A DNA stretch of 64,000 bases, taken from positions 1 to 64,000 of the forward strand of contig JAJEHQ010000024.1 of the NCBI GenBank assembly GCA_022823625.1. The letters are read 5' to 3'. The notes below the pieces were generated by a model. It had not been told where the DNA came from, ran no database searches, and worked only from the letters and a program-made list of their open reading frames with translations. The stretch comes from Gammaproteobacteria bacterium (GTDB taxonomy: Bacteria > Pseudomonadota > Gammaproteobacteria > Arenicellales > JAJDZL01). Numbering within the stretch: position 1 is the first letter of the stretch; the number at the start of each line of letters is the position of its first letter. Positions 1 to 64,000 of the stretch are shown piece by piece. The translations under genes and the position numbers were made by a program.

Positions 1-588
1 GTTCGATTAGTGATATGCCCTTGCGATATGACTTGCCAGGGGCTTTGCGGGATGTTTCTTTGCACATGATTGCGTTCCAATGCTAAGATTTTGATTGAGT
101 ACCATTATATCACATTTTGTGTAATTAACTATATAATTCCCTTAAATTGATAAGGGTGTAAAGCGTCTAACAGTCTCCATTTCGAGTCGCTGTACTGCAT
201 TCGAATTTTTACTATCAGGCTTTCTTGGACTTTAGTGCAAAGATTCCTGTTAAGGTGCTAACCGCATCATACTATTTTGAATCTGAAATCCCAATGTACA
301 TTCCATCCTCGCATTTTTCAGCTAACCAAGCACTCTCAACTTGCAACGGTCATCCGCTCAATTCTTGAGTTCCGAACCCTTCACTCCCTGGTAATCAAAC
401 GAGAGATCAGGATTGGATTCGCGCGATGAAAAACAGCTTGCTTGAAATCAGGGACAGATGTGAACCGAATGCAAAGATAATTTCGAAAGAACTTATCGGC
501 GATATTCTAAAGCAGAGTATTTAATCAGTCGAACGGTGTGCTTGGTTAAACCGTCGTTGTTTTTGTCAATCCCGCAATTCAAAATCTA
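1..588. other. Intergenic region, no convincing gene
   Basis: No reading frame here looks like a gene. The sequence is AT-rich. A short inverted repeat (CCCTTA, 6-base loop, TAAGGG) lies at 139-156, and a TATAAT hexamer at 132-137 has no good -35 partner. A 32-codon ATG frame at 426-524 has no recognisable product and no strong ribosome binding site. The promoter of the downstream three-gene group probably lies in the last 100-200 bases, but I cannot place it. Confidence 0.5.
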
Positions 589-1299
589 ATGAGTATTTCA
601 CAAGGAATTCAATTTCTTAAGTCGCGTGGCATCAATCTATTTCACGCATTTGATACACCCGACATTGCCGGAATCATTGGAAATGCCGTACCTGATTTGG
701 ATTTGAACCCTTATCCCACAACGGTGCTGACTGCACATGCAGGGTTCAAGTTCTGGCAATCGATGAAACAAGCGGGAATTCAAGGAGATGACCCGGTTGA
801 CCAGTATAGTGTTTTGCTAGCGCAGGAATATGCGGAAAGATTTCTGAATTGTGAGGCTAAAATTCTCTATCCATCCGACTATCCGATTTCACTGATGAGT
901 ATTGGCGAAAAGGCCGGCTGGAACTATGTGACTCCAATGGGTATCAGCATCCACCCGAGTTATGGTACCTGGTTCGCCTACCGGACGTTGTTTTTGGTCA
1001 AGACGCAGTTAACTCCAACACCGCGACTTGTAGCTGAGCATCCCTGTGAGTCCTGTATGGACAAGCCTTGTCAAACTGTCTGTCCATCTGGAGCGGTTAC
1101 TGAGATCGGTTCATTCAATCTTGAAACCTGTGCGCGTTACAGAATTCGGGATGATTCACCCTGTTCGTATCAATGCCAGTCGCGCAATATATGCCCAGTC
1201 GGAGCGCAGTACCGATACGTACCCGAACAGATGAAATATCATTACCGGCGGTCAAGGAATACGATGAAGCGTTATTTTGGTTCTGGAGCAGGAAATTAA
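589..1299 (+). CDS. 4Fe-4S ferredoxin-like protein
   Basis: This 236-residue soluble protein has two cysteine groups in its C-terminal third. The first is a C-x2-C-x4-C-x3-C-P set around residues 152-165. The second is a looser group (C, then C-x3-C-x5-C-P) around residues 181-202. Such pairs usually carry iron-sulfur clusters, as in the ferredoxin half of epoxyqueuosine reductases. The N-terminal 150 residues match nothing I can name; they contain no signal peptide or membrane segment. The C-terminus is rich in Arg and Tyr. It is followed after 17 bases by a MaoC-type gene and then an alcohol dehydrogenase, so all three are probably co-transcribed and the protein may pass electrons in the same oxidation route. 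That role is inference; the iron-sulfur assignment rests on the cysteines. Confidence 0.7.
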   Translation: MSISQGIQFLKSRGINLFHAFDTPDIAGIIGNAVPDLDLNPYPTTVLTAHAGFKFWQSMKQAGIQGDDPVDQYSVLLAQEYAERFLNCEAKILYPSDYPISLMSIGEKAGWNYVTPMGISIHPSYGTWFAYRTLFLVKTQLTPTPRLVAEHPCESCMDKPCQTVCPSGAVTEIGSFNLETCARYRIRDDSPCSYQCQSRNICPVGAQYRYVPEQMKYHYRRSRNTMKRYFGSGAGN

Positions 1300-1316
1300 C
1301 GGAGACGGTCAGTTCA

Positions 1317-1757
1317 ATGTACTTTGAAGAATACAAAGTGGGTGATAAGTTCAGGAGTTCAGGTGTAACTTTTACTGAAAGTGGCATCATTGATTTTGCT
1401 ATCAAATACGATCCACAACCCTTTCACATTGATGTTGAGGAAGCGGCAAAATCGCAATACAAGGGACTGATTGCCAGCGGATTTCAAACATTGGCTCTGG
1501 CATTTCGCATGTATATTCAGGAAGGTTTCATCAAGCAGGGCATGGGTTCGCCGGGAATGGATGAACTTCGCTGGCTCAAACCCGTACGCCCTGGAGATAC
1601 GCTTCATATTGAAAGTGAAGTGTTGGGTACCAAAGCTTCCAGCAGCAGGAATGATCGGGGATATGTCGATATTTTCTGCAGCTGGGTCAATCAACGCGAC
1701 GAGGTTGTCATGACTGTTCGACTCACCCAGATCATTCGGAGACGTCCTCCGAAATAG
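1317..1757 (+). CDS. MaoC-family (R)-hydratase / hot-dog protein
   Basis: This 146-residue protein has the single hot-dog fold of MaoC-like hydratases, which add water to enoyl-CoA thioesters. It opens with the family's FEEYKVGD-type start. The hydratase signature lies around residues 38-50, with a D-P-Q-P-F-H-I-D run that contains the usual catalytic Asp and His, followed by a Gly-Leu-Ile-Ala-Ser-Gly stretch. The open frame extends upstream into the ferredoxin gene. I chose the ATG at 1317 because family similarity begins there and a GGAGACGG ribosome site precedes it. The substrate is unknown. Its place between a ferredoxin-like gene and a zinc dehydrogenase suggests a short catabolic operon. 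Confidence 0.8.
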   Translation: MYFEEYKVGDKFRSSGVTFTESGIIDFAIKYDPQPFHIDVEEAAKSQYKGLIASGFQTLALAFRMYIQEGFIKQGMGSPGMDELRWLKPVRPGDTLHIESEVLGTKASSSRNDRGYVDIFCSWVNQRDEVVMTVRLTQIIRRRPPK

Positions 1758-1808
1758 CATGCAAAACGCGGTTGAAAATAACCGCTCTCCATTGAAGCGA
1801 GGTCAGTT

Positions 1809-2795
1809 ATGATGCGAGCCGCCTTGTTTGATTCCCCGGGCTCGCCTCTCAGACTAGCGGATATAGAACAGCCATCTCCAGGACCCCAGGAGGTCCTTTT
1901 GCGAAACCGAGCGTGCGCAGTCTGTCGCACAGATTTGCATATCGTAGACGGAGACCTGAATGTTCCTTCAACACCATTGATTCCAGGCCACCAGATTGTG
2001 GCTGAAGTTGCAAAAGTTGGCAACGAGGTAAAGCATCTTCAAATTGGTGATCGGATGGGTGTTCCGTGGCTTGGCAGAACCTGCGGACACTGCAATTTCT
2101 GTGTGAATGAACAGGAGAACCTGTGTGACAAGGCGCGCTTTACTGGTCTTCACATCAATGGTGGTTTCGCCGAGTACAGCATCGCGGATTCAAGATTCTG
2201 TTTTTCCATGGACTCGTCATTGGATGATCTTCAGCTCGCACCTTTACTCTGTGGAGGGTTGATTGGTTACCGGGCTTATCGCATGATTGGAGATGCGAAG
2301 AAAGTTGGATTTTATGGATTCGGATCTGCCGCACATATCCTCTTGCAGTTGGCAGTGTATGAGGATCGGAAAGTGTATGCATTTACCAGAGACGGTGACT
2401 CAGAATCTCAATTGTTCGCCAGACAAATGGGTGCTTTTTGGGCAGGTGGATCCGGTGATCATCCGCCCGAGCAATTGGATGCGGCCATCATTTTTGCACC
2501 GGTCGGTGAATTGGTACCTGTAGCACTTAGCGCTGTTCAAAAAGGTGGGGTTGTCGTGTGTGCAGGAATTCACATGAGCGACATCCCCTCCATTCCCTAC
2601 GAGTTGTTATGGGGAGAGCGTACTGTGCGCTCTGTTGCCAACCTTACTCGAAGAGATGGTTGGGAGTTCCTGGAACTCGCCGCAAGTATTCCGGTGCGAA
2701 CCAGTGTTCAGAGTTATCCGCTAGAGAGGGTCAATCAAGCGCTCGACGATTTGAGAGATGGAAACATCAACGGGTCAGCTGTGATTTTGCTATGA
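1809..2795 (+). CDS. Zinc-dependent alcohol dehydrogenase
   Basis: A 328-residue medium-chain dehydrogenase. The catalytic zinc ligands appear as Cys in the A-V-C-R-T-D-L-H segment (about residue 38) and His in P-G-H-Q (about residue 61). The structural zinc lobe shows four cysteines in a C-x2-C-x2-C-x7-C pattern near residues 93-107. The NAD(P)-binding stretch G-F-Y-G-F-G-S-A-A follows at about residues 167-175. Length and motifs fit the subfamily often annotated as 'zinc-binding alcohol dehydrogenase family protein'. It lies 51 bases after the MaoC gene and is the last gene of the group; the next gene is a convergent LysR regulator. The likely reaction is reversible NAD(P)-linked oxidation of an alcohol, substrate unknown. 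Confidence 0.85.
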   Translation: MMRAALFDSPGSPLRLADIEQPSPGPQEVLLRNRACAVCRTDLHIVDGDLNVPSTPLIPGHQIVAEVAKVGNEVKHLQIGDRMGVPWLGRTCGHCNFCVNEQENLCDKARFTGLHINGGFAEYSIADSRFCFSMDSSLDDLQLAPLLCGGLIGYRAYRMIGDAKKVGFYGFGSAAHILLQLAVYEDRKVYAFTRDGDSESQLFARQMGAFWAGGSGDHPPEQLDAAIIFAPVGELVPVALSAVQKGGVVVCAGIHMSDIPSIPYELLWGERTVRSVANLTRRDGWEFLELAASIPVRTSVQSYPLERVNQALDDLRDGNINGSAVILL

Positions 2796-2884
2796 CAGAC
2801 TGAGGTACTAAGTTCGACCTTTGTTCTAAATACTGAGGCTTTAGCAATGGCAGACTGTATTCGGTAAACATCATGACAGATCAT

Positions 2885-3814
2885 TCACTGAGTTGGTTCT
2901 CCGACTCCATAGCCCGTGTCTACAAAATTGTTGCAGAGGAAAGTGTAGAGCGCCTTTGTTTGCGGATTCATTTCTTTGCTACGCTTCCAAATCAGCCCGA
3001 CATCCATTGAATGCACCTGACCTGCGACGGGTTTCACTTCTACATGTTGTCCTTCCAAAGACCAGGGTCGGTAAACCATATCTGACAGAATTGTGATACC
3101 TGTCCCTGTAGCCACCATACTTCTAACTGCCTCGACTGATGAAGTTTTGAATATCACATTGGGCGAGTAGTCAGTGGCACTCCAATAACGAAGTGCAGAT
3201 TTTTCTGCCTCGTCCACGGTGAGCATGACGTACGGCTCTTTGGCAATTTGAGATAACTCGACAACATCTTCATTCATCAGATGATGATCAGCTGACAACC
3301 ACAGCCGTCGTTGCGATTTGATGAGTACCCTTGAGCTGATTTCACCAACGTTTTGTAGATTTGAAACCAGAATCACTGCAATGTCGAGCTCACCGCTGAC
3401 AATTTCTTCTTCAATTTGAGTTCGTTGTTTTTCGACCAACTTGAACTCAACATCTGGAAATGACCGACTAAACCGCATCAGTAACTGTGGAAAAAAGTAT
3501 CCGGCGACAGTGTATGTCAGTCCAACCTTTACCTTACCTCTCAATGAGCGGCCAGACCGACGCACACCTCTAGTGGCTTCAGAAACCGCTGCCATGATAT
3601 TCTGGGCGTGTGTCAGGAATTGGTGTCCCTCGTAAGTCAATTCGACACCGTTAGACCGACGTCGGAACAAAGGCGCTTCAATATCCTTTTCCAGTTTGTC
3701 AATAGCAGCACTGACAGCCGATTGGGAAACATGTAGATTTGCTGCAGCAACAGAGACCTTTCCAGCGTCTGCAACTGCAATGAAATATCGAACCTGTCTA
3801 AAGGAAAAAGCCAT
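2885..3814 (-). CDS. LysR-family transcriptional regulator
   Basis: A 309-residue LysR-type regulator. The N-terminal 60 residues hold the winged helix-turn-helix (S-V-A-A-A-N-L-H-V-S-Q-S-A-V-S). The remainder is the two-lobed substrate-binding domain that senses the co-inducer. It is transcribed away from the nine-gene ABC importer/carboxylase operon that starts at 3997. The 182-base gap between them carries a perfect LysR-type palindrome at 3863-3881. By the usual logic of divergent LysR genes it should control that operon and itself; this is inferred from arrangement. The inducer may be the transported compound or a breakdown product. Confidence 0.9.
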   Translation of the reverse strand: MAFSFRQVRYFIAVADAGKVSVAAANLHVSQSAVSAAIDKLEKDIEAPLFRRRSNGVELTYEGHQFLTHAQNIMAAVSEATRGVRRSGRSLRGKVKVGLTYTVAGYFFPQLLMRFSRSFPDVEFKLVEKQRTQIEEEIVSGELDIAVILVSNLQNVGEISSRVLIKSQRRLWLSADHHLMNEDVVELSQIAKEPYVMLTVDEAEKSALRYWSATDYSPNVIFKTSSVEAVRSMVATGTGITILSDMVYRPWSLEGQHVEVKPVAGQVHSMDVGLIWKRSKEMNPQTKALYTFLCNNFVDTGYGVGEPTQ

Positions 3815-3862
3815 CGATTAAATTAATATCACTCTGCAAAAAATACTATTCTACAAAAAATA

Positions 3863-3881
3863 TTGGATTCCTATAATCCAA
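3863..3881. promoter_or_regulatory. Putative LysR operator
   Basis: TTGGATT and AATCCAA form a perfect 7-base inverted repeat with a 5-base spacer, and the whole has the T-N11-A form preferred by LysR proteins. It lies 48 bases upstream of the LysR start and 116 bases upstream of the binding-protein start, in the gap between divergent genes. Function is inferred from form and position. Confidence 0.6.
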
Positions 3882-3996
3882 ATTCATGATGCCGTCGACT
3901 GAGTTTCAATTTGTGGCGGCATAAAGATTCACTCTCACGAAATTTTGGAATTTTGAAAGTGTAACTGAGTCAATGCCTGGAAAATAGGAGAAAGTA

Positions 3997-5070
3997 ATGA
4001 AAAAATTAATTAAATCTTTGGCTTTTGTTGGAGCAGCTGCGATTTGTTGGGTTGGTAGTGCTTCTGCACAAGATTGGTACCCATATCCAGTTGAAGTATG
4101 GGATCCGCCTTTTGATATGGCGAGCCCAAGAACGACATTCGACTATGTACCTCTGGAAAAGGCGGAAAAAGCCTGGGACATCTGTGTCTCGTTTCCACAC
4201 ATGAAAGATGCATACTGGTTGGCGGTCGATTACGGAGTGGTTGCGGAATCTGAACGCTTGGGTGTCAAGATGCAACTAGTTGAAGCAGGCGGTTACACAA
4301 ATCTAAACACTCAGATTTCTCAAATCGAAGATTGTGTAGCGCGGGGTGCGGAAGCAGTGGTTATTGGCGCGATCTCATTTGATGGAATGAACAATCTTGT
4401 TAGTGAAATTCGCGCTAAAGGCATTCCAGTGATCGATGTGATCAAAGGGATTTCTTCACCCGAGTTATCTGCCAAATCACTGGTCTCATTTGGTGAAATG
4501 GGATACAAGGCTGGTGAATACATTGCCAAACTGCACCCGGCAGGGTCAGGAAAGGTTCAAGTTGCCTGGTTTCCAGGACCTCCCGGAGCCGGTTGGGTCG
4601 AAGCGGGTAACGCCGGTTTTCAGGAAGCTGTTTCGGGCTCAGACATTGAGGTTGTTGAAACCAAGTACGGCGATACGGGTAAAGAAATTCAGTTGAAACT
4701 TGTTGAGGATACCTTGGAAACCTATCCAGATATTCAGTACATCGTTGGAACGTCTCCCACAGTCGAAGCCTCCATCAGTCTATTGAGATCACGCGGGCTA
4801 ACTGATCAAATTAGTCTGCTGGCTTACTACTTTACGCCTGGTGTATTCCGGGGAATTCAGCGCGGTCAAGTGTTGGCGGCACCGACGGATTCTGCAGTTA
4901 TTCAGGGACGTGTTGCCATCGATCAAGCGGTTCGAATCCTTGAAGGGAAAGACTATCACAAACATGTCGGACCAGCACTCTATGTGATTGATCCAGAAAA
5001 CATAAACACATTCGATCGGGGCTCTTCACTGGCTCCGGACGGCTTCAAACCTACCTTCACTGTGAACTAA
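3997..5070 (+). CDS. Periplasmic sugar-type (TorT/RbsB-like) binding protein
   Basis: A 357-residue exported binding protein. Residues 1-24 are a clear Sec signal (Lys-Lys start, hydrophobic core, A-S-A-Q cleavage region). The mature part has the periplasmic-binding-protein type 1 fold of the ribose/TorT group, with an S-F-P-H-M-K-D-A-Y-W segment near the first ligand-binding loop and a Q-I-S-Q-I-E-D-C helix. It is the first gene of the operon, with an AGGAGA ribosome site just upstream. The partner ATPase and permease follow directly, so it should deliver the substrate of the operon. The family points to a sugar, polyol or small cyclic compound; the downstream enzymes suggest one bearing an amide or lactam. 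That last step is inference. Confidence 0.85.
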   Translation: MKKLIKSLAFVGAAAICWVGSASAQDWYPYPVEVWDPPFDMASPRTTFDYVPLEKAEKAWDICVSFPHMKDAYWLAVDYGVVAESERLGVKMQLVEAGGYTNLNTQISQIEDCVARGAEAVVIGAISFDGMNNLVSEIRAKGIPVIDVIKGISSPELSAKSLVSFGEMGYKAGEYIAKLHPAGSGKVQVAWFPGPPGAGWVEAGNAGFQEAVSGSDIEVVETKYGDTGKEIQLKLVEDTLETYPDIQYIVGTSPTVEASISLLRSRGLTDQISLLAYYFTPGVFRGIQRGQVLAAPTDSAVIQGRVAIDQAVRILEGKDYHKHVGPALYVIDPENINTFDRGSSLAPDGFKPTFTVN

Positions 5071-5113
5071 ACAATTGCTGAACGAATTTCCGACAGCAAC
5101 AATTAGTCAAGAA

Positions 5114-5142
5114 AGTGGGCTCCCAGACAATGGGAGCCCACT
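5114..5142 (+). promoter_or_regulatory. Perfect 12-bp stem-loop between binding-protein and ATPase genes
   Basis: AGTGGGCTCCCA and TGGGAGCCCACT are exact reverse complements around a 5-base loop (gacaa). There is no T-run after it, so it is not a classic terminator. It follows the binding-protein stop by 43 bases and its 3' arm contains GGGAG, the best ribosome site for the ATPase start at 5147. It could protect the upstream mRNA end and limit ATPase translation, giving excess binding protein. The structure is seen in the sequence; the role is inferred. Confidence 0.7.
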
Positions 5143-5146
5143 GCTG

Positions 5147-6631
5147 TTGGAATTGCGCGCAATCTGCAAGCAGTTCTCTGGCACACTGGTACTGGACTCT
5201 GTTGATTTTTCATTGAAACCAGGTGAAGTTCACGTTCTGTTTGGCGAAAACGGATCCGGTAAGACAACCCTGATTTCGATAGTTGCGGGTGCTTATCGGC
5301 CCGATGGCGGGAGTTTTTTATTCCGCAATGAACCTGTCGAAATTTTTTCTGTTAATCATGCCCGCGCTCTTGGGATAAGTACGGTATTTCAGGAGTTCTC
5401 CTTGGTACCACAACTTTCTATCGAAGAGAATCTGTTTCTTGGCGCAGAGGAAACTTTTGGCGGAATTTTGAAGAAATCTGTGATTCGAAAGAGGGCTCAA
5501 GAAGTACTCGAACGACTTGGATTTTCACTGAATCCTTCTCAACAAGTCGCATTTTTGTCTCGCGCTGAGCAGCAGATGGTGGAAATTGCCAAGGCTTTTC
5601 GGGCAGATCTCTCGGTACTCATACTTGATGAGCCAACTGCATCTTTGACCGATCAGGAAACTGAACAGCTATTTACATTGATTGAACAGGTTAAGGCTCA
5701 AGGCGTAGGCATCATCTACATCACACACCGTATGAGTGAAATACAACGAATAGGTGACCGCATCACTGTACTTCGCGACGGTCATAAGATTACCACTGTA
5801 GATGCTGATGTATCAGAAGAAGATTTAGTGCAATTGATGACGGGTCGAGTATTCGATCAGATTTTTCCTGATATTGCTTTTCAGCCTGCAAATAGAATGC
5901 TTGAAGTCAGAGATTTAAAGACAGCCGATAACACAGTGCGGGGCGTTTCCATAAATGTGGCAAACGGAGAAGTTGTTGGATTAGCTGGCTTAATTGGTTC
6001 TGGAAAGTCCGACGTTGCCAGAGCCTGCTTCGGTTGCAGTCCGATCAGTGACGGTAGTATTTATTTTAATGGGGAGCTGACCAACGGTTTATCTCCGCGA
6101 AAAATGCTTGAACGAGGATTTTTCTATATGCCTTCAGACCGTCGGGATGAGGGGCTGGTTATGATGAGAAGTGCCAGGGAGAGTATGGCTTTGGCTGCTT
6201 TGAATACGCCCGAGTTTTCAAGAGGCGTCTTTCTCAGGCGTCAAGAAGAAATTCAGCGTCTTCGATACATAGCAGAAAGACTAAATCTCCAACCAGCCAA
6301 CATTGAAAGAGTAGTCGAACATTTTTCAGGTGGAAATCAACAGAAAATTCTGATCGGAAAGAGTTTGACGCGCAAAGTCAAGCTGTTTGTTTTTGATGAA
6401 CCGACTGTGGGCGTCGATGTGGCGACAAGAATTGCAATTTATCAGTTTATCGGACATCTTTGTGAAGACGGTGCAGCGGTACTCCTAATCTCATCAGATT
6501 TACCTGAAATATTGCACTTGACCAATCGAGTTTATGTACTCTGTCGTGGTGTCCTGACGGCAGAACTGCAATCGGACAACATTAATCAGGAAAATGTACT
6601 GAGACATTGTTTCGAACGAGAAGCGGCGTAA
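5147..6631 (+). CDS. Sugar-type ABC transporter ATP-binding protein (RbsA-like, two ATPase domains)
   Basis: A fused double ATPase of the ribose/galactose importer type. The first domain has a Walker A (G-E-N-G-S-G-K-T-T) about 40 residues in and a Walker B (I-L-D-E-P-T). The second has a modified Walker A (G-L-I-G-S-G-K-S), an S-G-G-N-Q-Q-K signature and F-D-E-P-T. The frame is open from a TTG at 5075, which would give 518 residues. That start has no ribosome site and would place a perfect hairpin inside the coding region. I prefer TTG 5147, with GGGAG ten bases upstream, giving 494 residues, close to RbsA length; no early ATG exists in this frame. The degenerate second Walker A is normal for the family. 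It powers import with the permease at 6689. Confidence 0.85.
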   Translation: MELRAICKQFSGTLVLDSVDFSLKPGEVHVLFGENGSGKTTLISIVAGAYRPDGGSFLFRNEPVEIFSVNHARALGISTVFQEFSLVPQLSIEENLFLGAEETFGGILKKSVIRKRAQEVLERLGFSLNPSQQVAFLSRAEQQMVEIAKAFRADLSVLILDEPTASLTDQETEQLFTLIEQVKAQGVGIIYITHRMSEIQRIGDRITVLRDGHKITTVDADVSEEDLVQLMTGRVFDQIFPDIAFQPANRMLEVRDLKTADNTVRGVSINVANGEVVGLAGLIGSGKSDVARACFGCSPISDGSIYFNGELTNGLSPRKMLERGFFYMPSDRRDEGLVMMRSARESMALAALNTPEFSRGVFLRRQEEIQRLRYIAERLNLQPANIERVVEHFSGGNQQKILIGKSLTRKVKLFVFDEPTVGVDVATRIAIYQFIGHLCEDGAAVLLISSDLPEILHLTNRVYVLCRGVLTAELQSDNINQENVLRHCFEREAA

Positions 6632-6688
6632 ACAGTTTTGCAAGCATCAAAATTGAAAATTTCTTTGAAATAAAACACCAATACTGTC

Positions 6689-7675
6689 ATGAGGTTAATT
6701 AAGCTCGCGTTTGTACGGCTTGGGGTATTGCCATTTCTTCTGTTGATTGCGGTCGTCATCTTTGCGTTGTTGTCGGACAATTTTCTAACAGGAAGAAATC
6801 TGCTCAATGTGGTCAGGCAATCAACGTATCTGACACTCGTCGCAATTGGACAAATGTTTGCCTTGCTTACTGGCGGCTTTGATCTGTCTGTTGGTACCAT
6901 ATTGGCAATTACATCAGTCGTCGGCGCTACCGCGATGGCTACAGCTTTCGTGGCAATGCCCGATTCAATTCCTTTTGTCATTCTCATCGGAATACTCGCG
7001 GGTCTATGCGCTGGAACACTCATTGGGGTTATCAATGGAATCGGTGTAGCCGTGTTCAACGTTTCACCATTTATGATGAGTCTTGGAATGGCTTCTGTCG
7101 GTTTTGGTGTTGCGCTCTATATGACAGGGGGCATACCCGTGTATGGAATGCCAATTGAATTTGGAGATATCTTTGGGTTTGGATCGATTTATGGAGTCCC
7201 GACGCCAGTTGCCGTAACGCTTGTCGTTATCGTGATTATGTTTTTCGTGGTCAACTGGACTCGGCTTGGTCGATATTTCTATGCGGTTGGAGGAAACTTG
7301 AAAGCCGCGCGTCTATCCGGAATCAACACTAAATTAACATTGTTTCTCGCTTATGTGTTCTGTGGATTGATGGCGTCAGTTGCAGGCATTCTACTCACCG
7401 CGCGACTTGATACGGGAGAAGCCAACATCGGTGCGACGATGCCTCTTGAGTCGATCGCGGCATGTGTAATCGCAGGAGTTAGTTTGCGTGGAGGTATAGG
7501 GCGTTTTGAAAATGTTGTATTAGGCGCCCTGTTCATCGGGCTAGTCCAAAACGGAATGAATCTAGCACGAATTGAATCCTATCTACAAATCGTAGTGATT
7601 GGTTTGCTGCTGATATTGGCGGTTGTAGCTGATCAGTTCCGATTGAAAGTAATCGCAAGTATGCAGGATTACTGA
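6689..7675 (+). CDS. Sugar-type ABC transporter permease (RbsC-like)
   Basis: A 328-residue polytopic inner-membrane protein with eight to ten hydrophobic segments. The RbsC/XylH family signature is clear: G-G-F-D-L-S-V-G near residue 65 and G-L-M-A-S-V-A-G-I-L-L-T-A-R-L with a following G-A-T-M-P-L-E-S-I-A-A-C-V-I-A-G near residues 230-265. It forms the transmembrane channel for the upstream ATPase and binding protein; two copies per transporter are expected. Its stop overlaps the next start by one base, so the oxidoreductase gene behind it is tightly coupled. Confidence 0.9.
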   Translation: MRLIKLAFVRLGVLPFLLLIAVVIFALLSDNFLTGRNLLNVVRQSTYLTLVAIGQMFALLTGGFDLSVGTILAITSVVGATAMATAFVAMPDSIPFVILIGILAGLCAGTLIGVINGIGVAVFNVSPFMMSLGMASVGFGVALYMTGGIPVYGMPIEFGDIFGFGSIYGVPTPVAVTLVVIVIMFFVVNWTRLGRYFYAVGGNLKAARLSGINTKLTLFLAYVFCGLMASVAGILLTARLDTGEANIGATMPLESIAACVIAGVSLRGGIGRFENVVLGALFIGLVQNGMNLARIESYLQIVVIGLLLILAVVADQFRLKVIASMQDY

Positions 7676-8682
7676 TGACAATAAAAGCCGCTTCAATCGG
7701 ATTGGGATGGTGGTCGGGTGAACTTGCCAAATCCATAAACGGCAATTCGCATTTGATACAAATCGTTTCCTGCTATTCCAGAGACAAAACAAAACGTTGG
7801 GAGTTCGCAAATCGATTTGAGTCTGGACATCACGATTCCTATGAAGCCTTGCTTGCTGATTCAACCATAGATGCAGTCATCATCTCTACTCCCCACTCAC
7901 TCCATGCCGAGCACGTTATTCAGGCAGCGGAAGCCGGAAAACACGTATTTGTCGAAAAGCCATTCACCTTAACGGTCGAAAGTGCCAGAAAAGCGACAGC
8001 GGCATGCCGATCTGCGGGTGTGGTGTTGGCAGTTGGCCATAATCGGCGTTTTTCCGCAAGTGCGTCTCGGCTTAAGGAACTGCAGGTCGAAGGAATATTT
8101 GGCACCCTGTTACACCTTGAGGCGAACTTTTCAGCGCCTGGGGCGTTGGCCTATACTCCTGACAGATGGAGAGCCAATCGTCTTGAAAGTCCAGCCGGGG
8201 GCATTGCAGCTCTAGGAATTCATTTGATTGATCTGCTCTGTTATTTTGCTGGCTCAATCACACGCGTGAGCGCCCAGGCAAAGCGCAGAGCAGTGACTGT
8301 AGACATGGATGATACGACTTCAGTGCTGTTTGAATTCGACTCAGGGGCGACGGGATATCTTGGCTGCATGTTCGCCTGCCCCTACACGTCTTTTTTGAAT
8401 GTTTACGGTACAAATGCCAATGCTTTTGCAAAAGTTGATACTGACAATTTGAGTACTCAGATTAATGGCGAGCAGGAAAGCGCGCTCGTTATAGAGCCGA
8501 TTGACACGTTGAAATTGGAGCTAGAGGATTTTGCACTTTCGTGCACTCAAGGCACACCATTTCGAGTCACCCCTGAACAAGCAGTCAGTAATGTGGCGGT
8601 TATGGAAGCGATCGCGTTGTCGGCAAGTGCTGGCTCACCTGTCGATATCGAGGATGAATTCACTGAAGCTTGGAAAAACTAA
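7675..8682 (+). CDS. Gfo/Idh/MocA-family NAD(P)-dependent oxidoreductase
   Basis: A 335-residue dehydrogenase of the glucose-fructose oxidoreductase/inositol dehydrogenase family. The Rossmann start is slightly unusual (G-L-G-W-W-S-G-E-L in place of G-x-G-x-x-G). The catalytic E-K-P-F segment lies at about residue 89, and a G-I-H-L-I-D motif with the proton-relay His at about residue 183. Family members oxidise or reduce sugars and sugar derivatives. Translation is coupled to the permease (ATG overlaps TGA by one base). In this operon it probably modifies the imported compound before or after amide cleavage; which comes first cannot be read from the sequence. Confidence 0.85.
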   Translation: MTIKAASIGLGWWSGELAKSINGNSHLIQIVSCYSRDKTKRWEFANRFESGHHDSYEALLADSTIDAVIISTPHSLHAEHVIQAAEAGKHVFVEKPFTLTVESARKATAACRSAGVVLAVGHNRRFSASASRLKELQVEGIFGTLLHLEANFSAPGALAYTPDRWRANRLESPAGGIAALGIHLIDLLCYFAGSITRVSAQAKRRAVTVDMDDTTSVLFEFDSGATGYLGCMFACPYTSFLNVYGTNANAFAKVDTDNLSTQINGEQESALVIEPIDTLKLELEDFALSCTQGTPFRVTPEQAVSNVAVMEAIALSASAGSPVDIEDEFTEAWKN

Positions 8683-8704
8683 ACTGATTAACTGGAGAAG
8701 CAAT

Positions 8705-9439
8705 ATGTCAACAGTCATTAATTGCGATATGGGAGAGGCCTTCAGCGTCTACAAATTGGGAGAAGACGAGAAGTTGATGCCGTTAATCTCGCTGGCGAAT
8801 GTTGCGTGTGGATTTCACGGATCAGATCCAAATCACATGCGTAAGACGGTCAGGCTTGCAAAAGAACACGATGTTCGAGTTGGTGCCCATCCTTCTTTTC
8901 CCGATATGCAGGGGTTTGGTCGACGCCCAATGGTGATAGAAAGAGAAGAACTCGCAAATATCATCCTCTACCAAATTGGTGCGTTGAGTGCCTTCTTGAG
9001 AGCTGAGGGAATGGAACTCAATCATATCAAACCTCATGGTGCTTTGTATGGCATGGCAGCGCGAAACGAAAACGTCGCACATGCTATCTGTGATGCTGCT
9101 GAGGTCTTTGATGTTCCCCTTCTTGGCATGAAATATACGCTTCATGAAAAGGTGTATCAGGAACGAGGTATGGCATTTTTGGCAGAGTATTACGCCGACT
9201 TGGAATACAACGACGATGGTAGCTTGATCATCACCCGAGAACATGATCCTGTCGACCCTCAATTAGCTGCCGCTCGTAGCGTTCGGGCGATTGAAGATGG
9301 GCAGACTGAGTCCGTAAATGGAAAGGATGTAGGAGTTGGAAGCGATTGCATATGCGTACACTCAGACACACCAAATGCTGTCGATGTCGCTCTGGCTGTT
9401 CGTGAAGCGATTCAACCTTACCAAATCGTAGCAGTGTAG
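8705..9439 (+). CDS. pxpA: 5-oxoprolinase subunit A-like (LamB/YcsF family)
   Basis: A 244-residue LamB/YcsF protein, the hydrolase-like component PxpA of the three-part bacterial 5-oxoprolinase. Visible family motifs are the opening N-C-D-M-G-E, the A-N-V-A-C-G-F-H-G metal-site segment near residue 36, V-G-A-H-P-S-F-P-D near residue 60, and H-I-K-P-H-G-A-L-Y near residue 104. The frame is open further upstream inside the oxidoreductase gene. ATG 8705 is right because the family begins there and GGAGAAG lies 7-8 bases upstream. Known PxpA works with PxpB and PxpC, encoded here 1.6 kb downstream beyond a biotin carrier and a biotin carboxylase. That insertion makes a different amide or lactam substrate possible. 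Confidence 0.9.
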   Translation: MSTVINCDMGEAFSVYKLGEDEKLMPLISLANVACGFHGSDPNHMRKTVRLAKEHDVRVGAHPSFPDMQGFGRRPMVIEREELANIILYQIGALSAFLRAEGMELNHIKPHGALYGMAARNENVAHAICDAAEVFDVPLLGMKYTLHEKVYQERGMAFLAEYYADLEYNDDGSLIITREHDPVDPQLAAARSVRAIEDGQTESVNGKDVGVGSDCICVHSDTPNAVDVALAVREAIQPYQIVAV

Positions 9440-9463
9440 ACCTAAATTGAATGTGAGGAAAAA

Positions 9464-9706
9464 ATGTCGAACCAACAAATTGTTTCCCCTTTACCCGGAA
9501 TTTTTTATCGTCGCCCTGCACCAGACCAGCCCCCATTTAAGGAGGTAGGTGATGCAGTTAGCGTAGGTAACGTCATTGGACTGATAGAAGTCATGAAGTC
9601 ATTTCATGAGGTCAAGTCAGATAAAGCTGGAACTATAGCTCAATTTCTGGTTGACAACGAAGATGCGGTGATGGCGGGACAGCCACTCGTTGATTTAAAC
9701 GACTGA
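9464..9706 (+). CDS. Biotin carboxyl carrier protein, short form
   Basis: An 80-residue stand-alone biotinyl domain. The biotin-acceptor Lys is residue 45 in I-E-V-M-K-S, a variant of the usual E-A-M-K-M with both flanking residues changed. The hairpin fold is marked by P-G-I-F, G-D-x-V near the start and E-D-x-V-M-A-G-Q-P-L near the end. It lacks the long Pro/Ala linker of acetyl-CoA carboxylase AccB. It precedes the biotin carboxylase gene by 14 bases. It should carry carboxybiotin from that carboxylase to a carboxyltransferase, probably the PxpB/PxpC pair downstream. An AGGAAAAA ribosome site supports the start. Confidence 0.88.
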   Translation: MSNQQIVSPLPGIFYRRPAPDQPPFKEVGDAVSVGNVIGLIEVMKSFHEVKSDKAGTIAQFLVDNEDAVMAGQPLVDLND

Positions 9707-9720
9707 ATCTCAATATTGAC

Positions 9721-11079
9721 ATGGGAATTGAAAGCCTGTTGGTCGCAAACCGTGGCGAGATCGCTGTTCGAATTATTCGCGCAGCGAGGGACATGGGTAT
9801 ACGAACAATACAGGTGTATAGCGAAGCAGACGTCGATTCGCTTCCCGTTCAACTGGCAGACGATTCGGTACTAATTGGGAAACCGCCTTCAACAAAGTCT
9901 TATCTTAACATTGAATCACTGATATCTGCCGCACTTGATATTGGAGCGGATGCAGTTCATCCCGGTTATGGCTTTCTCGCTGAGAATGGAGATTTCGCCG
10001 ATGCAGTGGAGGCAGCAGGTTTGGTTTTCGTTGGTCCAAGCGGTGAAACAATTCGTCGGTTAGGCGACAAAGTTACAGCCAGATCCTCAGCGGATGCAAT
10101 CGGGCTGGCTACAGTTCCAGGTAGTGCTGGACGCATTGATAATCTTGAAGAAGCAAAACCCATCCTAGAAGAAATCGGGTTTCCGGTGCTGATCAAGGCA
10201 GCTGCTGGCGGTGGTGGACGAGGGATTCGAGTCGTTTGCAACCAGGAGGAGTTCGATCGGTTGGCTCCACAGGCGAGTACAGAAGCTTTAACGGCATTTG
10301 GTGATGGTGGAATTTATATCGAATCCTATATCCACAATGCGAGACATGTTGAAGTCCAGGTCATTGGTGATGGCGAAAGTGTTCTGCATTTTTATGATCG
10401 CGAGTGTTCGCTTCAGAGACGTCGTCAAAAAATTTGGGAAGAGGCGCCGGCATCTTGCGTTCCGGACGATGTAAGGATGCGATTATGTGATGAGGCACGA
10501 AATTTTGCATCTAGTGTCGGTTATCGCGGGGCTGGAACATTGGAGTTTTTGTACGATTCGAGCACTCACGAGTTTTACTTCCTTGAAATGAATACCCGGA
10601 TTCAGGTGGAACATCCAGTAACAGAGTGCGTTACCGGTGTGGATTTAGTTCGAGAATCGATTCGGGTCTGTGACGGAAACTCTCTGGGTCGCAGTCAGGA
10701 TGAGATTGTCTTGAAAGGACACTCAATTGAATGTCGGATCAACGCTGAAGATCCTGCCAACGGATTCATGCCGCAACCGGGCACAATAACAGAACTGAAA
10801 ATACCTGGTGGCCCGGGTGTAAGGTTTGATTCAATGCTGTATCCTGGCTATACGGTCCCACCATATTACGATTCTATGCTGGGTAAACTCATTGTCTGGG
10901 ATGAGGACCGTCCTAGCGCGTTAAACAGAATGAGAGGTGCTTTGGATGAGTTGGATATTTCAGGAATCAAGACTACAAAATCACTTCATCAGGCTTTGCT
11001 GAAGGACATTAACGTCGTTGAGGGTAATGTACATACCACATTTCTCGATGATTGGCTAAGCAAAGCAAACATACAGTAG
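9721..11079 (+). CDS. Biotin carboxylase subunit (AccC-like)
   Basis: A 452-residue ATP-grasp biotin carboxylase, normal length for AccC. Motifs in order: L-V-A-N-R-G-E-I-A at the start, H-P-G-Y-G-F-L-A-E-N near residue 80, the Gly-rich A-A-A-G-G-G-G-R-G-I loop near residue 160, and the catalytic E-M-N-T-R-I-Q-V-E-H-P-V-T-E near residues 290-303. It uses ATP and bicarbonate to carboxylate biotin on the small carrier encoded just upstream. No acetyl-CoA or propionyl-CoA carboxyltransferase gene is nearby; the only carboxyltransferase-type genes are pxpB and pxpC immediately downstream. So I infer an amide carboxylase of the urea carboxylase kind, not fatty-acid synthesis. Confidence 0.9.
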   Translation: MGIESLLVANRGEIAVRIIRAARDMGIRTIQVYSEADVDSLPVQLADDSVLIGKPPSTKSYLNIESLISAALDIGADAVHPGYGFLAENGDFADAVEAAGLVFVGPSGETIRRLGDKVTARSSADAIGLATVPGSAGRIDNLEEAKPILEEIGFPVLIKAAAGGGGRGIRVVCNQEEFDRLAPQASTEALTAFGDGGIYIESYIHNARHVEVQVIGDGESVLHFYDRECSLQRRRQKIWEEAPASCVPDDVRMRLCDEARNFASSVGYRGAGTLEFLYDSSTHEFYFLEMNTRIQVEHPVTECVTGVDLVRESIRVCDGNSLGRSQDEIVLKGHSIECRINAEDPANGFMPQPGTITELKIPGGPGVRFDSMLYPGYTVPPYYDSMLGKLIVWDEDRPSALNRMRGALDELDISGIKTTKSLHQALLKDINVVEGNVHTTFLDDWLSKANIQ

Positions 11080-11103
11080 CTTCAATTTAGGAGGTCAACG
11101 TAA

Positions 11104-11979
11104 ATGGCAACCAGATATTCATTCGGCGGAGATGATCACATTTTTGCCGAAGTTGATGAGGCGATGTCTCTTGAGGCATTTTTTACAAGTCTGTCCGTAA
11201 CGAAAGCGGTAAAGGAGAGCCAAATCAGTGCTGTGACGGAAGTTTGCCCTGCCAATGCTTCGTATCAAATTAAATTTGATCCAGATAAGATAAAGCCCAA
11301 AGATATGCTGGCAGAATTGAAACGCATTGAGTCTGAAGCGGCCAGCGCAGAGGCAGTGATAAGCACTCGCGCAGTTGAAATACCAGTCTACTACGACGAT
11401 CCATGGACACGAGAGACGCTGATGCGATTTCGAGAACGGCACCAGGACCCCAATAGTACTGACCTTGAATATGCGGCGAGAATAAATAACTTTGACTCAA
11501 TTGATTCGTTCATCAAAGCACACTCTGAGTCACCTTGGTTTGTAACCATGGTTGGATTCGTAGCGGGACTGCCATTTATGTATCAAATGGTTGAGCGGCA
11601 AAGGCAAATCGAGGTGCCGAAATATCTTCGACCCAGAACTGATACACCAAAGTTGACGGTTGGTTATGGTGGGTGCTTTGCATGTATTTATTCTGTCAGA
11701 GGCGCCGGCGGCTACCAAATGTTTGGAATCACACCAATGCCGATATATGACCCACAACAGTCAATTAGCTATCTCAAAGATTTCATGGTGTTTTTCAATC
11801 CTGGCGACATCGTGAAATTTAAACCGATTGACAGAAATTCCTACGATGAAGGTGTCGAAGCCGTGGAAGCCGGTACATTTGAACCGGTCATTCGCGAGTT
11901 AGTTTTCTCTTTGGATGAGTTTCAGAGTGGAATTGATGAATACAACAAAAACATTGGGGAGATGCTTCATGGGAATTAG
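11104..11979 (+). CDS. pxpB: 5-oxoprolinase subunit B-like (KipI / AHS1 carboxyltransferase half)
   Basis: A 291-residue protein of the PxpB/KipI/AHS1 family. The conserved block is in the middle: E-I-P-V-Y-Y-D-D-P-W near residue 100, F-V-A-G-L-P-F-M-Y near residue 155, and V-G-Y-G-G-C-F-A-C-I-Y near residue 190. It is longer than typical PxpB at both ends. The usual family sequence here ends with a G-G-W-Q-I-I-G-type motif; this one has G-G-Y-Q-M-F-G. In urea carboxylase the matching region is half of the carboxyltransferase domain. An AGGAGG ribosome site (11090-11095) precedes the start, and the 3' end overlaps pxpC by 11 bases, so the two are coupled. Confidence 0.85.
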   Translation: MATRYSFGGDDHIFAEVDEAMSLEAFFTSLSVTKAVKESQISAVTEVCPANASYQIKFDPDKIKPKDMLAELKRIESEAASAEAVISTRAVEIPVYYDDPWTRETLMRFRERHQDPNSTDLEYAARINNFDSIDSFIKAHSESPWFVTMVGFVAGLPFMYQMVERQRQIEVPKYLRPRTDTPKLTVGYGGCFACIYSVRGAGGYQMFGITPMPIYDPQQSISYLKDFMVFFNPGDIVKFKPIDRNSYDEGVEAVEAGTFEPVIRELVFSLDEFQSGIDEYNKNIGEMLHGN

Positions 11980-12940
11980 AGTAATTTCACCTGGACTAGC
12001 GACTTCAGTACAAGACCTTGGGCGACCAGGATACTATCATCTCGGCATTCCGATTTCTGGAGGTATGGATCGGTATGCATTGAGATGTGCAAATCTGCTG
12101 GTTGGAAATGCAGAAAATGCAGCGGTATTGGAAGCGGTGTTTCTTGGCCCTGAGATTGAGTTTACCCGTAACGCGACAGTTTCAGTTACAGGTGCAAACT
12201 TACCTCCAAAGGTGGACGGCGATATACGAGAAGGGTGGACATCATTTGATGTCAAAAAAGGCCAGGTTTTGAGTTTTGAATATTTGCAGGCTGGAGCTCG
12301 AGCATACATTGCAATATCCGGCGGGATAGATGTTCCTGTTGTTCTTGGCAGTCGGTCGCTTTACGGATTAGGAGCTTTGGGTGGATTTAACGGAAGAACC
12401 CTTCAAGCCGGCGATGAAATTGGGATCGGAGAAAAGTCTGGAAATTCACTTGCTGCTCGGTCAATTCCTGCTGCACTTAGGCGTATGCCGGGATCACCAG
12501 CAGAGCTTCGAGTGATTTCTGGCATCTATTGGCATCGTATCACTGAAGAAGCCAAAGCCAATTTCTTCGAAGACACTTGGGGAGTGGCTTCAGAAGCTGA
12601 TCGCATAGGTTATCGGTTTCAAAAAGGGCGTCCATTGAGTTTCATTGACCGTAAACAGCCATTCGGTGCTGGTTCTGATCCGTCCAATATTGTGGATAGT
12701 TGCTATCCGTATGGATCAATTCAAGTACCTGGTGGTACCGAACCGATTGTTCTGCACCGAGATGCTGTATCAGGTGGTGGCTATTGCATGATCGGGACAG
12801 TTATTTCGGCTGATATGGATTACATCGGGCAGCTGCAGCCCAACATGGATGTAAATTTCGCTGAAGTTGATCTTGATACTGCACTGGCGGTACGACACGA
12901 ACGCAATTCTGGATTACAGCAAGTTCGCGAAATTAATTAG
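11969..12940 (+). CDS. pxpC: 5-oxoprolinase subunit C-like (KipA / AHS2 biotin-dependent carboxyltransferase half)
   Basis: A 323-residue protein of the PxpC/KipA/AHS2 family ('biotin-dependent carboxyltransferase'). Motifs: T-S-V-Q-D-L-G-R-P-G near residue 12, G-G-M-D-R-Y-A-L near residue 30, an A-Y-I-A-I-S-G-G-I-D segment near residue 113, and R-I-G-Y-R near residue 215. The frame is open upstream, but family similarity starts at the ATG at 11969, inside the last codons of pxpB. With pxpB it would make the complete carboxyltransferase half of a urea-carboxylase-like enzyme. It is the last gene of the operon; a terminator-like hairpin follows at 13044. Confidence 0.88.
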   Translation: MGIRVISPGLATSVQDLGRPGYYHLGIPISGGMDRYALRCANLLVGNAENAAVLEAVFLGPEIEFTRNATVSVTGANLPPKVDGDIREGWTSFDVKKGQVLSFEYLQAGARAYIAISGGIDVPVVLGSRSLYGLGALGGFNGRTLQAGDEIGIGEKSGNSLAARSIPAALRRMPGSPAELRVISGIYWHRITEEAKANFFEDTWGVASEADRIGYRFQKGRPLSFIDRKQPFGAGSDPSNIVDSCYPYGSIQVPGGTEPIVLHRDAVSGGGYCMIGTVISADMDYIGQLQPNMDVNFAEVDLDTALAVRHERNSGLQQVREIN

Positions 12941-13043
12941 CTGCGAAGCAAATATTGGACTATCCGAATTCGATTTGTTACTAACTCACTTACACGCGCA
13001 AATTGAATAGGTTCAAATTGCCAAACATAGGAAACGCCTTATG

Positions 13044-13068
13044 ACACCTTGATGTTGAAAGGTGTTTT
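13044..13068 (+). terminator. Probable terminator of the ABC/carboxylase operon
   Basis: ACACCTT and AAGGTGT form a 7-base stem with an 8-base loop, followed directly by a short T-run. It lies about 100 bases after the pxpC stop and before the convergent bolA-like gene. Confidence 0.55.
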
Positions 13069-13132
13069 GAATCGCGCGAATGCCCGGTTGGTCAGTTTTG
13101 GGCGTGAACAGAAAGAATAGCGATTATCCAGC

Positions 13133-13459
13133 TTAGCTGTTACGATTGTGTTTCGAACCGCCTCTGCACAAGGGGGAATCAAATGTTGTGCCGCCGCTAG
13201 TTTGCCATTCATCAGGAGTCATTGTCTGCAGTGACAAGGCGTGAACGCCACCAGCGAGTTGATCTGCCAAAAGTTCGTTGATCATACGGTGTCGATTAAC
13301 CAGCGTCTTGCCGCCGAATTGTTCGGAAACCGCAACTACCTTAAAGTGTGTTTCCGAGCCTTTGGGCACATTGTGCATTCCGCTCTCGTTAATCACGTCA
13401 AGATGGGCGGGTTCTAACGCTTCTGACAGCGTTTGAGTGATTTGTTTTTGAATGATCAT
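13133..13459 (-). CDS. BolA-family protein
   Basis: A 108-residue BolA protein. The family core is clear: an N-terminal amphipathic helix, H-L-D-V-I-N-E-S around residues 18-25, G-S-E-T-H-F-K-V-V-A-V near residues 34-44, and the class-defining R-H-R-M-I-N-E-L-L near residues 56-64, ending in H-A-L-S-L-Q-T-M-T-P. BolA proteins bind monothiol glutaredoxins and take part in iron-sulfur handling and stress morphology. The last 20 residues are a poorly conserved tail. It stands alone, convergent with the pxp operon; no glutaredoxin gene is nearby. Confidence 0.88.
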   Translation of the reverse strand: MIIQKQITQTLSEALEPAHLDVINESGMHNVPKGSETHFKVVAVSEQFGGKTLVNRHRMINELLADQLAGGVHALSLQTMTPDEWQTSGGTTFDSPLCRGGSKHNRNS

Positions 13460-13697
13460 GATGCTAAGAATTAATGAAATTGTACAGGATACTTCGCTGA
13501 AAAAACGACATCCTAGTGACGGCGCTTATGCTGTAGGGGTATTACAACTAATTTAGTCGGCTGAGCCAAGAGTGATAACCTGTCAACCCTGCATTGGTTG
13601 GGTCGGTTGAAGGGCCTCGATTTTCAATATTGAGCACACTGAATGCCAGCTTCTGCCTAGCCGAGGCTCTCCTCGCATTCAATCTTTGGCCAGCATC

Positions 13698-16163
13698 TCA
13701 GAACCGCATGTTGAAGGTTACAAAAAATGTGCGTCCCCAGCCGGCAGCACGCGGCCCGTCGGTTGAGGAGGGATCCACAGTATTCAGGGAAAGTTGCGTA
13801 TCGGTAACATTGTACACACCTGCAGTTAGACGCGACTTTTCGAGTCCAAATGGCTTTTTCCAGTCGAACGTCAAATCATGGCCAGTCCAGGAGCTGAACC
13901 GTCCGCCCCCTCCAGTGTCGATCTCGTCGCGGTAGTTGAAGGCCCAGTACGCGGTGAAGTCACCACGCCCGACCGAATTCACTATGCGCACGGCATTGCG
14001 CGGAAGCGCAAGTGGTTCCTTATCATCCAGGATGCTCGCTTCGCTACTGGTGACGTAACGCCAAAACCCGCGCGTTGCGACGTGTCCCCAGTCGGTCTCG
14101 ACACGGTTTCCGAACCGGGTGTTGACTCCCAAAATTTCGGTATTGACGATATTAGCGTAGTTGTCTTGGATGGTGATGTCTCCAGCCTCAAAATCAACGC
14201 AGCGACCGCTATTGCTAGTTGTATCGCAATCGGGATAGTTCAGAATCGCCCAGGTGGCGCTATTCTGTCCCGGCGAATCCGAAGTCTGGAGCCGGTACCA
14301 CTCGGCGAAGAAGTAAAAAGGCCCCCTGCGAGTCTCGAAGCCGATGGACCGTCTGTCCGATCGCGATGGGTTCAGTTCGGGGTTGCCGCTCGTTTTACGC
14401 TTCACTTGTCGGAAATTTATCGTGTCGCACGTACGCTGCTGCGCGCTCGTTGGGACGCATAGGACATAAGGATGGTCCAGTCCCTCGAAGCTGTACAGGT
14501 GGCGCATGGAGAGAGGACTGTCACCCGTGCTCCACGAGCTGCGCAACGTTACAGTGTCACTCGCAAGATACTCAGCTCCAAGGCGCCACGCGCGCAGCCC
14601 GCCCACATCATTGTATTTGTCTGCCCGCGCTGCAGCTCTCATGTCCACTGAGTTGGTGATGGGTAAGGATACTTCAGCGAAAGCTCCCACTTGATCACGC
14701 TCACCAGCGTAACTAGTACCGCCGGACCCGAGCACCTCGTTTACATCGTGAGTCTCGCCGTTGCTTGACCGGAACGCCAGCAGGCTGTGGGCCTTAATGT
14801 TGCTAAATTCCACCCCTGCTGTCCATGCTGTTTTGCGCCCGCCAATGCCCGGCCCGGTTCCTTCTAACGAGAAGCGCGAGCTTAAGGTCTTCGCGCTTGA
14901 GTTCTCCTCCTCGCGTACGCTGCTTATCTCGATTGCTGTCAAGTGATCGGATTGTATTGACAGCGGATCGGTCAGGTCATACCTTCCGGCCGCGATTTCC
15001 TGTGTGATCGTCTCGGTGTGCACAAATGTATCGCCCGACACCGAACTTTCGGACCTATAAGCTTCGATACGGGCGTCGTAGCCGAGCCTTTCGGTGAGTG
15101 AACCCTTGACGCTGGCTGATACGTCGTAGAGTGTTGATTTCGACTTCCAGTCTCGGTTGCCGTGGCCAATGAAACGGTGCGCGACAGCGAAGGAGTCTCC
15201 ACTCTCTGCCGTGAACGATGAATCGGTTTTACTGTTAATCGATGCGAGCAGGTTTGTGTCTGGAGTGATGGAGAAAATTCCGACCGAAGGTGCGTAGCGA
15301 AACGCCGAGCGTCCTTGCGTCACGTTTGCATCCACGTGGAGCTCGGTGTCTTCTCCGAGAGGTTGATTGAGGTTCAGAATTGTGTTTTCCTGTGAGTAGC
15401 TCGCGCTGTTCCACCAGAGGTTGCCGTAGGCGAACCCGCAACCTTTATCACCTGAGGCAATCCCCGGTGGATTACTGAGTTCACCGGTGTAACCATGTTC
15501 CGGGAGGCAATCGCCGAGCGCGACGCTTCTCAGCTCACTCTCGCTTGAGTCGAGGATGTAAACAGTGTTGCCGCCCACACTCACGTTTTTCGCCTCGGCG
15601 AAACTTCCCCCTTCCGTCCACTCTGAGCGGCTGTGCTCTCGTGTACTGCCGACGATCTCCTGGCGGTCGAGAATGTCGACGCTGACAGTCATGTGCCCGT
15701 CTGTGCCGACCTTGCCGCCCCATACCGCACTACCCTGAAGCGCGTCACCACCGTCGCGGCTCGGTAACCGTGTCACGGTACGTACGTCAAAGCCGTCTAA
15801 GTCTTTCCTCAGCACGAGGTTGAACGCGCCTCGTACTGCCGCGCCGCCCCCGAGCGTCCCTAAGCTCTCGGCTCTCAGCACTTCAATGCGTTCGATCGCT
15901 GAAAGCGGAAGACTGTCCAGATTACCCGCGGTCGTCGTCCAGGGTCGTCCGTTCACCATGACAAGCAGGTTGCGCCCTCCGGTGAAAAAGTAGCGGATGA
16001 TACCGGTGTCGAGCATCTCGCCGAATGTTTGGGCACCGGAGCGCTCGATGAAACTGCGGTCGTACGTGGCGATAATTTGTGGGGCTGGTGCAAGTGCGTC
16101 AGCATTAACTTGATTTGCCGAGAGTATGCAGGTCGCAGTGATAATTGCGAGTAACCTTCTCAT
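13698..16163 (-). CDS. TonB-dependent outer-membrane receptor
   Basis: An 821-residue outer-membrane receptor. Residues 1-21 are a signal peptide. The plug domain follows directly (F-G-E-M-L-D-T near residue 48, V-N-G-R-P-W near residue 70, I-E-R-I-E-V-L-R near residue 91, G-G-A-A-V-R-G-A-F-N-L-V near residue 105), then a long beta-barrel ending in F-N-M-R-F, with the C-terminal Phe needed for outer-membrane insertion. I see no clear TonB box before the plug. The gene is GC-richer than its neighbours and uses many GC-ending codons, suggesting acquisition. No siderophore, cobalamin or sugar genes adjoin it, so the ligand is unknown. It is divergent from glyA. Confidence 0.88.
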   Translation of the reverse strand: MRRLLAIITATCILSANQVNADALAPAPQIIATYDRSFIERSGAQTFGEMLDTGIIRYFFTGGRNLLVMVNGRPWTTTAGNLDSLPLSAIERIEVLRAESLGTLGGGAAVRGAFNLVLRKDLDGFDVRTVTRLPSRDGGDALQGSAVWGGKVGTDGHMTVSVDILDRQEIVGSTREHSRSEWTEGGSFAEAKNVSVGGNTVYILDSSESELRSVALGDCLPEHGYTGELSNPPGIASGDKGCGFAYGNLWWNSASYSQENTILNLNQPLGEDTELHVDANVTQGRSAFRYAPSVGIFSITPDTNLLASINSKTDSSFTAESGDSFAVAHRFIGHGNRDWKSKSTLYDVSASVKGSLTERLGYDARIEAYRSESSVSGDTFVHTETITQEIAAGRYDLTDPLSIQSDHLTAIEISSVREEENSSAKTLSSRFSLEGTGPGIGGRKTAWTAGVEFSNIKAHSLLAFRSSNGETHDVNEVLGSGGTSYAGERDQVGAFAEVSLPITNSVDMRAAARADKYNDVGGLRAWRLGAEYLASDTVTLRSSWSTGDSPLSMRHLYSFEGLDHPYVLCVPTSAQQRTCDTINFRQVKRKTSGNPELNPSRSDRRSIGFETRRGPFYFFAEWYRLQTSDSPGQNSATWAILNYPDCDTTSNSGRCVDFEAGDITIQDNYANIVNTEILGVNTRFGNRVETDWGHVATRGFWRYVTSSEASILDDKEPLALPRNAVRIVNSVGRGDFTAYWAFNYRDEIDTGGGGRFSSWTGHDLTFDWKKPFGLEKSRLTAGVYNVTDTQLSLNTVDPSSTDGPRAAGWGRTFFVTFNMRF

Positions 16164-16729
16164 GGTGAATACCCAATTTTCTTCCTTGATTTACCGATTG
16201 CTCTCCGAACTGGACTTGGTCACCGATTGCGGTCTGGGCTTCCGGTGACGCGAAGATCCTCGGTTATGTACGTGCCCGAACTGTTGTGCTTGTATCGGAC
16301 CAATTAGCCGGTCGAACCTATCCGGCTAACGTTGTATCGACTCTCACATTGACTCAGCTTGTACGGTATCGTCTTGTATTGGTCAGCACAGGCTCCGCGT
16401 GTCGCAGCCAAATTCGTCACCTTCTTATTCTTGGTTAAATCCAAGTTCGACAAGTTAAATTATAACTGTCTAAGAAACCATAATTGGTATCGCTCCAAGC
16501 CCTAGATCTGAAAATTGAACAGATTAATGATAGCCAGCCCAGTGATTGTTGCGTGTTGGAGCCGAATGCGGATATTGGCCGGATTGACAGCCGCTCGTAC
16601 ATAATTCGCGCAATTGAGTCTGTGAATCCTGCGCACTTTTGATTGAACAGAATTAAAATGTGAGGTCGCAACAGATCGTATTTCAACCGTATCCTAAAGT
16701 GGGGTTTTGTAGTATCCAAGGAGACACCC
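16164..16729. other. Intergenic region between divergent TonB receptor and glyA
   Basis: This 566-base gap has no credible gene. It should contain promoters for both flanking genes. I looked for a glycine riboswitch upstream of glyA and saw no matching core. The GC-richer composition of the receptor fades out over roughly 16200-16420. The glyA ribosome site CAAGGAGA lies at about 16718-16725. Confidence 0.5.
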
Positions 16730-17980
16730 ATGTTCAAGATGACCGAAACAATCCAGAGCTATGATGATGAACTGTGGGAAGCCATAGAGAGTGAACAAAT
16801 TCGCCAGGAAGAGCATATTGAGTTAATCGCCTCCGAAAATTACACCAGCCCCCGAGTATTGCAGGCACAGGGATCGGTGCTGACCAATAAGTATGCCGAA
16901 GGTTACCCCGGACGGCGTTACTACGGTGGCTGCGAATTTGTTGATATTGCAGAAAATCTTGCGATCGAACGTGCAAAAAAACTGTTCGATGCGGCTTATG
17001 TGAATGTACAGCCCCATTCTGGGTCGCAAGCCAATTCTGCAGTTTACATGGCGTTGCTGCAACCCCACGATACTGTTCTTGGCATGAGTCTTGATCACGG
17101 TGGACACCTGACTCATGGTGCCAAAGTCAACTTTTCCGGAAAAATCTATAACTCGGTTCTTTACGGGGTAGATTCGGAAGGCATTGCTGATTACGGCCAA
17201 ATTGCTGAACTCGCTGCCGAACACAAACCAAAAATGATTATTGCCGGGTTTTCTGCATACTCCAGGGTCATGGACTGGGATCGATTTCGTCAGATTTCTG
17301 ACGACGTAGGCGCTTATCTGTTTGTTGATATGGCGCACGTTGCGGGACTGATAGCAGCGGGCCTTTATCCTAACCCGGTACCGATCGCGGATGTGACGAC
17401 AACAACGACACATAAAACTCTACGTGGGCCTAGAGGTGGTTTAATTCTGGCACGCGAAAATCCTGAGGTTGAGAAAAAACTTGCCTCCTCTGTCTTCCCT
17501 GGTAGTCAGGGTGGACCGATGATGCACGTCATTGCCGGTAAAGCGGTTGCATTCAAAGAAGCGCTTGAACCAGAGTTTAAGGAGTACCAGCAGCAGGTGC
17601 TGACTAACGCACGCGCAATGGCAAAAACCTTTATGGATCGTGGCTATAAGGTGGTTTCGGGTGGAACAGACGATCACCTATTCCTACTTGACTTGATCGA
17701 TAAGGACATTACCGGAAAAGATGCAGCAGCTGCGCTTGGTGACGCAAACATAACCGTGAATAAAAACACGGTACCAAATGATTCGCGTTCACCTTTTGTT
17801 ACAAGCGGTCTTCGAATTGGCTCTCCAGCGTCCACCACACGTGGCTTTAAGGAAGAAGAAATGGTGACGCTTACTCATTGGATCTGTGACATTCTTGATG
17901 ATATTGAAAATCAGACAGTTTCTAACGAAATCAAGACTAAAGTCAAGGAACTTTGCAGTCGATTCCCGGTTTATAGCTAA
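16730..17980 (+). CDS. glyA: Serine hydroxymethyltransferase
   Basis: A 416-residue PLP enzyme that interconverts serine and glycine with tetrahydrofolate and 5,10-methylene-tetrahydrofolate in the cytosol. The PLP lysine is residue 229 in the [15 protein letters not shown] signature. The N-terminal I-E-L-I-A-S-E-N-Y and Y-P-G-R-R-Y-Y-G-G motifs are intact, and the length is that of bacterial GlyA. It heads the sarcosine oxidase genes, 34 bases before soxB. That fits its use there: methylene-tetrahydrofolate and glycine from sarcosine are combined to serine. This copy is probably the catabolic one; another may exist elsewhere. Confidence 0.97.
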
Positions 17981-18014
17981 TTTCATCCCAAATCTTCGCT
18001 CGGCTGGGGAGTCG

Positions 18015-19265
18015 ATGAAGGGCTATTCGATTTTTAGCCTGGCCCGCCATGCAGTTGGTCGTCACAAGAATTGGCCGCGCGCATGGCGTGACCCGGAGCC
18101 TAGGCCTGCCTACGACATCATCATTATTGGTGGCGGTGGACACGGACTCGCTACCGCATACTATCTGGCGTCCGAACATGGTCTGTCCAACATCGCAGTG
18201 GTTGAGAAAGGTTGGATTGGTGGAGGCAACACTGGCCGGAATACGACAATCGTCCGTTCAAACTATCTGTGGGATGAATCGGCGCACATCTACGAAAAAT
18301 CTCTTGTGCTCTGGGAGTCGTTATCGCAGGAACTGAATTTCAATGTCATGTTCAGTCAACGCGGGGTCCTGAATCTTGCCCACACACTGCAGGATATGCG
18401 CGATGTGTACCGACGTTCCAATGCAAATCGGCTAAATGGCATTGACAGCGAAGTTCTGACCCCCGAACAAATCAAGCAAATCGTTCCCATAATCAACACT
18501 TCTCCGGATGCTCGTCATCCAATTCTTGGCGCATCCTTTCAACCACGTGGCGGTGTTGCGCGTCACGATGCTGTTGCCTGGGGATTTGCCCGAGCTGCGG
18601 ACAGAAGAGGTGTGGATATTTTGCAGAATTGTGAAGTTACCGGGATCATTCGGGAGAACGGCCATGTGAAAGGAATCGAAACCACGCGGGGCCAGATTAT
18701 GGCTAATAAGGTGGGGGTCGTTGCGGCAGGGCACTCTAGCGTTATAGCCAACATGGCAGGTATACGCATGCCAATAGAAAGTCGGCCGCTTCAGGCTTTG
18801 GTCTCGGAGCCGATCAAGCCTGTGTTGCATACGGTTGTCATGTCCAACACAGTCCACGGCTACATCAGTCAGTCCGACAAGGGTGAATTGGTGATCGGTG
18901 CCGGTGTCGACGGATATCTGGGATATGGGCAGCGCGGCAGTTTCTCAACCATTGAACACAACGTTGCAGCCATTGTGGAGCTTTTCCCAATATTCAGTCG
19001 GGTCAGAATGATGCGCCAATGGGGTGGTATCGTAGATGTATGCCCGGATGCTTCACCGATTATCAGCAAGACACCGGTGAAGGGACTTTATTTTAACTGT
19101 GGATGGGGAACCGGCGGATTTAAGGCGACGCCGGGATCCGGTTGGGTTTTTGCGCATACTATCGCCAATGATGAACCGCATCCCCTTAATGCACCATTCA
19201 ACCTTGAGCGTTTTGTTTCAGGTGCGTTGATTGATGAACATGGTGCAGCGGGTGTTGCACATTAG
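18015..19265 (+). CDS. soxB: Sarcosine oxidase beta subunit
   Basis: A 416-residue flavoprotein, the catalytic subunit of heterotetrameric sarcosine oxidase. The FAD-binding [12 protein letters not shown] segment is at about residues 39-50. The His in V-A-R-H-D-A-V (residue 184) matches the residue that covalently carries FMN in known SoxB. The C-terminal G-W-G-T-G-G-F-K motif is present. It demethylates sarcosine to glycine, passing the methyl to folate through SoxA. ATG 18015 is chosen because the family's start (S-I-F-S-L-A-R-H-A) begins there. The order soxB-D-A-G is the classical one. Confidence 0.96.
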
Positions 19266-19289
19266 CCATTCGATTCGGGGAGTCGGAAA

Positions 19290-19571
19290 ATGCTGTTAAT
19301 CAACTGTCCGTGGTGTGGGTTGAGGGAAGAAACCGAATTCAGTTGTGGTGGTGAAGCGCATATTGTCCGACCGCTCCAACCAGAAGCCCTGACTGATGAA
19401 CAGTGGGCAGATTACCTCTTCATGCGGAAAAATATCAAGGGAGATCAGCGAGAGCAGTGGTATCACAGCGGCGGTTGTCGACGCTGGTTCAATGCTGAGC
19501 GAAACACGGTTACTTACAAGTTCGGAGTGACCTATAAACCAGGCGATCCTGCACCGGGAGACGATTCTTGA
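19290..19571 (+). CDS. soxD: Sarcosine oxidase delta subunit
   Basis: A 93-residue protein, the small zinc-binding subunit. Cys6 and Cys9 (N-C-P-W-C-G) together with a His and Cys in W-Y-H-S-G-G-C make the known Cys3-His zinc site. It stabilises the alpha/beta assembly and is not itself catalytic. Its TGA stop overlaps the soxA TTG start by four bases (TTGA). Confidence 0.95.
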   Translation: MLLINCPWCGLREETEFSCGGEAHIVRPLQPEALTDEQWADYLFMRKNIKGDQREQWYHSGGCRRWFNAERNTVTYKFGVTYKPGDPAPGDDS

Positions 19572-22567
19572 GCGAAACCAATCGTTTACCTAGCGGCGGT
19601 CGAATTGATCGATCTCGGCCTGTGACGTTTAAATTTAACGGGGAGATACTCACCGGATACGCCGGTGATACTGTCGCGTCAGCACTCCTTGCAAACAACA
19701 TTCACCTAGTTGCAAGAAGTTTCAAATATCACCGGCCTCGTGGAATCATGGGCAGTGGCCCAGAAGAGCCATGCGCTATGCTTCAAGTCGGGTGGGGCGC
19801 GAATGCCGTTCCGAATGGTAAGGCAACGCAGGTGGAGATTTATGAAGGACTGGAGGTTTCGAGCGTTAACGCCTGGCCGAGTGTTAAGTTCGATGTTTCT
19901 GCTGTCAATGAGATTTTCTCAGCAATAATCCCTGCCGGCTTCTATTACAAGACATTCATGTATCCGCAAAAGTGGTGGATGTTCTACGAAAAGTGGATCA
20001 GAAAAGCAGCCGGATTTGGTGTGGCAGAGTCCGAGACAGATCCAGACCGATATGAAAAAGTCAATGCCTGGTGTGATGTTCTAGTGGTGGGTGGCGGTCC
20101 TGCCGGACTTTCAACGGCCTTAAGTGCTGCCAAGACGGGTGCCAGGGTGGTTTTGGCAGACGAAAAGGGAGAGTTAGGTGGCGGATTGCTTCGTTGCAGA
20201 GACGAAAGTCGCAAAAAATGGTTGGTTGATACCCTTGCTCAGCTCTCTGAACTTCCGAATTGCAGACTGTTGCGACGTACCACAGCTGTCGGATATTACG
20301 ATGCGAACTTTCTGGTTCTCAATGAACGCTTGACTGATCATTTGTCTGCATCAGTTGCTAGCCAGTCACGAGAACGGTTATGGCGAACCCGGGCAAAACA
20401 GGTGGTTCTCGCAACCGGTGCGATTGAGCGACCCATCGTTTTTGGTAACAACGATGTGCCTGGTGTGATGCTCTGCTCAGCGGTGTCCGAATATATCCAT
20501 CGATTCGCAGTCAAGCCTGGCTCACGCTCAGTGATATTTACAAACAATGACAGTGCCTATCTGACTGCGCTGGATATGATCATGGCCGGGATTCAGTTAA
20601 TCGCTGTCGTTGATGTTCGCAAAGATGTATCAAATGAGTGGATTGAGGAAATTCGTTCTCATGGCGTCGAACTGAAGTTCGGATTTGCAGTGAAAAGTGC
20701 GAACGGCAGGGCACGCGTCCGCGGTGTCAAAGTGCAGGCGCTTTCCGTTGACGGTACATCTTTTACTGGCTCAAAGATGACTTTCAACTGTAATTTAATT
20801 GCAGTATCAGGCGGCTGGAGTCCGGCGGTCCATTTGCATGCACAATCAGGAGGGAAACCCGTATTCGATCCGATCAATGCATGCTTTGTACCCGGTGATT
20901 CCTCGCAGAATGAAGAGTCGGTTGGTGCTGCCAATGCTTGCTTTTCATATGAGCAGGCGGTTGAAGATGGGACAAGAATTGGAACTGCAGCCGCCACTCA
21001 GTCAGGATTTGGTGACGTTGAAGTTTTAAATGAAGAGCAGGCGATCGGGGACAGTGCTCAGAACTCGCTTGCTATCCAACCTTTCTGGCGGGTTCCAAGT
21101 TCGGACTCATCACGGAAACAGTTCGTCGATTTTCAGAATGATACAACTGCCAAAGACATTGAATTGGCAGCACGCGAAGGCTATCGCTCAATTGAGCATC
21201 TCAAGCGCTACACATTGCTTGGATTTGGAACAGACCAGGGTAAGCTGGGTAATATCAATGGTATGGCAATTCTGTCGCAGGAACTCAATCAGGATCTGGC
21301 AGATACTGGGACGACAACATTTCGACCGCTCTATACACCCGTAACATTTGGAGCGATTGCCGGCCGTGAAGTCGGCCCAGATTTCTTCGACACAGTTCGC
21401 AAGACTGCAATGCATTCCTGGCATGTCAAACATAGTGCGCTGTTTGAAAATGTAGGGCAATGGAAGCGGCCCTGGTATTATCCTCAAACGGGTGAATCGA
21501 TGGTAGAGGCTGTCAATCGGGAATGCATGGCTGTACGAAAACAGGTTGGAGTGCTTGATGCATCTACTCTGGGAAAAATAGAAATCTTTGGTCCAGACTC
21601 CACTGAATTCCTGAACTACATGTACACCAATGCCTGGAATACACTGAAGACTGGCAATTGCCGCTATGGCCTGATGCTGGGTGAAAATGGTATGGTCATG
21701 GATGACGGCGTAACGTCAAAACTAGGTGACAATCACTACTACATGACAACGACAACCGGTGGTGCAGCACATGTGCTGAGTTGGATGGAGCAGTGGCGAC
21801 AGACTGAATGGCCGCATATGAAGGTGTATTTCACTTCGGTCACGGATCAGTGGGCGGTTGCCTCCGTCTCAGGTCCAAAAGCTCGCGACCTGCTTGAAAA
21901 AGTCACCGCTGGAATTAGTCTGTCTGATAGTGAATTTCCATTCATGTCATTCAAGGAAGGGACGGTGTGTGGTGTTGCGGCGCGTATATTCCGAATTAGT
22001 TTTAGCGGAGAACTTTCCTACGAGATCAATGTTGATGCCGACTATGGCCTGCATGTTTGGCGCGAGCTGTTTGAAGCGGGAAGGGAATTTGGGATCACGC
22101 CTTATGGAACTGAAACAATGCATGTGCTACGAGCCGAAAAGGGCTTCATTATTGTCGGACAGGATACAGATGGTTCGGTTACTCCGGATGACCTCGGAAT
22201 GAATTGGATTGTATCGAAGAAGAAAGACTTTCTCGGTAAGCGTTCGCTCAGTCGTTCGGATTGTGTGCGACCTGATAGAAAACAATTTGTGGGCCTTTTA
22301 ACGGAAGATCCCGATGTCGTGTTGCCGGAAGGTGCACAACTAGTTGATGAACCAACAAATTCCTATCCTGCACCAATGATTGGGCATGTCACTTCGAGTT
22401 ACTGGAGCGCGACTCTAGGTCGGTCCATCGCGCTGGCTGTTGTAAAAGGTGGTCATTCCCGACTTGGTGCGAAAATCTATTCTACCCTGATGTCGGGTGA
22501 ATCTATTCCTGTGACCATTTCCAATCCAGTTTTTTACGATGCTCAAGGTGAACGGCAGCATGTATGA
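19568..22567 (+). CDS. soxA: Sarcosine oxidase alpha subunit
   Basis: A 999-residue subunit with the normal domain order. A ferredoxin-fold N-terminus (residues 20-90) includes S-F-K-Y-H-R-P-R-G. An NAD-binding Rossmann domain begins with V-V-G-G-G-P-A-G-L near residue 175. A C-terminal glycine-cleavage T-protein-like folate domain spans about residues 620-990, with G-E-L-S-Y-E-I-N-V. It binds NAD and tetrahydrofolate and receives the methyl group as methylene-tetrahydrofolate. The start is TTG, overlapping the soxD stop; no ATG lies near the family start. It overlaps soxG by eight bases. Confidence 0.96.
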   Translation: MSETNRLPSGGRIDRSRPVTFKFNGEILTGYAGDTVASALLANNIHLVARSFKYHRPRGIMGSGPEEPCAMLQVGWGANAVPNGKATQVEIYEGLEVSSVNAWPSVKFDVSAVNEIFSAIIPAGFYYKTFMYPQKWWMFYEKWIRKAAGFGVAESETDPDRYEKVNAWCDVLVVGGGPAGLSTALSAAKTGARVVLADEKGELGGGLLRCRDESRKKWLVDTLAQLSELPNCRLLRRTTAVGYYDANFLVLNERLTDHLSASVASQSRERLWRTRAKQVVLATGAIERPIVFGNNDVPGVMLCSAVSEYIHRFAVKPGSRSVIFTNNDSAYLTALDMIMAGIQLIAVVDVRKDVSNEWIEEIRSHGVELKFGFAVKSANGRARVRGVKVQALSVDGTSFTGSKMTFNCNLIAVSGGWSPAVHLHAQSGGKPVFDPINACFVPGDSSQNEESVGAANACFSYEQAVEDGTRIGTAAATQSGFGDVEVLNEEQAIGDSAQNSLAIQPFWRVPSSDSSRKQFVDFQNDTTAKDIELAAREGYRSIEHLKRYTLLGFGTDQGKLGNINGMAILSQELNQDLADTGTTTFRPLYTPVTFGAIAGREVGPDFFDTVRKTAMHSWHVKHSALFENVGQWKRPWYYPQTGESMVEAVNRECMAVRKQVGVLDASTLGKIEIFGPDSTEFLNYMYTNAWNTLKTGNCRYGLMLGENGMVMDDGVTSKLGDNHYYMTTTTGGAAHVLSWMEQWRQTEWPHMKVYFTSVTDQWAVASVSGPKARDLLEKVTAGISLSDSEFPFMSFKEGTVCGVAARIFRISFSGELSYEINVDADYGLHVWRELFEAGREFGITPYGTETMHVLRAEKGFIIVGQDTDGSVTPDDLGMNWIVSKKKDFLGKRSLSRSDCVRPDRKQFVGLLTEDPDVVLPEGAQLVDEPTNSYPAPMIGHVTSSYWSATLGRSIALAVVKGGHSRLGAKIYSTLMSGESIPVTISNPVFYDAQGERQHV

Positions 22568-23156
22568 CCCAACTCAGCAGACACCACTGGCAGAGTTCTC
22601 AATCCAGAACGCAGTCCGAGCTGAGTTCAATGGCGTAAAGCTATTGGAGCTCTCAAACCTGGATCATTTCAATTTGAGGCTTCAGCCAGATAACAGTCAC
22701 CTGCTGGATCAGCTGCAAGACGCGCTCGGATTTCAAATACCTCTTGAGCCCAACAATTTTGTGATTCATGAGAATATTTTGTGCAACTGGCTTGGGCCAG
22801 ATGAATGGCTAATCATCGCTCCGCTTGATCAGTCTAATCGCGTAGAGGCGGTGGTGAGAGAAAACTTGATGGACCATTTTGCTACCTTGACAAATCTTGG
22901 CAGTGCTCAAACGATTATTCGGGTATCCGGATTGCACGCCATAGAATATTTATCGAGGGGTATCGCAATTGACCTTGATCCGTCCGGTTTCAAACCTGGG
23001 CAGTGCGTCCAAACAATTATGGCGCATGCCAATGTTACGGTATTGAATCACTCCCAGGAAGAATTGATTTTCGATCTGATTGTGAGGCGAAGTTTCGCTG
23101 ACCACCTTTGGCGGTGGCTTCTAGATGTGGGACGGGAGGCGGAATTTCGCGGATAA
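22560..23156 (+). CDS. soxG: Sarcosine oxidase gamma subunit
   Basis: A 198-residue gamma subunit of heterotetrameric sarcosine oxidase, related to the folate-binding T-protein fold. Recognisable segments are L-G-P-D-E-W-L-I near residue 83 and R-V-S-G-L-H-A near residue 121, with D-L-D-P-S-G-F-K-P-G-Q-C near residue 140. I chose ATG 22560, which has an AAGGTGA ribosome site and overlaps soxA by eight bases. An in-frame ATG at 22539 would add seven residues. It is the last gene of the operon and converges on metF. Confidence 0.92.
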   Translation: MYDPTQQTPLAEFSIQNAVRAEFNGVKLLELSNLDHFNLRLQPDNSHLLDQLQDALGFQIPLEPNNFVIHENILCNWLGPDEWLIIAPLDQSNRVEAVVRENLMDHFATLTNLGSAQTIIRVSGLHAIEYLSRGIAIDLDPSGFKPGQCVQTIMAHANVTVLNHSQEELIFDLIVRRSFADHLWRWLLDVGREAEFRG

Positions 23157-23160
23157 ACCT

Positions 23161-23181
23161 GGTCAGACGTGCAGTCTGATC
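23161..23181. terminator. Hairpin between convergent soxG and metF
   Basis: GGTCAGAC and GTCTGATC pair over eight bases (one G-T wobble) around a 5-base loop, only four bases after the soxG stop and 32 before the metF stop. No T-run follows on either strand, so it may act as a mRNA end-protecting or Rho-assisted structure. Confidence 0.4.
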
Positions 23182-23213
23182 GAAACAGTCAAGGCTTTCA
23201 ACACTGAGTAGAC

Positions 23214-24101
23214 TTAGATCTTTACTCCAGCCAATTCCATAATACCCGGGATCTTGTCTTCCCAGCCAATGGCCATGATATGGAGGCCACCTGCTGCTTG
23301 ACGAAGATCTCGTACAATGTCAGCGGAAATTTGCTGACTTGTTTCCACGATTTTCTCTTTGTTCTCTTGTTGATTCGCAATTTTCTGAATCAGGTGGTCA
23401 GGTACGGTGATTCCAGGAACTCGCTCATTCATGTACATTGCCATCTTGACCGACTTGATCGGAATCACACCGGCCAGGACAGGTACTTTGATGTCACCGC
23501 ACTTATCGAGAAAACGAGTGAATTCTTCGATGTCGTATACGGCCTGAGTTTGCAGGAATGACGCACCTGCTTCAATTTTGCGATGCAAATTTTCTATTTC
23601 GACATCTGGATTTGTTGAACCTGGATTAAACACCGCACCGACGCAGAAGCTGGGTGTGCCATTGAGTTTATGACCTGTATAGTCTGTACCGGACTGCAGT
23701 GCATTAACCGCATCAAGAAGTTGTGAAGCAAAGAGATCGAAGACGGGTTTTGCATCTGGGTGGTCACCGTTCTTTGGTGGATCTCCACCCATGAAAACCA
23801 GGTTTTCGACGCCCAGTGCTGCGGCACCTAGCATGCAGGCTTGGATAGCGATTCGATTTTTATCCCTGGATGTCATCTGAACAATGGGCTCTACACCGCG
23901 ATCAAGCAACAGATGAGCAACCGCAGTTGGGTCCATTGCCATACGCGCTGCGTGAGATTCCGTCAGGTTAAAAGCGTGGACGTGATTTTTCAGTGAGTCG
24001 GCCCTACCCAATAATGGCTTGAGGTCTATACCCTTGGGTGGTGTCAATTCGCAGGTGACAATAAATTCCCCGGCATCAATTCGCTGTTTCAATTTGCCCA
24101 T
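23214..24101 (-). CDS. metF: Methylenetetrahydrofolate reductase
   Basis: A 295-residue TIM-barrel protein of the MetF family, which reduces 5,10-methylene- to 5-methyl-tetrahydrofolate. Motifs: the N-terminal C-E-L-T-P-P-K-G with the conserved Glu, N-L-T-E-S near residue 45, a F-M-G-G-D-P-P segment near residue 103, Q-T-A-V-Y-D (here L-Q-T-Q-A-V-Y-D) near residue 185, and P-V-L-A-G-V-I-P-I near residue 207. It resembles the group found in methyl-group catabolism more than enteric MetF. Lying tail-to-tail with the sarcosine oxidase operon, it can draw on the methylene-tetrahydrofolate made there. The neighbour link is inference. Confidence 0.88.
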   Translation of the reverse strand: MGKLKQRIDAGEFIVTCELTPPKGIDLKPLLGRADSLKNHVHAFNLTESHAARMAMDPTAVAHLLLDRGVEPIVQMTSRDKNRIAIQACMLGAAALGVENLVFMGGDPPKNGDHPDAKPVFDLFASQLLDAVNALQSGTDYTGHKLNGTPSFCVGAVFNPGSTNPDVEIENLHRKIEAGASFLQTQAVYDIEEFTRFLDKCGDIKVPVLAGVIPIKSVKMAMYMNERVPGITVPDHLIQKIANQQENKEKIVETSQQISADIVRDLRQAAGGLHIMAIGWEDKIPGIMELAGVKI

Positions 24102-24559
24102 GTTTAACCTTTGAATTTAATGGCAGTTCAAAAAATTTCGAAGCTTTAACGAACCGTCTACTGATCATCTGCGTATTGAATACTTTAAATTAATCTCTCT
24201 CAGAATCGACTGCAGTTGCTGAGATGAATCTCTGCATTGCTTCAGATGAATAAATCGGTTAGTAATGAAAAAGCAGTCATTATGGTTTATTTCTCAGGGT
24301 ATGAGCATACCTTCAACTGCGAAGGGTGAATTGAAAGCCGAACTCAAATTATCTGATTCAGTTTCGAATGTGCTGGTGACAGTCAGCGCGATGTTGTTTC
24401 ATTGCAAATTCAAGTGCTTGAAACTAAAATCGACGGTCAATTCCTCCATCGCATTAATTCCGATTTCGATTACACCATCGTAGTTTCGCGTGAGTGGTAT
24501 TTCTTGTAGCCAAATCGCAAGTGAACTGTATCTAAAAATGTCTAGGGTGATTAGCGTAT
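24102..24559. other. Intergenic region between metF and a methyltransferase gene
   Basis: This 458-base gap holds divergent promoters. An ATG frame at 24265-24483 (72 codons) has no recognisable domain and an implausible composition, so I do not call it. I looked for a SAM- or SAH-type riboswitch next to both genes and saw none. Confidence 0.4.
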
Positions 24560-25333
24560 ATGTCATATGACGATAGATTTGTAGCGGGTCTTGAGTGGCT
24601 GTGGGGTGAAGGTTTTCTCTCACCCGGCGGCCCAGCCTATATTGCGGACATATTGAGTGGAACAGACCTGACCGGCAGGACGGTTCTCGATTTCGGCTGC
24701 GGTATTGGAGGGATTGACCGATTACTGGTCACAGACTACGGTGCCTTGCGAGTTTTGGGTCTTGATGTTGTAGATGCACTGGTTCAGCGAGCCCGGAGTG
24801 ATGCGAAAAAATTTCAATTGTCTGAGCAGCTTGAATTCAAACAAATAGATTCGGAAGTTCTGGATTTTGAGGATGAATCATTTGATGTAGTCTTTTCGAA
24901 GGACGCAATCATTCATTTGCCAGAAAAACAGATCATTATCAATGAGTTTTACCGAATTTTACGTCGTAATGGCGTGCTGGTTGGTAGCGACTGGTTGGGT
25001 AGTGATGCAACTCATACTTCTGAGCGCGTGGGAGAATGGCTTGACTTTTCAAAGCTTGATTTTCATTTTTGTACTGCACTCGAATTAGAGGAGCATTTTC
25101 GGCTGGCTGGGTTTGTATCGGTTCAGACGAGGGACAGGAATACCTGGTATCAATCTGCAGTTCGAGAGGAAATTGACCGCGTGAGTGGTGTGAACCGGAT
25201 AGAGTTTGTGAAGCGATTTGGCGAAGAACAGGCAGATACTCGTTTCAAAAGCTCAACTTTAAAAATGAAAGTTGTTGACGCCGGGGAGATGCGTCCGACA
25301 CTGTTTCGTGCTGTCAAGCCCAAATCAATCTAG
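24560..25333 (+). CDS. SAM-dependent methyltransferase, phosphoethanolamine N-methyltransferase-like
   Basis: A 257-residue class I methyltransferase. The SAM-binding motif is L-D-F-G-C-G-I-G-G near residues 43-51, with an acidic D-V-V-D partner near residue 70. Two features resemble phosphoethanolamine methyltransferases: W-G-E-G-F-L-S-P-G-G near residues 14-23 and S-K-D-A-I-I-H-L near residues 114-121. Those enzymes make phosphocholine by three methylations; related ones methylate glycine, sarcosine or dimethylglycine. Being beside sarcosine and folate genes, it could belong to choline or betaine metabolism. Exact substrate uncertain; it stands alone as a transcription unit. Confidence 0.7.
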   Translation: MSYDDRFVAGLEWLWGEGFLSPGGPAYIADILSGTDLTGRTVLDFGCGIGGIDRLLVTDYGALRVLGLDVVDALVQRARSDAKKFQLSEQLEFKQIDSEVLDFEDESFDVVFSKDAIIHLPEKQIIINEFYRILRRNGVLVGSDWLGSDATHTSERVGEWLDFSKLDFHFCTALELEEHFRLAGFVSVQTRDRNTWYQSAVREEIDRVSGVNRIEFVKRFGEEQADTRFKSSTLKMKVVDAGEMRPTLFRAVKPKSI

Positions 25334-25472
25334 AATGTCGATTCACTGTTGCTAACCAGCAGCTTGTTCAGACAAGCTAGGCAATCGGGTGAATCAGTGT
25401 GAATTCAATGGAATACACTCTTTGAGTCTGGGTAAATTCGCTATTGTTAACGCGCTGTAACTGTAAATTTAG

Positions 25473-26171
25473 TTATATGAGTTCGGTACGCATCGAAAAG
25501 CCGGGCTCATGAAGTAGCCTGACCGAAGTAATACACTGTTCATCCTGCCAGGTCGTCCGCTCAATAACAAAGGCCGCCTCGCCAAGATCAGCAGCAAACA
25601 ATTGCGCTTCTCTTTCTGTCAAGTTTGTTGCGCAAAATGAGATGTCTCCTCGCGTAAACATCACGTTTCGAACCAGCCATTCGTTCACGCTGATTGCTGA
25701 GAAGTCGACATCAAAAATACCGTGCAACACAACCGGATTCAGCCACCGCTCCTCGTAGATGATCGGTCTGTCGTCCGCCATGTGTAAATTACAGATATAC
25801 AGCAGCTCGGTATCGTCGTTTAGATTCATTCGGTATTGAACCCGCTCCGGGGCTAAAACCTGTGCTCTCTCAGTCAATGCATGTCGGTATTTTGCACCGC
25901 GCTGCTCGACTTCCAGGCGAATAATGTCAATTTTCAGTGTCGCGTACCGCGATGGTTCCGTCGCCACTCGGGACCCGACCCGGCGACGTCGATTCAGTAA
26001 ACCCGAATCAGCCAGACCGCGCAACGCTCGATTGACGGTGGCGCGTGCGCACTGAAACTCTGCAGCCAGCTGCTCTTCCGCAGGAATCAGATCACCTGGT
26101 TGCCAGATTCCATCGACAATTCGACGGCGCAGCTCATCATGAATGCTCTGCCATGACTTGCGCGTTGTCAC
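25473..26171 (-). CDS. hutC: Histidine utilisation repressor (GntR family)
   Basis: A 232-residue GntR/HutC regulator. The winged helix is at residues 1-70 (P-A-E-E-Q-L-A-A-E-F followed by A-R-A-T-V-N-R-A-L-R-G-L), and the UTRA effector domain fills the rest, with the E-R-W-L-N segment near residue 130. HutC represses hut genes until urocanate binds. The frame is open to an ATG at 26279, but that would overlap the hutF remnant by 112 bases. The GTG at 26171 has GGAGCGG about ten bases upstream and overlaps the hutF-remnant stop as GTGA, and gives normal HutC length, so I chose it. A matching operator sits at 26731-26742. Confidence 0.88.
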   Translation of the reverse strand: MTTRKSWQSIHDELRRRIVDGIWQPGDLIPAEEQLAAEFQCARATVNRALRGLADSGLLNRRRRVGSRVATEPSRYATLKIDIIRLEVEQRGAKYRHALTERAQVLAPERVQYRMNLNDDTELLYICNLHMADDRPIIYEERWLNPVVLHGIFDVDFSAISVNEWLVRNVMFTRGDISFCATNLTEREAQLFAADLGEAAFVIERTTWQDEQCITSVRLLHEPGFSMRTELI

Positions 26172-26682
26172 GTAGTCAACCGCTCCATGATTCTTTTCTT
26201 GGTCTTGAGATACTTTGCTTGAATTAGTTGACGATTGATATGGCATCCTTCTCTGACGACATGACAGTCGGTTGCCCATAGGTCGGAAACCAATCTGTTA
26301 TCACCAGAAAATATAAAAATGTTAAGGATTTCGTCTCTCTGACAACCGGCTAATTGTTCGGATTCGGTGTTCAGCATCAGAATGTCAGCAAAATTTCCAG
26401 CCTTGAGCGTAGCACTTAATCTTCCCAATGCCAAACTTCCGCCAACTACCGCAGATTCGAACAGTGTCCGCCCATAGACCTGATCAGGATGCGACAATAG
26501 TGCGCGCTGAAATCCATGACTGTGTAAGGTGCCAGGAGGCGGCATCACGATTCCTACCCGAAACCCTTCTGGAGGCTAATTGGCATCAACCGCTGAAATT
26601 GCGCCGTTTCCACCAACCACAATACGCAATCCGAGTGCCAGCCCTCAGGGGTTGGCGTTGCTTTCGCCCATAAGATTTGCAT
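26168..26682 (-). pseudogene. hutF: hutF remnant (formimidoylglutamate deiminase), internally deleted
   Basis: Intact HutF converts N-formimidoylglutamate to N-formylglutamate and is about 450 residues long. Here the start is recognisable at 26682 (M-Q-I-L-W-A-K-A, then P-E-G-W), followed by a frameshift, then a frame reading L-R-I-V-V-G-G with a TAG stop after V-D-A-N. Next comes P-G-T-L-H-S-H-G-F-Q-R, the metal-binding His pair. After about ten more residues it jumps to the enzyme's C-terminus (E-S-A-V-V-G-G-S-L-A-L-G-R onward, ending K-K-R-I-M-E-R-L). Around 300 residues, including most of the active site, are missing. The distal frame still overlaps hutC by four bases. Confidence 0.82.
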
Positions 26683-26730
26683 GGCGAATTAAATAAGACT
26701 CTGTTTTATATGCACGATATTATTATAATT

Positions 26731-26742
26731 ATGTATAGACAT
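26731..26742. promoter_or_regulatory. Putative HutC operator and hut promoter
   Basis: ATGTATAGACAT is a near-palindrome (TGT-x-TA-x-ACA core) of the kind bound by HutC. It lies 27 bases upstream of hutI and just downstream of a TATAAT hexamer (26724-26729), so a bound repressor would cover the transcription start. The gap also serves the divergent hutF remnant and hutC. No strong -35 is evident. Confidence 0.55.
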
Positions 26743-26768
26743 AACAAATGTAGAAAGGTACGACGCTG

Positions 26769-27992
26769 ATGACTCAGCAGGTTCTCGAAAACTTGCAACT
26801 CGCGACGATGTCAACCAACGGGATGCCTTATGGAATGGTCACAGATGGTGCCATTGTGATTGACAGCGCGACTATTGCATGGTGCGGACGCAAGGCGCAA
26901 TTACCGGAAGAGTATTCTAACTGGTCGCGACGCGATCTCGCTGGACGGCTGGTAACGCCCGGCCTGATTGATTGTCATACTCATATTGTATATGGCGGTA
27001 ATCGCGCTAGGGAGTTTGAACTTCGACTTGGCGGTGCGTCCTATGAGGAAATAACTGCACAAGGTGGCGGCATTCACGCCACGCTTAACGAAACGCGTAA
27101 ACTCTCGGTGCCACAACTGGTAGAGCAATCGTTGTCTCGTATTGACGCGTTGATTGCTGAAGGCATTTGTGTCATCGAAATTAAATCAGGCTACGGACTT
27201 GATTCGCAGACTGAACTCAATATGCTACGCGCGGCTCGTCAAATTGGTATGGAGCGCCCAGTCACCGTTAAAACAAGCTTCCTAGGGGCACATTTGGCAC
27301 CTACTGCCTACTGCGATCATCCTGAACGTTACCTGGATGAAGTCTGCATTCCGGCACTTGAAGAAGCTGCAGATGAAGGTTTAGTAGATGCGGTGGATGG
27401 GTTTTGCGAAAACATTGCGTTTTCCGCAACCCAGCTTGAACGCCTGTTCCGCCGTGCCGAGTCTTTGGGTCTGCCTGTCAAAGTCCATGCTGAGCAACTT
27501 TCGAATTGTGGCGGTGCTCGTCTGGCTGCGAAGTACAATGCGCTCTCAGCAGATCACTTGGAATATGCCAACGAGGACGATATCGCGGCGCTCAAAATGA
27601 GCGATACCGTCGCAGTACTGTTGCCGGGAGCTTTCTTCTCCCTACGGCAATCCCAAAAACCACCCGTTCAAATGCTACGTGACCAAGGTGTTACAATCGC
27701 CGTTGCAACGGACTGTAACCCAGGCTCCTCACCGTTGAACTCGATCCTGTTGGCAATGAACTTCTCATGCATTTTGTTTGAATTGACACCTGAAGAAGCC
27801 TTGGCCGGGACAACCGTATCGGCTGCCAAGGCACTCGGGCTTTCCAACATGGGTAAGATCAAACCGGGAATGACCGCAAATCTTGCTGTTTGGGATGTCG
27901 CCTCACCGGGAGAAATTGTCTACCCCATGGGGTTCAACCCGCTTACCGAACGGATATATAAAGGCCAAGTCAGTACAAAGCTCGCGCATTAA
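26769..27992 (+). CDS. hutI: Imidazolonepropionase
   Basis: A 407-residue amidohydrolase that opens the imidazolone ring to give N-formimidoylglutamate, the third step of histidine breakdown. The metal-binding D-C-H-T-H-I-V-Y-G-G segment is near residues 68-77, with further conserved His in L-G-A-H near residue 175 and V-H-A-E-Q near residue 240. The late A-T-D-C-N-P-G-S-S motif near residue 315 is diagnostic. Length is normal. It is first in the plus-strand hut operon, with AGAAAGGTA upstream of ATG. Confidence 0.96.
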   Translation: MTQQVLENLQLATMSTNGMPYGMVTDGAIVIDSATIAWCGRKAQLPEEYSNWSRRDLAGRLVTPGLIDCHTHIVYGGNRAREFELRLGGASYEEITAQGGGIHATLNETRKLSVPQLVEQSLSRIDALIAEGICVIEIKSGYGLDSQTELNMLRAARQIGMERPVTVKTSFLGAHLAPTAYCDHPERYLDEVCIPALEEAADEGLVDAVDGFCENIAFSATQLERLFRRAESLGLPVKVHAEQLSNCGGARLAAKYNALSADHLEYANEDDIAALKMSDTVAVLLPGAFFSLRQSQKPPVQMLRDQGVTIAVATDCNPGSSPLNSILLAMNFSCILFELTPEEALAGTTVSAAKALGLSNMGKIKPGMTANLAVWDVASPGEIVYPMGFNPLTERIYKGQVSTKLAH

Positions 27993-28016
27993 GCAACAAA
28001 ACAGGGTAACAATCTA

Positions 28017-28835
28017 GTGACGACACCGCCTGCATTCGAAATTCAACCTGGGAATTCTCCGATTGTGCTTGCGATCCCGCACACCGGCCATCACATTCCT
28101 GCCGATATTCTTGCCCGGCTCACCGACATTGGACATCAGCGAATCGACACAGACTGGCACATTCACCGACTCTACGATGGATTAGTGCCGGATGCGACGG
28201 TGATCCGTGCACTGTTTCATCGATACGTTATTGATCCCAACCGAGACCCCGCGGGTGGTGCGTTGTACGCGAATCGAAAAGAGTCTTTTCTGTGTCCCTT
28301 GTATACCTTTGATGGACAGCCCTTATATCTGGAAGATCTTGAACCGGATAAAGAGGAAATTGTCTTGCGAACCCTTCGTTACCATCGCCCATATCACGCG
28401 GCAGTTGAACAGGCACTCCAGCGTGCGCTGGAATCGCATGGAATCGCGATTCTGTATGATTGCCACTCAGTCAGATCAGTTATTCCTACTCTGTTTACCG
28501 GTAAATTACCAGACCTCAATATTGGTACGGCAGATGGTTCGAGCTGTAGTCCGCAGCTGGAAAAAGTTGTTTACCGAGTCTGTGACCAATGTCCCGATTA
28601 CAGCGTCGTTCTAAATGGTGTTTTTCGCGGCGGCTGGACGACACGCCACCACGGTCAACCTGACGCGGGAATCCATGCCATTCAGATGGAATTATCGCAG
28701 TCGACTTATATGTTGGAACAACCACCTTGGACAATGGATGACCAAAAATCACAGAATCTGCGTAGTCTGCTGAAGAAGGTTCTGCACGAACTTGAGCAGG
28801 CCGCACATCTCTTACAACCCGACCCAATTACGTGA
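28017..28835 (+). CDS. hutG: N-formylglutamate deformylase
   Basis: A 272-residue N-formylglutamate amidohydrolase, which releases glutamate and formate. Family marks: I-P-H-T-G-H-H-I-P near residue 20, D-T-D-W-H near residue 42, D-P-N-R-D-P near residue 71, Y-D-C-H-S-V near residue 142 and a F-R-G-G-W-T-T-R-H-H-G near residue 203. The start is GTG, 24 bases after hutI. Its substrate is normally made by HutF, whose gene in this cluster is broken, so it needs a HutF from elsewhere or another formylglutamate source. It resembles the Pseudomonas-type HutG, not the arginase-like HutG. Confidence 0.92.
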   Translation: MTTPPAFEIQPGNSPIVLAIPHTGHHIPADILARLTDIGHQRIDTDWHIHRLYDGLVPDATVIRALFHRYVIDPNRDPAGGALYANRKESFLCPLYTFDGQPLYLEDLEPDKEEIVLRTLRYHRPYHAAVEQALQRALESHGIAILYDCHSVRSVIPTLFTGKLPDLNIGTADGSSCSPQLEKVVYRVCDQCPDYSVVLNGVFRGGWTTRHHGQPDAGIHAIQMELSQSTYMLEQPPWTMDDQKSQNLRSLLKKVLHELEQAAHLLQPDPIT

Positions 28836-28841
28836 AATGAC

Positions 28842-30515
28842 GTGAACTTTGTACCAAAAACCAAAAGAATCATTATCCCGAATACTGGCATTCGCCTTGA
28901 AGCCAAGTCCTGGTTGACCGAAGCACCATTGCGGATGCTGATGAACAACCTGCACCCGGATGTAGCTGAGAATCCGGACGAACTGGTCGTCTACGGTGGC
29001 ATGGGTAAAGCCGCGCGTACATGGAATGATTACGACAAGATTGTCGAATCTCTGAAACGCCTCGATAATGATCAGTCGCTACTGATTCAGTCTGGTAAAC
29101 CTGTCGGCATCTTTCGTACTCACCGGGATGCACCGCGCGTTCTGATCGCCAACTCCAATTTGGTGCCCAAATGGGCAACTTGGGAGCACTTTGACGAACT
29201 GGATCGACAGGGTCTGATGATGTTTGGACAAATGACCGCTGGATCGTGGATCTATATCGCGAGTCAAGGGATCATTCAGGGCACCTATGAAACGTTCGTT
29301 GAAGTCGGACGTAAGCACTACGGTGGTAATCTCAGCGGTCGCTGGATCCTGACAGCCGGACTGGGTGGCATGGGTGGTGCCCAGCCACTGGCCGCGGTAA
29401 TGGCGGGGGCCTGTTGCTTAGTCATTGAGTGTGACTCAGAACGCATCGATTTCCGTCTGCGTACCGGATATCTTGATCAGCGAACGAATTCGCTTGATGA
29501 AGCATTGAGTATGATCGATAGATGGACGCGGGAAGGGAAGGCAAAATCGGTTGGTCTGCTCGGTAATGCTGCTCAAATCGTACCTGAGATCTTTGAGCGG
29601 GGCATTCGCCCCGATGTCGTAACCGATCAAACATCGGCACACGATTTACTGTATGGGTACCTACCGCTTGGCTGGACTATGGAGAAGTGGCATGAAAAAC
29701 GAAAGTCCAACCCTAAGGCAGTAATTGAAGCTGCCAGACAGTCTGCGCGGGTTCACGTTGAAGCCTTGGTGAAATTCTGGGAGGCTGACATTCCTACTGT
29801 CGATTATGGTAACAATATTCGACAGGTCGCCAAAGATGAAGGGTTCGATCGTGCTTTCGCCTACCCGGGATTCGTACCCGCCTACATTCGACCGCTTTTC
29901 TGCCGTGGGATGGGGCCTTTTCGCTGGGCCGCACTGAGTGGTAATCCTGAAGACATTTACAAGACTGACGATAAAGTCAAGGAACTGATACCGGACGATC
30001 CGCATCTACACAACTGGCTGGATATGGCGCGTAACCGCATCAAGTTTCAGGGGTTGCCAGCCAGAATTTGCTGGTTGGGACTAGGTCAGCGCGATCGGAT
30101 TGGACTGGCATTTAATGAAATGTACCGAACCGGCCAAATTGACGCACCAGTCGTAATTGGCCGCGACCATCTCGATTCGGGCTCGGTTGCATCGCCGAAT
30201 CGAGAAACCGAGGGAATGCGTGATGGCTCAGATGCGGTCTCCGACTGGGCGTTTCTGAACGCCCTTTTGAACTGCGCTTCAGGAGCCACCTGGGTTTCCA
30301 TCCACCATGGTGGCGGAGTTGGAATCGGCTACGCGCAACATGCTGGTATGGTCATCTGTTGTGATGGCACTCCCGAGGCCGTGCCGCGTATCCAGAATGT
30401 ACTATGGAACGATCCAGCAAGCGGTGTCATGCGGCATGCTGATGCCGGTTATCCCGATGCGATCGAATGCGCCAGGAAAAATCAACTTGATTTACCGGCG
30501 ATTCTATCCAATTGA
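28842..30515 (+). CDS. hutU: Urocanate hydratase
   Basis: A 557-residue NAD-dependent urocanase, step two of histidine breakdown (urocanate to imidazolonepropionate). Full length for the family. Visible are [10 protein letters not shown] near residue 50, the [15 protein letters not shown] site near residues 171-182, T-D-Q-T-S-A-H-D near residue 260 and the C-terminal S-I-H-H-G-G-G-V-G near residue 487. The start is GTG, six bases after hutG. Histidine ammonia-lyase (hutH), which supplies urocanate, is not in the window. Confidence 0.97.
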
Positions 30516-30588
30516 TTCGAACAAATCTTACTGTTCTGGCACAAACATTTACTCAATTTAATTTGCAATCAAACTAGGAGAAAATGAA

Positions 30589-31737
30589 ATGACGAAAATT
30601 TTTAAGTCCCTGTCATTCGCAGTGTTTATGGCTCTCAGCTTGCCATTCGCTGCATTCGCCGATTCGATCAAAATCGGATTCAATGCGCCACTTACGGGCT
30701 TTGCTGCTGCTGACGGTAACTCCGCTCGTGTTGGTGCAGAACTCGCCGTGGAACAGGTCAACTCGGCTGGTGGTATCGGCGGTAAGCAGCTTGAGCTGGT
30801 CATTTATGACGATCAGGCATCTCCCAAGGAGTCCGCGCCTCTGGCGGTCAAGTTGATTACCCAGGATAACGTCGCTGCTGGTATATCAGGCAGCTATTCC
30901 GGTGCGACACGTGCGGCCGCTACGATCTATCAAGAAAGCAATGTGCCCTACATTTCCGCGTACGCCGTACATCCGGATATAACCCGGGCCGGCGACTACG
31001 TGTTCAGAACCTCCTTTGTTGGAGAAGTGCAGGGTCGCGCGGGTGCCAAGCTGATCGGTGAAATGATGGGCCACAAGCGGGTGGTCATGATCACGCTCAA
31101 CAATGACTTTGGCAAGTCGCTTGCCAATGGCTTTAAGGAAAAGGCAGGCGACTTCGGCATTGAAATCGTCAATGAGTACGAATATTCAATCAAAGACCGT
31201 GAGTTTGGCGCCATTGTTTCAAAGGCCAAAAGCGATGAACCCGGAGCGATCTATGCGTCCGGGTACTTTTTTACTGCGGGGCCACTGGTCCGCCAGTTGC
31301 GGGCAGCCGGAATTGAAGTGCCAGTCATTGGACAGGAAGGCTATGACAGCCAGAAATTCATCGAAATTGCTGGGCCTGATGCAGAAGGTGTGATCATTAC
31401 CACATCACTCGACCGTGACTCCGCTGATGCTGTCACTCAGGATTTCATCAGTGGTTTTGAAGCCAAAGCCGGTTACCCCTCAGACATGGTTGCAGCCTCA
31501 GCACATACTGCAGTGCTGGTGATGGCTGATGCACTGGCACGGGCGGCAGATGAATCTGCTGCTGCACTTCGCGAAGCCATTGCTGGTGCAAGTGTTATGG
31601 CATCAACGGGTCAAATTTCGTTCAATGCACTTGGCGAAGTTCAAAAAGACGTCCAGATTCAAATTGTCAAAGACGGAAACTGGCGTCACTATGCTGTGAT
31701 ATCAGACACGGAATTATTAGCACCACCGGCTGAGTAG
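30589..31737 (+). CDS. Branched-chain-amino-acid-type ABC transporter binding protein
   Basis: A 382-residue periplasmic protein with a 24-residue Sec signal ending A-F-A. The LivJ-type fold shows in I-G-F-N-A-P-L-T-G-F near residue 29, Q-V-N-S-A-G-G-I-G-G-K near residue 58, and G-S-Y-S-G-A-T near residue 102, where the ligand's amino-acid backbone is usually held. It begins a five-gene importer just downstream of hutU on the same strand. The ligand may be histidine, urocanate or another amino acid; that is inferred from neighbourhood only. AGGAG precedes the ATG. A strong hairpin follows the stop. Confidence 0.85.
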   Translation: MTKIFKSLSFAVFMALSLPFAAFADSIKIGFNAPLTGFAAADGNSARVGAELAVEQVNSAGGIGGKQLELVIYDDQASPKESAPLAVKLITQDNVAAGISGSYSGATRAAATIYQESNVPYISAYAVHPDITRAGDYVFRTSFVGEVQGRAGAKLIGEMMGHKRVVMITLNNDFGKSLANGFKEKAGDFGIEIVNEYEYSIKDREFGAIVSKAKSDEPGAIYASGYFFTAGPLVRQLRAAGIEVPVIGQEGYDSQKFIEIAGPDAEGVIITTSLDRDSADAVTQDFISGFEAKAGYPSDMVAASAHTAVLVMADALARAADESAAALREAIAGASVMASTGQISFNALGEVQKDVQIQIVKDGNWRHYAVISDTELLAPPAE

Positions 31738-31762
31738 TAAAGCCAATTAGACAACACTAGAA

Positions 31763-31805
31763 GCCTCGGCCCGACCAAATTTAAGTCAGGCTGAGGCACT
31801 TTTCT
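31763..31805 (+). promoter_or_regulatory. Attenuator-like hairpin between binding-protein and permease genes
   Basis: GCCTCGGCC (31763-31771) pairs with GGCTGAGGC (31789-31797) over nine bases with one G-T wobble, followed by ACTTTTCT and then at once the permease ATG at 31806. The only ribosome-site-like GAGG (31793-31796) is in the 3' arm. So the element could both stop much of the transcription and hide the permease ribosome site, giving more binding protein than membrane parts. Confidence 0.65.
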
Positions 31806-32669
31806 ATGCTTGCAATCGAACTCGTTATCCAAGGCATTGTGCAAGGCGCAATTTATGCGCTGATCGCACTGGGTCTGGTGCTGGTTTATGGATTACTTCG
31901 TATATTACATGTCGCGCACGCGGCACTGTATACACTGGGTGCCTATATCGGTGTCATCATCGTCAACCAAGGCGGACATATCATTTTCGCGACCGCCGTA
32001 GCGATGGTGGCGGTAGGCTTCGTTGGCATTGGGGTTTACCGCTTTGCGTACAAGCCCCTTCTTGATAAGCCACCGCTCATTGCACTGATCGCTTCCATTG
32101 GCCTGTTTATCGCAGCGGAAGAAATTTACCGAATCATCTTTGGCGCCTATGGCATGTCTTTCGCACAGCCACCGCTACAGCAACAGATTGAACTGTTCAA
32201 AGGATTCCACCTGTCTACGGCTCGTATCTCGGTTGTCATTCTTTCGATCCTCTTTATCGGTGTACTGGGCTGGCTTGCAGCATCAACCCGAACAGGAATT
32301 GCTTGGCGCGCGACGGTTTCGGACGCTGGTATGGCAGCGAGTTTTGGCGTGAATATCGAAAAAGTGCGCTACATCAATTTCTTTATCGGTTCAGCCCTCG
32401 CTGCCTTGGCAGGTGTGATGGTAGCACTGCTGAACAATCTCGTTGAACCCACGATGGGCGCAGTGCCAGCTTACAAAGCACTGGCTATCATCGTTCTCGG
32501 TGGATTGGGATCGGTACGCGGCACACTGGTCGCTTCCATTGCACTTGGCATCATTGAGAGTTTTGGAACAATTTATCTGGGACACGTCATGGACCGGGAT
32601 GCGATCGCGTTCACTTTTTTGATCATCGTGTTGATGATTCGTCCACAAGGATTGTTGACTCGGAGGTAA
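31806..32669 (+). CDS. Branched-chain-amino-acid-type ABC transporter permease (LivH-like)
   Basis: A 287-residue inner-membrane protein with about eight hydrophobic helices. LivH marks: G-I-V-Q-G-A-I-Y-A-L-I-A-L-G-L near the start, G-I-A-W-R-A-T near residue 164, and the cytoplasmic E-A-A-like loop A-I-I-V-L-G-G-L-G-S-V-R-G-T near residues 225-240. It pairs with the LivM-like protein to form the channel. Its ribosome site appears to lie inside the preceding hairpin. Confidence 0.9.
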   Translation: MLAIELVIQGIVQGAIYALIALGLVLVYGLLRILHVAHAALYTLGAYIGVIIVNQGGHIIFATAVAMVAVGFVGIGVYRFAYKPLLDKPPLIALIASIGLFIAAEEIYRIIFGAYGMSFAQPPLQQQIELFKGFHLSTARISVVILSILFIGVLGWLAASTRTGIAWRATVSDAGMAASFGVNIEKVRYINFFIGSALAALAGVMVALLNNLVEPTMGAVPAYKALAIIVLGGLGSVRGTLVASIALGIIESFGTIYLGHVMDRDAIAFTFLIIVLMIRPQGLLTRR

Positions 32670-32672
32670 CGG

Positions 32673-33518
32673 GTGAGCTACGAGATTGCAGTATTGACCA
32701 GCATGTCAATTGCCATTTTGTTCGCGTTGTCACTCAACCTCATTACAGGGTTTTGTGGGCAGGTGAGTTTGGGACACGCGGCGTTTTATGGCATTGGTGC
32801 ATACGTCGCTGCCATGTTGACCAAAGCAGATTTGGCATTGCCCATTGCACTGATTCCAGCTGCTGTCATGGCAGGCCTGGTAGGCGTATTAGTCGGAATA
32901 GCGTCACTGCGTGTTCGGCATGACTTTTTAGCCATTACCACCATGGGAGTCGGCTTTTTGTTCGTTGGTATTGTTCGTAAACAAGATGCACTCGGTGGGG
33001 AAATTGGTATTTCGGGGATTCCTTCTGTGGCTTTCGGTCGCCCCGGACTCTTGCTGCTCGCCCTGGTTTGTATGGTGCTGTTTATTCTGCTTTCGATTTA
33101 TATTCGGCGATCGTGGTTGGGCTTTGCCTTTGAATCGATTTCCGACGATGAGGATACTGCGCGTACCTTTGGCATTGATGTTTCCAAATTTAAACTCCTT
33201 GCCTTTGTAGTCGGAACCGCGGGCGCCGGAATTGCCGGTGGCCTTTACGCACATCACATACGCTTCATCGGCCCGGACAGTTTCGGTTTCGTTGAATCGA
33301 TTACCGTCCTCGCAATGGTTATTGTCGGAGGTATCGGGTCAATTGCGGGAGTTGCCGTAGCCGCTGCGGTGTTGGCAACCTTACCGCTATGGCTGCAATT
33401 TGTTGACGACTATAAGTTGCTGATCTATGGCTCACTGATTTTCATTACCATGCGCTTTGCACCGACTGGTATTGCAGGCATTGTCCATACCCTGTGGCAG
33501 AAAAGACAGGCAAAATGA
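32673..33518 (+). CDS. Branched-chain-amino-acid-type ABC transporter permease (LivM-like)
   Basis: A 281-residue polytopic protein starting at GTG, three bases after the LivH-like stop with GGAGGTAA as ribosome site. LivM marks: G-Q-V-S-L-G-H-A-A-F-Y-G-I-G-A-Y near residues 29-44 and I-V-G-G-I-G-S-I-A-G near residue 216. It lacks the long extra N-terminus of enteric LivM, as is usual for shorter homologues. Its TGA overlaps the next ATG by four bases. Confidence 0.9.
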   Translation: MSYEIAVLTSMSIAILFALSLNLITGFCGQVSLGHAAFYGIGAYVAAMLTKADLALPIALIPAAVMAGLVGVLVGIASLRVRHDFLAITTMGVGFLFVGIVRKQDALGGEIGISGIPSVAFGRPGLLLLALVCMVLFILLSIYIRRSWLGFAFESISDDEDTARTFGIDVSKFKLLAFVVGTAGAGIAGGLYAHHIRFIGPDSFGFVESITVLAMVIVGGIGSIAGVAVAAAVLATLPLWLQFVDDYKLLIYGSLIFITMRFAPTGIAGIVHTLWQKRQAK

Positions 33519-34264
33519 GTTTACTTGAAGTTCAGAATGTCAGTATCCGATTTGGTGGAGTTGACGCAGTGCGTGGCGTGTCACTGGCCGTGGAAGAGCA
33601 GCAACTGCTTGGTTTTATCGGTCCCAACGGGGCAGGGAAGACCACGATGATGCGTATTATTATGGGAATGGTACGACCGCAGCAGGGCTCAGTTGAATTC
33701 CGCGGCAAGGACATCACCCAGTGGAGTGTTCAACACCGCGTGCAGCTCGGGCTCGCGCTAGCTCAACAAATTGTCAAACCACTACACTCACTCACGCTGT
33801 TAGACAACGTTGCACTGGCAGCCGGTGCCAGGCATATGCGAAATCCGTTGCAGGCCTTTTTGAACGTTGATCGTTCCGAGGCGCGCGACCAGGCGCGTAA
33901 TCTGCTTGATTTCGTCGGCATCGGTAATGTAAACAATGCATTTCCAAGCGAAGTACCGCTTGGATTTATCAAGCGAATGGAAGTGGCAAGAGCACTCGCA
34001 CTCGAACCTGGGCTACTGCTTCTGGATGAACCGCTTGCTGGCCTCAACCAGACAGAAGCACGCGATTTGGCTGATTTGATCGCATCCCTGGTAACCCCTT
34101 CGCGCAGCGTGTTGTTGATTGAACACAACATCGGTGAAGTTGCTCGCATCTGTTCAGAAATCTATGTCCAGGAAAATGGTCAGCGCCTGATGCAGGACAA
34201 AGCCGAGCGCGTGATGGCAAGTGCTGCATTGCGTCAAGCCTACCTGGGCGAGCATAAAGCCTAA
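33515..34264 (+). CDS. Branched-chain-amino-acid-type ABC transporter ATPase (LivG-like)
   Basis: A 249-residue ATPase. Walker A is G-P-N-G-A-G-K-T-T near residues 38-46 and Walker B is L-L-L-D-E-P near residues 168-173. The ABC signature is divergent: P-L-G-F-I-K-R-M-E-V replaces the usual L-S-y-G-q-q-R-x-E. The LivG-type N-Q-T-E region after Walker B is present. The frame is open seven codons upstream, but ATG 33515 overlaps the LivM stop as ATGA and matches the family start. The changed signature is worth noting: the LivF-like partner has a good L-S-G-G-E-Q-Q. Confidence 0.9.
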   Translation: MSLLEVQNVSIRFGGVDAVRGVSLAVEEQQLLGFIGPNGAGKTTMMRIIMGMVRPQQGSVEFRGKDITQWSVQHRVQLGLALAQQIVKPLHSLTLLDNVALAAGARHMRNPLQAFLNVDRSEARDQARNLLDFVGIGNVNNAFPSEVPLGFIKRMEVARALALEPGLLLLDEPLAGLNQTEARDLADLIASLVTPSRSVLLIEHNIGEVARICSEIYVQENGQRLMQDKAERVMASAALRQAYLGEHKA

Positions 34265-34968
34265 TGCTGCGTGTATCCCAGTTAAGTTGCGGCTATGGTA
34301 ATGTGATTGCCGTCAATGAGCTGTCTTTTACAGTGAGGGCAGGCGAAATATTTGGTTTGATCGGTGCGAATGGTGCAGGTAAATCTGCAACCATCCTAGC
34401 GCTTGCAGGCTTGATTGACGTGATTGGTGGTCAGGTCGAACTCGAAGGGCAGGATATTACGCATCTACCCACTCATCAGCGTGTCAACGCTGGCATCGCA
34501 CTGGTGCCCGAGGGCCGGCGTGTGTTCGCGGACCTGTCTGTCATTGAAAATCTGATTGTCGGAGCAACCCGAATGGACAGACAGTGCCTTGATGCAGGAT
34601 GTGAACGCGTGTTTACAACATTTCCGCGACTTGCAGAACGACGCAATCAACTCGCCGGATTGCTGTCCGGTGGTGAACAGCAGATGCTTGCCATTGCCCG
34701 TGCACTGATGGCGGAACCGAGTGTGCTGTTAATTGATGAACTCTCCTTGGGCTTGATGCCAATTGTGGTCGATGAATGCTACCGAGTTTTAGAAGCACTC
34801 AGAATTGAGCAATTGGCCATTGTGCTCGTCGAACAGAGTACTGAACGGATTCAGCAGGTTGCCAACCAGATCAGTGTCCTTGAAACAGGTAGGGTTGTTT
34901 GGCAAGGTACCGGGGAACAGGCGGCAAGAGACAGTTCGATTGTTGAGGCTTATCTGGGACTGAAATAA
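34264..34968 (+). CDS. Branched-chain-amino-acid-type ABC transporter ATPase (LivF-like)
   Basis: A 234-residue ATPase, the second of the pair. Walker A is G-A-N-G-A-G-K-S near residue 36, the signature is L-L-S-G-G-E-Q-Q near residues 136-143, and Walker B is V-L-L-I-D-E-L near residue 156. The LivF-type V-P-E-G-R-R-V-F segment near residue 80 is clear. In Walker B the usual D-E-P is D-E-L. Its ATG overlaps the previous stop by one base. Last gene of the importer operon. Confidence 0.92.
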   Translation: MLRVSQLSCGYGNVIAVNELSFTVRAGEIFGLIGANGAGKSATILALAGLIDVIGGQVELEGQDITHLPTHQRVNAGIALVPEGRRVFADLSVIENLIVGATRMDRQCLDAGCERVFTTFPRLAERRNQLAGLLSGGEQQMLAIARALMAEPSVLLIDELSLGLMPIVVDECYRVLEALRIEQLAIVLVEQSTERIQQVANQISVLETGRVVWQGTGEQAARDSSIVEAYLGLK

Positions 34969-35087
34969 GGATTGTGTTTCAAAAATGACCTAGTCAGGGA
35001 ATCCACACGGAGCAGAACGCCGCTCGGATTACTGCCGGGGTTCTGTAGGAATTTCAGTATATTCAGTCAGACATATAGCAGTCTAAT

Positions 35088-35624
35088 CTACAGCTTCTCA
35101 AACGGAAACGAATTATCTATCTCAAGAGCCAAACCAAAAATATTCGAAAAGTCGTAGCGCCGTCCAAGCCTTGGAACCCAGTACCTCCCATGAGCCAACC
35201 AATTTCGATAGTTGAACGCCCCTTTTATGTCTTCCAACAACGTTGGTGGAACATTGCTGTGCTCTCTCCATCCATCAAGAATTTCATTTTTTAATGAAAC
35301 GTGACTGCCCTTACTTTCGTACAACTCACGAAATTTCCTTGACAAAGGGTCTTCCATTTCGCGATAACAACGTTGCAGATAGTCAATACGAAATGAGGCT
35401 TCAATTGATGCTAGCAGCGTTAACGCCAAGGACGCATCAATCTCTTCGAGACGCCCTTCCTTTTCCCTCTCCACTTCTTCACGGGTATAAAGTCGGAATT
35501 GAGAGATAAATGCGGGATTTGATTCAGAATAATACAAGTTCATGGAATTCACGAATACATCATAGTGTTCGCCTAATTCTTCAAACTCTTGATAGCTCTC
35601 GGAAAAAGAAACCCGTCTAGACAT
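35088..35624 (-). CDS. HEPN-domain protein, probable RNase toxin
   Basis: A 178-residue, mostly helical protein. Residues 140-145 read R-N-W-L-A-H, the RX4H catalytic motif (with N after R) of HEPN ribonucleases, followed by G-R-Y-W. Two charged helices precede it (E-E-V-E-R-E-K-E-G-R; L-L-A-S-I-E-A-S-F). The start at 35624 overlaps the partner gene by eight bases; an upstream ATG at 35648 would add eight residues. HEPN proteins with this motif act in toxin-antitoxin, abortive infection and RNA-processing systems. I do not recognise the precise family. Codon use is AT-richer than in the hut block. The motif is seen; toxicity is inferred. Confidence 0.65.
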   Translation of the reverse strand: MSRRVSFSESYQEFEELGEHYDVFVNSMNLYYSESNPAFISQFRLYTREEVEREKEGRLEEIDASLALTLLASIEASFRIDYLQRCYREMEDPLSRKFRELYESKGSHVSLKNEILDGWREHSNVPPTLLEDIKGAFNYRNWLAHGRYWVPRLGRRYDFSNIFGLALEIDNSFPFEKL

Positions 35625-36174
35625 CCGACAATTCCATAAGGGCATCACGGAATGTGTCAGCAGTTAACGCTGTTGTGGTAATGCGTGGCGGTAAAGTTGC
35701 AATATACCAACCTCTTTCGCTGATTTCGATGTTTTGGATTGGATGCCAACTGGTTTCTTCCTCAACTTTCTGTCCGATTTTGATTTTAGTCTGAATCGCT
35801 GGTCCTCCTTTCTCAAGCAAAACGAGCCGAAGCGTACCTCGTGCGCCGATTAAATCAACACGTCCTGTCGCCCCAATCATCAGTCGACCAATTGGTTTAG
35901 CAACAACTTTTTCATTTCCAATATGAAATGTAAGTTTTTCTACCTCATAATTGCCCAGATATTCTTCTGAGACTTGTATTTTTTTATGCGTAACTTGTAT
36001 CTCGCCAGATTGTGTGTACTTTCTCAAGTACTCTTCCATTCTCGAGTACAAGTCTTTCAATGACTGTATCCAATCTTCCAGTGTCTCGTCCCAATCTATC
36101 TCTTTGGATGACCTATTTGATTGCGCTTCGTTTACCCTCTTCTTGACGAAATCGTCGAACGATTTTGTAGACAT
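35617..36174 (-). CDS. Uncharacterised partner of the HEPN protein
   Basis: A 185-residue protein I do not recognise. The first 70 residues are highly charged and helical (probable coiled coil, around E-D-W-I-Q-S-L-K-D-L). The remainder looks beta-rich, with I-G-R-L-M-I-G-A-T-G-R-V-D-L-I-G near residues 93-108 and W-H-P-I-Q-N-I-E-I near residues 143-151. No helix-turn-helix, signal or membrane segment is evident. It is the first gene of a two-gene unit, overlaps the HEPN gene by eight bases, and is preceded by a palindrome at 36205-36225. By analogy with other HEPN pairs it may be the antitoxin or sensor. Confidence 0.6.
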   Translation of the reverse strand: MSTKSFDDFVKKRVNEAQSNRSSKEIDWDETLEDWIQSLKDLYSRMEEYLRKYTQSGEIQVTHKKIQVSEEYLGNYEVEKLTFHIGNEKVVAKPIGRLMIGATGRVDLIGARGTLRLVLLEKGGPAIQTKIKIGQKVEEETSWHPIQNIEISERGWYIATLPPRITTTALTADTFRDALMELSDV

Positions 36175-36204
36175 CGTATCTATTTCCTCGGAAGTTAAAT
36201 TTGT

Positions 36205-36235
36205 TTAACTGTTGTTATCAGTTAAGCGTAGTATA
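36205..36235 (-). promoter_or_regulatory. Promoter and operator-like palindrome of the HEPN pair
   Basis: TTAACTG and CAGTTAA (36205-36211 and 36219-36225) form a perfect inverted repeat with a 7-base spacer, 31-51 bases upstream of the pair. On the minus strand a TATACT -10 hexamer (36230-36235) lies just upstream, with a weak TCGCTT -35 seventeen bases further. A protein on the palindrome would cover the transcription start, fitting autoregulation. The regulator is unknown. Confidence 0.55.
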
Positions 36236-36423
36236 TATTGCCGATTCTCCCCAAGCGAGGTTGCCCTAGCAGACTAACGAACACCAAAACCAAAAATATT
36301 TGTTTCGATGGCGTAAACGCGCAGAAAATCTGTACCATGTTTCGTTTATCAACTCATCACAAATTTGCATGTATAGAAATGCAGTATCGAAGCATAGGGT
36401 TGTTGGTTAGCCCACCGAAGACG

Positions 36424-37082
36424 TAGGAGAAAATCAGGAATCAGGAGCAGGGTGTAGCCAAGGTTTTACTTGGGGGCACTGGAATTATTGGCCTAATTCC
36501 ACCAGTATGCGCCTATTTCGGAACGACACAAGTTGGTTGGATGGTCGGCCACAAATTTTCCGATCGTCTCGCGACGAGTAGTGCCTTACCCATTTCAATC
36601 ATTTACTATCTGGTTATTCTCATCAGCATTTTCACGCTGGGGAAACTGATTCACTGGATGAACGTTATCTACAGCGCAGATTGGTCTCTGAATAAATGCA
36701 TCAGTTTAGCTGCGTACCTCCCACACCGTAGTTTCTGATTGGTGTTATTCAGCTTTATCCTGTACTTTGGTTGAACAACCTGCTCGGATTGCCTGCGCTG
36801 ATGTCTTCAATCTATCTGCTTTATTCGGGGACCGAGATAGTGAAGGGATTGTCGCGTGAACGCGCCTTTTTGGTGGCTAGCACAATACTTGCAGTTTGTT
36901 TTGTGGCGTTGGTTGGTGTGATTTCAGCGTCCATGCAAGTGTCGTTCAAGCGCGCGATAGTTTACTGGTCCAGCTATCACTTCGGCAGAGTCATGAGTTA
37001 TACGATTACTGGCATTGTGTTGGGAGGACTTGATTTGAGCTGGAGATTCATGGATTTTGGTCGTGTTGAAACTCCAAGTTGA
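36424..37082 (+). pseudogene. YIP1-family membrane protein, frameshifted remnant
   Basis: Two overlapping pieces in different frames together resemble a gammaproteobacterial YIP1-family membrane protein. The first reads from about 36424 to 36738, with I-P-P-V-C-A-Y-F-G-T-T, a hydrophobic segment and L-I-H-W-M-N. It stops after S-L-A-A-Y-L-P-H. The second frame picks up at about 36735 with F-L-I-G-V-I-Q-L-Y-P-V-L-W-L and runs to 37082 through Y-L-L-Y-S-G-T. So there is a frameshift near 36720-36735. The normal N-terminus is missing and the last 40 residues diverge. The family has four to five membrane helices and no firm function. Confidence 0.7.
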
Positions 37083-37147
37083 CTAGGTGCGGTGGTACGG
37101 TGAAGCGACGGTCTTCAGACAAATTCCTTTGACCTTGTTCTTGCACA

Positions 37148-37198
37148 GGCAAATTTGACCAGAACGGGATTCGAATTGCGATGCGACGAGAAATTTAG
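37148..37198 (+). repeat. Imperfect direct repeat, left copy, flanking the DUF4143 ATPase
   Basis: About 50 bases here match 38643-38691 at most positions. The perfect core CGGGATTCGAATTGCG is at 37165-37180 here and 38661-38676 there. The two copies are 1,496 bases apart and enclose only the ATPase gene and its promoter region. Confidence 0.6.
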
Positions 37199-37281
37199 CT
37201 CTAATCCAACCGTTCAAAATCGGGACATCATTGTGAACTGAAATTGTTAAATTCAGATGGTCAATAAACAATTATTTATTT

Positions 37282-37314
37282 ATACTGTGAATGATTATAA
37301 TTCATACTGTGAAT
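37282..37314 (+). promoter_or_regulatory. Pair of 11-bp direct repeats before the ATPase gene
   Basis: ATACTGTGAAT occurs at 37282-37292 and 37304-37314, 22 bases apart, or two turns of the helix, in a very AT-rich stretch 22-54 bases upstream of the ATPase start. This suits a dimeric regulator binding one face of the DNA. The binding protein is unknown. Confidence 0.45.
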
Positions 37315-37335
37315 AAATAGTCAATCATTGAATGT

Positions 37336-38574
37336 ATGAATCTAGACATTCCGCAAACTGACTTTCTCCCAAGATCGATCAAGTCTTTACTTAGTCTGCA
37401 CCTTACTACGATGCCGGTAGTAGTGCTGTCAGGAGCGAGACAGACTGGTAAAAGCACTCTAGCGAAAATTATCGGAGAAGAAAACAGGCAATACCATACC
37501 CTCGATGACTTTGACACCCTCAATATTGCCAACCGCGATCCGCAAGCATTAATTGGTGGTACAACACCAGTGACGCTGGACGAAATTCAACGGGCTCCAA
37601 AATTGCTGACTGACATAAAACTAGAAGTCGATAAAAACAGACAGGCAGGGCGATTCCTGTTGACCGGTTCAACACACCTTCTGCTAATGAAGAAAGTTTC
37701 AGAGTCGCTCGCAGGGAGGGCCAGCTATATAAATTTGTGGCCAATGACCCGACGGGAGCAAATGGGAATGGGTCGCTGTGGGGTCTGGGACCGATTAATG
37801 GACAACAGGAAAGAAGATTGGTTGAGTGTCTTGAACGAAGTTGAATCAGAACCGGAAGATTGGCGCGAATTGGTACGGCGCGGTGGGTTTCCGGAGCCTG
37901 CAACTCGTTTTACTTCCAATACGCAACGCCAAATCTGGTTCGAGGCATATGTAAGAACCTACATTGAACGAGACCTCCAGCAGTTGTCAGCCGTCGCGTC
38001 ATTACCGGATTTCGCAAAACTCGTTAGAATTCTTTGCCAACGCTTGGGCGGTCTTTCTAATCAGACAGATTTGGCTAGAGATACAGCGATCTCCCAGCCT
38101 ACCGTGTATCGATACCTCAACTTGCTCGAAGCTTCCTGTTTACTGATTCGTCTACAACCATTTTTTGTCAACCGAACAAAGCGACTTGTTAAATCTCCAA
38201 AACTGTATTTTTGCGATAGCGGTGTCGCTCTGAATATTTCAGGTCAGCAAGAGCCATCAGGTGCCCATCTCGAAAATTTAATTCTGCACGATTTGCTGGT
38301 ATGGAAAGACAGTCAATTCCAAAAAGCGGGAGTCTACTATTGGCGAACAATTAGTGGTGAAGAAGTTGATTTTGTGATTGAATCGAACGAACGTGTTCTA
38401 CCGATTGAAGTCAAGGCCAGTAAACGCCCGCATATTGGAGATACGGCTAAACTACGCAGTTTCTTAAAGGAGTATGAAGATCTAGCACAGGTAGGCATCC
38501 TGTTGCACACTGGAAACGAAACCAAGTGGCTCACCTCGAACATATTGTCCGTGCCTTGGTGGCGAGTCATTTGA
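37336..38574 (+). CDS. AAA-type ATPase with DUF4143 nuclease-like domain
   Basis: A 412-residue protein of the AAA_14/DUF4143 group. Walker A is G-A-R-Q-T-G-K-S-T near residues 33-41 and Walker B is V-T-L-D-E-I-Q near residues 79-85. A Sensor-type L-T-G-S-T-H follows near residue 105. The C-terminal DUF4143 part has D-F-V-I-E-S and L-P-I-E-V-K-A-S-K near residues 340-362, a D-x(n)-E-x-K pattern typical of PD-(D/E)XK nucleases. Such proteins are widespread in mobile and defence regions, with no settled function. It lies between direct repeats, suggesting it arrived as a unit. Confidence 0.85.
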   Translation: MNLDIPQTDFLPRSIKSLLSLHLTTMPVVVLSGARQTGKSTLAKIIGEENRQYHTLDDFDTLNIANRDPQALIGGTTPVTLDEIQRAPKLLTDIKLEVDKNRQAGRFLLTGSTHLLLMKKVSESLAGRASYINLWPMTRREQMGMGRCGVWDRLMDNRKEDWLSVLNEVESEPEDWRELVRRGGFPEPATRFTSNTQRQIWFEAYVRTYIERDLQQLSAVASLPDFAKLVRILCQRLGGLSNQTDLARDTAISQPTVYRYLNLLEASCLLIRLQPFFVNRTKRLVKSPKLYFCDSGVALNISGQQEPSGAHLENLILHDLLVWKDSQFQKAGVYYWRTISGEEVDFVIESNERVLPIEVKASKRPHIGDTAKLRSFLKEYEDLAQVGILLHTGNETKWLTSNILSVPWWRVI

Positions 38575-38642
38575 ATTCAACGATACTTGAATAATTGTTT
38601 TTATTACAATGAGTTAAGTAATGGAGATCTTCCTCCAACATG

Positions 38643-38691
38643 GGCAAAATTGACCACTAGCGGGATTCGAATTGCGCTAAGGAGAAATAAG
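38643..38691 (+). repeat. Imperfect direct repeat, right copy, flanking the DUF4143 ATPase
   Basis: Right partner of the repeat at 37148-37198, with core CGGGATTCGAATTGCG at 38661-38676. Differences are scattered substitutions and two single-base indels. Confidence 0.6.
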
Positions 38692-38702
38692 TTTTCATGA
38701 CT

Positions 38703-38845
38703 CTAAACATGCGTAAGGTGAATTGGCACAGGAACATGATCGATGACTGCCTGAATCAAACGTCTGGGCAACTGCGATTCCCAGTTTCCGCGATTGAATC
38801 GGAATACGAATTCGTCGATGTATTCAATTGCTTTGGTGTTCTACA
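38703..38845 (-). mobile_element. IS1595-family transposase C-terminal remnant
   Basis: Read on the minus strand, this 143-base piece gives about 43 residues including Y-I-D-E-F-V-F-R-F-N-R-G-N-W-E and ending in a stop at 38703. The E-F-V-F-R-F-N-R block is the typical C-terminal end of IS1595-type (ISXO2-like) transposases. Everything upstream of it is gone; a TAG precedes it in frame. No terminal repeats seen. Confidence 0.55.
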
Positions 38846-38902
38846 TAATTCGTAGAACAAATATGTTGTTGAATTCACTAATTGGTGAGGAAATATTTAG
38901 AG

Positions 38903-39520
38903 ATGAGCATAGGCGGCACAGGAAATGGAACTCTCCAAGTTCAGGTTCTCCCACCAGATTTATGGAAGGAACAAAGAAAACAGTTTTTGGAAGACGATGG
39001 AGACCTTTCTCTTGATAATCACGGAGATTTTGATGTTCAGATTCTAGGTCCACTGATAGTTGAGTCTGAATGTTCTGCACAACTGACCGCTGTAATTATT
39101 GAGCGAGATGATGAGCGAATTGGAAAACACAAGCTTGCGAATAGTGCGAGAAGATTCATTACAGATGTTTCACTTCTACAGGGTTGTGTTGAACCCGCCC
39201 TATCTTCGGTATTCCAGAGTGTTATCAGTGGAAATGGATTATTCGAATATGGAATTGGAGAATTTTGTTTGCTTTATGGTAAATTTGAAGAAAGATATCA
39301 AGTATCAAATATTGAAGCAAAAAAGAAAATGATTGAACTCTTGGGCAGCAACGGTACAGACCTAAAAGAATATTATGAGCGAGGTAAGAAAATGAGTTAT
39401 CCATTGCCATACGCGGTCAGAAATATTCTGTTTCACATAGGCAGGAATACGAATACGCTTGACCCAGAGGGGAGAGATTTGACTCGATCAATTGAACTTC
39501 TCAGAGAATGGACTCAATAA
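38903..39520 (+). CDS. Uncharacterised protein with HEPN-type RX4H motif
   Basis: A 205-residue soluble protein that I do not recognise as a named family. Residues 173-178 read R-N-I-L-F-H, followed by I-G-R-N, the same R-N-x3-H arrangement as HEPN ribonucleases and as the protein at 35088. The helix before it is charged (E-Y-Y-E-R-G-K-K). The N-terminal 70 residues look beta-rich, with two acidic patches. I chose the ATG at 38903, with GAGG eleven bases upstream; a TTG at 38882 is also possible. It sits between IS remnants without an obvious partner, so if it is a toxin the antitoxin is missing or fused. Confidence 0.55.
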   Translation: MSIGGTGNGTLQVQVLPPDLWKEQRKQFLEDDGDLSLDNHGDFDVQILGPLIVESECSAQLTAVIIERDDERIGKHKLANSARRFITDVSLLQGCVEPALSSVFQSVISGNGLFEYGIGEFCLLYGKFEERYQVSNIEAKKKMIELLGSNGTDLKEYYERGKKMSYPLPYAVRNILFHIGRNTNTLDPEGRDLTRSIELLREWTQ

Positions 39521-39589
39521 TCTGAGAATCCGGAACAGGAATAACAGTTGTGAAGCACTTTCAACTTGGTTCGATCAAATTTTCCGTTA

Positions 39590-39951
39590 TTGATGGGCCC
39601 GGTTGGAATGGTGGCGACCATTGCAGCGCCAGTCAGTTTCAAGGTGGATGGCACCTTGCAGCCTTTCTGGGATTGGTTCCCAAGCAGTATTCCAGTGGCG
39701 ACAAGACATGATTGCTGAGCATCTCAAAGCGCTGCAACAGTTATATTCACAAACTGATGATTCACAGTGCGAGGTCGCTTTGTACGAAGTGCAGTCTGGA
39801 GTCTGGTAAAACGCCAGCGAAGCTCAGGCGGCTGTTGCATGAAAAGCAAAAGCCAGCCAATGTTGTAGCGGTAGCGATGGTCAACGCCAATAATCGTATT
39901 TGTTCGAAAATGGGTACCAAACACAGTGCCGGCACTGCCTTAAACTACTGA
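39590..39951 (+). mobile_element. IS110-family transposase C-terminal remnant
   Basis: A decayed piece of an IS110-type transposase. One frame reads W-H-L-A-A-F-L-G-L-V-P-K-Q-Y-S-S-G-D-K-T, then an in-frame TGA, then L-L-S-I-S-K-R and onward to a stop at 39951. This is the conserved C-terminal region around the family's serine motif. The TGA sits where functional relatives have Arg, so CGA to TGA is likely. The N-terminal half with the DEDD site is missing. It also accounts for the region between 39521 and 40058, which has no gene. Confidence 0.7.
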
Positions 39952-40058
39952 ACCTCATCGTTCCCAAATTCGCGAAGACCATTGGCATAGAGCAAATTGA
40001 ATTGAATTACATCCCCTTTACTAAGTGTGTCCTAGTGATAGTCCACAAACAGTGCTGA

Positions 40059-42881
40059 ATGATGCGATTGTCATGGAATGAAATTCGCGTACGAGCATCT
40101 GAATTCACCAATGAGTGGAAAGATGCGAAGTATGAAAAGGGTGAAACACAGAGTTTCTATAACGAATTCTTTGAGATCTTTGGTGTTCGACGAAGAACAG
40201 TTGCGCGCTACGAGGAGCATGTTTCAAAACTTAACGATCAATCGGGATTTATTGACCTTTTCTGGCCAGGCGTGTTAATTGTCGAGCAAAAGAGCGCAGG
40301 TCGAAATCTCAAGAAAGCGTATGAGCAAGCTGGAGAATATTTTGATGCACTCTCAGAGAGAGAGCGTCCGCGATTTATCCTTGTCAGTGATTTTCAAACA
40401 TTTGATCTCTATGATTTGGATGAGCGTGAGATGGTTTCATTTGCTCTTGAAGATCTGCCTCAGTATGTTGATTCTTTCGGATTCATTATTGGAGTTCACC
40501 GTCGAACATTTCGAGATCAGAATCCAGCAAATATTAAAGCTGCGGAATTGGTCGGACGACTGCATGACTCTCTCTTTGAAGCTGGGTACAGGGGATACGA
40601 TTTAGAGCGTTTCCTGGTTCGCATTGTGTTTTGTCTTTTCGCTGATGACACTGGAATCTTTGAACCGCGAGACATATTCCTTGAACTTGTGGAAACACGC
40701 ACAAATAATGATGGTTCCGACTTGGGTTCGTGGCTGTCGCAACTGTTTCAAGTTCTGAATACACCTACTCACGAGCGTCAACTAACGCTTGATGAGGATA
40801 TCGCAGGGTTTCCTTATATCAATGGAAAGTTGTTTGAGGACCCACTACGTATTCCAGCTTTTGATGCTGAGATGCGAAGAGCGTTGCTAGAAGCTTGTTA
40901 TTTTGATTGGTCTGAAATTTCCCCTGCCATATTCGGTGCGCTATTTCAGTCGGTAATGGACCCCGTGGAACGTCGAGCTCAAGGAGCGCACTACACGACG
41001 GAGAAAAATATTCTCAAAGTCATCGAACCATTGTTTATGGATGACTTGCGAGCGGAATTCGAGAATCTAGAGTCCCGTACAGGTACTCGTCGCATTGCTG
41101 ATCTTCGTCGTTTTCACACCAAACTTGGTGCTTTGAAATTTCTTGATCCCGCTTGTGGCTGTGGCAACTTTCTGATAATTGCATACAGAGAATTACGACT
41201 GCTTGAAATTGAAATCTTGAAAGAAATCCACCCGAGAGTACAAGGTCAAATACAGATCGATATTGACGCTACATCTTTGTCACAAATTGATGTTGATCAA
41301 TTTTTCGGTATTGAAATTAGTGAATTTCCAGTGCGTATTGCGGAGACCGCTTTGTGGATGATGGATCACATCATGAACAACAGACTGAGTCTGGAAATCG
41401 GTCAAACCTATACAAGAATCCCGCTGGAAACGTCTCCAAATATTGTGCATGAGGATGCATTGGAAGAAGACTGGGAGAACATTCTTTCGTCGAAAGAATG
41501 TTCTTACTTATTTGGTAATCCACCATTCGTAGGTGCAAAATTGCAAACACGAAATCAACGTGCTCAAGTACGAGGAATCGCAGCACTCGGTAAGAGCGGT
41601 GGTACGCTTGATTATGTCGCTGCTTGGTTCATAAAGGCAGGAGAATATGTGAAAGCCAGCCACGCGCGAATCGGTTTTGTTGCCACCAATTCAATCACCC
41701 AAGGCGAGCAGGTCGCACAGTTGTGGCCGATTTTATTTGAGCGTTACAAGTTGGAGATTTCGTTCGCGCATCGTACTTTCGCGTGGGGCTCGGATGCGCG
41801 TGGCAAAGCACATGTGCATGTAATCATTCTCGGTCTAGACCAGAAGGAATTGACACGGCGGAAAAAGCGTCTGTTTAGCTATCCTGATATTAACGGTGAA
41901 CCGGAGGAGACTGAGCATGAGTCTCTATCGCCATATTTATTTGATTCTAGTGAACTGACTGATTCTCATCTGGTCGTGCAGGAAGAAAGCGCTCCTATCA
42001 ATGGTATGCCAAGACTGATAATCGGCTCGAAACCCATTGACGATGGCAACTACATATTCAACGCAGAGCAACGCGCTAAATTACTTGAAGAAGAACCTGA
42101 AGCTGTTCAGTTTCTCCGACCCTATGTTGGTGCTCGCGAATTCCTGCAAGGTAGTAAGCGCTGGATTCTTGCTCTTCAAAATGTTCCGCCGAATATTCTG
42201 GTACGATTGCCGAGTGTTCGAGCGCGAATTTCTGCTGTTCGCTTTTATCGCGCGGCCAGCAAGAGTATTCCGACGCAGAAACTTGCGGAAACGCCGAAGC
42301 TTTACCATGTAAACGTCATTCCCACTACACCTTTTCTCTTGATTCCAAGAGTGAGCTCAGAGCGGCGAGAGTATGCGCCAATTGGCTGGCTCAATCCGCC
42401 AGTAATTCCAAGCGATGCAGCTCTCGTGCTTCCAAATGCAACACCAATTGATTTCGCTCTTCTTACTTCAGCGATGCATATGGCTTGGCTGCGATACATC
42501 GGAGGTAGGCTTGAGAGTCGATATCGGTACTCCATAGGCCTCGTCTACAACACTTTCCCGTTACCTCCTAAAGTTAACAATCGATCAAAACTTGAATCAT
42601 GTGCTCAGGCAATTCTTGATGCTAGAAACTATTATCCGGAAGCAACTCTAGCTAACTTGTATGACCCTGATTTGATGCCACCAGATTTACGAAAGGCGCA
42701 TCAAGAACTAGACAGAGTAGTGGACCGTCTTTACCGTCGTTCAGGATTCTCTTCCGAACGAGAACGTGTGGAACATTTATTTCTCCTGTACGAAGCTATG
42801 CAAAATCCACTAAGACTTTCTACGAATTCAATGCGAAAACGAAGGCAACGAAGAGTCCGAGCCACCAAAACTTCATCGTGA
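40059..42881 (+). CDS. MmeI-like type IIL restriction-modification enzyme
   Basis: A 940-residue single-chain enzyme joining DNA cleavage and methylation. The N-terminal nuclease has D66-x9-E76-x-K78, the same spacing as the D-x9-E-x-K site of MmeI. A helical spacer leads to the methyltransferase, with motif I D-P-A-C-G-C-G near residues 363-369 and motif IV N-P-P-F at residues 487-490, typical for adenine-N6 methylation. A target-recognition region and C-terminal helices follow. Family members cut a fixed distance from an asymmetric site and methylate one strand. All key residues are intact, so it may be active. It stands alone, with IS remnants on both sides; the recognition site cannot be read from sequence. 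Confidence 0.88.
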   Translation: MMRLSWNEIRVRASEFTNEWKDAKYEKGETQSFYNEFFEIFGVRRRTVARYEEHVSKLNDQSGFIDLFWPGVLIVEQKSAGRNLKKAYEQAGEYFDALSERERPRFILVSDFQTFDLYDLDEREMVSFALEDLPQYVDSFGFIIGVHRRTFRDQNPANIKAAELVGRLHDSLFEAGYRGYDLERFLVRIVFCLFADDTGIFEPRDIFLELVETRTNNDGSDLGSWLSQLFQVLNTPTHERQLTLDEDIAGFPYINGKLFEDPLRIPAFDAEMRRALLEACYFDWSEISPAIFGALFQSVMDPVERRAQGAHYTTEKNILKVIEPLFMDDLRAEFENLESRTGTRRIADLRRFHTKLGALKFLDPACGCGNFLIIAYRELRLLEIEILKEIHPRVQGQIQIDIDATSLSQIDVDQFFGIEISEFPVRIAETALWMMDHIMNNRLSLEIGQTYTRIPLETSPNIVHEDALEEDWENILSSKECSYLFGNPPFVGAKLQTRNQRAQVRGIAALGKSGGTLDYVAAWFIKAGEYVKASHARIGFVATNSITQGEQVAQLWPILFERYKLEISFAHRTFAWGSDARGKAHVHVIILGLDQKELTRRKKRLFSYPDINGEPEETEHESLSPYLFDSSELTDSHLVVQEESAPINGMPRLIIGSKPIDDGNYIFNAEQRAKLLEEEPEAVQFLRPYVGAREFLQGSKRWILALQNVPPNILVRLPSVRARISAVRFYRAASKSIPTQKLAETPKLYHVNVIPTTPFLLIPRVSSERREYAPIGWLNPPVIPSDAALVLPNATPIDFALLTSAMHMAWLRYIGGRLESRYRYSIGLVYNTFPLPPKVNNRSKLESCAQAILDARNYYPEATLANLYDPDLMPPDLRKAHQELDRVVDRLYRRSGFSSERERVEHLFLLYEAMQNPLRLSTNSMRKRRQRRVRATKTSS

Positions 42882-42887
42882 ATTGGG

Positions 42888-42918
42888 ATACAGAATGCTC
42901 TCGAGTCTGGTATTTTTT
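42888..42918 (+). terminator. Terminator of the MmeI-like gene
   Basis: ATACAGA (42888-42894) pairs with TCTGGTAT (42906-42913, one bulged base), followed by a run of six T. It begins seven bases after the stop codon. Confidence 0.55.
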
Positions 42919-42929
42919 CAGAGTCAACA

Positions 42930-43190
42930 AAAAACAATTCTTTGAAGCACCTTTCGTTGGCTTTCGCAAACGATATGCGGGAAATACCTGCGATAAGGCC
43001 CAGATGATACAATTTGTCTTGATGCGGTATTAAGCAGATGACCAGGCCGCGCAGACCGCTTCACCGATTCATCTGTGCAATTGCCATGGTGTGGTATTGC
43101 TGTGTGCGCATAAATGCCTTGACCTTGCGGTTTCGCTGGTAGCGCAACACATATCGATGGAAGGATTTTCGCGGTAATAAGTCATGATCT
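42930..43190 (-). mobile_element. IS4-family transposase N-terminal remnant
   Basis: On the minus strand from about 43174 the frame reads F-H-R-Y-V-L-R-Y-Q-R-N-R-K-V-K-A-F, then M-A-I-A-Q-M, an in-frame TGA, S-G-L-R-G, and later H-Q-D-K-L-Y-H-L-G-L and F-A-K-A-N-E. This is the N-terminal (DUF4372-like) region of IS4-type transposases, in which A-F-A-Q-L-T-Y-R-E-S-L-R-D is usual. Only one frame is needed, apart from the TGA. The catalytic core is missing. This explains most of the gene-free 42919-43352 stretch; 43191-43352 shows nothing further. Confidence 0.65.
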
Positions 43191-43352
43191 CAGAGAATAC
43201 GAATTGTCCTTCATACCTGACGAGTATATGCTGATTGATAACTTCTCTTTTTGTGTGATGTTCAAAGCGACAGCAGACAGCGATTTATTTTTATGGTATC
43301 AATAAGATACAAAAACCGCTCTTCAAGATGGTCCAGCAATGGGAATTTATAG

Positions 43353-43646
43353 ATGAAAGAATTCCGCGGAGAACGTACCATTGATGGCATCCGGGTTACT
43401 GTTGACGGTGAATTACTTGATCAACAACTTCACGTCAAACAGTTTACCGATTTGGGCTTTGAATGGACTTATGAGGGTGACTCGCCCCGACAGCTCGCTT
43501 TAGCAATTCTCATCAACCATTTAGACGATGGAGAGAAAGCGCTTGCGTTGTGTGAACCATTTATGAAGTCAGTTATCGCGCAACTGGATAATGAGTGGCA
43601 ACTGACGAGTGAAGATATAGACAAAGCTCTGTCAAACATTGGCTGA
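43353..43646 (+). CDS. DUF6166-family protein
   Basis: A 97-residue protein resembling DUF6166. It opens with K-E-F-R-G-E-R-T-I-D-G-I-R-V-T-V-D-G and has a central G-F-E-W-T-Y-E-G-D-S-P-R-Q-L-A-L-A-I-L block near residues 34-52, ending in an L-T-S-E-D-I-D-K-A-L helix. Function is unknown; homologues are common near mobile DNA. It is 15 bases before the dioxygenase gene, so they may be co-transcribed, though it may be a leftover of the island next door. Confidence 0.65.
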   Translation: MKEFRGERTIDGIRVTVDGELLDQQLHVKQFTDLGFEWTYEGDSPRQLALAILINHLDDGEKALALCEPFMKSVIAQLDNEWQLTSEDIDKALSNIG

Positions 43647-43661
43647 TCTCAGAGAAACAAA

Positions 43662-44549
43662 ATGAGGACATCAGAAATTCTCAAACACCCACCGCTGGTT
43701 CTTACCAACGAGCAGCGGCACTTCTACTTTGATAACGGTTATTTGCTGCTGGAAAAAATTGTGCCGGAACAAATGCTTGAACGGCTTAGAAAAGTAACCA
43801 ACGAAATGATTGATCAGAGTCGTGGCATAACGGTTTCGGACGAGGTTTGGGATTTGGAAACAGGCCATACATCGGATTCGCCGCGACTTCGTCGACTAAC
43901 CAGCCCAAATGATCAGCATGAAGTTTACTGGGAGTATGCGTCAAGTGACTTGATTGGTAATATTGTTGCTGACCTGGTTGGACCCGATGTCAAATTTCAT
44001 CACTCAAAATTGAATTTCAAATGGGCGCGTGGTGGTGAAGAAGTCAAATGGCATCAGGATATACAGTTCTGGCCACATACGAATTACAGTCCGCTGACGG
44101 TTGGCTTGTATTTGTACGATTGTTCGCATGATCAGGGACCGTTGGTTGTACTTCCCGGAAGTCACAAAGGAGAGCTGTATGATCAATTCAACAAATATGG
44201 ACAGTGGACAGGATGCCTATCTGACTTAGATGCCTCCCGCCTTGACACCACTATCGCGGCAGAGTTGGAAGGTCCAGCCGGATCGTTGACAGTTCACAAC
44301 TGTCGAATGCTGCATTCGTCAATGCCGAATCGCTCTGACATCGGGCGTCCGCTTCTACTCAATGCATACTCATCCGCGGATGCCATGCCCTATACACCAG
44401 TTCCGACTCCCTCCAAGTATTTTCAGACAATAATTCGTGGATCTGCGGCCCGATGGTCGCACCACGACGAAAGGCCTTGTCAGATCCCTCCTGACTGGTC
44501 AGGTGGATACACCTCAATCTTTGCGCTTCAACAGGAAGAGGCAATGTAG
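43662..44549 (+). CDS. Phytanoyl-CoA dioxygenase (PhyH) family protein
   Basis: A 295-residue Fe(II)/2-oxoglutarate-dependent oxygenase. The iron ligands H131 and D133 appear in V-K-W-H-Q-D, and the distal His in H-N-C-R-M-L-H near residue 213, with an Arg a few residues later (P-N-R-S-D) that would bind 2-oxoglutarate. The F-x-F-D-N-G-Y-L start is typical. PhyH proteins hydroxylate varied small molecules, including fatty acyl-CoA, ectoine and phosphonates; the substrate cannot be assigned. Nothing nearby gives a pathway, and the next gene is serA after 281 bases. Confidence 0.85.
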   Translation: MRTSEILKHPPLVLTNEQRHFYFDNGYLLLEKIVPEQMLERLRKVTNEMIDQSRGITVSDEVWDLETGHTSDSPRLRRLTSPNDQHEVYWEYASSDLIGNIVADLVGPDVKFHHSKLNFKWARGGEEVKWHQDIQFWPHTNYSPLTVGLYLYDCSHDQGPLVVLPGSHKGELYDQFNKYGQWTGCLSDLDASRLDTTIAAELEGPAGSLTVHNCRMLHSSMPNRSDIGRPLLLNAYSSADAMPYTPVPTPSKYFQTIIRGSAARWSHHDERPCQIPPDWSGGYTSIFALQQEEAM

Positions 44550-44830
44550 CCTGTCAACTTCTCGAGTAGGATTTGATTTACTTCATTCTGGAAACTTGGA
44601 AATTTTTGAAGCCTGATAACTCTCAGTTCCTGTCGTGTTTACACTAGTGGTCGATTGGTATTATTGAGTGATTACGATTCAAACACGAATTTTCAAGTTG
44701 ACAGAAGAACGAGTGAAAATCCTTTCAAGATTCTCAAAATACTCCGTGTTGTTTCCTATACAATAAATTTTTCCTGCAATATTCGGTTCCCGGCTATTGC
44801 GACTATCACATCCCCAATTCCTCAGGAATT

Positions 44831-45790
44831 ATGCAGATACTTTTTGCTGACAAGTTTCCCGCGAAGCAGTTACAGCAGTTACAGACTTCCGGGTATGCGA
44901 CAATTTTTCAGCCTGATTTACAGGCTGCTGATTTACCAGCAAATATTGCAGGTAATGATGTACTTGTGGTGCGAAGCACCAAGGTTGACAGAGAGACAAT
45001 ACAAGCTGCCAACGATCTCAAGTTGATTATTCGAGCGGGGGCAGGAACCAACACAATCGACAAAGCGTTCGCAGCCGAGCGGGGAATTGCTGTTTGTAAT
45101 GTACCAGGCAAGAATTCGGTGGCGGTTGCTGAGTTAACTATGGGTCTGCTGCTGTCAATTGATCGCAATATTCCCGACAATGTTCGTGAATTGCGGGATG
45201 GGCAATGGAACAAAAAACGATACTCATCCGCGCAGGGATTGATGGGCCGCACCATTGGGATAATTGGAGCCGGTTCTATCGGGATGGCTGTTGCTGAAAG
45301 GGCCAAAGCCTTTGGTCTGAATGTTTTGATGATCAACAAACCTAACCGCTCGCAGGCAACACTGGACCGAATGAAGAATCTCGGAATCAGTACTGTCGAG
45401 AGTATCGACATTCTTGTTGCGGAAAGTGACATCGTTAGCATACATGTGCCCTCTACCGATTCGACCCGTAATCTCATTAACGCTGAGCTACTGTCAAAAA
45501 TGCGCGATGGGGCGATATTATTAAACACCTCTCGTGGCGACGTAGTTGACGAACAGGCTTTGCTAGATGCTATGGACAGCAAATCAATTCGAGTAGGATT
45601 GGATGTGTATCCAAACGAACCAGGTCAGGCTGCTTGCGAATTTGACTGTCAGCTTGCCAAGCATCCTAACGTTTATGGTACACATCATATTGGCGCGTCA
45701 ACCGAACAGGCGCAGAATGCTGTGGCCGAAGGTGTCTTGGAAGTTGTTCAAGCCTTCGAAAACGGTACCAGGCTCAATTGCGTCAATTGA
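44831..45790 (+). CDS. serA: D-3-phosphoglycerate dehydrogenase, short form
   Basis: A 319-residue D-isomer-specific 2-hydroxyacid dehydrogenase without the C-terminal ACT domain of enteric SerA. It has V-R-S-T-K-V near residue 47, G-A-G-T-N-T-I-D near residue 74, the NAD fold G-I-I-G-A-G-S-I-G near residues 141-149, the catalytic Arg in N-T-S-R-G-D near residue 236, and the His in H-H-I-G-A-S-T near residue 287. The gene just downstream is serC, so the first serine-biosynthesis step (3-phosphoglycerate to phosphohydroxypyruvate) is the natural role. Without the ACT domain, serine feedback inhibition is unlikely. Confidence 0.88.
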   Translation: MQILFADKFPAKQLQQLQTSGYATIFQPDLQAADLPANIAGNDVLVVRSTKVDRETIQAANDLKLIIRAGAGTNTIDKAFAAERGIAVCNVPGKNSVAVAELTMGLLLSIDRNIPDNVRELRDGQWNKKRYSSAQGLMGRTIGIIGAGSIGMAVAERAKAFGLNVLMINKPNRSQATLDRMKNLGISTVESIDILVAESDIVSIHVPSTDSTRNLINAELLSKMRDGAILLNTSRGDVVDEQALLDAMDSKSIRVGLDVYPNEPGQAACEFDCQLAKHPNVYGTHHIGASTEQAQNAVAEGVLEVVQAFENGTRLNCVN

Positions 45791-45845
45791 TTAATATTCA
45801 CCCACCAAAATTATTCAGCAACTCGAGAAACACAGGAGATTTCAG

Positions 45846-46931
45846 TTGAAACAGCGAGTTTATAACTTTTGCCCGGGTCCCTGTACCCTGCCACTAGAAG
45901 TTCTGGAAGAAACTCAGTCGGAACTCGTTAACTACAAAGGTACCGGAATGTCTTTGGTAGAGCACAGTCACCGCGGGCCTGAGTACGATGAAGTTCACAA
46001 CGAAACCGTCAGTCTGATCCGAGAACTCTTGGAAGTTCCAGAAGAGTTCAGTGTACTGCTGATTCAGGGTGGTGCCACAATGCAATTTGCAATGGTTGCG
46101 ATGAATGTTATGGCCCAGGCTGAAAAAGCGGCTTACGTGAATTCCGGTCATTGGGCGAAGCTCGCACTGAAGGATGCACAGGTATATGGTAGTACCTACG
46201 TCGCCTGGGATGGTGCTGACGACAACTATAGCCGAACCCCTGTTGCGAGTGAAATTTCGCTCCAACCAGACACCCAGTATCTACATATAACCACTAATGA
46301 AACAATCGGTGGAATTCGAACGTTTGATTGGCCGGACTTGGGTGTTCCGCTGGTTGCCGATATGTCATCCGACTATATGTCTCGAAAAATTCCGTGGGAC
46401 CTGATGGATGTCGCATACGGTGGAGCACAAAAAAATATCGGCCCATCTGGTGTTGCGGTGGTTATTGTCCGAAAATCTCTCATGAATGTTTCAAAGAGAG
46501 AATTACCGTCAGCGCTGGACTACCGCCAGTATCACAGCAGTGGCTCGCGGTTCAATACCCCTCCGGTATTCCCAATCTATGTCGCTGGAAAGGTACTCAA
46601 GTGGTACAAAGAACGCGGTGGCGTCGAAGAATTTGAAAAGGTGTCGATTGTCAAATCAGGATTTGTTTACGATGCAATCGACGCGGGCAACGGATTCTAT
46701 GATTGCCCGGTCACTGGCGAGAGCAGGTCACGGATGAATGTTGTCTTTCGTTTGCCGAACGAGGAACTGGAGGCCAAGTTCCTTGCTGGAGCTGAAGCAG
46801 AGGGACTGGTCAATCTAAAAGGACATCGAAGTGTTGGCGGTATGCGCGCAAGCATTTACAATGCTATGCCGATGGAAGGAGCAGAAAAACTCGCGTCGTT
46901 TATGGACACGTTCCGGGTTGCGAATTCGTAA
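45846..46931 (+). CDS. serC: Phosphoserine aminotransferase
   Basis: A 361-residue PLP aminotransferase, normal for SerC. It begins with Y-N-F-C-P-G-P (N-F-x-x-G-P is usual), and the PLP lysine is K196 in Y-G-G-A-Q-K-N-I-G-P-S-G. It converts phosphohydroxypyruvate to phosphoserine. The start is TTG at 45846, supported by AGGAG ten bases upstream. The order serA-serC-DUF1015 recurs in many proteobacteria; serB is not here. Confidence 0.95.
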   Translation: MKQRVYNFCPGPCTLPLEVLEETQSELVNYKGTGMSLVEHSHRGPEYDEVHNETVSLIRELLEVPEEFSVLLIQGGATMQFAMVAMNVMAQAEKAAYVNSGHWAKLALKDAQVYGSTYVAWDGADDNYSRTPVASEISLQPDTQYLHITTNETIGGIRTFDWPDLGVPLVADMSSDYMSRKIPWDLMDVAYGGAQKNIGPSGVAVVIVRKSLMNVSKRELPSALDYRQYHSSGSRFNTPPVFPIYVAGKVLKWYKERGGVEEFEKVSIVKSGFVYDAIDAGNGFYDCPVTGESRSRMNVVFRLPNEELEAKFLAGAEAEGLVNLKGHRSVGGMRASIYNAMPMEGAEKLASFMDTFRVANS

Positions 46932-46957
46932 GGTATTTCTATTAAGGAAAGGGCGTA

Positions 46958-48202
46958 GTGCCGCAGATCAAGAAGTTTGACGGATTACTGGTTAATCCTG
47001 AAAAAATTGACCAGGTTGTCACACCGTCATATGACGCGATGACACCGGCGGAACGTCGCACGTTCGCTGAGCAGAATCCAGACAACTACGTCAATGTGAT
47101 GCGTACGCTTGAGGAATTCGATGGCAATGGTCCGACGCTCGAAGAAATTCTGGACCATAATCAGTCCCATCTCAACAAACTGCTCGGTCGTGGTGCATTC
47201 ATCAAAACCGAGATTCCGGCCTATTTTCTGTATCAACTTCGGTTGGGATCACACGAACAAACTGGGGTAATCGCGACCATTCCTGTGGAAGATTACACCA
47301 GTGGCCGTCTCAAGAAGCACGAGGATACTCAGCTAAAAAAGGAAAACATGCTGACCCAATATCAGCAGACTGTGGGAGTAACGTCCAGTCCTATCTGTGT
47401 TGGGTATCCTGACCAGGAAGAAATTGATGATGCAGTGGCTCGTGCAAAACTCGCATCACCTTGTCTTGAATTCAGCGCCTGGGATGACGTTGAGCAGTCA
47501 ATCTGGCGAATCGATGATGCCGAAATTTCAGCACAGCTGGAGCAGGGATTTAGTCAAATCGTATACACCTATCTTACAGACGGTCACCATCGCTGCGCAG
47601 CTGGCGCTCGAATTGCGCAATCAGCTAAAGATCAACCTTTGAACACTACAAATTCAAATAGTCGAAGGCTTTTCGTCGCGCTCTTCCCTGAGAGCCAACT
47701 TAGAATTTTCTCCTATTTCCGGTGTGTTCGTGACTTGGGCGGATTGAGCGTTGATGAATTGCTCAATGGAATTCGGAGTACTGGTATTGACGTTCAGGAA
47801 ATGAATGCTGGTCGCGACAACGGACTCCTGCCAAGCCAGGCGAGGCATATCACAATGATTGTCGACGACAGTGTCTATCAGTTGCAGATTCCTGACTCAA
47901 TGGTACCGTCCGATGATCCGGTCCGTTCACTGGATGTATCCATTCTCCAGGAGCATGTGCTTTCAGGCGTTTTGCAGATTCACGATGCCCGTTCCGACAG
48001 TCGTCTGAGCTACGTACCTGGAAGCGATGGCATATCCGGATTGATGAAACGATGCGCTCAGGGTTGGCAATTGGGATTCGCATGCGTTGATACAACAATG
48101 CAGGAAGTCATGGATGTCGCTGATGCGGGCTGCGTGATGCCTCCAAAATCGACCTGGTTTGATCCAAAGCTGCGCTCGGGGATATTCCTTCAATACTGCT
48201 GA
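46958..48202 (+). CDS. DUF1015-family protein
   Basis: A 414-residue protein of the DUF1015 family. Marks: V-T-P-S-Y-D near residue 22, Y-V-N-V-M-R near residue 43, the R-L-K-K-H-E-D-T near residue 113, and Y-L-T-D-G-H-H-R-C-A-A near residues 205-215. The family is soluble, of unknown activity, and repeatedly found beside serA and serC, as here, so a role near serine metabolism is often guessed. The start is GTG with an AAGGAAAGG ribosome site. Stop lies 370 bases before recQ. Confidence 0.85.
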   Translation: MPQIKKFDGLLVNPEKIDQVVTPSYDAMTPAERRTFAEQNPDNYVNVMRTLEEFDGNGPTLEEILDHNQSHLNKLLGRGAFIKTEIPAYFLYQLRLGSHEQTGVIATIPVEDYTSGRLKKHEDTQLKKENMLTQYQQTVGVTSSPICVGYPDQEEIDDAVARAKLASPCLEFSAWDDVEQSIWRIDDAEISAQLEQGFSQIVYTYLTDGHHRCAAGARIAQSAKDQPLNTTNSNSRRLFVALFPESQLRIFSYFRCVRDLGGLSVDELLNGIRSTGIDVQEMNAGRDNGLLPSQARHITMIVDDSVYQLQIPDSMVPSDDPVRSLDVSILQEHVLSGVLQIHDARSDSRLSYVPGSDGISGLMKRCAQGWQLGFACVDTTMQEVMDVADAGCVMPPKSTWFDPKLRSGIFLQYC

Positions 48203-48572
48203 CAGTCATTTCTAGAACCCACTTATGCCTTTAGCAGGGCACTAGACTGTACTTCATCCCCTCACTGCGAATTTAATTCGTTTTGTACTGTGTGCTCAGC
48301 ATTGAACCACTGAGTATCGTTGACTGACACCTGCGGTCCTTTTGGGACATCTTTGACATAAATTCAAGCGGTCCAATGTCGAGTGGAAGCAGCTCGAACA
48401 GGTTCTTCGAAACATTCAGGACTTTGTTCGAGTCTGTGCTCTCATGTTGCCCTTGAACGGTTTCCAGCAGACTTCATGCGAAGCTGGTGTCACAGCAGAC
48501 TGCAAACCTTTGCAAAACCTTACAATATTGATCGTGTTCAGTGCCAGTCTAACTTGAGACCAAAACAGGCTG
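48203..48572. other. Intergenic region before recQ
   Basis: A 370-base gap with no gene. A short ATG frame at 48383-48583 shows no family. I see no clear promoter or terminator here. Confidence 0.4.
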
Positions 48573-50441
48573 TTGGACACTAAAGCGACTGACCCATCGA
48601 CGGAAAGAAGGACATTGAATCATCGCTCAGCAGACAAGCACGAAATTTTGCGCGAGGTTTTTGGCTACGATTCGTTCAGGCCAAATCAGGAGGCAGTTAT
48701 AGACCAACTGGTTTCCGGCCACAATGTGCTTGCTGTCATGCCAACCGGATCTGGCAAATCCCTTTGCTACCAGGTTCCAGCACTGATGAACGAGGGACTT
48801 GCCGTAGTGATCTCTCCGTTGATCGCCCTGATGCGGGACCAGGTCAACGCTCTGAAGCTCGCCGGGGTTGACGCTGATACGATCAATTCATCCAGTGACC
48901 ACGAAGCCAATTACGCCGTGGTTACACGTTTGAAATCCGGTTCGCTGAAACTGCTTTATCTCTCACCAGAAAAACTCATGACAGAGTCGATGCTGGACAT
49001 GCTCGGCGAGCAGGAGTTAATCCTGATCGCTGTTGATGAGGCGCACTGTATTTCTCAGTGGGGTCCCGCATTTCGTCCAGAATATGCTCAACTGTCACAA
49101 TTGCGCGAAATATTTTCGGATACGCCCATGCTTGCTACAACTGCAACGGCTGATGAAGTTACCCGTTCGGAAATAATCAAACGCCTTTTCGCAGGCAATG
49201 CCTCAGTTCTTGTGCAGGGATTCGACCGACCCAACATCAAGCTGTCAGCCGCCGCGAAGGCTGGGGACAATCGCCAGATGCTGGACTTTCTGGCACCGCA
49301 CAAAGGTGAGAGCGGTATTGTCTACTGCCTGTCGCGGAAGAAAACCGAGGCAGTTGCGACGTTTCTTGCGTCGTCGGGCTATCGCGCACTGCCATATCAC
49401 GCCGGCATGGATAAGGATCGGCGCGACGAAAATCAGAGTATCTTAATGACCGAACCTGGAATAGTTATGGTGGCCACCATCGCTTTCGGAATGGGGATTG
49501 ATAAATCTGATATCCGATTCGTACTGCATGCAGACATGCCCGGATCCATAGAGGCGTATTACCAGGAAATCGGTCGAGCTGGGCGTGATGGAGAACCATC
49601 GGAAGCTCACATGCTGTTCGGACTTGATGACATTCGCATACGTCGGCTTTTCATTGACGAGGAAGATGCCGGAGAAGACAGGCAGCGTCGGGAACACCAA
49701 AGATTAAATGCATTGATTGGTTATTGTGAGTCGCCGACATGCCGAAGACGCGCTTTGCTCGCATATTTCGGGGAACAGATCAGCCCGTGCGAAAACTGCG
49801 ATACCTGCCTGAACCCGGTTGAACTTTCTGATGGCACCGAATACGGAAGAATGGCGCTGTCGGCGATATACCGTACCGGTCAGCGCTTCGGTGCGATTCA
49901 TATTATCGATGTGCTTCTGGGCAACCTGACTGCGAAAGTGAAGAAAGCAGGCCACGACCTGATTCCGACATTTGGCGTTGGCACACAGATCAATAGTCAG
50001 GAGTGGCGCGCCTTGATTCGCCAGCTCGTCAGCTCTGGATTTCTAGTTCAGAATATAGCAGCGTATGGAGGATTGCGGATTACCAAATCTGGATTCGATC
50101 TGCTCAAAGGGAACTGCACTTTCGAATACCAGCGTCCGACGGCACTAATCTGCCAGTCAAAGGCGCCGCAGTTGAAAAAGGTAAAACTGTCGGTAGACCT
50201 GGATTCTGAAGAGAAATCGCTGTTGAACCGACTGAAAGCGCTCCGACTTCGTTTGGCCAAAGAACGCAGCGTACCGGCATATGTGATATTTCCCGACCGT
50301 TCGCTTGAAGAGATGGCTCACCGCCGCCCGGCAACACTAGACGAATTTTCCAGGATTAATGGCGTCGGTGAGGCCAAACTGCATAGTTTTGCACAAGCCT
50401 TTCTTGCGGAAATTGAAAAGAGCTTGGGAGAAAGTGACTGA
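48573..50441 (+). CDS. recQ: ATP-dependent DNA helicase RecQ
   Basis: A 622-residue superfamily 2 3'-5' helicase for repair and recombination. Motif 0 is F-G-Y-D-S-F-R-P-N-Q near residue 30, Walker A is M-P-T-G-S-G-K-S near residue 56, and the box is D-E-A-H near residue 152. The RecQ zinc site cysteines are near residues 389-414 (C-E-S-P-T-C, then C-E-N-C-D-T-C). A winged helix and a C-terminal HRDC domain (about 540-615) follow. The aromatic-rich loop reads W-G-P-A-F-R-P-E-Y where E. coli RecQ has W-G-H-D-F-R-P-E-Y. The start is TTG 48573; a second TTG at 48615 has an AAGAAGG site and is also possible. Confidence 0.93.
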   Translation: MDTKATDPSTERRTLNHRSADKHEILREVFGYDSFRPNQEAVIDQLVSGHNVLAVMPTGSGKSLCYQVPALMNEGLAVVISPLIALMRDQVNALKLAGVDADTINSSSDHEANYAVVTRLKSGSLKLLYLSPEKLMTESMLDMLGEQELILIAVDEAHCISQWGPAFRPEYAQLSQLREIFSDTPMLATTATADEVTRSEIIKRLFAGNASVLVQGFDRPNIKLSAAAKAGDNRQMLDFLAPHKGESGIVYCLSRKKTEAVATFLASSGYRALPYHAGMDKDRRDENQSILMTEPGIVMVATIAFGMGIDKSDIRFVLHADMPGSIEAYYQEIGRAGRDGEPSEAHMLFGLDDIRIRRLFIDEEDAGEDRQRREHQRLNALIGYCESPTCRRRALLAYFGEQISPCENCDTCLNPVELSDGTEYGRMALSAIYRTGQRFGAIHIIDVLLGNLTAKVKKAGHDLIPTFGVGTQINSQEWRALIRQLVSSGFLVQNIAAYGGLRITKSGFDLLKGNCTFEYQRPTALICQSKAPQLKKVKLSVDLDSEEKSLLNRLKALRLRLAKERSVPAYVIFPDRSLEEMAHRRPATLDEFSRINGVGEAKLHSFAQAFLAEIEKSLGESD

Positions 50442-50747
50442 TCCCGAGGTGCCGGCGAATAAACAGTCCTCCTTTTGCCGATCGATATCAGTTCCGAAGT
50501 CGGTAAGAATGCCAGGAATCCAGTCGGATGAAAGCAATTGAAGATCGGTCCGAGAGACGAAAGTGTGTTTCAACTGGATAAAGGATGTACGGATTGTGAC
50601 AGATACTTCTGCCAAGCAGACGCTTGTCGCCAGTTGGAACTCGCAGAAGTTCAGCGACGAGGTGATTGTGTGGTGGTCTGACCCATCAAACCAAACTGTC
50701 GTTTCCGGTAAAGTAAAATCAATTCCAACTGCACGTTGACTTCGACC

Positions 50748-51677
50748 ATGAATAATCGGAAATTTCCAATCGGCATTGCGGATTTTCGCTCAATTCGCTC
50801 TGATGACTATTATTACATCGACAAGACCCCGCATATCGAAAGACTGATCGGCCAGGGCCGGTATTACTTCCTGTCGCGCCCGCGCCGTTTCGGCAAAAGC
50901 CTGCTGCTTGATACGATGCTGGAACTGTTCGAGGGCAGCGAGCCGCTTTTTCGAGGACTTTACATACATGATCGCTGGGACTGGTCAACACAGTATCCCA
51001 TCGTGCGCCTGAGCTTTAATGCAGAGTACAGCAGGCCTGGCGTTTTGGAAGAAAATGTCAAGGTCCAACTTGAGAATCTTGAAATCAAGCACGGCTTGTC
51101 AGATGGCTACGATTCGACGAATTTGCACGGATCAAATCGATTTGCAAGACTGCTGCACAATCTCCATGCGAAAACAGGAAAACAGGCCGTCGTCCTGATA
51201 GACGAGTATGACGAGCCTGAGGTGATGGAATACCTGAACGGATTTTCGAAATTCCCGGATGTCGCACAGATCTTCCGCATTCATCGCCATGTCAAACACT
51301 ATAAAAAAGGCGTGGTGACAAAAACCACAGACGAAGTCGCTGTCGGCTTTACGTCACTGCCGGCTGACCGGGCGAATCCAAAGAGTCTTCTGGATTTGAA
51401 CCGCCGCCATTGGACGATAGAATCGGTGCATCATGTACTTGACAGCCTGAAGACCTGGCAGGAAGATCATCTGCTGATTCGCAAAGGCAACGGACCTGAG
51501 AATCTGACCGCGCTGCGCCGGTTTGCGATTGCAGTGATCAAGCGTCATTCGAAAAAAGTTGCATCAACAATCCGCAAACTCAAATGCGATGTCCGCCTGC
51601 TTTTGGATTACTTGTGTCTGACTGAAAACACCCGGCGCAGGAGACGGGCGGTGGAACCTGCGAGTGCTGCATGCTGA
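50748..51677 (+). pseudogene. Truncated AAA-ATPase-like gene fused in frame to a transposase tail
   Basis: The 309-codon frame is a chimera. Residues 1-157 are the front of an AAA-ATPase-like/PDDEXK_9-type protein, with F-P-I-G-I-A-D-F, Y-Y-I-D-K-T, the nucleotide-binding R-P-R-R-F-G-K-S-L-L-L and the V-V-L-I-D-E-Y-D-E-P box. Intact homologues run past 500 residues. At the point where D-E-Y-D-K-P-I would continue, the sequence changes to an ISAs1-like transposase C-terminus. The frame stays open through the join, so a fusion protein could be made but both functions should be lost. Confidence 0.78.
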
Positions 51678-51981
51678 CGGCATCACCCAGATCGAACGTT
51701 CCGTTGTGGTTCGCAAGGAGACGAACCGGAACCCGTCTGTACCGACTGCTGATGATGATTGAAAAGCGGGTGCAAAACGCCGGTCACATCACCTGAATCG
51801 ACCCAAACCGGGCAGAATCCATGGATTCATGCCCCGGTTGAACACACCTGGATTCAACCATGCAGAAATTGCAGGTCGAAACCGCCTGGCCGACCGACAA
51901 CAAAATTCACCTTGGGGACCGTTGCGCCCGCATTTTTTTCGCTCAGAATATAAGCGGACTAGTCACCTCAAATGAGCCCTG
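51216..51981 (+). mobile_element. ISAs1-like insertion sequence, 3' remnant
   Basis: From about 51216 the frame reads F-P-D-V-A-Q-I-F-R-I-H-R-H, then V-G-F-T-S-L-P-A-D-R-A-N and N-R-R-H-W-T-I-E-S-V-H-H-V-L-D, which is the C-terminal third of ISAs1-type transposases (the H-W-x-I-E-N block). The front of the transposase and the left end are gone. A sequence ending GAGCCCTG at 51981 could be the right end, since this family ends in CAGGG; that boundary is a guess. Around 300 bases between the stop and that point hold no gene. Confidence 0.6.
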
Positions 51982-52096
51982 TCGGCGGCAAATTGCGGCT
52001 TTGTAACGCTGAGCGCGGCATAAGGTCGTTTCAGATTCTGAACACCTGAACTTCATCACTGCTGAATTTGAGGGGTGCGATTTAAATCACACCGGG
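51982..52096. other. Spacer between IS remnant and Fic repeats
   Basis: About 115 bases with no gene or clear signal, becoming AT-rich toward the repeat block. Confidence 0.35.
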
Positions 52097-52275
52097 ATTA
52101 AGCATGGCTTAACAACAAACGGAAAACGACATTATAATTAAGGATTACACCAAAATGCTTAATAGCGGAATGTGTTATTAAGCATGGCTTAACAACAAAC
52201 GGAAAACGGCACCGTAATTAATGATAAATCAAAAATATTTAATAGTGTCTTTCGCTATTAAGCATTGCTGAATAA
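52097..52275 (+). repeat. 80-bp tandem repeat with palindromes, upstream of fic
   Basis: Units begin at 52097, 52177 and 52257, exactly 80 bases apart. The first 32 bases of units 1 and 2 are identical; the remaining 48 are similar but diverged. Unit 3 keeps about 19 recognisable bases before running into the Fic ribosome site. Units 1 and 2 start with ATTAAGCATGGCTTAA, holding the perfect palindrome TTAAGC-ATG-GCTTAA. Further inverted pairs span the junctions (ATGCTTAATA with TATTAAGCAT; TTAATAG with CTATTAA). A TATAAT is at 52133-52138. Likely a promoter/operator array for the Fic gene 11 bases downstream. Confidence 0.75.
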
Positions 52276-52286
52276 TCGGGGAATTT

Positions 52287-53447
52287 ATGAAACGTCAACA
52301 GACAGGTTATTTTGATACTACATCCATGGGAGGAGAACAGGTAAGAGCTTTTGTTCCTGATCCTTTACCGCCGAAAGATGAACTGGACTTCAAATATTTA
52401 CAGCATTCGCTGGACAGTGCAAATTTCGCAATTGGGCGGCTGGATAGTGTAACGAGCATTCTACCTGAACCCTGGCTGTTTCTCTATGCATATATCCGAA
52501 AAGAGGCTGTGCTTTCGTCGCAAATTGAAGGAACACAATCCACGCTGTCAGATCTCTTGCTATTTGAATTGAATCAAGCCCCAGGAGTGCCTCTGGACGA
52601 CGTGACTGAAGTTTCCAACCACGTGTCCGCCCTAGAACACGGAATTCGACGCATGAGAGAGGATGATTTCCCACTCTGTAATCGTCTTATCCGGGAGGTT
52701 CACGAAAAATTATTGTCTTCAGGCCGAGGAAGTAAAAAATTACCCGGCGAATTCCGACGTTCTCAGAACTGGTTGGGAGGCAAACGCCCGGGTAAGGCTC
52801 GTTTTGTACCACCACCAACCCATAAAGTCGAAGACTGTATGTCTGATCTAGAACGTTATTTGCACGCCCCCGAAAGCGGATATTCGGTTCTTATTCGCGC
52901 TGGATTATCTCATGTTCAATTTGAGACAATTCATCCTTTTCTAGACGGTAATGGACGAGTTGGTCGCTTACTCATCGCTTTGCAATTGTGCAACGAAGGT
53001 CTATTGAGTGAACCGATTTTATATCTCAGTTTGTATTTCAAAAAAAATCGAAGTGACTATTATTCATTGCTTAATGTCGTAAGGCAGCGTGGTGACTGGG
53101 AGGCCTGGCTGGAATTTTTTCTCGAAGGTATCACTAAAACATCAACCAGTGCTTTTTCGGTCGCCATACGACTTAATTCACTTTTCAATACCGATTCCGC
53201 ACGAATTCGAGATGGCGCACGCTTCATGTCTTCGTCCTTGCTTGTACACCAGGCACTACAATTACGTCCAATTTCAACAATAAAAAGTATCGCTCAGCAA
53301 ACCCATCTTTCGGTCCCTGCAGTTACGAATGGAGTGTATGCTCTTGAACAACTTGGAATTGCTTCTGAAATCACAAGCAAAAAAAGAAACCGTGTTTATG
53401 CTTATGACCAATACATCTCTATCTTAAATGAAGATATTGATGACTAA
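52287..53447 (+). CDS. Fic-family AMP-transferase with N-terminal inhibitory motif
   Basis: A 386-residue Fic protein. The active-site motif H-P-F-L-D-G-N-G-R-V-G-R begins at H216 and is complete. The inhibitory helix motif (S/T)-x3-E-(G/N) appears as S77-S-Q-I-E81-G82, so this is a class II, self-inhibited Fic. An N-terminal Fic_N region (residues 20-100) and a C-terminal winged-helix-like part (about residues 320-365, T-H-L-S-V-P-A-V-T-N-G-V) complete it. Such enzymes transfer AMP to Ser/Thr/Tyr of target proteins. The C-terminal helix-turn-helix makes self-binding to the upstream repeats plausible. It is a lone gene next to an IS remnant. Confidence 0.9.
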   Translation: MKRQQTGYFDTTSMGGEQVRAFVPDPLPPKDELDFKYLQHSLDSANFAIGRLDSVTSILPEPWLFLYAYIRKEAVLSSQIEGTQSTLSDLLLFELNQAPGVPLDDVTEVSNHVSALEHGIRRMREDDFPLCNRLIREVHEKLLSSGRGSKKLPGEFRRSQNWLGGKRPGKARFVPPPTHKVEDCMSDLERYLHAPESGYSVLIRAGLSHVQFETIHPFLDGNGRVGRLLIALQLCNEGLLSEPILYLSLYFKKNRSDYYSLLNVVRQRGDWEAWLEFFLEGITKTSTSAFSVAIRLNSLFNTDSARIRDGARFMSSSLLVHQALQLRPISTIKSIAQQTHLSVPAVTNGVYALEQLGIASEITSKKRNRVYAYDQYISILNEDIDD

Positions 53448-53659
53448 ATGACTTGCTGCGGTTAAGGTCAAGTTTACATGTTCAAAAGTCTGGAACCAAC
53501 CGCAACTCGGTCCAAGGCATTCTCGCTGCTAGTAGTCAACAACCTCAAAAAAGTGTATGCAGTATCCTGACTAACAAACACCGACTTTCATATGCTCACA
53601 TTATAGAAAACAGGAACGACAAGCGATGACATCGCTCGATTAGTTGGGTGAATTTCAGT

Positions 53660-53776
53660 CTAATGATCGTTGTTCTGGTCGATTGTGGATGGACCTTTGC
53701 CGCGAAATGCCAGCATGATAAGGATGCTGATGGGGATCGGCAGAATAATCAATGAAACCAAAACTGATTCACTCAT
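53660..53776 (-). CDS. Small 38-residue membrane protein (predicted)
   Basis: An ATG frame of 38 codons. Residues 5-24 are continuously hydrophobic (S-L-I-I-L-P-I-P-I-S-I-L-I-M-L-A-F), a likely single membrane helix, followed by R-G-K-G and a polar tail ending D-Q-N-N-D-H. It starts 38 bases after the nitrilase-family stop on the same strand. The ribosome site is weak (GAGACGAG). I know no family; the composition is convincing for a small membrane protein, but a chance frame is possible. Confidence 0.45.
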   Translation of the reverse strand: MSESVLVSLIILPIPISILIMLAFRGKGPSTIDQNNDH

Positions 53777-53814
53777 GTTGACTCGTCTCGTGTAGAGATA
53801 AAAATTGAATGCTG

Positions 53815-54666
53815 TTAAGATGCCTGGCGAAAAAGCTCCGGCTCGTCCTTGTTTGGTACACGATATGGACGGTCGTGTTCCAGTGCTGGAATCATCTGGC
53901 GTGCTTTTTCAACTTCGCACAGGTCAACGTCAGAAATTATATAGCCTCGTGATTCACCGCCGTCTGCCAAAACGCGACCCCAAGGGTCGATTATGAGAGA
54001 ATGACCATAGGTTTTGGCTTTGCCGTGATCACCATACTGACAGGGTGCAACAACATAGCAACCCGTTTCAATTGCTCGGCTTCTTAACATCACATGCCAG
54101 TGAGCCTGCCCCGTAGTTCGTGTAAATGCTGCCGGCACAGTGAGAATTTGTGCCCCCGAATGGGCCAACGCACGGTAAAGATGCGGGAAGCGTAAATCAT
54201 AGCAGACTGTTAGACCGACAGAACCCCAGGGTAATTGCGCCAGAACTGCCTCATTACCCGGATTGAAAATCGCAGATTCGCGATACACTTCGCCATTTGG
54301 CAGATTGACATCAAAGAGATGAATCTTGTCGTAGCGTGCAATAATTTCACCCTGTGGGCTGAGCATGATCGAACGATTGAGCTTTTTGCCCTCAGAATCC
54401 GATGCTGCAATCGAACCCAATAGAATCCAGGCATCAACTTCCTGTGCGAGAGTTTGGAATGTGGACAGGGTGGGGTGAACGGACTCTTCAAAAGGCGCTA
54501 CATTCAAACCATTGTCGTCAAGATGCAAAAAGGAGAAGAACTCAGCCAAACAAATCAATTCAGCGCCGGCTTCACGCGCTTTGCGTACCAGATCGGACGT
54601 GTCCTGAAGATTGTGGTTTAAATTGTCTTTCGCACAGTTTTGGATGCACGAAACTTTAATTTTCAT
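53815..54666 (-). CDS. Carbon-nitrogen hydrolase (nitrilase superfamily, Nit/omega-amidase-like)
   Basis: A 283-residue soluble amidase. The catalytic Glu-Lys-Cys triad is visible: E42 in L-A-E-F-F, K114 in Y-D-K-I-H-L-F-D-V, and C155 in V-C-Y-D-L-R-F-P. The segment pattern matches the Nit1/Nit2 branch, whose members hydrolyse deaminated glutathione or alpha-ketoacid amides. ATG 54666 has GAGGAGTT just upstream; the frame is open 13 codons further up without support. Upstream neighbours on this strand are none; a tiny membrane ORF follows it. Confidence 0.88.
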   Translation of the reverse strand: MKIKVSCIQNCAKDNLNHNLQDTSDLVRKAREAGAELICLAEFFSFLHLDDNGLNVAPFEESVHPTLSTFQTLAQEVDAWILLGSIAASDSEGKKLNRSIMLSPQGEIIARYDKIHLFDVNLPNGEVYRESAIFNPGNEAVLAQLPWGSVGLTVCYDLRFPHLYRALAHSGAQILTVPAAFTRTTGQAHWHVMLRSRAIETGCYVVAPCQYGDHGKAKTYGHSLIIDPWGRVLADGGESRGYIISDVDLCEVEKARQMIPALEHDRPYRVPNKDEPELFRQAS

Positions 54667-55366
54667 GGTCAACTCCTCACATGGGGACCTTATTGACAGT
54701 TGCATTGTATCAGAATCGGATTTGCGCCCCCGACATTAACGGTGTGAATGTTCCGATCTGAATTTAGTAATGTTGTTGTAAAAATTTGGCTAATTGGTTG
54801 AATTTAATGACGCAAATCACACAGGGTATGTAATAAAATATATGCAGTAAAAAATTCTTTCTTCTCTGAATTTCGACGATGTCGAACGGGGATGTAAATG
54901 GGTAGTGACTGCTCAGCTGTTACCTTGAATTTTGATAGACGCAATATTTTGCTCCATCCTATTGAATGACGATTACTTGTAGGCATTTCGTACGCTTGGC
55001 TGAGTGCGAAAGACGACTCCAACTGAAGGTGTTTCTTGACTGCGACTGGCATGCATTGTTTGAACCATGTAAATTTAGCTCGTGTCGCTCCTATTCAATT
55101 ATTTAATCTATGAAACTTCTAAGTTCGTGATTGCCCAAAGTGTTGATTGGGCTTAGATTGCGATCGTCAACAGCTTACTCATCCGAAGTGGTGAGTATCC
55201 CCTCCTTTATCTATACAAGAGGTGGCGTTAAACAAATTCATTGTTTATCGCTTTGCATCTTTACCAAATTGTGCTGCCCTTCATCCAGCTTGACTAAAAA
55301 TTAATTGTCATGTCAGAGAAAATCGAGAAGTGATTCTGCCTGGTATTCTAACGATCGATTACTCAA
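54667..55366. other. Intergenic region, 700 bases, no convincing gene
   Basis: A divergent gap between the amidase and an SLC13-type permease. AT-rich. A minus-strand 82-codon frame at 54804-55052 has no family and no ribosome site. Promoters for both flanking genes should be here; I cannot place them. Confidence 0.45.
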
Positions 55367-57232
55367 ATGACTGAACCCCTTTCTCTGACAGTCGAAATGA
55401 TTGCGGTCATCGGGATTTTGATTCTGACCATACTTCTGTTTGTGTCGGAAATCTTGCGCGTGGATGTCGTTGCGGTGCTGGTCATGGTTCTGATTGGGCT
55501 TACGAGCTTACTTCCAGGCTACGATGGGCTGGTGCCTGCAATTGATTTGTTTGACGGGTTTTCCAGCAATGCCGTAATCTCAATAATGGCGGTGATGATT
55601 CTAGGCGCAGGACTTGATCGGACGGGAATTATGAACCGTCTAGCCGCAAGAATATTAAATTTTGCGGGCAACACAGAGCGACGCATTATGGTGCTGGTCT
55701 CAACAGCTGTCGGTGCCATTTCCGGGTTTATGCAGAACATCGGAGCAGCGGCACTGTTTCTGCCTGTGATCGACCGGATATGTAAGCGCAGCGGTGTTAC
55801 ACCATCCGGCCTGTTGATGCCAATGGGCTATTGCGCGATTCTTGGTGGTACGCTAACGATGGTCGGATCAAGTCCTCTAATTCTGCTCAATGATTTGATC
55901 GAGAATTCAAACGTGAGCTTACCTGCGCACGTTCAGGAGCTTGATACTTTTTCCTTATTTTCTGTAACTCCGATTGGAATCGCACTTCTTACACTCGGAG
56001 TCATCTATTTTTTCTTATTCGGGAAAAAGTTGCTACCAAAGGGTACTTCAAAGGCATTGGGGACAGGAGCTGTAACGTCCTATATTCTGGATGTCTACGG
56101 TATTTCAGGTCAGGTTTTCGAACTGACCGTAACGAATAAAACCACCATTGTCGGCAAGACAATTGGAGAGTTGGAAGATGAAGGGGGATATGAAGAGCGA
56201 ATCATTGCAATCAGAACGGAAGGTAAGGTAATCGTTGAGCCTGATCGCAGCACAGAGATTGTTGCAAACAGCGATATCGCCGTGATGGGGCGATACGAGC
56301 GAATCGTCAAAATCGCAGCGCGCATGAACCTGAAGTTAAGGGACGAAATTCGGGTTTTTCAGGAAGCATTTAATCCGACAGCTTCAGGAATTGCCGAAGT
56401 TGTTGTGCCGCCTTACTCGGCTGCAATTGGCAAAACGATAAGCGACCTTGGTTGCCGGAGAAATTACCACGTGACAATGTTGGCGCTCTATCGGGACGAC
56501 AAGCCCATTCGAGACGATCTCATTGACCTTCCAATTCAGGCTGGGGACACAATGGTGGTCCATAGCTTGTGGCGGGACTTGCAGCACTTTATTGATTCTT
56601 TGCAACTGGTTGCCGCGACTGATTTTCCAAAAGAGAATGAACGGCCGGAGAAAATATATTATGCACTGGGTATATTTGTGTTCACCTTATGTCTGGTGTT
56701 ATTTACGGATTTGCGTCTTTCTGCGGCTTTGCTGACAGGAGCGTTGCTGATGATCGTTTCGCGCGTTATTTCAATCGAGGAAGCGTATCGGGCGATTGGC
56801 TGGCAAAGTGTATTTCTACTGGCAAGTCTGATCCCTCTGGGTATCGCGGTGGAAAAAACCGGCACAGCTACGTGGATTGCCCAGCAGTTTGTCGGTTTAT
56901 TGGATGGTGTGCCAAGCGTTGTGTTTCTATTCGCGTTTGGAATATTGGCAACGGTGTTCACGCTGGTCATGTCAAACGTTGGTGCAACCGTACTGCTGGT
57001 TCCGATTGCCATTAATGTTGCAATCGAAATAGGTTCCAACCCGTCAGTATTTGCTCTCACGGTTGCCTTGGCCACATCCAATTCATTCCTGATTCCGACG
57101 CATCAGGTCAACGCCTTGATTCAAGTGCCAGGCGGTTATCGGGTCGCGGACTTCATGCGAGCAGGATTGGCGATGACGGTGCTTTTTCTGGTGGTCGTCA
57201 TTGCGATGGTTCATTTCTTTTATCATGCTTAA
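55367..57232 (+). CDS. SLC13-family permease with TrkA-C domains
   Basis: A 621-residue inner-membrane transporter of the SLC13/DASS type. About five to six helices occupy the first 220 residues, with G-F-S-S-N-A-V-I and the N-I-G-A-A-A-L-F-L-P segment near residue 125. Two soluble TrkA-C (RCK-C) domains lie between roughly residues 240 and 420 (I-G-E-L-E-D-E; I-S-D-L-G-C), then another set of helices to the end, with a second S-N-V-G-A-T-V-L-L-V-P near residue 535. Homologues carry sulfate, dicarboxylates or other anions with sodium. The substrate is not evident; it stands alone. Confidence 0.88.
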   Translation: MTEPLSLTVEMIAVIGILILTILLFVSEILRVDVVAVLVMVLIGLTSLLPGYDGLVPAIDLFDGFSSNAVISIMAVMILGAGLDRTGIMNRLAARILNFAGNTERRIMVLVSTAVGAISGFMQNIGAAALFLPVIDRICKRSGVTPSGLLMPMGYCAILGGTLTMVGSSPLILLNDLIENSNVSLPAHVQELDTFSLFSVTPIGIALLTLGVIYFFLFGKKLLPKGTSKALGTGAVTSYILDVYGISGQVFELTVTNKTTIVGKTIGELEDEGGYEERIIAIRTEGKVIVEPDRSTEIVANSDIAVMGRYERIVKIAARMNLKLRDEIRVFQEAFNPTASGIAEVVVPPYSAAIGKTISDLGCRRNYHVTMLALYRDDKPIRDDLIDLPIQAGDTMVVHSLWRDLQHFIDSLQLVAATDFPKENERPEKIYYALGIFVFTLCLVLFTDLRLSAALLTGALLMIVSRVISIEEAYRAIGWQSVFLLASLIPLGIAVEKTGTATWIAQQFVGLLDGVPSVVFLFAFGILATVFTLVMSNVGATVLLVPIAINVAIEIGSNPSVFALTVALATSNSFLIPTHQVNALIQVPGGYRVADFMRAGLAMTVLFLVVVIAMVHFFYHA

Positions 57233-57236
57233 GTAC

Positions 57237-57265
57237 TGGCACTGAACCAACGAAATTCACTGCCA
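57237..57265. terminator. Stem-loop after the SLC13-type gene
   Basis: TGGCACTGAA and TTCACTGCCA pair over ten bases with one mismatch around a 9-base loop, four bases after the stop, between convergent genes. No T-run follows, so termination is uncertain. Confidence 0.35.
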
Positions 57266-57411
57266 TAAATCTGCCCTCTATTGGAATCCATGCCGCTCTG
57301 AGCAACATCTCACCATTGGCAGCGTATTCATGCTATCGACTATAGGGGTGATTGCGGCCTAGCCAGTCGCCATTAGTTGTAAGACATGGCGTTGTTTCGA
57401 TCAGCGCATGC

Positions 57412-58302
57412 CTAGCGCCTGATCCCGAAATGATGTTCGCGGTAAAAGATGAAAAGTCCAGAGCCAACGATCAACAGAATTCCAATCCAAGTTGACGTGT
57501 CGGGAAAATCAAGGAAAAACATCCACCCCAGAATTGTTGCGCTTATTATTTCGACATATTGAAAAGGTGCCAGTATGCTCACCGGCGCGCGACGATATGC
57601 ATAAACTACAAACAGGTGACCCACTGTACCCAAAATCCCAAGCAATCCGAGCCAAAACAACTGATTTAGGGAGATCCAACTTACGGTTAAGGCATCAATG
57701 TTACTGGCCGTACCGACTGTCAGCGCAAGTGATGTAACCACCATTCCAGATAGACCTGCGAGAAACTGCATTCGGACAGGACTCTCAGCAGCTGACAGCG
57801 AGCGGGTTAATAGAATGTAAAAGGAAAAACACAATGCGGCTGCGACCGGCAACAGTACCGGCCACCCCACACTGGTAAATGAAGGCCGAATAACAATGAG
57901 TGCACCGACAAACCCAACTGCTATAGCTACCAGCCTTCGCCAGCCGACCGATTCACCAAGTATCACCACCGAAAGTAGAGTAACGAGCATCGGTTCAATG
58001 AAGAAAATTGATATCGCATCCGCTATTGGCAGATATGCCAAACCGCGAAAAAAGAACAGCGTTGCGCATGCAATCAATGCTCCTCTCAGGGCGTGAAATT
58101 TCAAGTTTGAAGTCTGCCACCTTCCCCGCGTCCAGTAAAGAAGCGGCAACATAAAGATGGATTGAAAGAAGAAACGTGCAAAAGACACCTGTCCCGCCGA
58201 TACAGAATTCGAAAGATACTTTGCGATCGCATCCATGCCAGGGAGAATGAGCATCGCAAACAGCATCATCAGCATCGCTCGGGTCATCTCATTTTTCATC
58301 AC
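57412..58302 (-). CDS. EamA/DMT-family transporter
   Basis: A 296-residue protein with about ten hydrophobic helices in two homologous halves, as in EamA drug/metabolite transporters. The first half carries the P-G-M-D-A-I-A-K-Y loop near residue 22, and the second has P-V-S-I-L-A-P-F-Q-Y-V-E near residue 240. Members export amino acids, nucleosides and other metabolites; the substrate cannot be told. The first 20 residues have several Met codons, so the start may be at residue 2 or 6. Confidence 0.88.
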   Translation of the reverse strand: MMKNEMTRAMLMMLFAMLILPGMDAIAKYLSNSVSAGQVSFARFFFQSIFMLPLLYWTRGRWQTSNLKFHALRGALIACATLFFFRGLAYLPIADAISIFFIEPMLVTLLSVVILGESVGWRRLVAIAVGFVGALIVIRPSFTSVGWPVLLPVAAALCFSFYILLTRSLSAAESPVRMQFLAGLSGMVVTSLALTVGTASNIDALTVSWISLNQLFWLGLLGILGTVGHLFVVYAYRRAPVSILAPFQYVEIISATILGWMFFLDFPDTSTWIGILLIVGSGLFIFYREHHFGIRR

Positions 58303-58533
58303 CTTATTTTGTATGGTTTATGCACCGTACCGCATTGACGTGCCGGGCGACTAGCGGGGCGGATTTTGGGAAGAAAATTCGTTGGTTTAGTCAAGTATTC
58401 GAACCTATAGAATTTACGAGTGTCCTATTTTATTGCTCGCAACAATGAAGTCGGTAACTTCTGCTGAAATCTAATTTCATCGTAAAATGACCTTATTCAC
58501 TTTGCAGTCAAATCTAGTTCAATTGGATCACCT

Positions 58534-58974
58534 ATGACACCAAGACGCGCACGACGCTTGGCAATGGCCGCTTTAATCGTCACGGGTACGGCTATTTCAT
58601 TAGCTCTGGCGCTGACTGCGTTTCAGAGTAATCTGCTGTATTTTGTGAGCCCCAGCGAGGTTCAGGCAGGAGAGGCGCCAGTTGGAAAGGCATTTCGAAT
58701 CGGAGGTCTGGTTGTAGAAGGCAGTGTCGTCAGGCCTGATAACGACCTGACAGTCAGGTTTGATGTTACCGATACCGTTCATACCGTTCCGGTTCAATAT
58801 GCCGGTATTCTTCCAGACCTGTTCCGAGATGGCCAGGGTATCGTTGCAAAAGGCAAGCTGAATACCAATGGGGTGTTCGAGGCCACTGAAGTGCTGGCTA
58901 AACACGACGAAAATTACATGCCGCCTGAAGTTGCGGACGCGCTGAAAGCGGCAAAGACGATGCAGTACGAATAA
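58534..58974 (+). CDS. ccmE: Cytochrome c maturation protein CcmE (haem chaperone)
   Basis: A 146-residue haem chaperone anchored by an N-terminal helix (residues 10-30) and facing the periplasm. The haem-binding H124 and Y128 are in L-A-K-H-D-E-N-Y, as in E. coli (H130/Y134). It takes haem from CcmC and hands it to CcmF. In this window it begins the ccm run; ccmABCD, usually directly upstream, are not here. Confidence 0.97.
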
Positions 58975-58991
58975 GGGTAATAGGTAAGGCA

Positions 58992-60974
58992 ATGATCCCG
59001 GAACTCGGTCAATTCAGTTTGATATTAGCGCTTTGTCTGGCAGTTGTACAGACCGCACTGCCTATTTCTGGCAAGCTACTACGTTCACCTTCAATGTTTG
59101 CAGCAACAAAATTTGCTGCCCGAGGACAGTTCCTGTTTCTGTTTATTTCGATCCTATGCCTTACCTATGCATTTGTCTCCTATGACTTTTCAGTCTATTA
59201 CGTGGTACAGAATTCAAACACGGCGTTGCCTCTTATGTACCGCATTTCTGGGGTATGGGGTGCCCATGAAGGCTCGTTGCTGTTATGGGTTTTGATGCTG
59301 GCAGGTTGGACAGCGGCCTTGACCTGGTTTAGCCGCGAGGTCCCTGATGATTTTCTCGCCAGAGTGCTGGCAGTACTTGGCGTAATCAGTATCGGGTTTC
59401 TGTTGTTTTTGATCCTGACATCGAACCCTTTTGAACGAGTCATCCCGGCTGCAGTCGAAGGCCGAGATTTGAACCCGTTGTTGCAGGATCCTGGGCTGGT
59501 TTTTCATCCACCAATGCTTTACATGGGGTACGTTGGATTTTCTGTCGCTTTCTCATTTGCAGTGGCGGCATTAATCAGCGGACGACTGGATGCTGCTTGG
59601 GCGCGCTGGTCTAAACCCTGGACCAATCTTGCCTGGGTTTCACTGACCCTTGGTATCGCTTTGGGGAGCTGGTGGGCTTATTATGAACTCGGCTGGGGTG
59701 GCTGGTGGTTCTGGGACCCGGTTGAGAACGCCTCTTTCATGCCATGGTTGGTCGGTACTGCACTGATTCACTCCTTGTCAGCAACTGAAAAGCGCGGACT
59801 TTTCAAATCCTGGACCGTGCTGCTGGCGATGCTGACATTTTCGCTCAGTCTGATCGGGGCGTTCTTGGTCCGATCCGGAGTGCTGACTTCTGTTCACACT
59901 TTCGCGACGGATCCATCTCGTGGTATTTTCCTGCTTGTGCTGATCTGCCTGGTGATCGGATCTTCGCTCGCGATTTACGCTGTTAGAGCACCGAGCATAA
60001 GATCAAGCGGCAGCTACACGCTGGTATCAAGAGAAGTGAGCTTGCTGCTCAATAATGTCTTTATGGTAACTGCAGCCGCTACGATCTTGCTAGGTACGCT
60101 TTATCCTTTGTTTCTTGATGCACTCGGATTGGGTAAAGTTTCAGTTGGTCCGCCTTACTTTAATTCGGTATTCATTCCCCTCACTTTACCGGTTGCCGCA
60201 CTCGTTGGTATTGGGGCGATGTCCCGATGGAAGCGAGATCAGTTCGGTCGATTGATGGGTAAACTCTGGCCACTGCTCGCGGTCAGTATATTACTGGGCT
60301 GTACCTTACCAATATTGTTCGGTAACTCTTACGAATGGTTGGCTGCGGTCGGATTGACACTGGCATTGTGGACTGCTTCCTCTACACTTTACGGCATGTA
60401 TGACCGAGTGAAACACAGGCGGGATAAGCTCACTGCTCTGTTGAATCAACCAAGAGGGATATGGGGAATGAGTATCGCTCATTTGGGAATTGCTGTTTTT
60501 GTCGTGGGAGTTACCATGGTCAGTCTTTATGAGCAGGAAAAGGACCTGAAGATGGTGCCTGGTGACTCGTACGAATTGGGTGGATTTACCTTTCAATTTG
60601 AGGGTGTGCGACAGCAGTCTGTACAAAATTACATCTCATACATGGGAACCGTTAATGCCCATCGCGGAGACCGCCAGGTTGCAACAATATTTCCGGAAAA
60701 GCGCTTTTATCCCATTCAGGAAGACCCCATGACAGAAGCAGGCATTCAACCCGGTGTATTTCGTGACCTGTATGTTTCGCTGGGTGAACGGTTGGATGAT
60801 ACGGGTGCCTGGAGCGTTAGAATTCATGTCAAACCATTTGTACGCTGGATTTGGATGGGTGCGATTTTCATGGCAATCGGTGGATTTTTAGCAGCAACTG
60901 ACAAAAGACTGAGAAGCACCAGTCGAGTTCGGGGGCGCGTGGCCGCAGCTAACATGGCGACAGAGTCGAGATGA
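58992..60974 (+). CDS. ccmF: Cytochrome c haem lyase subunit CcmF
   Basis: A 660-residue polytopic membrane protein with about 14-15 helices. The haem-handling WWD domain reads W-G-G-W-W-F-W-D-P-V-E-N-A-S near residues 234-247. Conserved periplasmic His residues flank it, for example in G-A-H-E-G-S near residue 90. It attaches haem to apocytochrome c with CcmH and CcmI. It lies 17 bases after ccmE, and its stop overlaps ccmG by four bases. Confidence 0.97.
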   Translation: MIPELGQFSLILALCLAVVQTALPISGKLLRSPSMFAATKFAARGQFLFLFISILCLTYAFVSYDFSVYYVVQNSNTALPLMYRISGVWGAHEGSLLLWVLMLAGWTAALTWFSREVPDDFLARVLAVLGVISIGFLLFLILTSNPFERVIPAAVEGRDLNPLLQDPGLVFHPPMLYMGYVGFSVAFSFAVAALISGRLDAAWARWSKPWTNLAWVSLTLGIALGSWWAYYELGWGGWWFWDPVENASFMPWLVGTALIHSLSATEKRGLFKSWTVLLAMLTFSLSLIGAFLVRSGVLTSVHTFATDPSRGIFLLVLICLVIGSSLAIYAVRAPSIRSSGSYTLVSREVSLLLNNVFMVTAAATILLGTLYPLFLDALGLGKVSVGPPYFNSVFIPLTLPVAALVGIGAMSRWKRDQFGRLMGKLWPLLAVSILLGCTLPILFGNSYEWLAAVGLTLALWTASSTLYGMYDRVKHRRDKLTALLNQPRGIWGMSIAHLGIAVFVVGVTMVSLYEQEKDLKMVPGDSYELGGFTFQFEGVRQQSVQNYISYMGTVNAHRGDRQVATIFPEKRFYPIQEDPMTEAGIQPGVFRDLYVSLGERLDDTGAWSVRIHVKPFVRWIWMGAIFMAIGGFLAATDKRLRSTSRVRGRVAAANMATESR

Positions 60975-61522
60975 GTGAAAGGGGGCTGTTCGCGCGGCCA
61001 AAATTTCTGATTCCTTTCATTGTTTTTGTTGCAGTTGCCGGATTTTTTGCTGCAGGACTGAGGCTGGATTCAACGGTAGTACCGTCACCGTTGATCGGGA
61101 AAGTGGCACCTGCGTTCACTTTACCGGTTCTCGACCAGGGAGATCTAACATTGAGCACCGATCAACTGGCCGGCGGATTTTACGTATTGAATGTTTGGGC
61201 CAGCTGGTGTCTTGCCTGCCGCGATGAGCATGCGCTCCTAGTCAACCTGTCAGAAAAGGGAGTACCGATTGTTGGACTAAATTACAAGGATAAGGCTGAA
61301 GGCGCTCGTCGTTGGTTGCGAGATTGGGGTAATCCCTACTTTGTAACGGTGGTTGATCATGACGGTGCAGCTGCCATTGATTGGGGTGTGTATGGTGTAC
61401 CGGAAACTTTTATTGTTGATGCGCAAGGCGTGATTCGCTATAAGCACATAGGACCGATTACACCTGAAGTTGCCGAGCGTGAGATACTGTCATTATGGAA
61501 CGCAAGCAAACAACATTCCTGA
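60971..61522 (+). CDS. ccmG: Thiol-disulfide protein CcmG/DsbE
   Basis: A 183-residue membrane-anchored thioredoxin-like protein. One N-terminal helix (residues 11-30) is followed by the active site W-C80-L-A-C83 and the cis-proline loop V-Y-G-V-P-E-T. The W-C-L-A-C centre differs slightly from the usual W-C-P-x-C. It reduces the cysteines of apocytochrome c or CcmH before haem attachment. It overlaps ccmH by 28 bases. Confidence 0.95.
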   Translation: MSERGLFARPKFLIPFIVFVAVAGFFAAGLRLDSTVVPSPLIGKVAPAFTLPVLDQGDLTLSTDQLAGGFYVLNVWASWCLACRDEHALLVNLSEKGVPIVGLNYKDKAEGARRWLRDWGNPYFVTVVDHDGAAAIDWGVYGVPETFIVDAQGVIRYKHIGPITPEVAEREILSLWNASKQHS

Positions 61523-61977
61523 ATAAAGTTCAACATCTGTTCTGTATGCTGATGTTGCTGATATATTCGCTATCTGCAAATGCAGCGACAGAAGTACTGG
61601 AGTTTAACAGCCCTCAGCAGGAACAGCAGTACCATGAACTCATTGACGAATTGCGTTGCCTGGTGTGTCAGAATCAGAATCTGGCCGACTCGAACGCCGC
61701 ACTGGCTCAGGATCTTCGTGAACGTACCTATCAAATGGTCCGAAGTGGAGACTCAAGCGATGAGATTATTGACTACATGGTGGCACGCTATGGCGAATTC
61801 ATCATGTATCGCCCGCCACTTAAGACATCAACCTATCTGCTGTGGTTTGGACCGCTCGTTTTTCTGCTGTTGGCGGTGTTGACTGTTGTTCTGTTCTGGC
61901 GGCGGACTCGTCGTAATACGGGGGTTAAACTGGACGCCGCCTCGCGTCAGAAGATGCAGCAGTTGCTGGACGATTAG
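61495..61977 (+). CDS. ccmH: Cytochrome c maturation protein CcmH
   Basis: A 160-residue protein with a signal peptide ending near residue 31 (S-A-N-A-A). The redox motif is L-R-C55-L-V-C58-Q-N-Q-N-L-A-D-S, the family hallmark. A membrane helix follows at about residues 120-140. It lacks the TPR half found in E. coli CcmH, which is encoded separately here as ccmI. The ATG at 61495 overlaps ccmG; an internal ATG at 61546 after the ccmG stop would still leave a short signal. Confidence 0.95.
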   Translation: MERKQTTFLNKVQHLFCMLMLLIYSLSANAATEVLEFNSPQQEQQYHELIDELRCLVCQNQNLADSNAALAQDLRERTYQMVRSGDSSDEIIDYMVARYGEFIMYRPPLKTSTYLLWFGPLVFLLLAVLTVVLFWRRTRRNTGVKLDAASRQKMQQLLDD

Positions 61978-61995
61978 CAGCCCTTCTCAGATTCA

Positions 61996-63267
61996 ATGTC
62001 TGTCATTTTTTCTTTGTTTGCCTTGTTGCTGGTGGTCTCGGCTGTATGGTTTATTGTGCCCGTCATACTGCGTGGAAGCAGAAGGGAGATTTCTGATCGG
62101 CGGCAGAAAAACATAGAAGTTGCCAAACATCGACTGGCTGAATTGGAACAGCGTGAAAACACCGGTGAAGTAGACCCTGAGGATGCTGCTCAAATTCGTG
62201 AAGAAATTGAAACTGAACTTTACCGGGATGTACACAACCTGACAGACTCCGCTGAGCCGGTTGCTAACAGCAGCACGGGAGCGACAAAGGGGGTAGCGGT
62301 CGCTGTCTCAGTATTTGTGCCACTTGGGGCTGGCGTTCTCTATTTTCTTGTTGGCGAACCCTCTGGTATTTCCATCCAACCACCAGCTACCATGGCGACA
62401 GTTCAAGAGTCCGAACAGGAAAATGATGAGACTGGTGTTGACGCGCAGGACTTAGAGCAACTCACACAGCGGCTGATGACACATTTGGCGACCAATACCG
62501 ATGACGCACTCGGATGGAGCACCGTGGGACAGTTGTTTGTTGCACAGCAGAAATATGCTGAAGCTGCTGTTGCGTACAAGAAAGTACGTGAGTTGCAGGG
62601 TGACAGTGCTGAATTTCTGGTGCGCGAAGCGGATGCTCGAGCAATGGCTAATGATGGCGTCTTACAGGGTCAGCCTGAAGCACTGATTTTGACTGCACTT
62701 GAAATTGAGCCAGACAATACCGGTGGATTATGGTTGGCAGGACTTGCTGCTGGCGAGCGTGGTGAAGTGGAGGTTGCAATGGACTACTGGCAGCGAGCGG
62801 AGCAAACCACGGACAACGAGGAAATGCTCAATCAGCTTCGTCAGTTGATTGAGGCCGGAACCGCAGAACTTGAGAGGGTTGGTAAGTCAGTTTCAAGCAG
62901 GAGCGACCAGACTGTAGCTCCCGTAGTCAAAGTTCAGGTAAGTATTGAGTCTTCCATTTTGAGTAAGATTGATCCCGATGACACTGTATTTATCATCGCA
63001 CGTGCTTTCAACGGCCCGCCAGCGCCACTTGCTGCTGTCAAAAAGCAGGTGAAGGACCTGCCAATTTCTCTGGAACTGGATGATTCCCTTGCAATGCTCC
63101 CCAATCTTAATATTTCATCATTTGAACAGGTCCTCGTCATTGCCAGGGTTTCCCGCTCAGGAACTGCACAGTCGCAGAGTGGCGATTTCTTCGGCCAATC
63201 TGAACCCGTTCGACCGGGCGTTGATCATGCGGTCGTTGAGATTGTGATTTCGGAACAGGTTCCATAA
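61996..63267 (+). CDS. ccmI: Cytochrome c maturation protein CcmI (TPR)
   Basis: A 423-residue protein with two N-terminal membrane helices (residues 4-26 and about 97-115) joined by a charged cytoplasmic loop. TPR-type repeats span about residues 150-290 (L-G-W-S-T-V-G-Q-L-F; A-V-A-Y-K-K-V-R; A-L-I-L-T-A-L-E-I). A C-terminal beta-rich domain follows, as in longer CcmI. It holds apocytochrome c at the CcmFH lyase. Start ATG 18 bases after ccmH. Last ccm gene. Confidence 0.92.
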   Translation: MSVIFSLFALLLVVSAVWFIVPVILRGSRREISDRRQKNIEVAKHRLAELEQRENTGEVDPEDAAQIREEIETELYRDVHNLTDSAEPVANSSTGATKGVAVAVSVFVPLGAGVLYFLVGEPSGISIQPPATMATVQESEQENDETGVDAQDLEQLTQRLMTHLATNTDDALGWSTVGQLFVAQQKYAEAAVAYKKVRELQGDSAEFLVREADARAMANDGVLQGQPEALILTALEIEPDNTGGLWLAGLAAGERGEVEVAMDYWQRAEQTTDNEEMLNQLRQLIEAGTAELERVGKSVSSRSDQTVAPVVKVQVSIESSILSKIDPDDTVFIIARAFNGPPAPLAAVKKQVKDLPISLELDDSLAMLPNLNISSFEQVLVIARVSRSGTAQSQSGDFFGQSEPVRPGVDHAVVEIVISEQVP

Positions 63268-63442
63268 TCAGGGCAGAAAATTTGTCGCAATAAAACTGAA
63301 CCTATGGCCAATGTTTCGGTCACAATTAATGTAGCTTCAGTCGACATCAATCAATTTTCATACATTGGCAGGTGTTTTTATAATGCGAAAGGAACTGGGC
63401 ATCGAAGGTGTCGCATCTCTACTTTAACTGAGGGATATTATC

Positions 63443-63976
63443 ATGAAGAAAATAATTGGATTCGCGATCAGCATGCTGGCTCTGACAGGTGTTGCGCTGA
63501 GTGGTGGTGCTCAAGCAGAATTTTCCGGTACCTACGAAATAGATGTTCCCGTTCTCGGTTATACCGAGCGGTACGTCACAGTGACAGAAGTGAGGCCGGT
63601 TCAGGAGTGTCGAGAAGTTGCAGTGAGTGTTGGTGGTTCGACCAGTTCCGATACACCAGAGTTGCTAGGTGCCATTATTGGCGGAGCAATTGGTAAAGAA
63701 ATTGATGATGACAGTAAGTCGAGTACTGTAATCGGTGCGCTATTAGGCGCCTCGATTGCAAGTGATCTTGAAAAGAAGAATGCGCAAAGTAAAGGTGGAA
63801 CTCGAATGGAAACGCGTTGTACAACGGTTGAGCGGCAAGTTGAAACTCAGAAGTTGAGCGGTTATTTTGTAAATTATGAGTTCCAGGGGCATGTTTTCCG
63901 AGCGACGGTACCTAGTCGTCCGGGTTCAATGATTAAAGTCAAGATTGTTGCAATTCCCGTAGACTACGCCAACTGA
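63443..63976 (+). CDS. Glycine-zipper envelope protein
   Basis: A 177-residue exported protein. Residues 1-25 form a signal peptide (K-K-I-I-G start, ending A-Q-A). A central glycine zipper, L-L-G-A-I-I-G-G-A-I-G-K-E-I and V-I-G-A-L-L-G-A-S-I-A, lies at about residues 73-105, the pattern of the 'glycine zipper 2TM domain' proteins of the outer membrane or periplasm. Cys pairs (near residues 53 and 128) may form a disulfide. Function is unknown, possibly envelope integrity. It is separate from the ccm genes by 175 bases. Confidence 0.85.
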   Translation: MKKIIGFAISMLALTGVALSGGAQAEFSGTYEIDVPVLGYTERYVTVTEVRPVQECREVAVSVGGSTSSDTPELLGAIIGGAIGKEIDDDSKSSTVIGALLGASIASDLEKKNAQSKGGTRMETRCTTVERQVETQKLSGYFVNYEFQGHVFRATVPSRPGSMIKVKIVAIPVDYAN

Positions 63977-64000
63977 TTGCTGAGAGAACCGAATTCTTTT

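What the first reader, a model, noticed from the sequence alone, without database searches (positions are those of the whole stretch)
52097..52290. Exactly spaced 80-bp repeat array controlling a self-inhibited Fic gene
Units begin at 52097, 52177 and 52257. Each begins with ATTAAGCAT and the first two carry the palindrome TTAAGC-ATG-GCTTAA; further inverted pairs bridge the units. The Fic enzyme has both an inhibitory motif and a C-terminal helix-turn-helix-like region, so it could bind the array and limit its own expression, with AMPylation state as a switch. The diverged halves of the units against the fully conserved first 32 bases suggest selection on the palindrome segment.
Basis: partly seen in the sequence, partly recalled or inferred. 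Interest (0 to 1): 0.6.

Follow-up and report, generated by a model that had tools for sequence, protein, structure and literature searches.

The report
Conserved self-binding operator of Fic toxin
The repeats are a doubled version of a DNA control site that sits, at nearly base-pair-exact spacing, before related Fic (AMP-transferring, toxin-like) genes in many bacterial phyla, and its letters change together with the Fic protein's own DNA-reading helix, so the toxin very probably switches down its own gene.

Summary
Units start at 52097, 52177 and 52257, exactly 80 bp apart. The true period is 40 bp: a short palindrome alternates with a 31-bp inverted repeat (52135-52165, 52215-52245). Upstream of 76 non-redundant Fic homologues from many phyla, 55 carry a three-half-site operator (forward-reverse-forward) about 73 bp before the start, against a mean of 4.1 in shuffles. 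52 of the 55 share one of two geometries (32/41 or 31/40 bp). The half-site sequence changes together with the recognition helix of Fic's own C-terminal winged HTH. Residue 344 = Pro goes with A at half-site position 7 in 36/36 loci, against 2/11 when it is not Pro. A second, separate search gave 8/8 non-Pro loci without A. Even SoFic-type antiphage Fics, with other half-sites, keep the 40/41-bp spacing. The window's genus carries this operator duplicated, around a TTAACA-18-TATAAT promoter. Best explanation: the class II Fic represses its own promoter by binding the array. Autorepression by a Fic-HTH protein is known (CccR); I found no account of the family-wide operator or its code in the open library. 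"AMPylation state as a switch" has no support here. No binding was measured.

The parts
52097..52115 (.). Short palindrome 1 (ATTAAGCATGGCTTAACAA); its right arm overlaps the promoter -35
52109..52138 (+). Predicted sigma-70 promoter TTAACA-18-TATAAT (11 of 12), inside the array; -35 lies in short palindrome 1, -10 at the edge of long inverted repeat 1
   Evidence: 3 promoter-like sites found in the region, 3.9 expected by chance, so weak on its own; this is the best site and the only one on the + strand
52135..52165 (.). Long inverted repeat 1 (core ATTAAGGAT-N9-ATGCTTAAT at 52137-52163)
52177..52195 (.). Short palindrome 2 (identical to 1)
52215..52245 (.). Long inverted repeat 2 (core ATTAATGAT-N9-ATATTTAAT at 52217-52243); half-sites 1 and 2 of the family-conserved operator, 31-bp span
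52257..52275 (.). Short palindrome 3 (ATTAAGCATTGCTGAATAA); half-sites 3 and 4 of the family-conserved operator, repeat distance 40
52287..53447 (+). fic gene: Fic_N + Fic + C-terminal winged HTH, 386 aa, SoFic-like
52515..52532 (+). Class II inhibitory motif S77-S-Q-I-E81-G82
   Evidence: invariant columns S77, S78, I80, E81, G82
52932..52967 (+). FIC catalytic motif HPFLDGNGRVGR (H216-R227)
53226..53435 (+). C-terminal winged HTH domain (residues about 314-383)
   Evidence: AlphaFold2, pLDDT mostly 91-95 here
53313..53351 (+). Recognition helix, residues 343-355; residues 343 and 344 at its N-terminus co-vary with the operator half-site

Best explanation
The array is the autoregulatory operator of the downstream class II Fic AMP-transferase. 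The protein's C-terminal winged HTH inserts the N-terminal end of its recognition helix into half-sites of the form YTATTNANNNTT. Half-sites are laid out as forward-reverse-forward(-reverse) with centres about 20, 21 and 10 bp apart, so Fic dimers can load along one stretch of DNA that covers the fic promoter and block transcription. Fic levels therefore limit Fic expression, as expected for a toxin that harms the cell if it leaks. In this genus the ancestral module (one long plus one short repeat, 80 bp) has been duplicated in exact 80-bp register, giving 2.5 modules and five paired sites at 40-bp steps, probably for tighter or more cooperative repression. Shown: the repeats, the conserved geometry, the operator/helix covariation, the restriction to fic promoters in the genus. 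Modelled: the fold. Inferred: physical binding, repression rather than activation, dimer loading, promoter position, the benefit of duplication.
For: Half-sites are 6-7 times enriched upstream of 76 non-redundant homologues (71 forward and 64 reverse, against 10.9 and 10.6 in shuffles). Spacings are sharply fixed: forward-forward 41 (15 loci) or 40 (4), reverse-forward 16 (29), forward-reverse 25 (19) or 24 (6), each with a shuffled expectation at or near 0. A motif-independent geometry search finds the operator in 55/76 loci, against a mean of 4.1 (max 7) in shuffles, 8/76 inside the gene, 7/68 far upstream and 7/75 downstream. After register correction only two geometries dominate, 32/41 (37 loci) and 31/40 (15). 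Covariation: operator against recognition helix, given the rest of the protein, partial Mantel r = 0.32, P = 0.0002; recognition-helix windows rank 2-4 of 354, and column 344 ranks first of 289. Residue 344 Pro versus half-site base 7 = A: 36/36 against 2/11, Fisher 4e-8, with about eight separate non-Pro switches on a tree built without the HTH, seven of them with a changed base 7. In a second set from class-level genomes, 8/8 non-Pro loci lack A. SoFic equivalogs with a different half-site (TCGACATAT) still repeat at 40 bp in 6/10, against 0.1 in shuffles. The exact long repeat is present only where the gene is. The 80-bp duplication register recurs in another lineage, L037. Precedent: CccR represses itself through promoter palindromes (PMC9755527); E. 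coli Sofic is toxic on leaky expression (PMC12249575).
Against: No binding or expression data. 21 of 76 loci did not reach the operator score, including one Gemmatimonadetes clade (L053, L054, L070, L096), and some starts and contig edges are uncertain. Partial Mantel does not fully remove phylogeny, and two windows outside the HTH (residues 73 and 39) also rank in the top five. The predicted promoter is one of 3 found where 3.9 are expected. CccR's spacing (10-bp arms, N26) differs from this operator. The long and short repeats have different centre spacing, so a single dimer mode does not explain both.
Confidence: 0.82

Rival explanations
1. The sites are the operator of a different regulator (a host transcription factor or a defence-island repressor such as RptR) that controls fic from outside.
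For: Array-type promoters bound by a separate repressor control other defence loci (RptR, three direct repeats; PMC12255303).
Against: The half-site tracks Fic's own recognition helix, including matched switches at residue 344. The site is found only with the gene in this genus. Neighbouring genes differ from locus to locus, and in the window the flanking genes are a degenerate ORF and an opposite-strand hydrolase.
Confidence: 0.06
2. The inverted repeats act in the fic leader RNA (hairpins, attenuation or translational control) rather than as protein-binding DNA.
For: The repeats are inverted and most would lie in the 5' leader of the predicted promoter at 52109-52138.
Against: The third half-site is a direct repeat at fixed 40/41 bp, which an RNA hairpin does not need. 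The same bases recur on both strands as a motif, and covary with the HTH.
Confidence: 0.04
3. The extra copies in this genus are a neutral tandem duplication with no function beyond the single operator module.
For: Units 1 and 2 are identical over 32 bp including spacer bases outside the half-sites, which looks like recent duplication or gene conversion.
Against: Array arms and exact 40/80-bp register are kept in all three genus members with the gene although their spacers differ, and a -80 duplication occurs independently in L037. This rival concerns only the extra copies; the single module is conserved across phyla.
Confidence: 0.08

Closest known systems
CccR of Yersinia pseudotuberculosis (FIC + C-terminal HTH, T6SS effector; PMC9755527)
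   Same: Fic with C-terminal HTH that represses its own gene by binding inverted repeats at its promoter
   Different: One inverted repeat AGATAATCAT-N26-ATGATAATCT (46 nt) instead of forward-reverse-forward half-sites with 40/41-bp repeats; CccR is a secreted effector with a back-to-back dimer; no repeated module was seen in the passages read
SoFic / EcSofic antiphage Fic (PDB 3EQX, 3ZCN; PADLOC SoFic; PMC12249575)
   Same: Closest solved fold, class II inhibitory helix, C-terminal winged HTH; SoFic-type genes carry an operator with the same 40/41-bp spacing
   Different: Below the NF046030 equivalog cut-off (158 against 550 bits); different half-site (TCGACATAT); PMC10628234 states that DNA binding by SoFic had not been shown
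CbFic2 of Coxiella burnetii (PMC10628234, PDB 8CIL)
   Same: Fic enzyme with HTH that binds DNA; DNA binding alters (de)AMPylation activity
   Different: Only random DNA was tested and no specific operator is known; weaker fold match (TM 0.55)
Autoregulated toxin-antitoxin operators (AbiEi and similar)
   Same: Toxin locus repressed through repeated inverted repeats at its promoter (AbiE in PMC7319586, abstract)
   Different: There a separate antitoxin is the DNA-binding partner; here toxin-like enzyme, inhibitory helix and DNA-binding domain are in one polypeptide

Membership tests
Class II Fic AMP-transferase | N-terminal inhibitory motif (S/T)xxxE(G/N) | tested here: met
   S77-xxx-E81-G82, invariant in 44 homologues
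Class II Fic AMP-transferase | FIC motif HPFx(D/E)GN(G/K)R | tested here: met
   HPFLDGNGRVGR, H216-R227, invariant apart from position 225
Class II Fic AMP-transferase | AMPylation activity | not testable with these tools
   needs biochemistry
SoFic antiphage system | Full-length match to the SoFic profile and fold | tested here: met
   PADLOC SoFic E = 5e-116 over residues 18-382; Foldseek top hit 3ZCN TM 0.77
SoFic antiphage system | NCBIfam NF046030 equivalog cut-off (550 bits) | tested here: not met
   158 bits; a relative, not the SoFic equivalog
SoFic antiphage system | Protection against phage | not testable with these tools
   needs plaque assays
CccR-type self-repressing Fic | C-terminal HTH | tested here: met
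   AlphaFold2 winged HTH, recognition helix 343-355
CccR-type self-repressing Fic | Inverted-repeat operator at own promoter | tested here: met
CccR-type self-repressing Fic | Operator geometry of two 10-bp arms with N26 | tested here: not met
   31/32-bp inverted repeat plus third half-site at 40/41 bp
CccR-type self-repressing Fic | Measured DNA binding and derepression in a deletion strain | not testable with these tools
   covariation only

The most novel reading that the evidence does not exclude
The operator array is more than a brake on transcription. DNA-bound Fic dimers are held in one enzymatic state (as DNA binding alters CbFic2 activity), so the chromosomal array works as a built-in antitoxin or sensor: loss, occupation or damage of the operator during phage attack both derepresses and releases the AMP-transferase.
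Probability: 0.1. Interest if true: 0.8.

Novelty: new variant of a known kind. Interest (0 to 1): 0.58.

Why it matters
SoFic-type Fic proteins are a widespread single-gene antiphage system whose C-terminal domain has had no proven DNA target, and whose control before infection is an open question (PMC12249575, PMC10628234). The data here give an operator consensus, a spacing rule near base-pair accuracy, and a concrete recognition code (residues 343 and 344 against half-site positions 4-5 and 7). Together these make autoregulation of the whole family directly testable and let operators be predicted from protein sequence.

Tried and rejected
CRP/cAMP control of fic: a CRP-like box (TGCGATTTAAATCACA, 52076-52091) sits 61.5 bp before the predicted start of transcription, but the window holds 3 such boxes where 3.0 are expected, the genome shows no Pfam Crp HTH match and no other of the 76 loci has one. 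Rejected. Control of a restriction system: tempting because several homologues follow hsdM, but N6_Mtase is the upstream neighbour in only 7/52 and HsdS the downstream neighbour in 6/52; the window's copy is solitary. Rejected as the general role. A regulon elsewhere in the genome: no other exact site. Mobile-element ends or iterons: no element boundary or replication gene was seen at the array and the family-wide position is fixed about 73 bp before the start codon; not tested further. One analysis error was corrected: the first window ranking was spoilt by undefined values and was redone. A first pass of the second set missed minus-strand loci and was redone.

Full report
Observation. The repeats are as described: starts at 52097, 52177 and 52257, spacing 80 and 80, the first two identical for 32 bases, with TTAAGCATGGCTTAA perfect twice and degenerate once. 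The array ends 11 bp before the fic start codon at 52287.

The gene. The 386-aa product carries Fic_N and Fic domains, the class II inhibitory motif S77-xxx-E81-G82 and a canonical FIC motif, invariant across 44 homologues apart from one variable position in the FIC motif. AlphaFold2 (pLDDT 84.8) places a winged HTH at the C-terminus with recognition helix 343-355. The closest solved structures by fold are SoFic 3ZCN/3EQX and M. marinum 7CB8 (by sequence). PADLOC's SoFic profile matches at 5e-116, but the NCBIfam SoFic equivalog cut-off is not reached (158 of 550 bits). So it is a SoFic-like class II Fic, not SoFic itself.

Family-wide operator. Homologues were gathered by protein similarity only, so the set is not biased toward any DNA motif. 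Upstream of 76 non-redundant members from Proteobacteria, Gemmatimonadota, Chloroflexi, Acidobacteria, Firmicutes, Planctomycetes and others, half-sites YTATTNA/TNAATAR occur 71 and 64 times, against about 11 each in dinucleotide shuffles. Their spacing is nearly exact: forward-to-forward 41 or 40, forward-to-reverse 25 or 24, reverse-to-forward 16, reverse-to-reverse 30 or 31. A search by geometry alone, with no motif assumed, finds the three-half-site operator in 55/76, against a mean of 4.1 (max 7) in shuffles and 7-8 in control regions inside, upstream and downstream of the gene. After register correction two geometries account for 52 of 55: span 32 with repeat 41, or span 31 with repeat 40. 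The window belongs to the second. In the 32/41 set the aligned consensus reads TATTAAAG...TATccTTTAATAA...TTATTcAAG, and in several loci -35-like and -10-like boxes lie in the repeat (inspection), so a bound protein would cover the promoter.

Who binds it. Different lineages use different half-sites, and these follow Fic's recognition helix. Loci with F, Y, V, I or L at residue 343 mostly have TATT (exceptions include L105, L078, L112 and L092). The alphaproteobacterial SAPT/SPPT helices go with CAAAGAAAGGAT. At residue 344, Pro goes with A at half-site position 7 in 36/36 TATT-type loci, while Ala, His, Gln or Lys go with T or C in 9/11 (Fisher 4e-8, not corrected for phylogeny). On a tree built without the HTH I count about eight separate non-Pro switches, seven of them with a changed base 7. 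Controlling for distance in the rest of the protein, operator distance still correlates with recognition-helix distance (partial r = 0.32, P = 0.0002). Column 344 ranks first of 289 and recognition-helix windows rank 2-4 of 354. Partial Mantel tests are liberal under phylogeny, and two windows outside the HTH also rank high, so the matched switches are the stronger argument. A second set from a separate search of class-level genomes agrees: 8/8 non-Pro loci lack A, and of the Pro loci five have A; the three Pro loci without A (L125, L133, L142) have no TATT-type operator.

Reach. SoFic equivalogs over the NCBIfam cut-off (L145-L154), with about 30% identity to the window's protein, carry a different half-site (TCGACATAT) but the same 40-bp direct-repeat distance in 6/10, against 0.1 in shuffles. 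More distant SoFic-like genes peak at 40 and 41 as well. The geometry therefore seems older than the half-site sequence.

The array in this genus. All three genus members with the gene keep about 2.5 modules in 40/80-bp register though spacers differ. The exact long repeat is found nowhere else in those genomes and not in the three members without the gene. Upstream extra modules occur in 6 of 55 operator loci, against 0 in a control; four of the six have one at -79 or -80 bp, including L037 from another lineage. A promoter TTAACA-18-TATAAT (52109-52138) lies inside the first module with both hexamers overlapping half-sites; as a bare scan result it is weak (3 found, 3.9 expected).

Mechanism. 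The simplest reading is negative autoregulation: Fic dimers occupy the ladder of half-sites over the promoter and cap Fic synthesis. This fits CccR, a Fic-HTH effector shown to repress its own gene through promoter inverted repeats (PMC9755527), and EcSofic, which could not be cloned under a single lac operator, apparently because leak is harmful (PMC12249575). Extra modules would tighten repression or add cooperativity; this is inference. The claim that AMPylation state is the switch is not supported by anything here; the nearest precedent is that DNA alters CbFic2 activity (PMC10628234), and that paper also states that DNA binding by SoFic had not been demonstrated.

Novelty. Autorepression by a Fic-HTH protein is known, so the kind is known. 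A family-wide operator with fixed geometry, a half-site code readable from the recognition helix, and an array form of it were not found in the open-access library; subscription papers and preprints were not searchable, and recent SoFic PDB depositions (9TB0, 9TC4 and others) may relate to unpublished or unheld work.

Limits. Everything is sequence and model evidence; no binding, transcription start or repression was measured. 21 of 76 loci were below the operator threshold, and some of these have uncertain starts. Many loci come from metagenome assemblies.

Noticed in passing
window 50736-51677: The ORF upstream of the array looks like a chimera or pseudogene: a Predicted AAA-ATPase N-terminal part (PF09820) runs in frame into a piece of an ISAs1-type DDE transposase, suggesting insertion and decay next to the fic locus.
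   Followed up: partly
window 52076-52091: CRP-like box TGCGATTTAAATCACA centred 61.5 bp before the predicted transcription start of fic; at chance frequency in the window, absent from other loci, and no Pfam Crp HTH match in the genome.
   Followed up: yes
L076, L083, L097, L099, L108, L109 upstream flanks; L049, L051: In a minority of homologues the operator-fic unit follows directly after an hsdM-like or hsdS-like gene of a type I restriction system (reading; N6_Mtase 7/52 upstream, HsdS 6/52 downstream), with fic keeping its own operator.
   Followed up: partly
L053, L054, L070, L096: A Gemmatimonadetes clade with recognition helix SAPT/SGPT lacks the operator at the usual place; repeated CGTTAG-type motifs lie further upstream and may be a shifted or altered version.
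   Followed up: no
L075 about -215 to -135 and L055 about -220 to -150 relative to the start: A second copy of the operator, in L075 with the first codons of the gene, lies upstream, which looks like a duplicated promoter segment.
   Followed up: no
L145-L154 upstream regions: SoFic equivalogs carry TCGACATAT half-sites also repeated at 30 and 70 bp, indicating more half-sites than three.
   Followed up: partly
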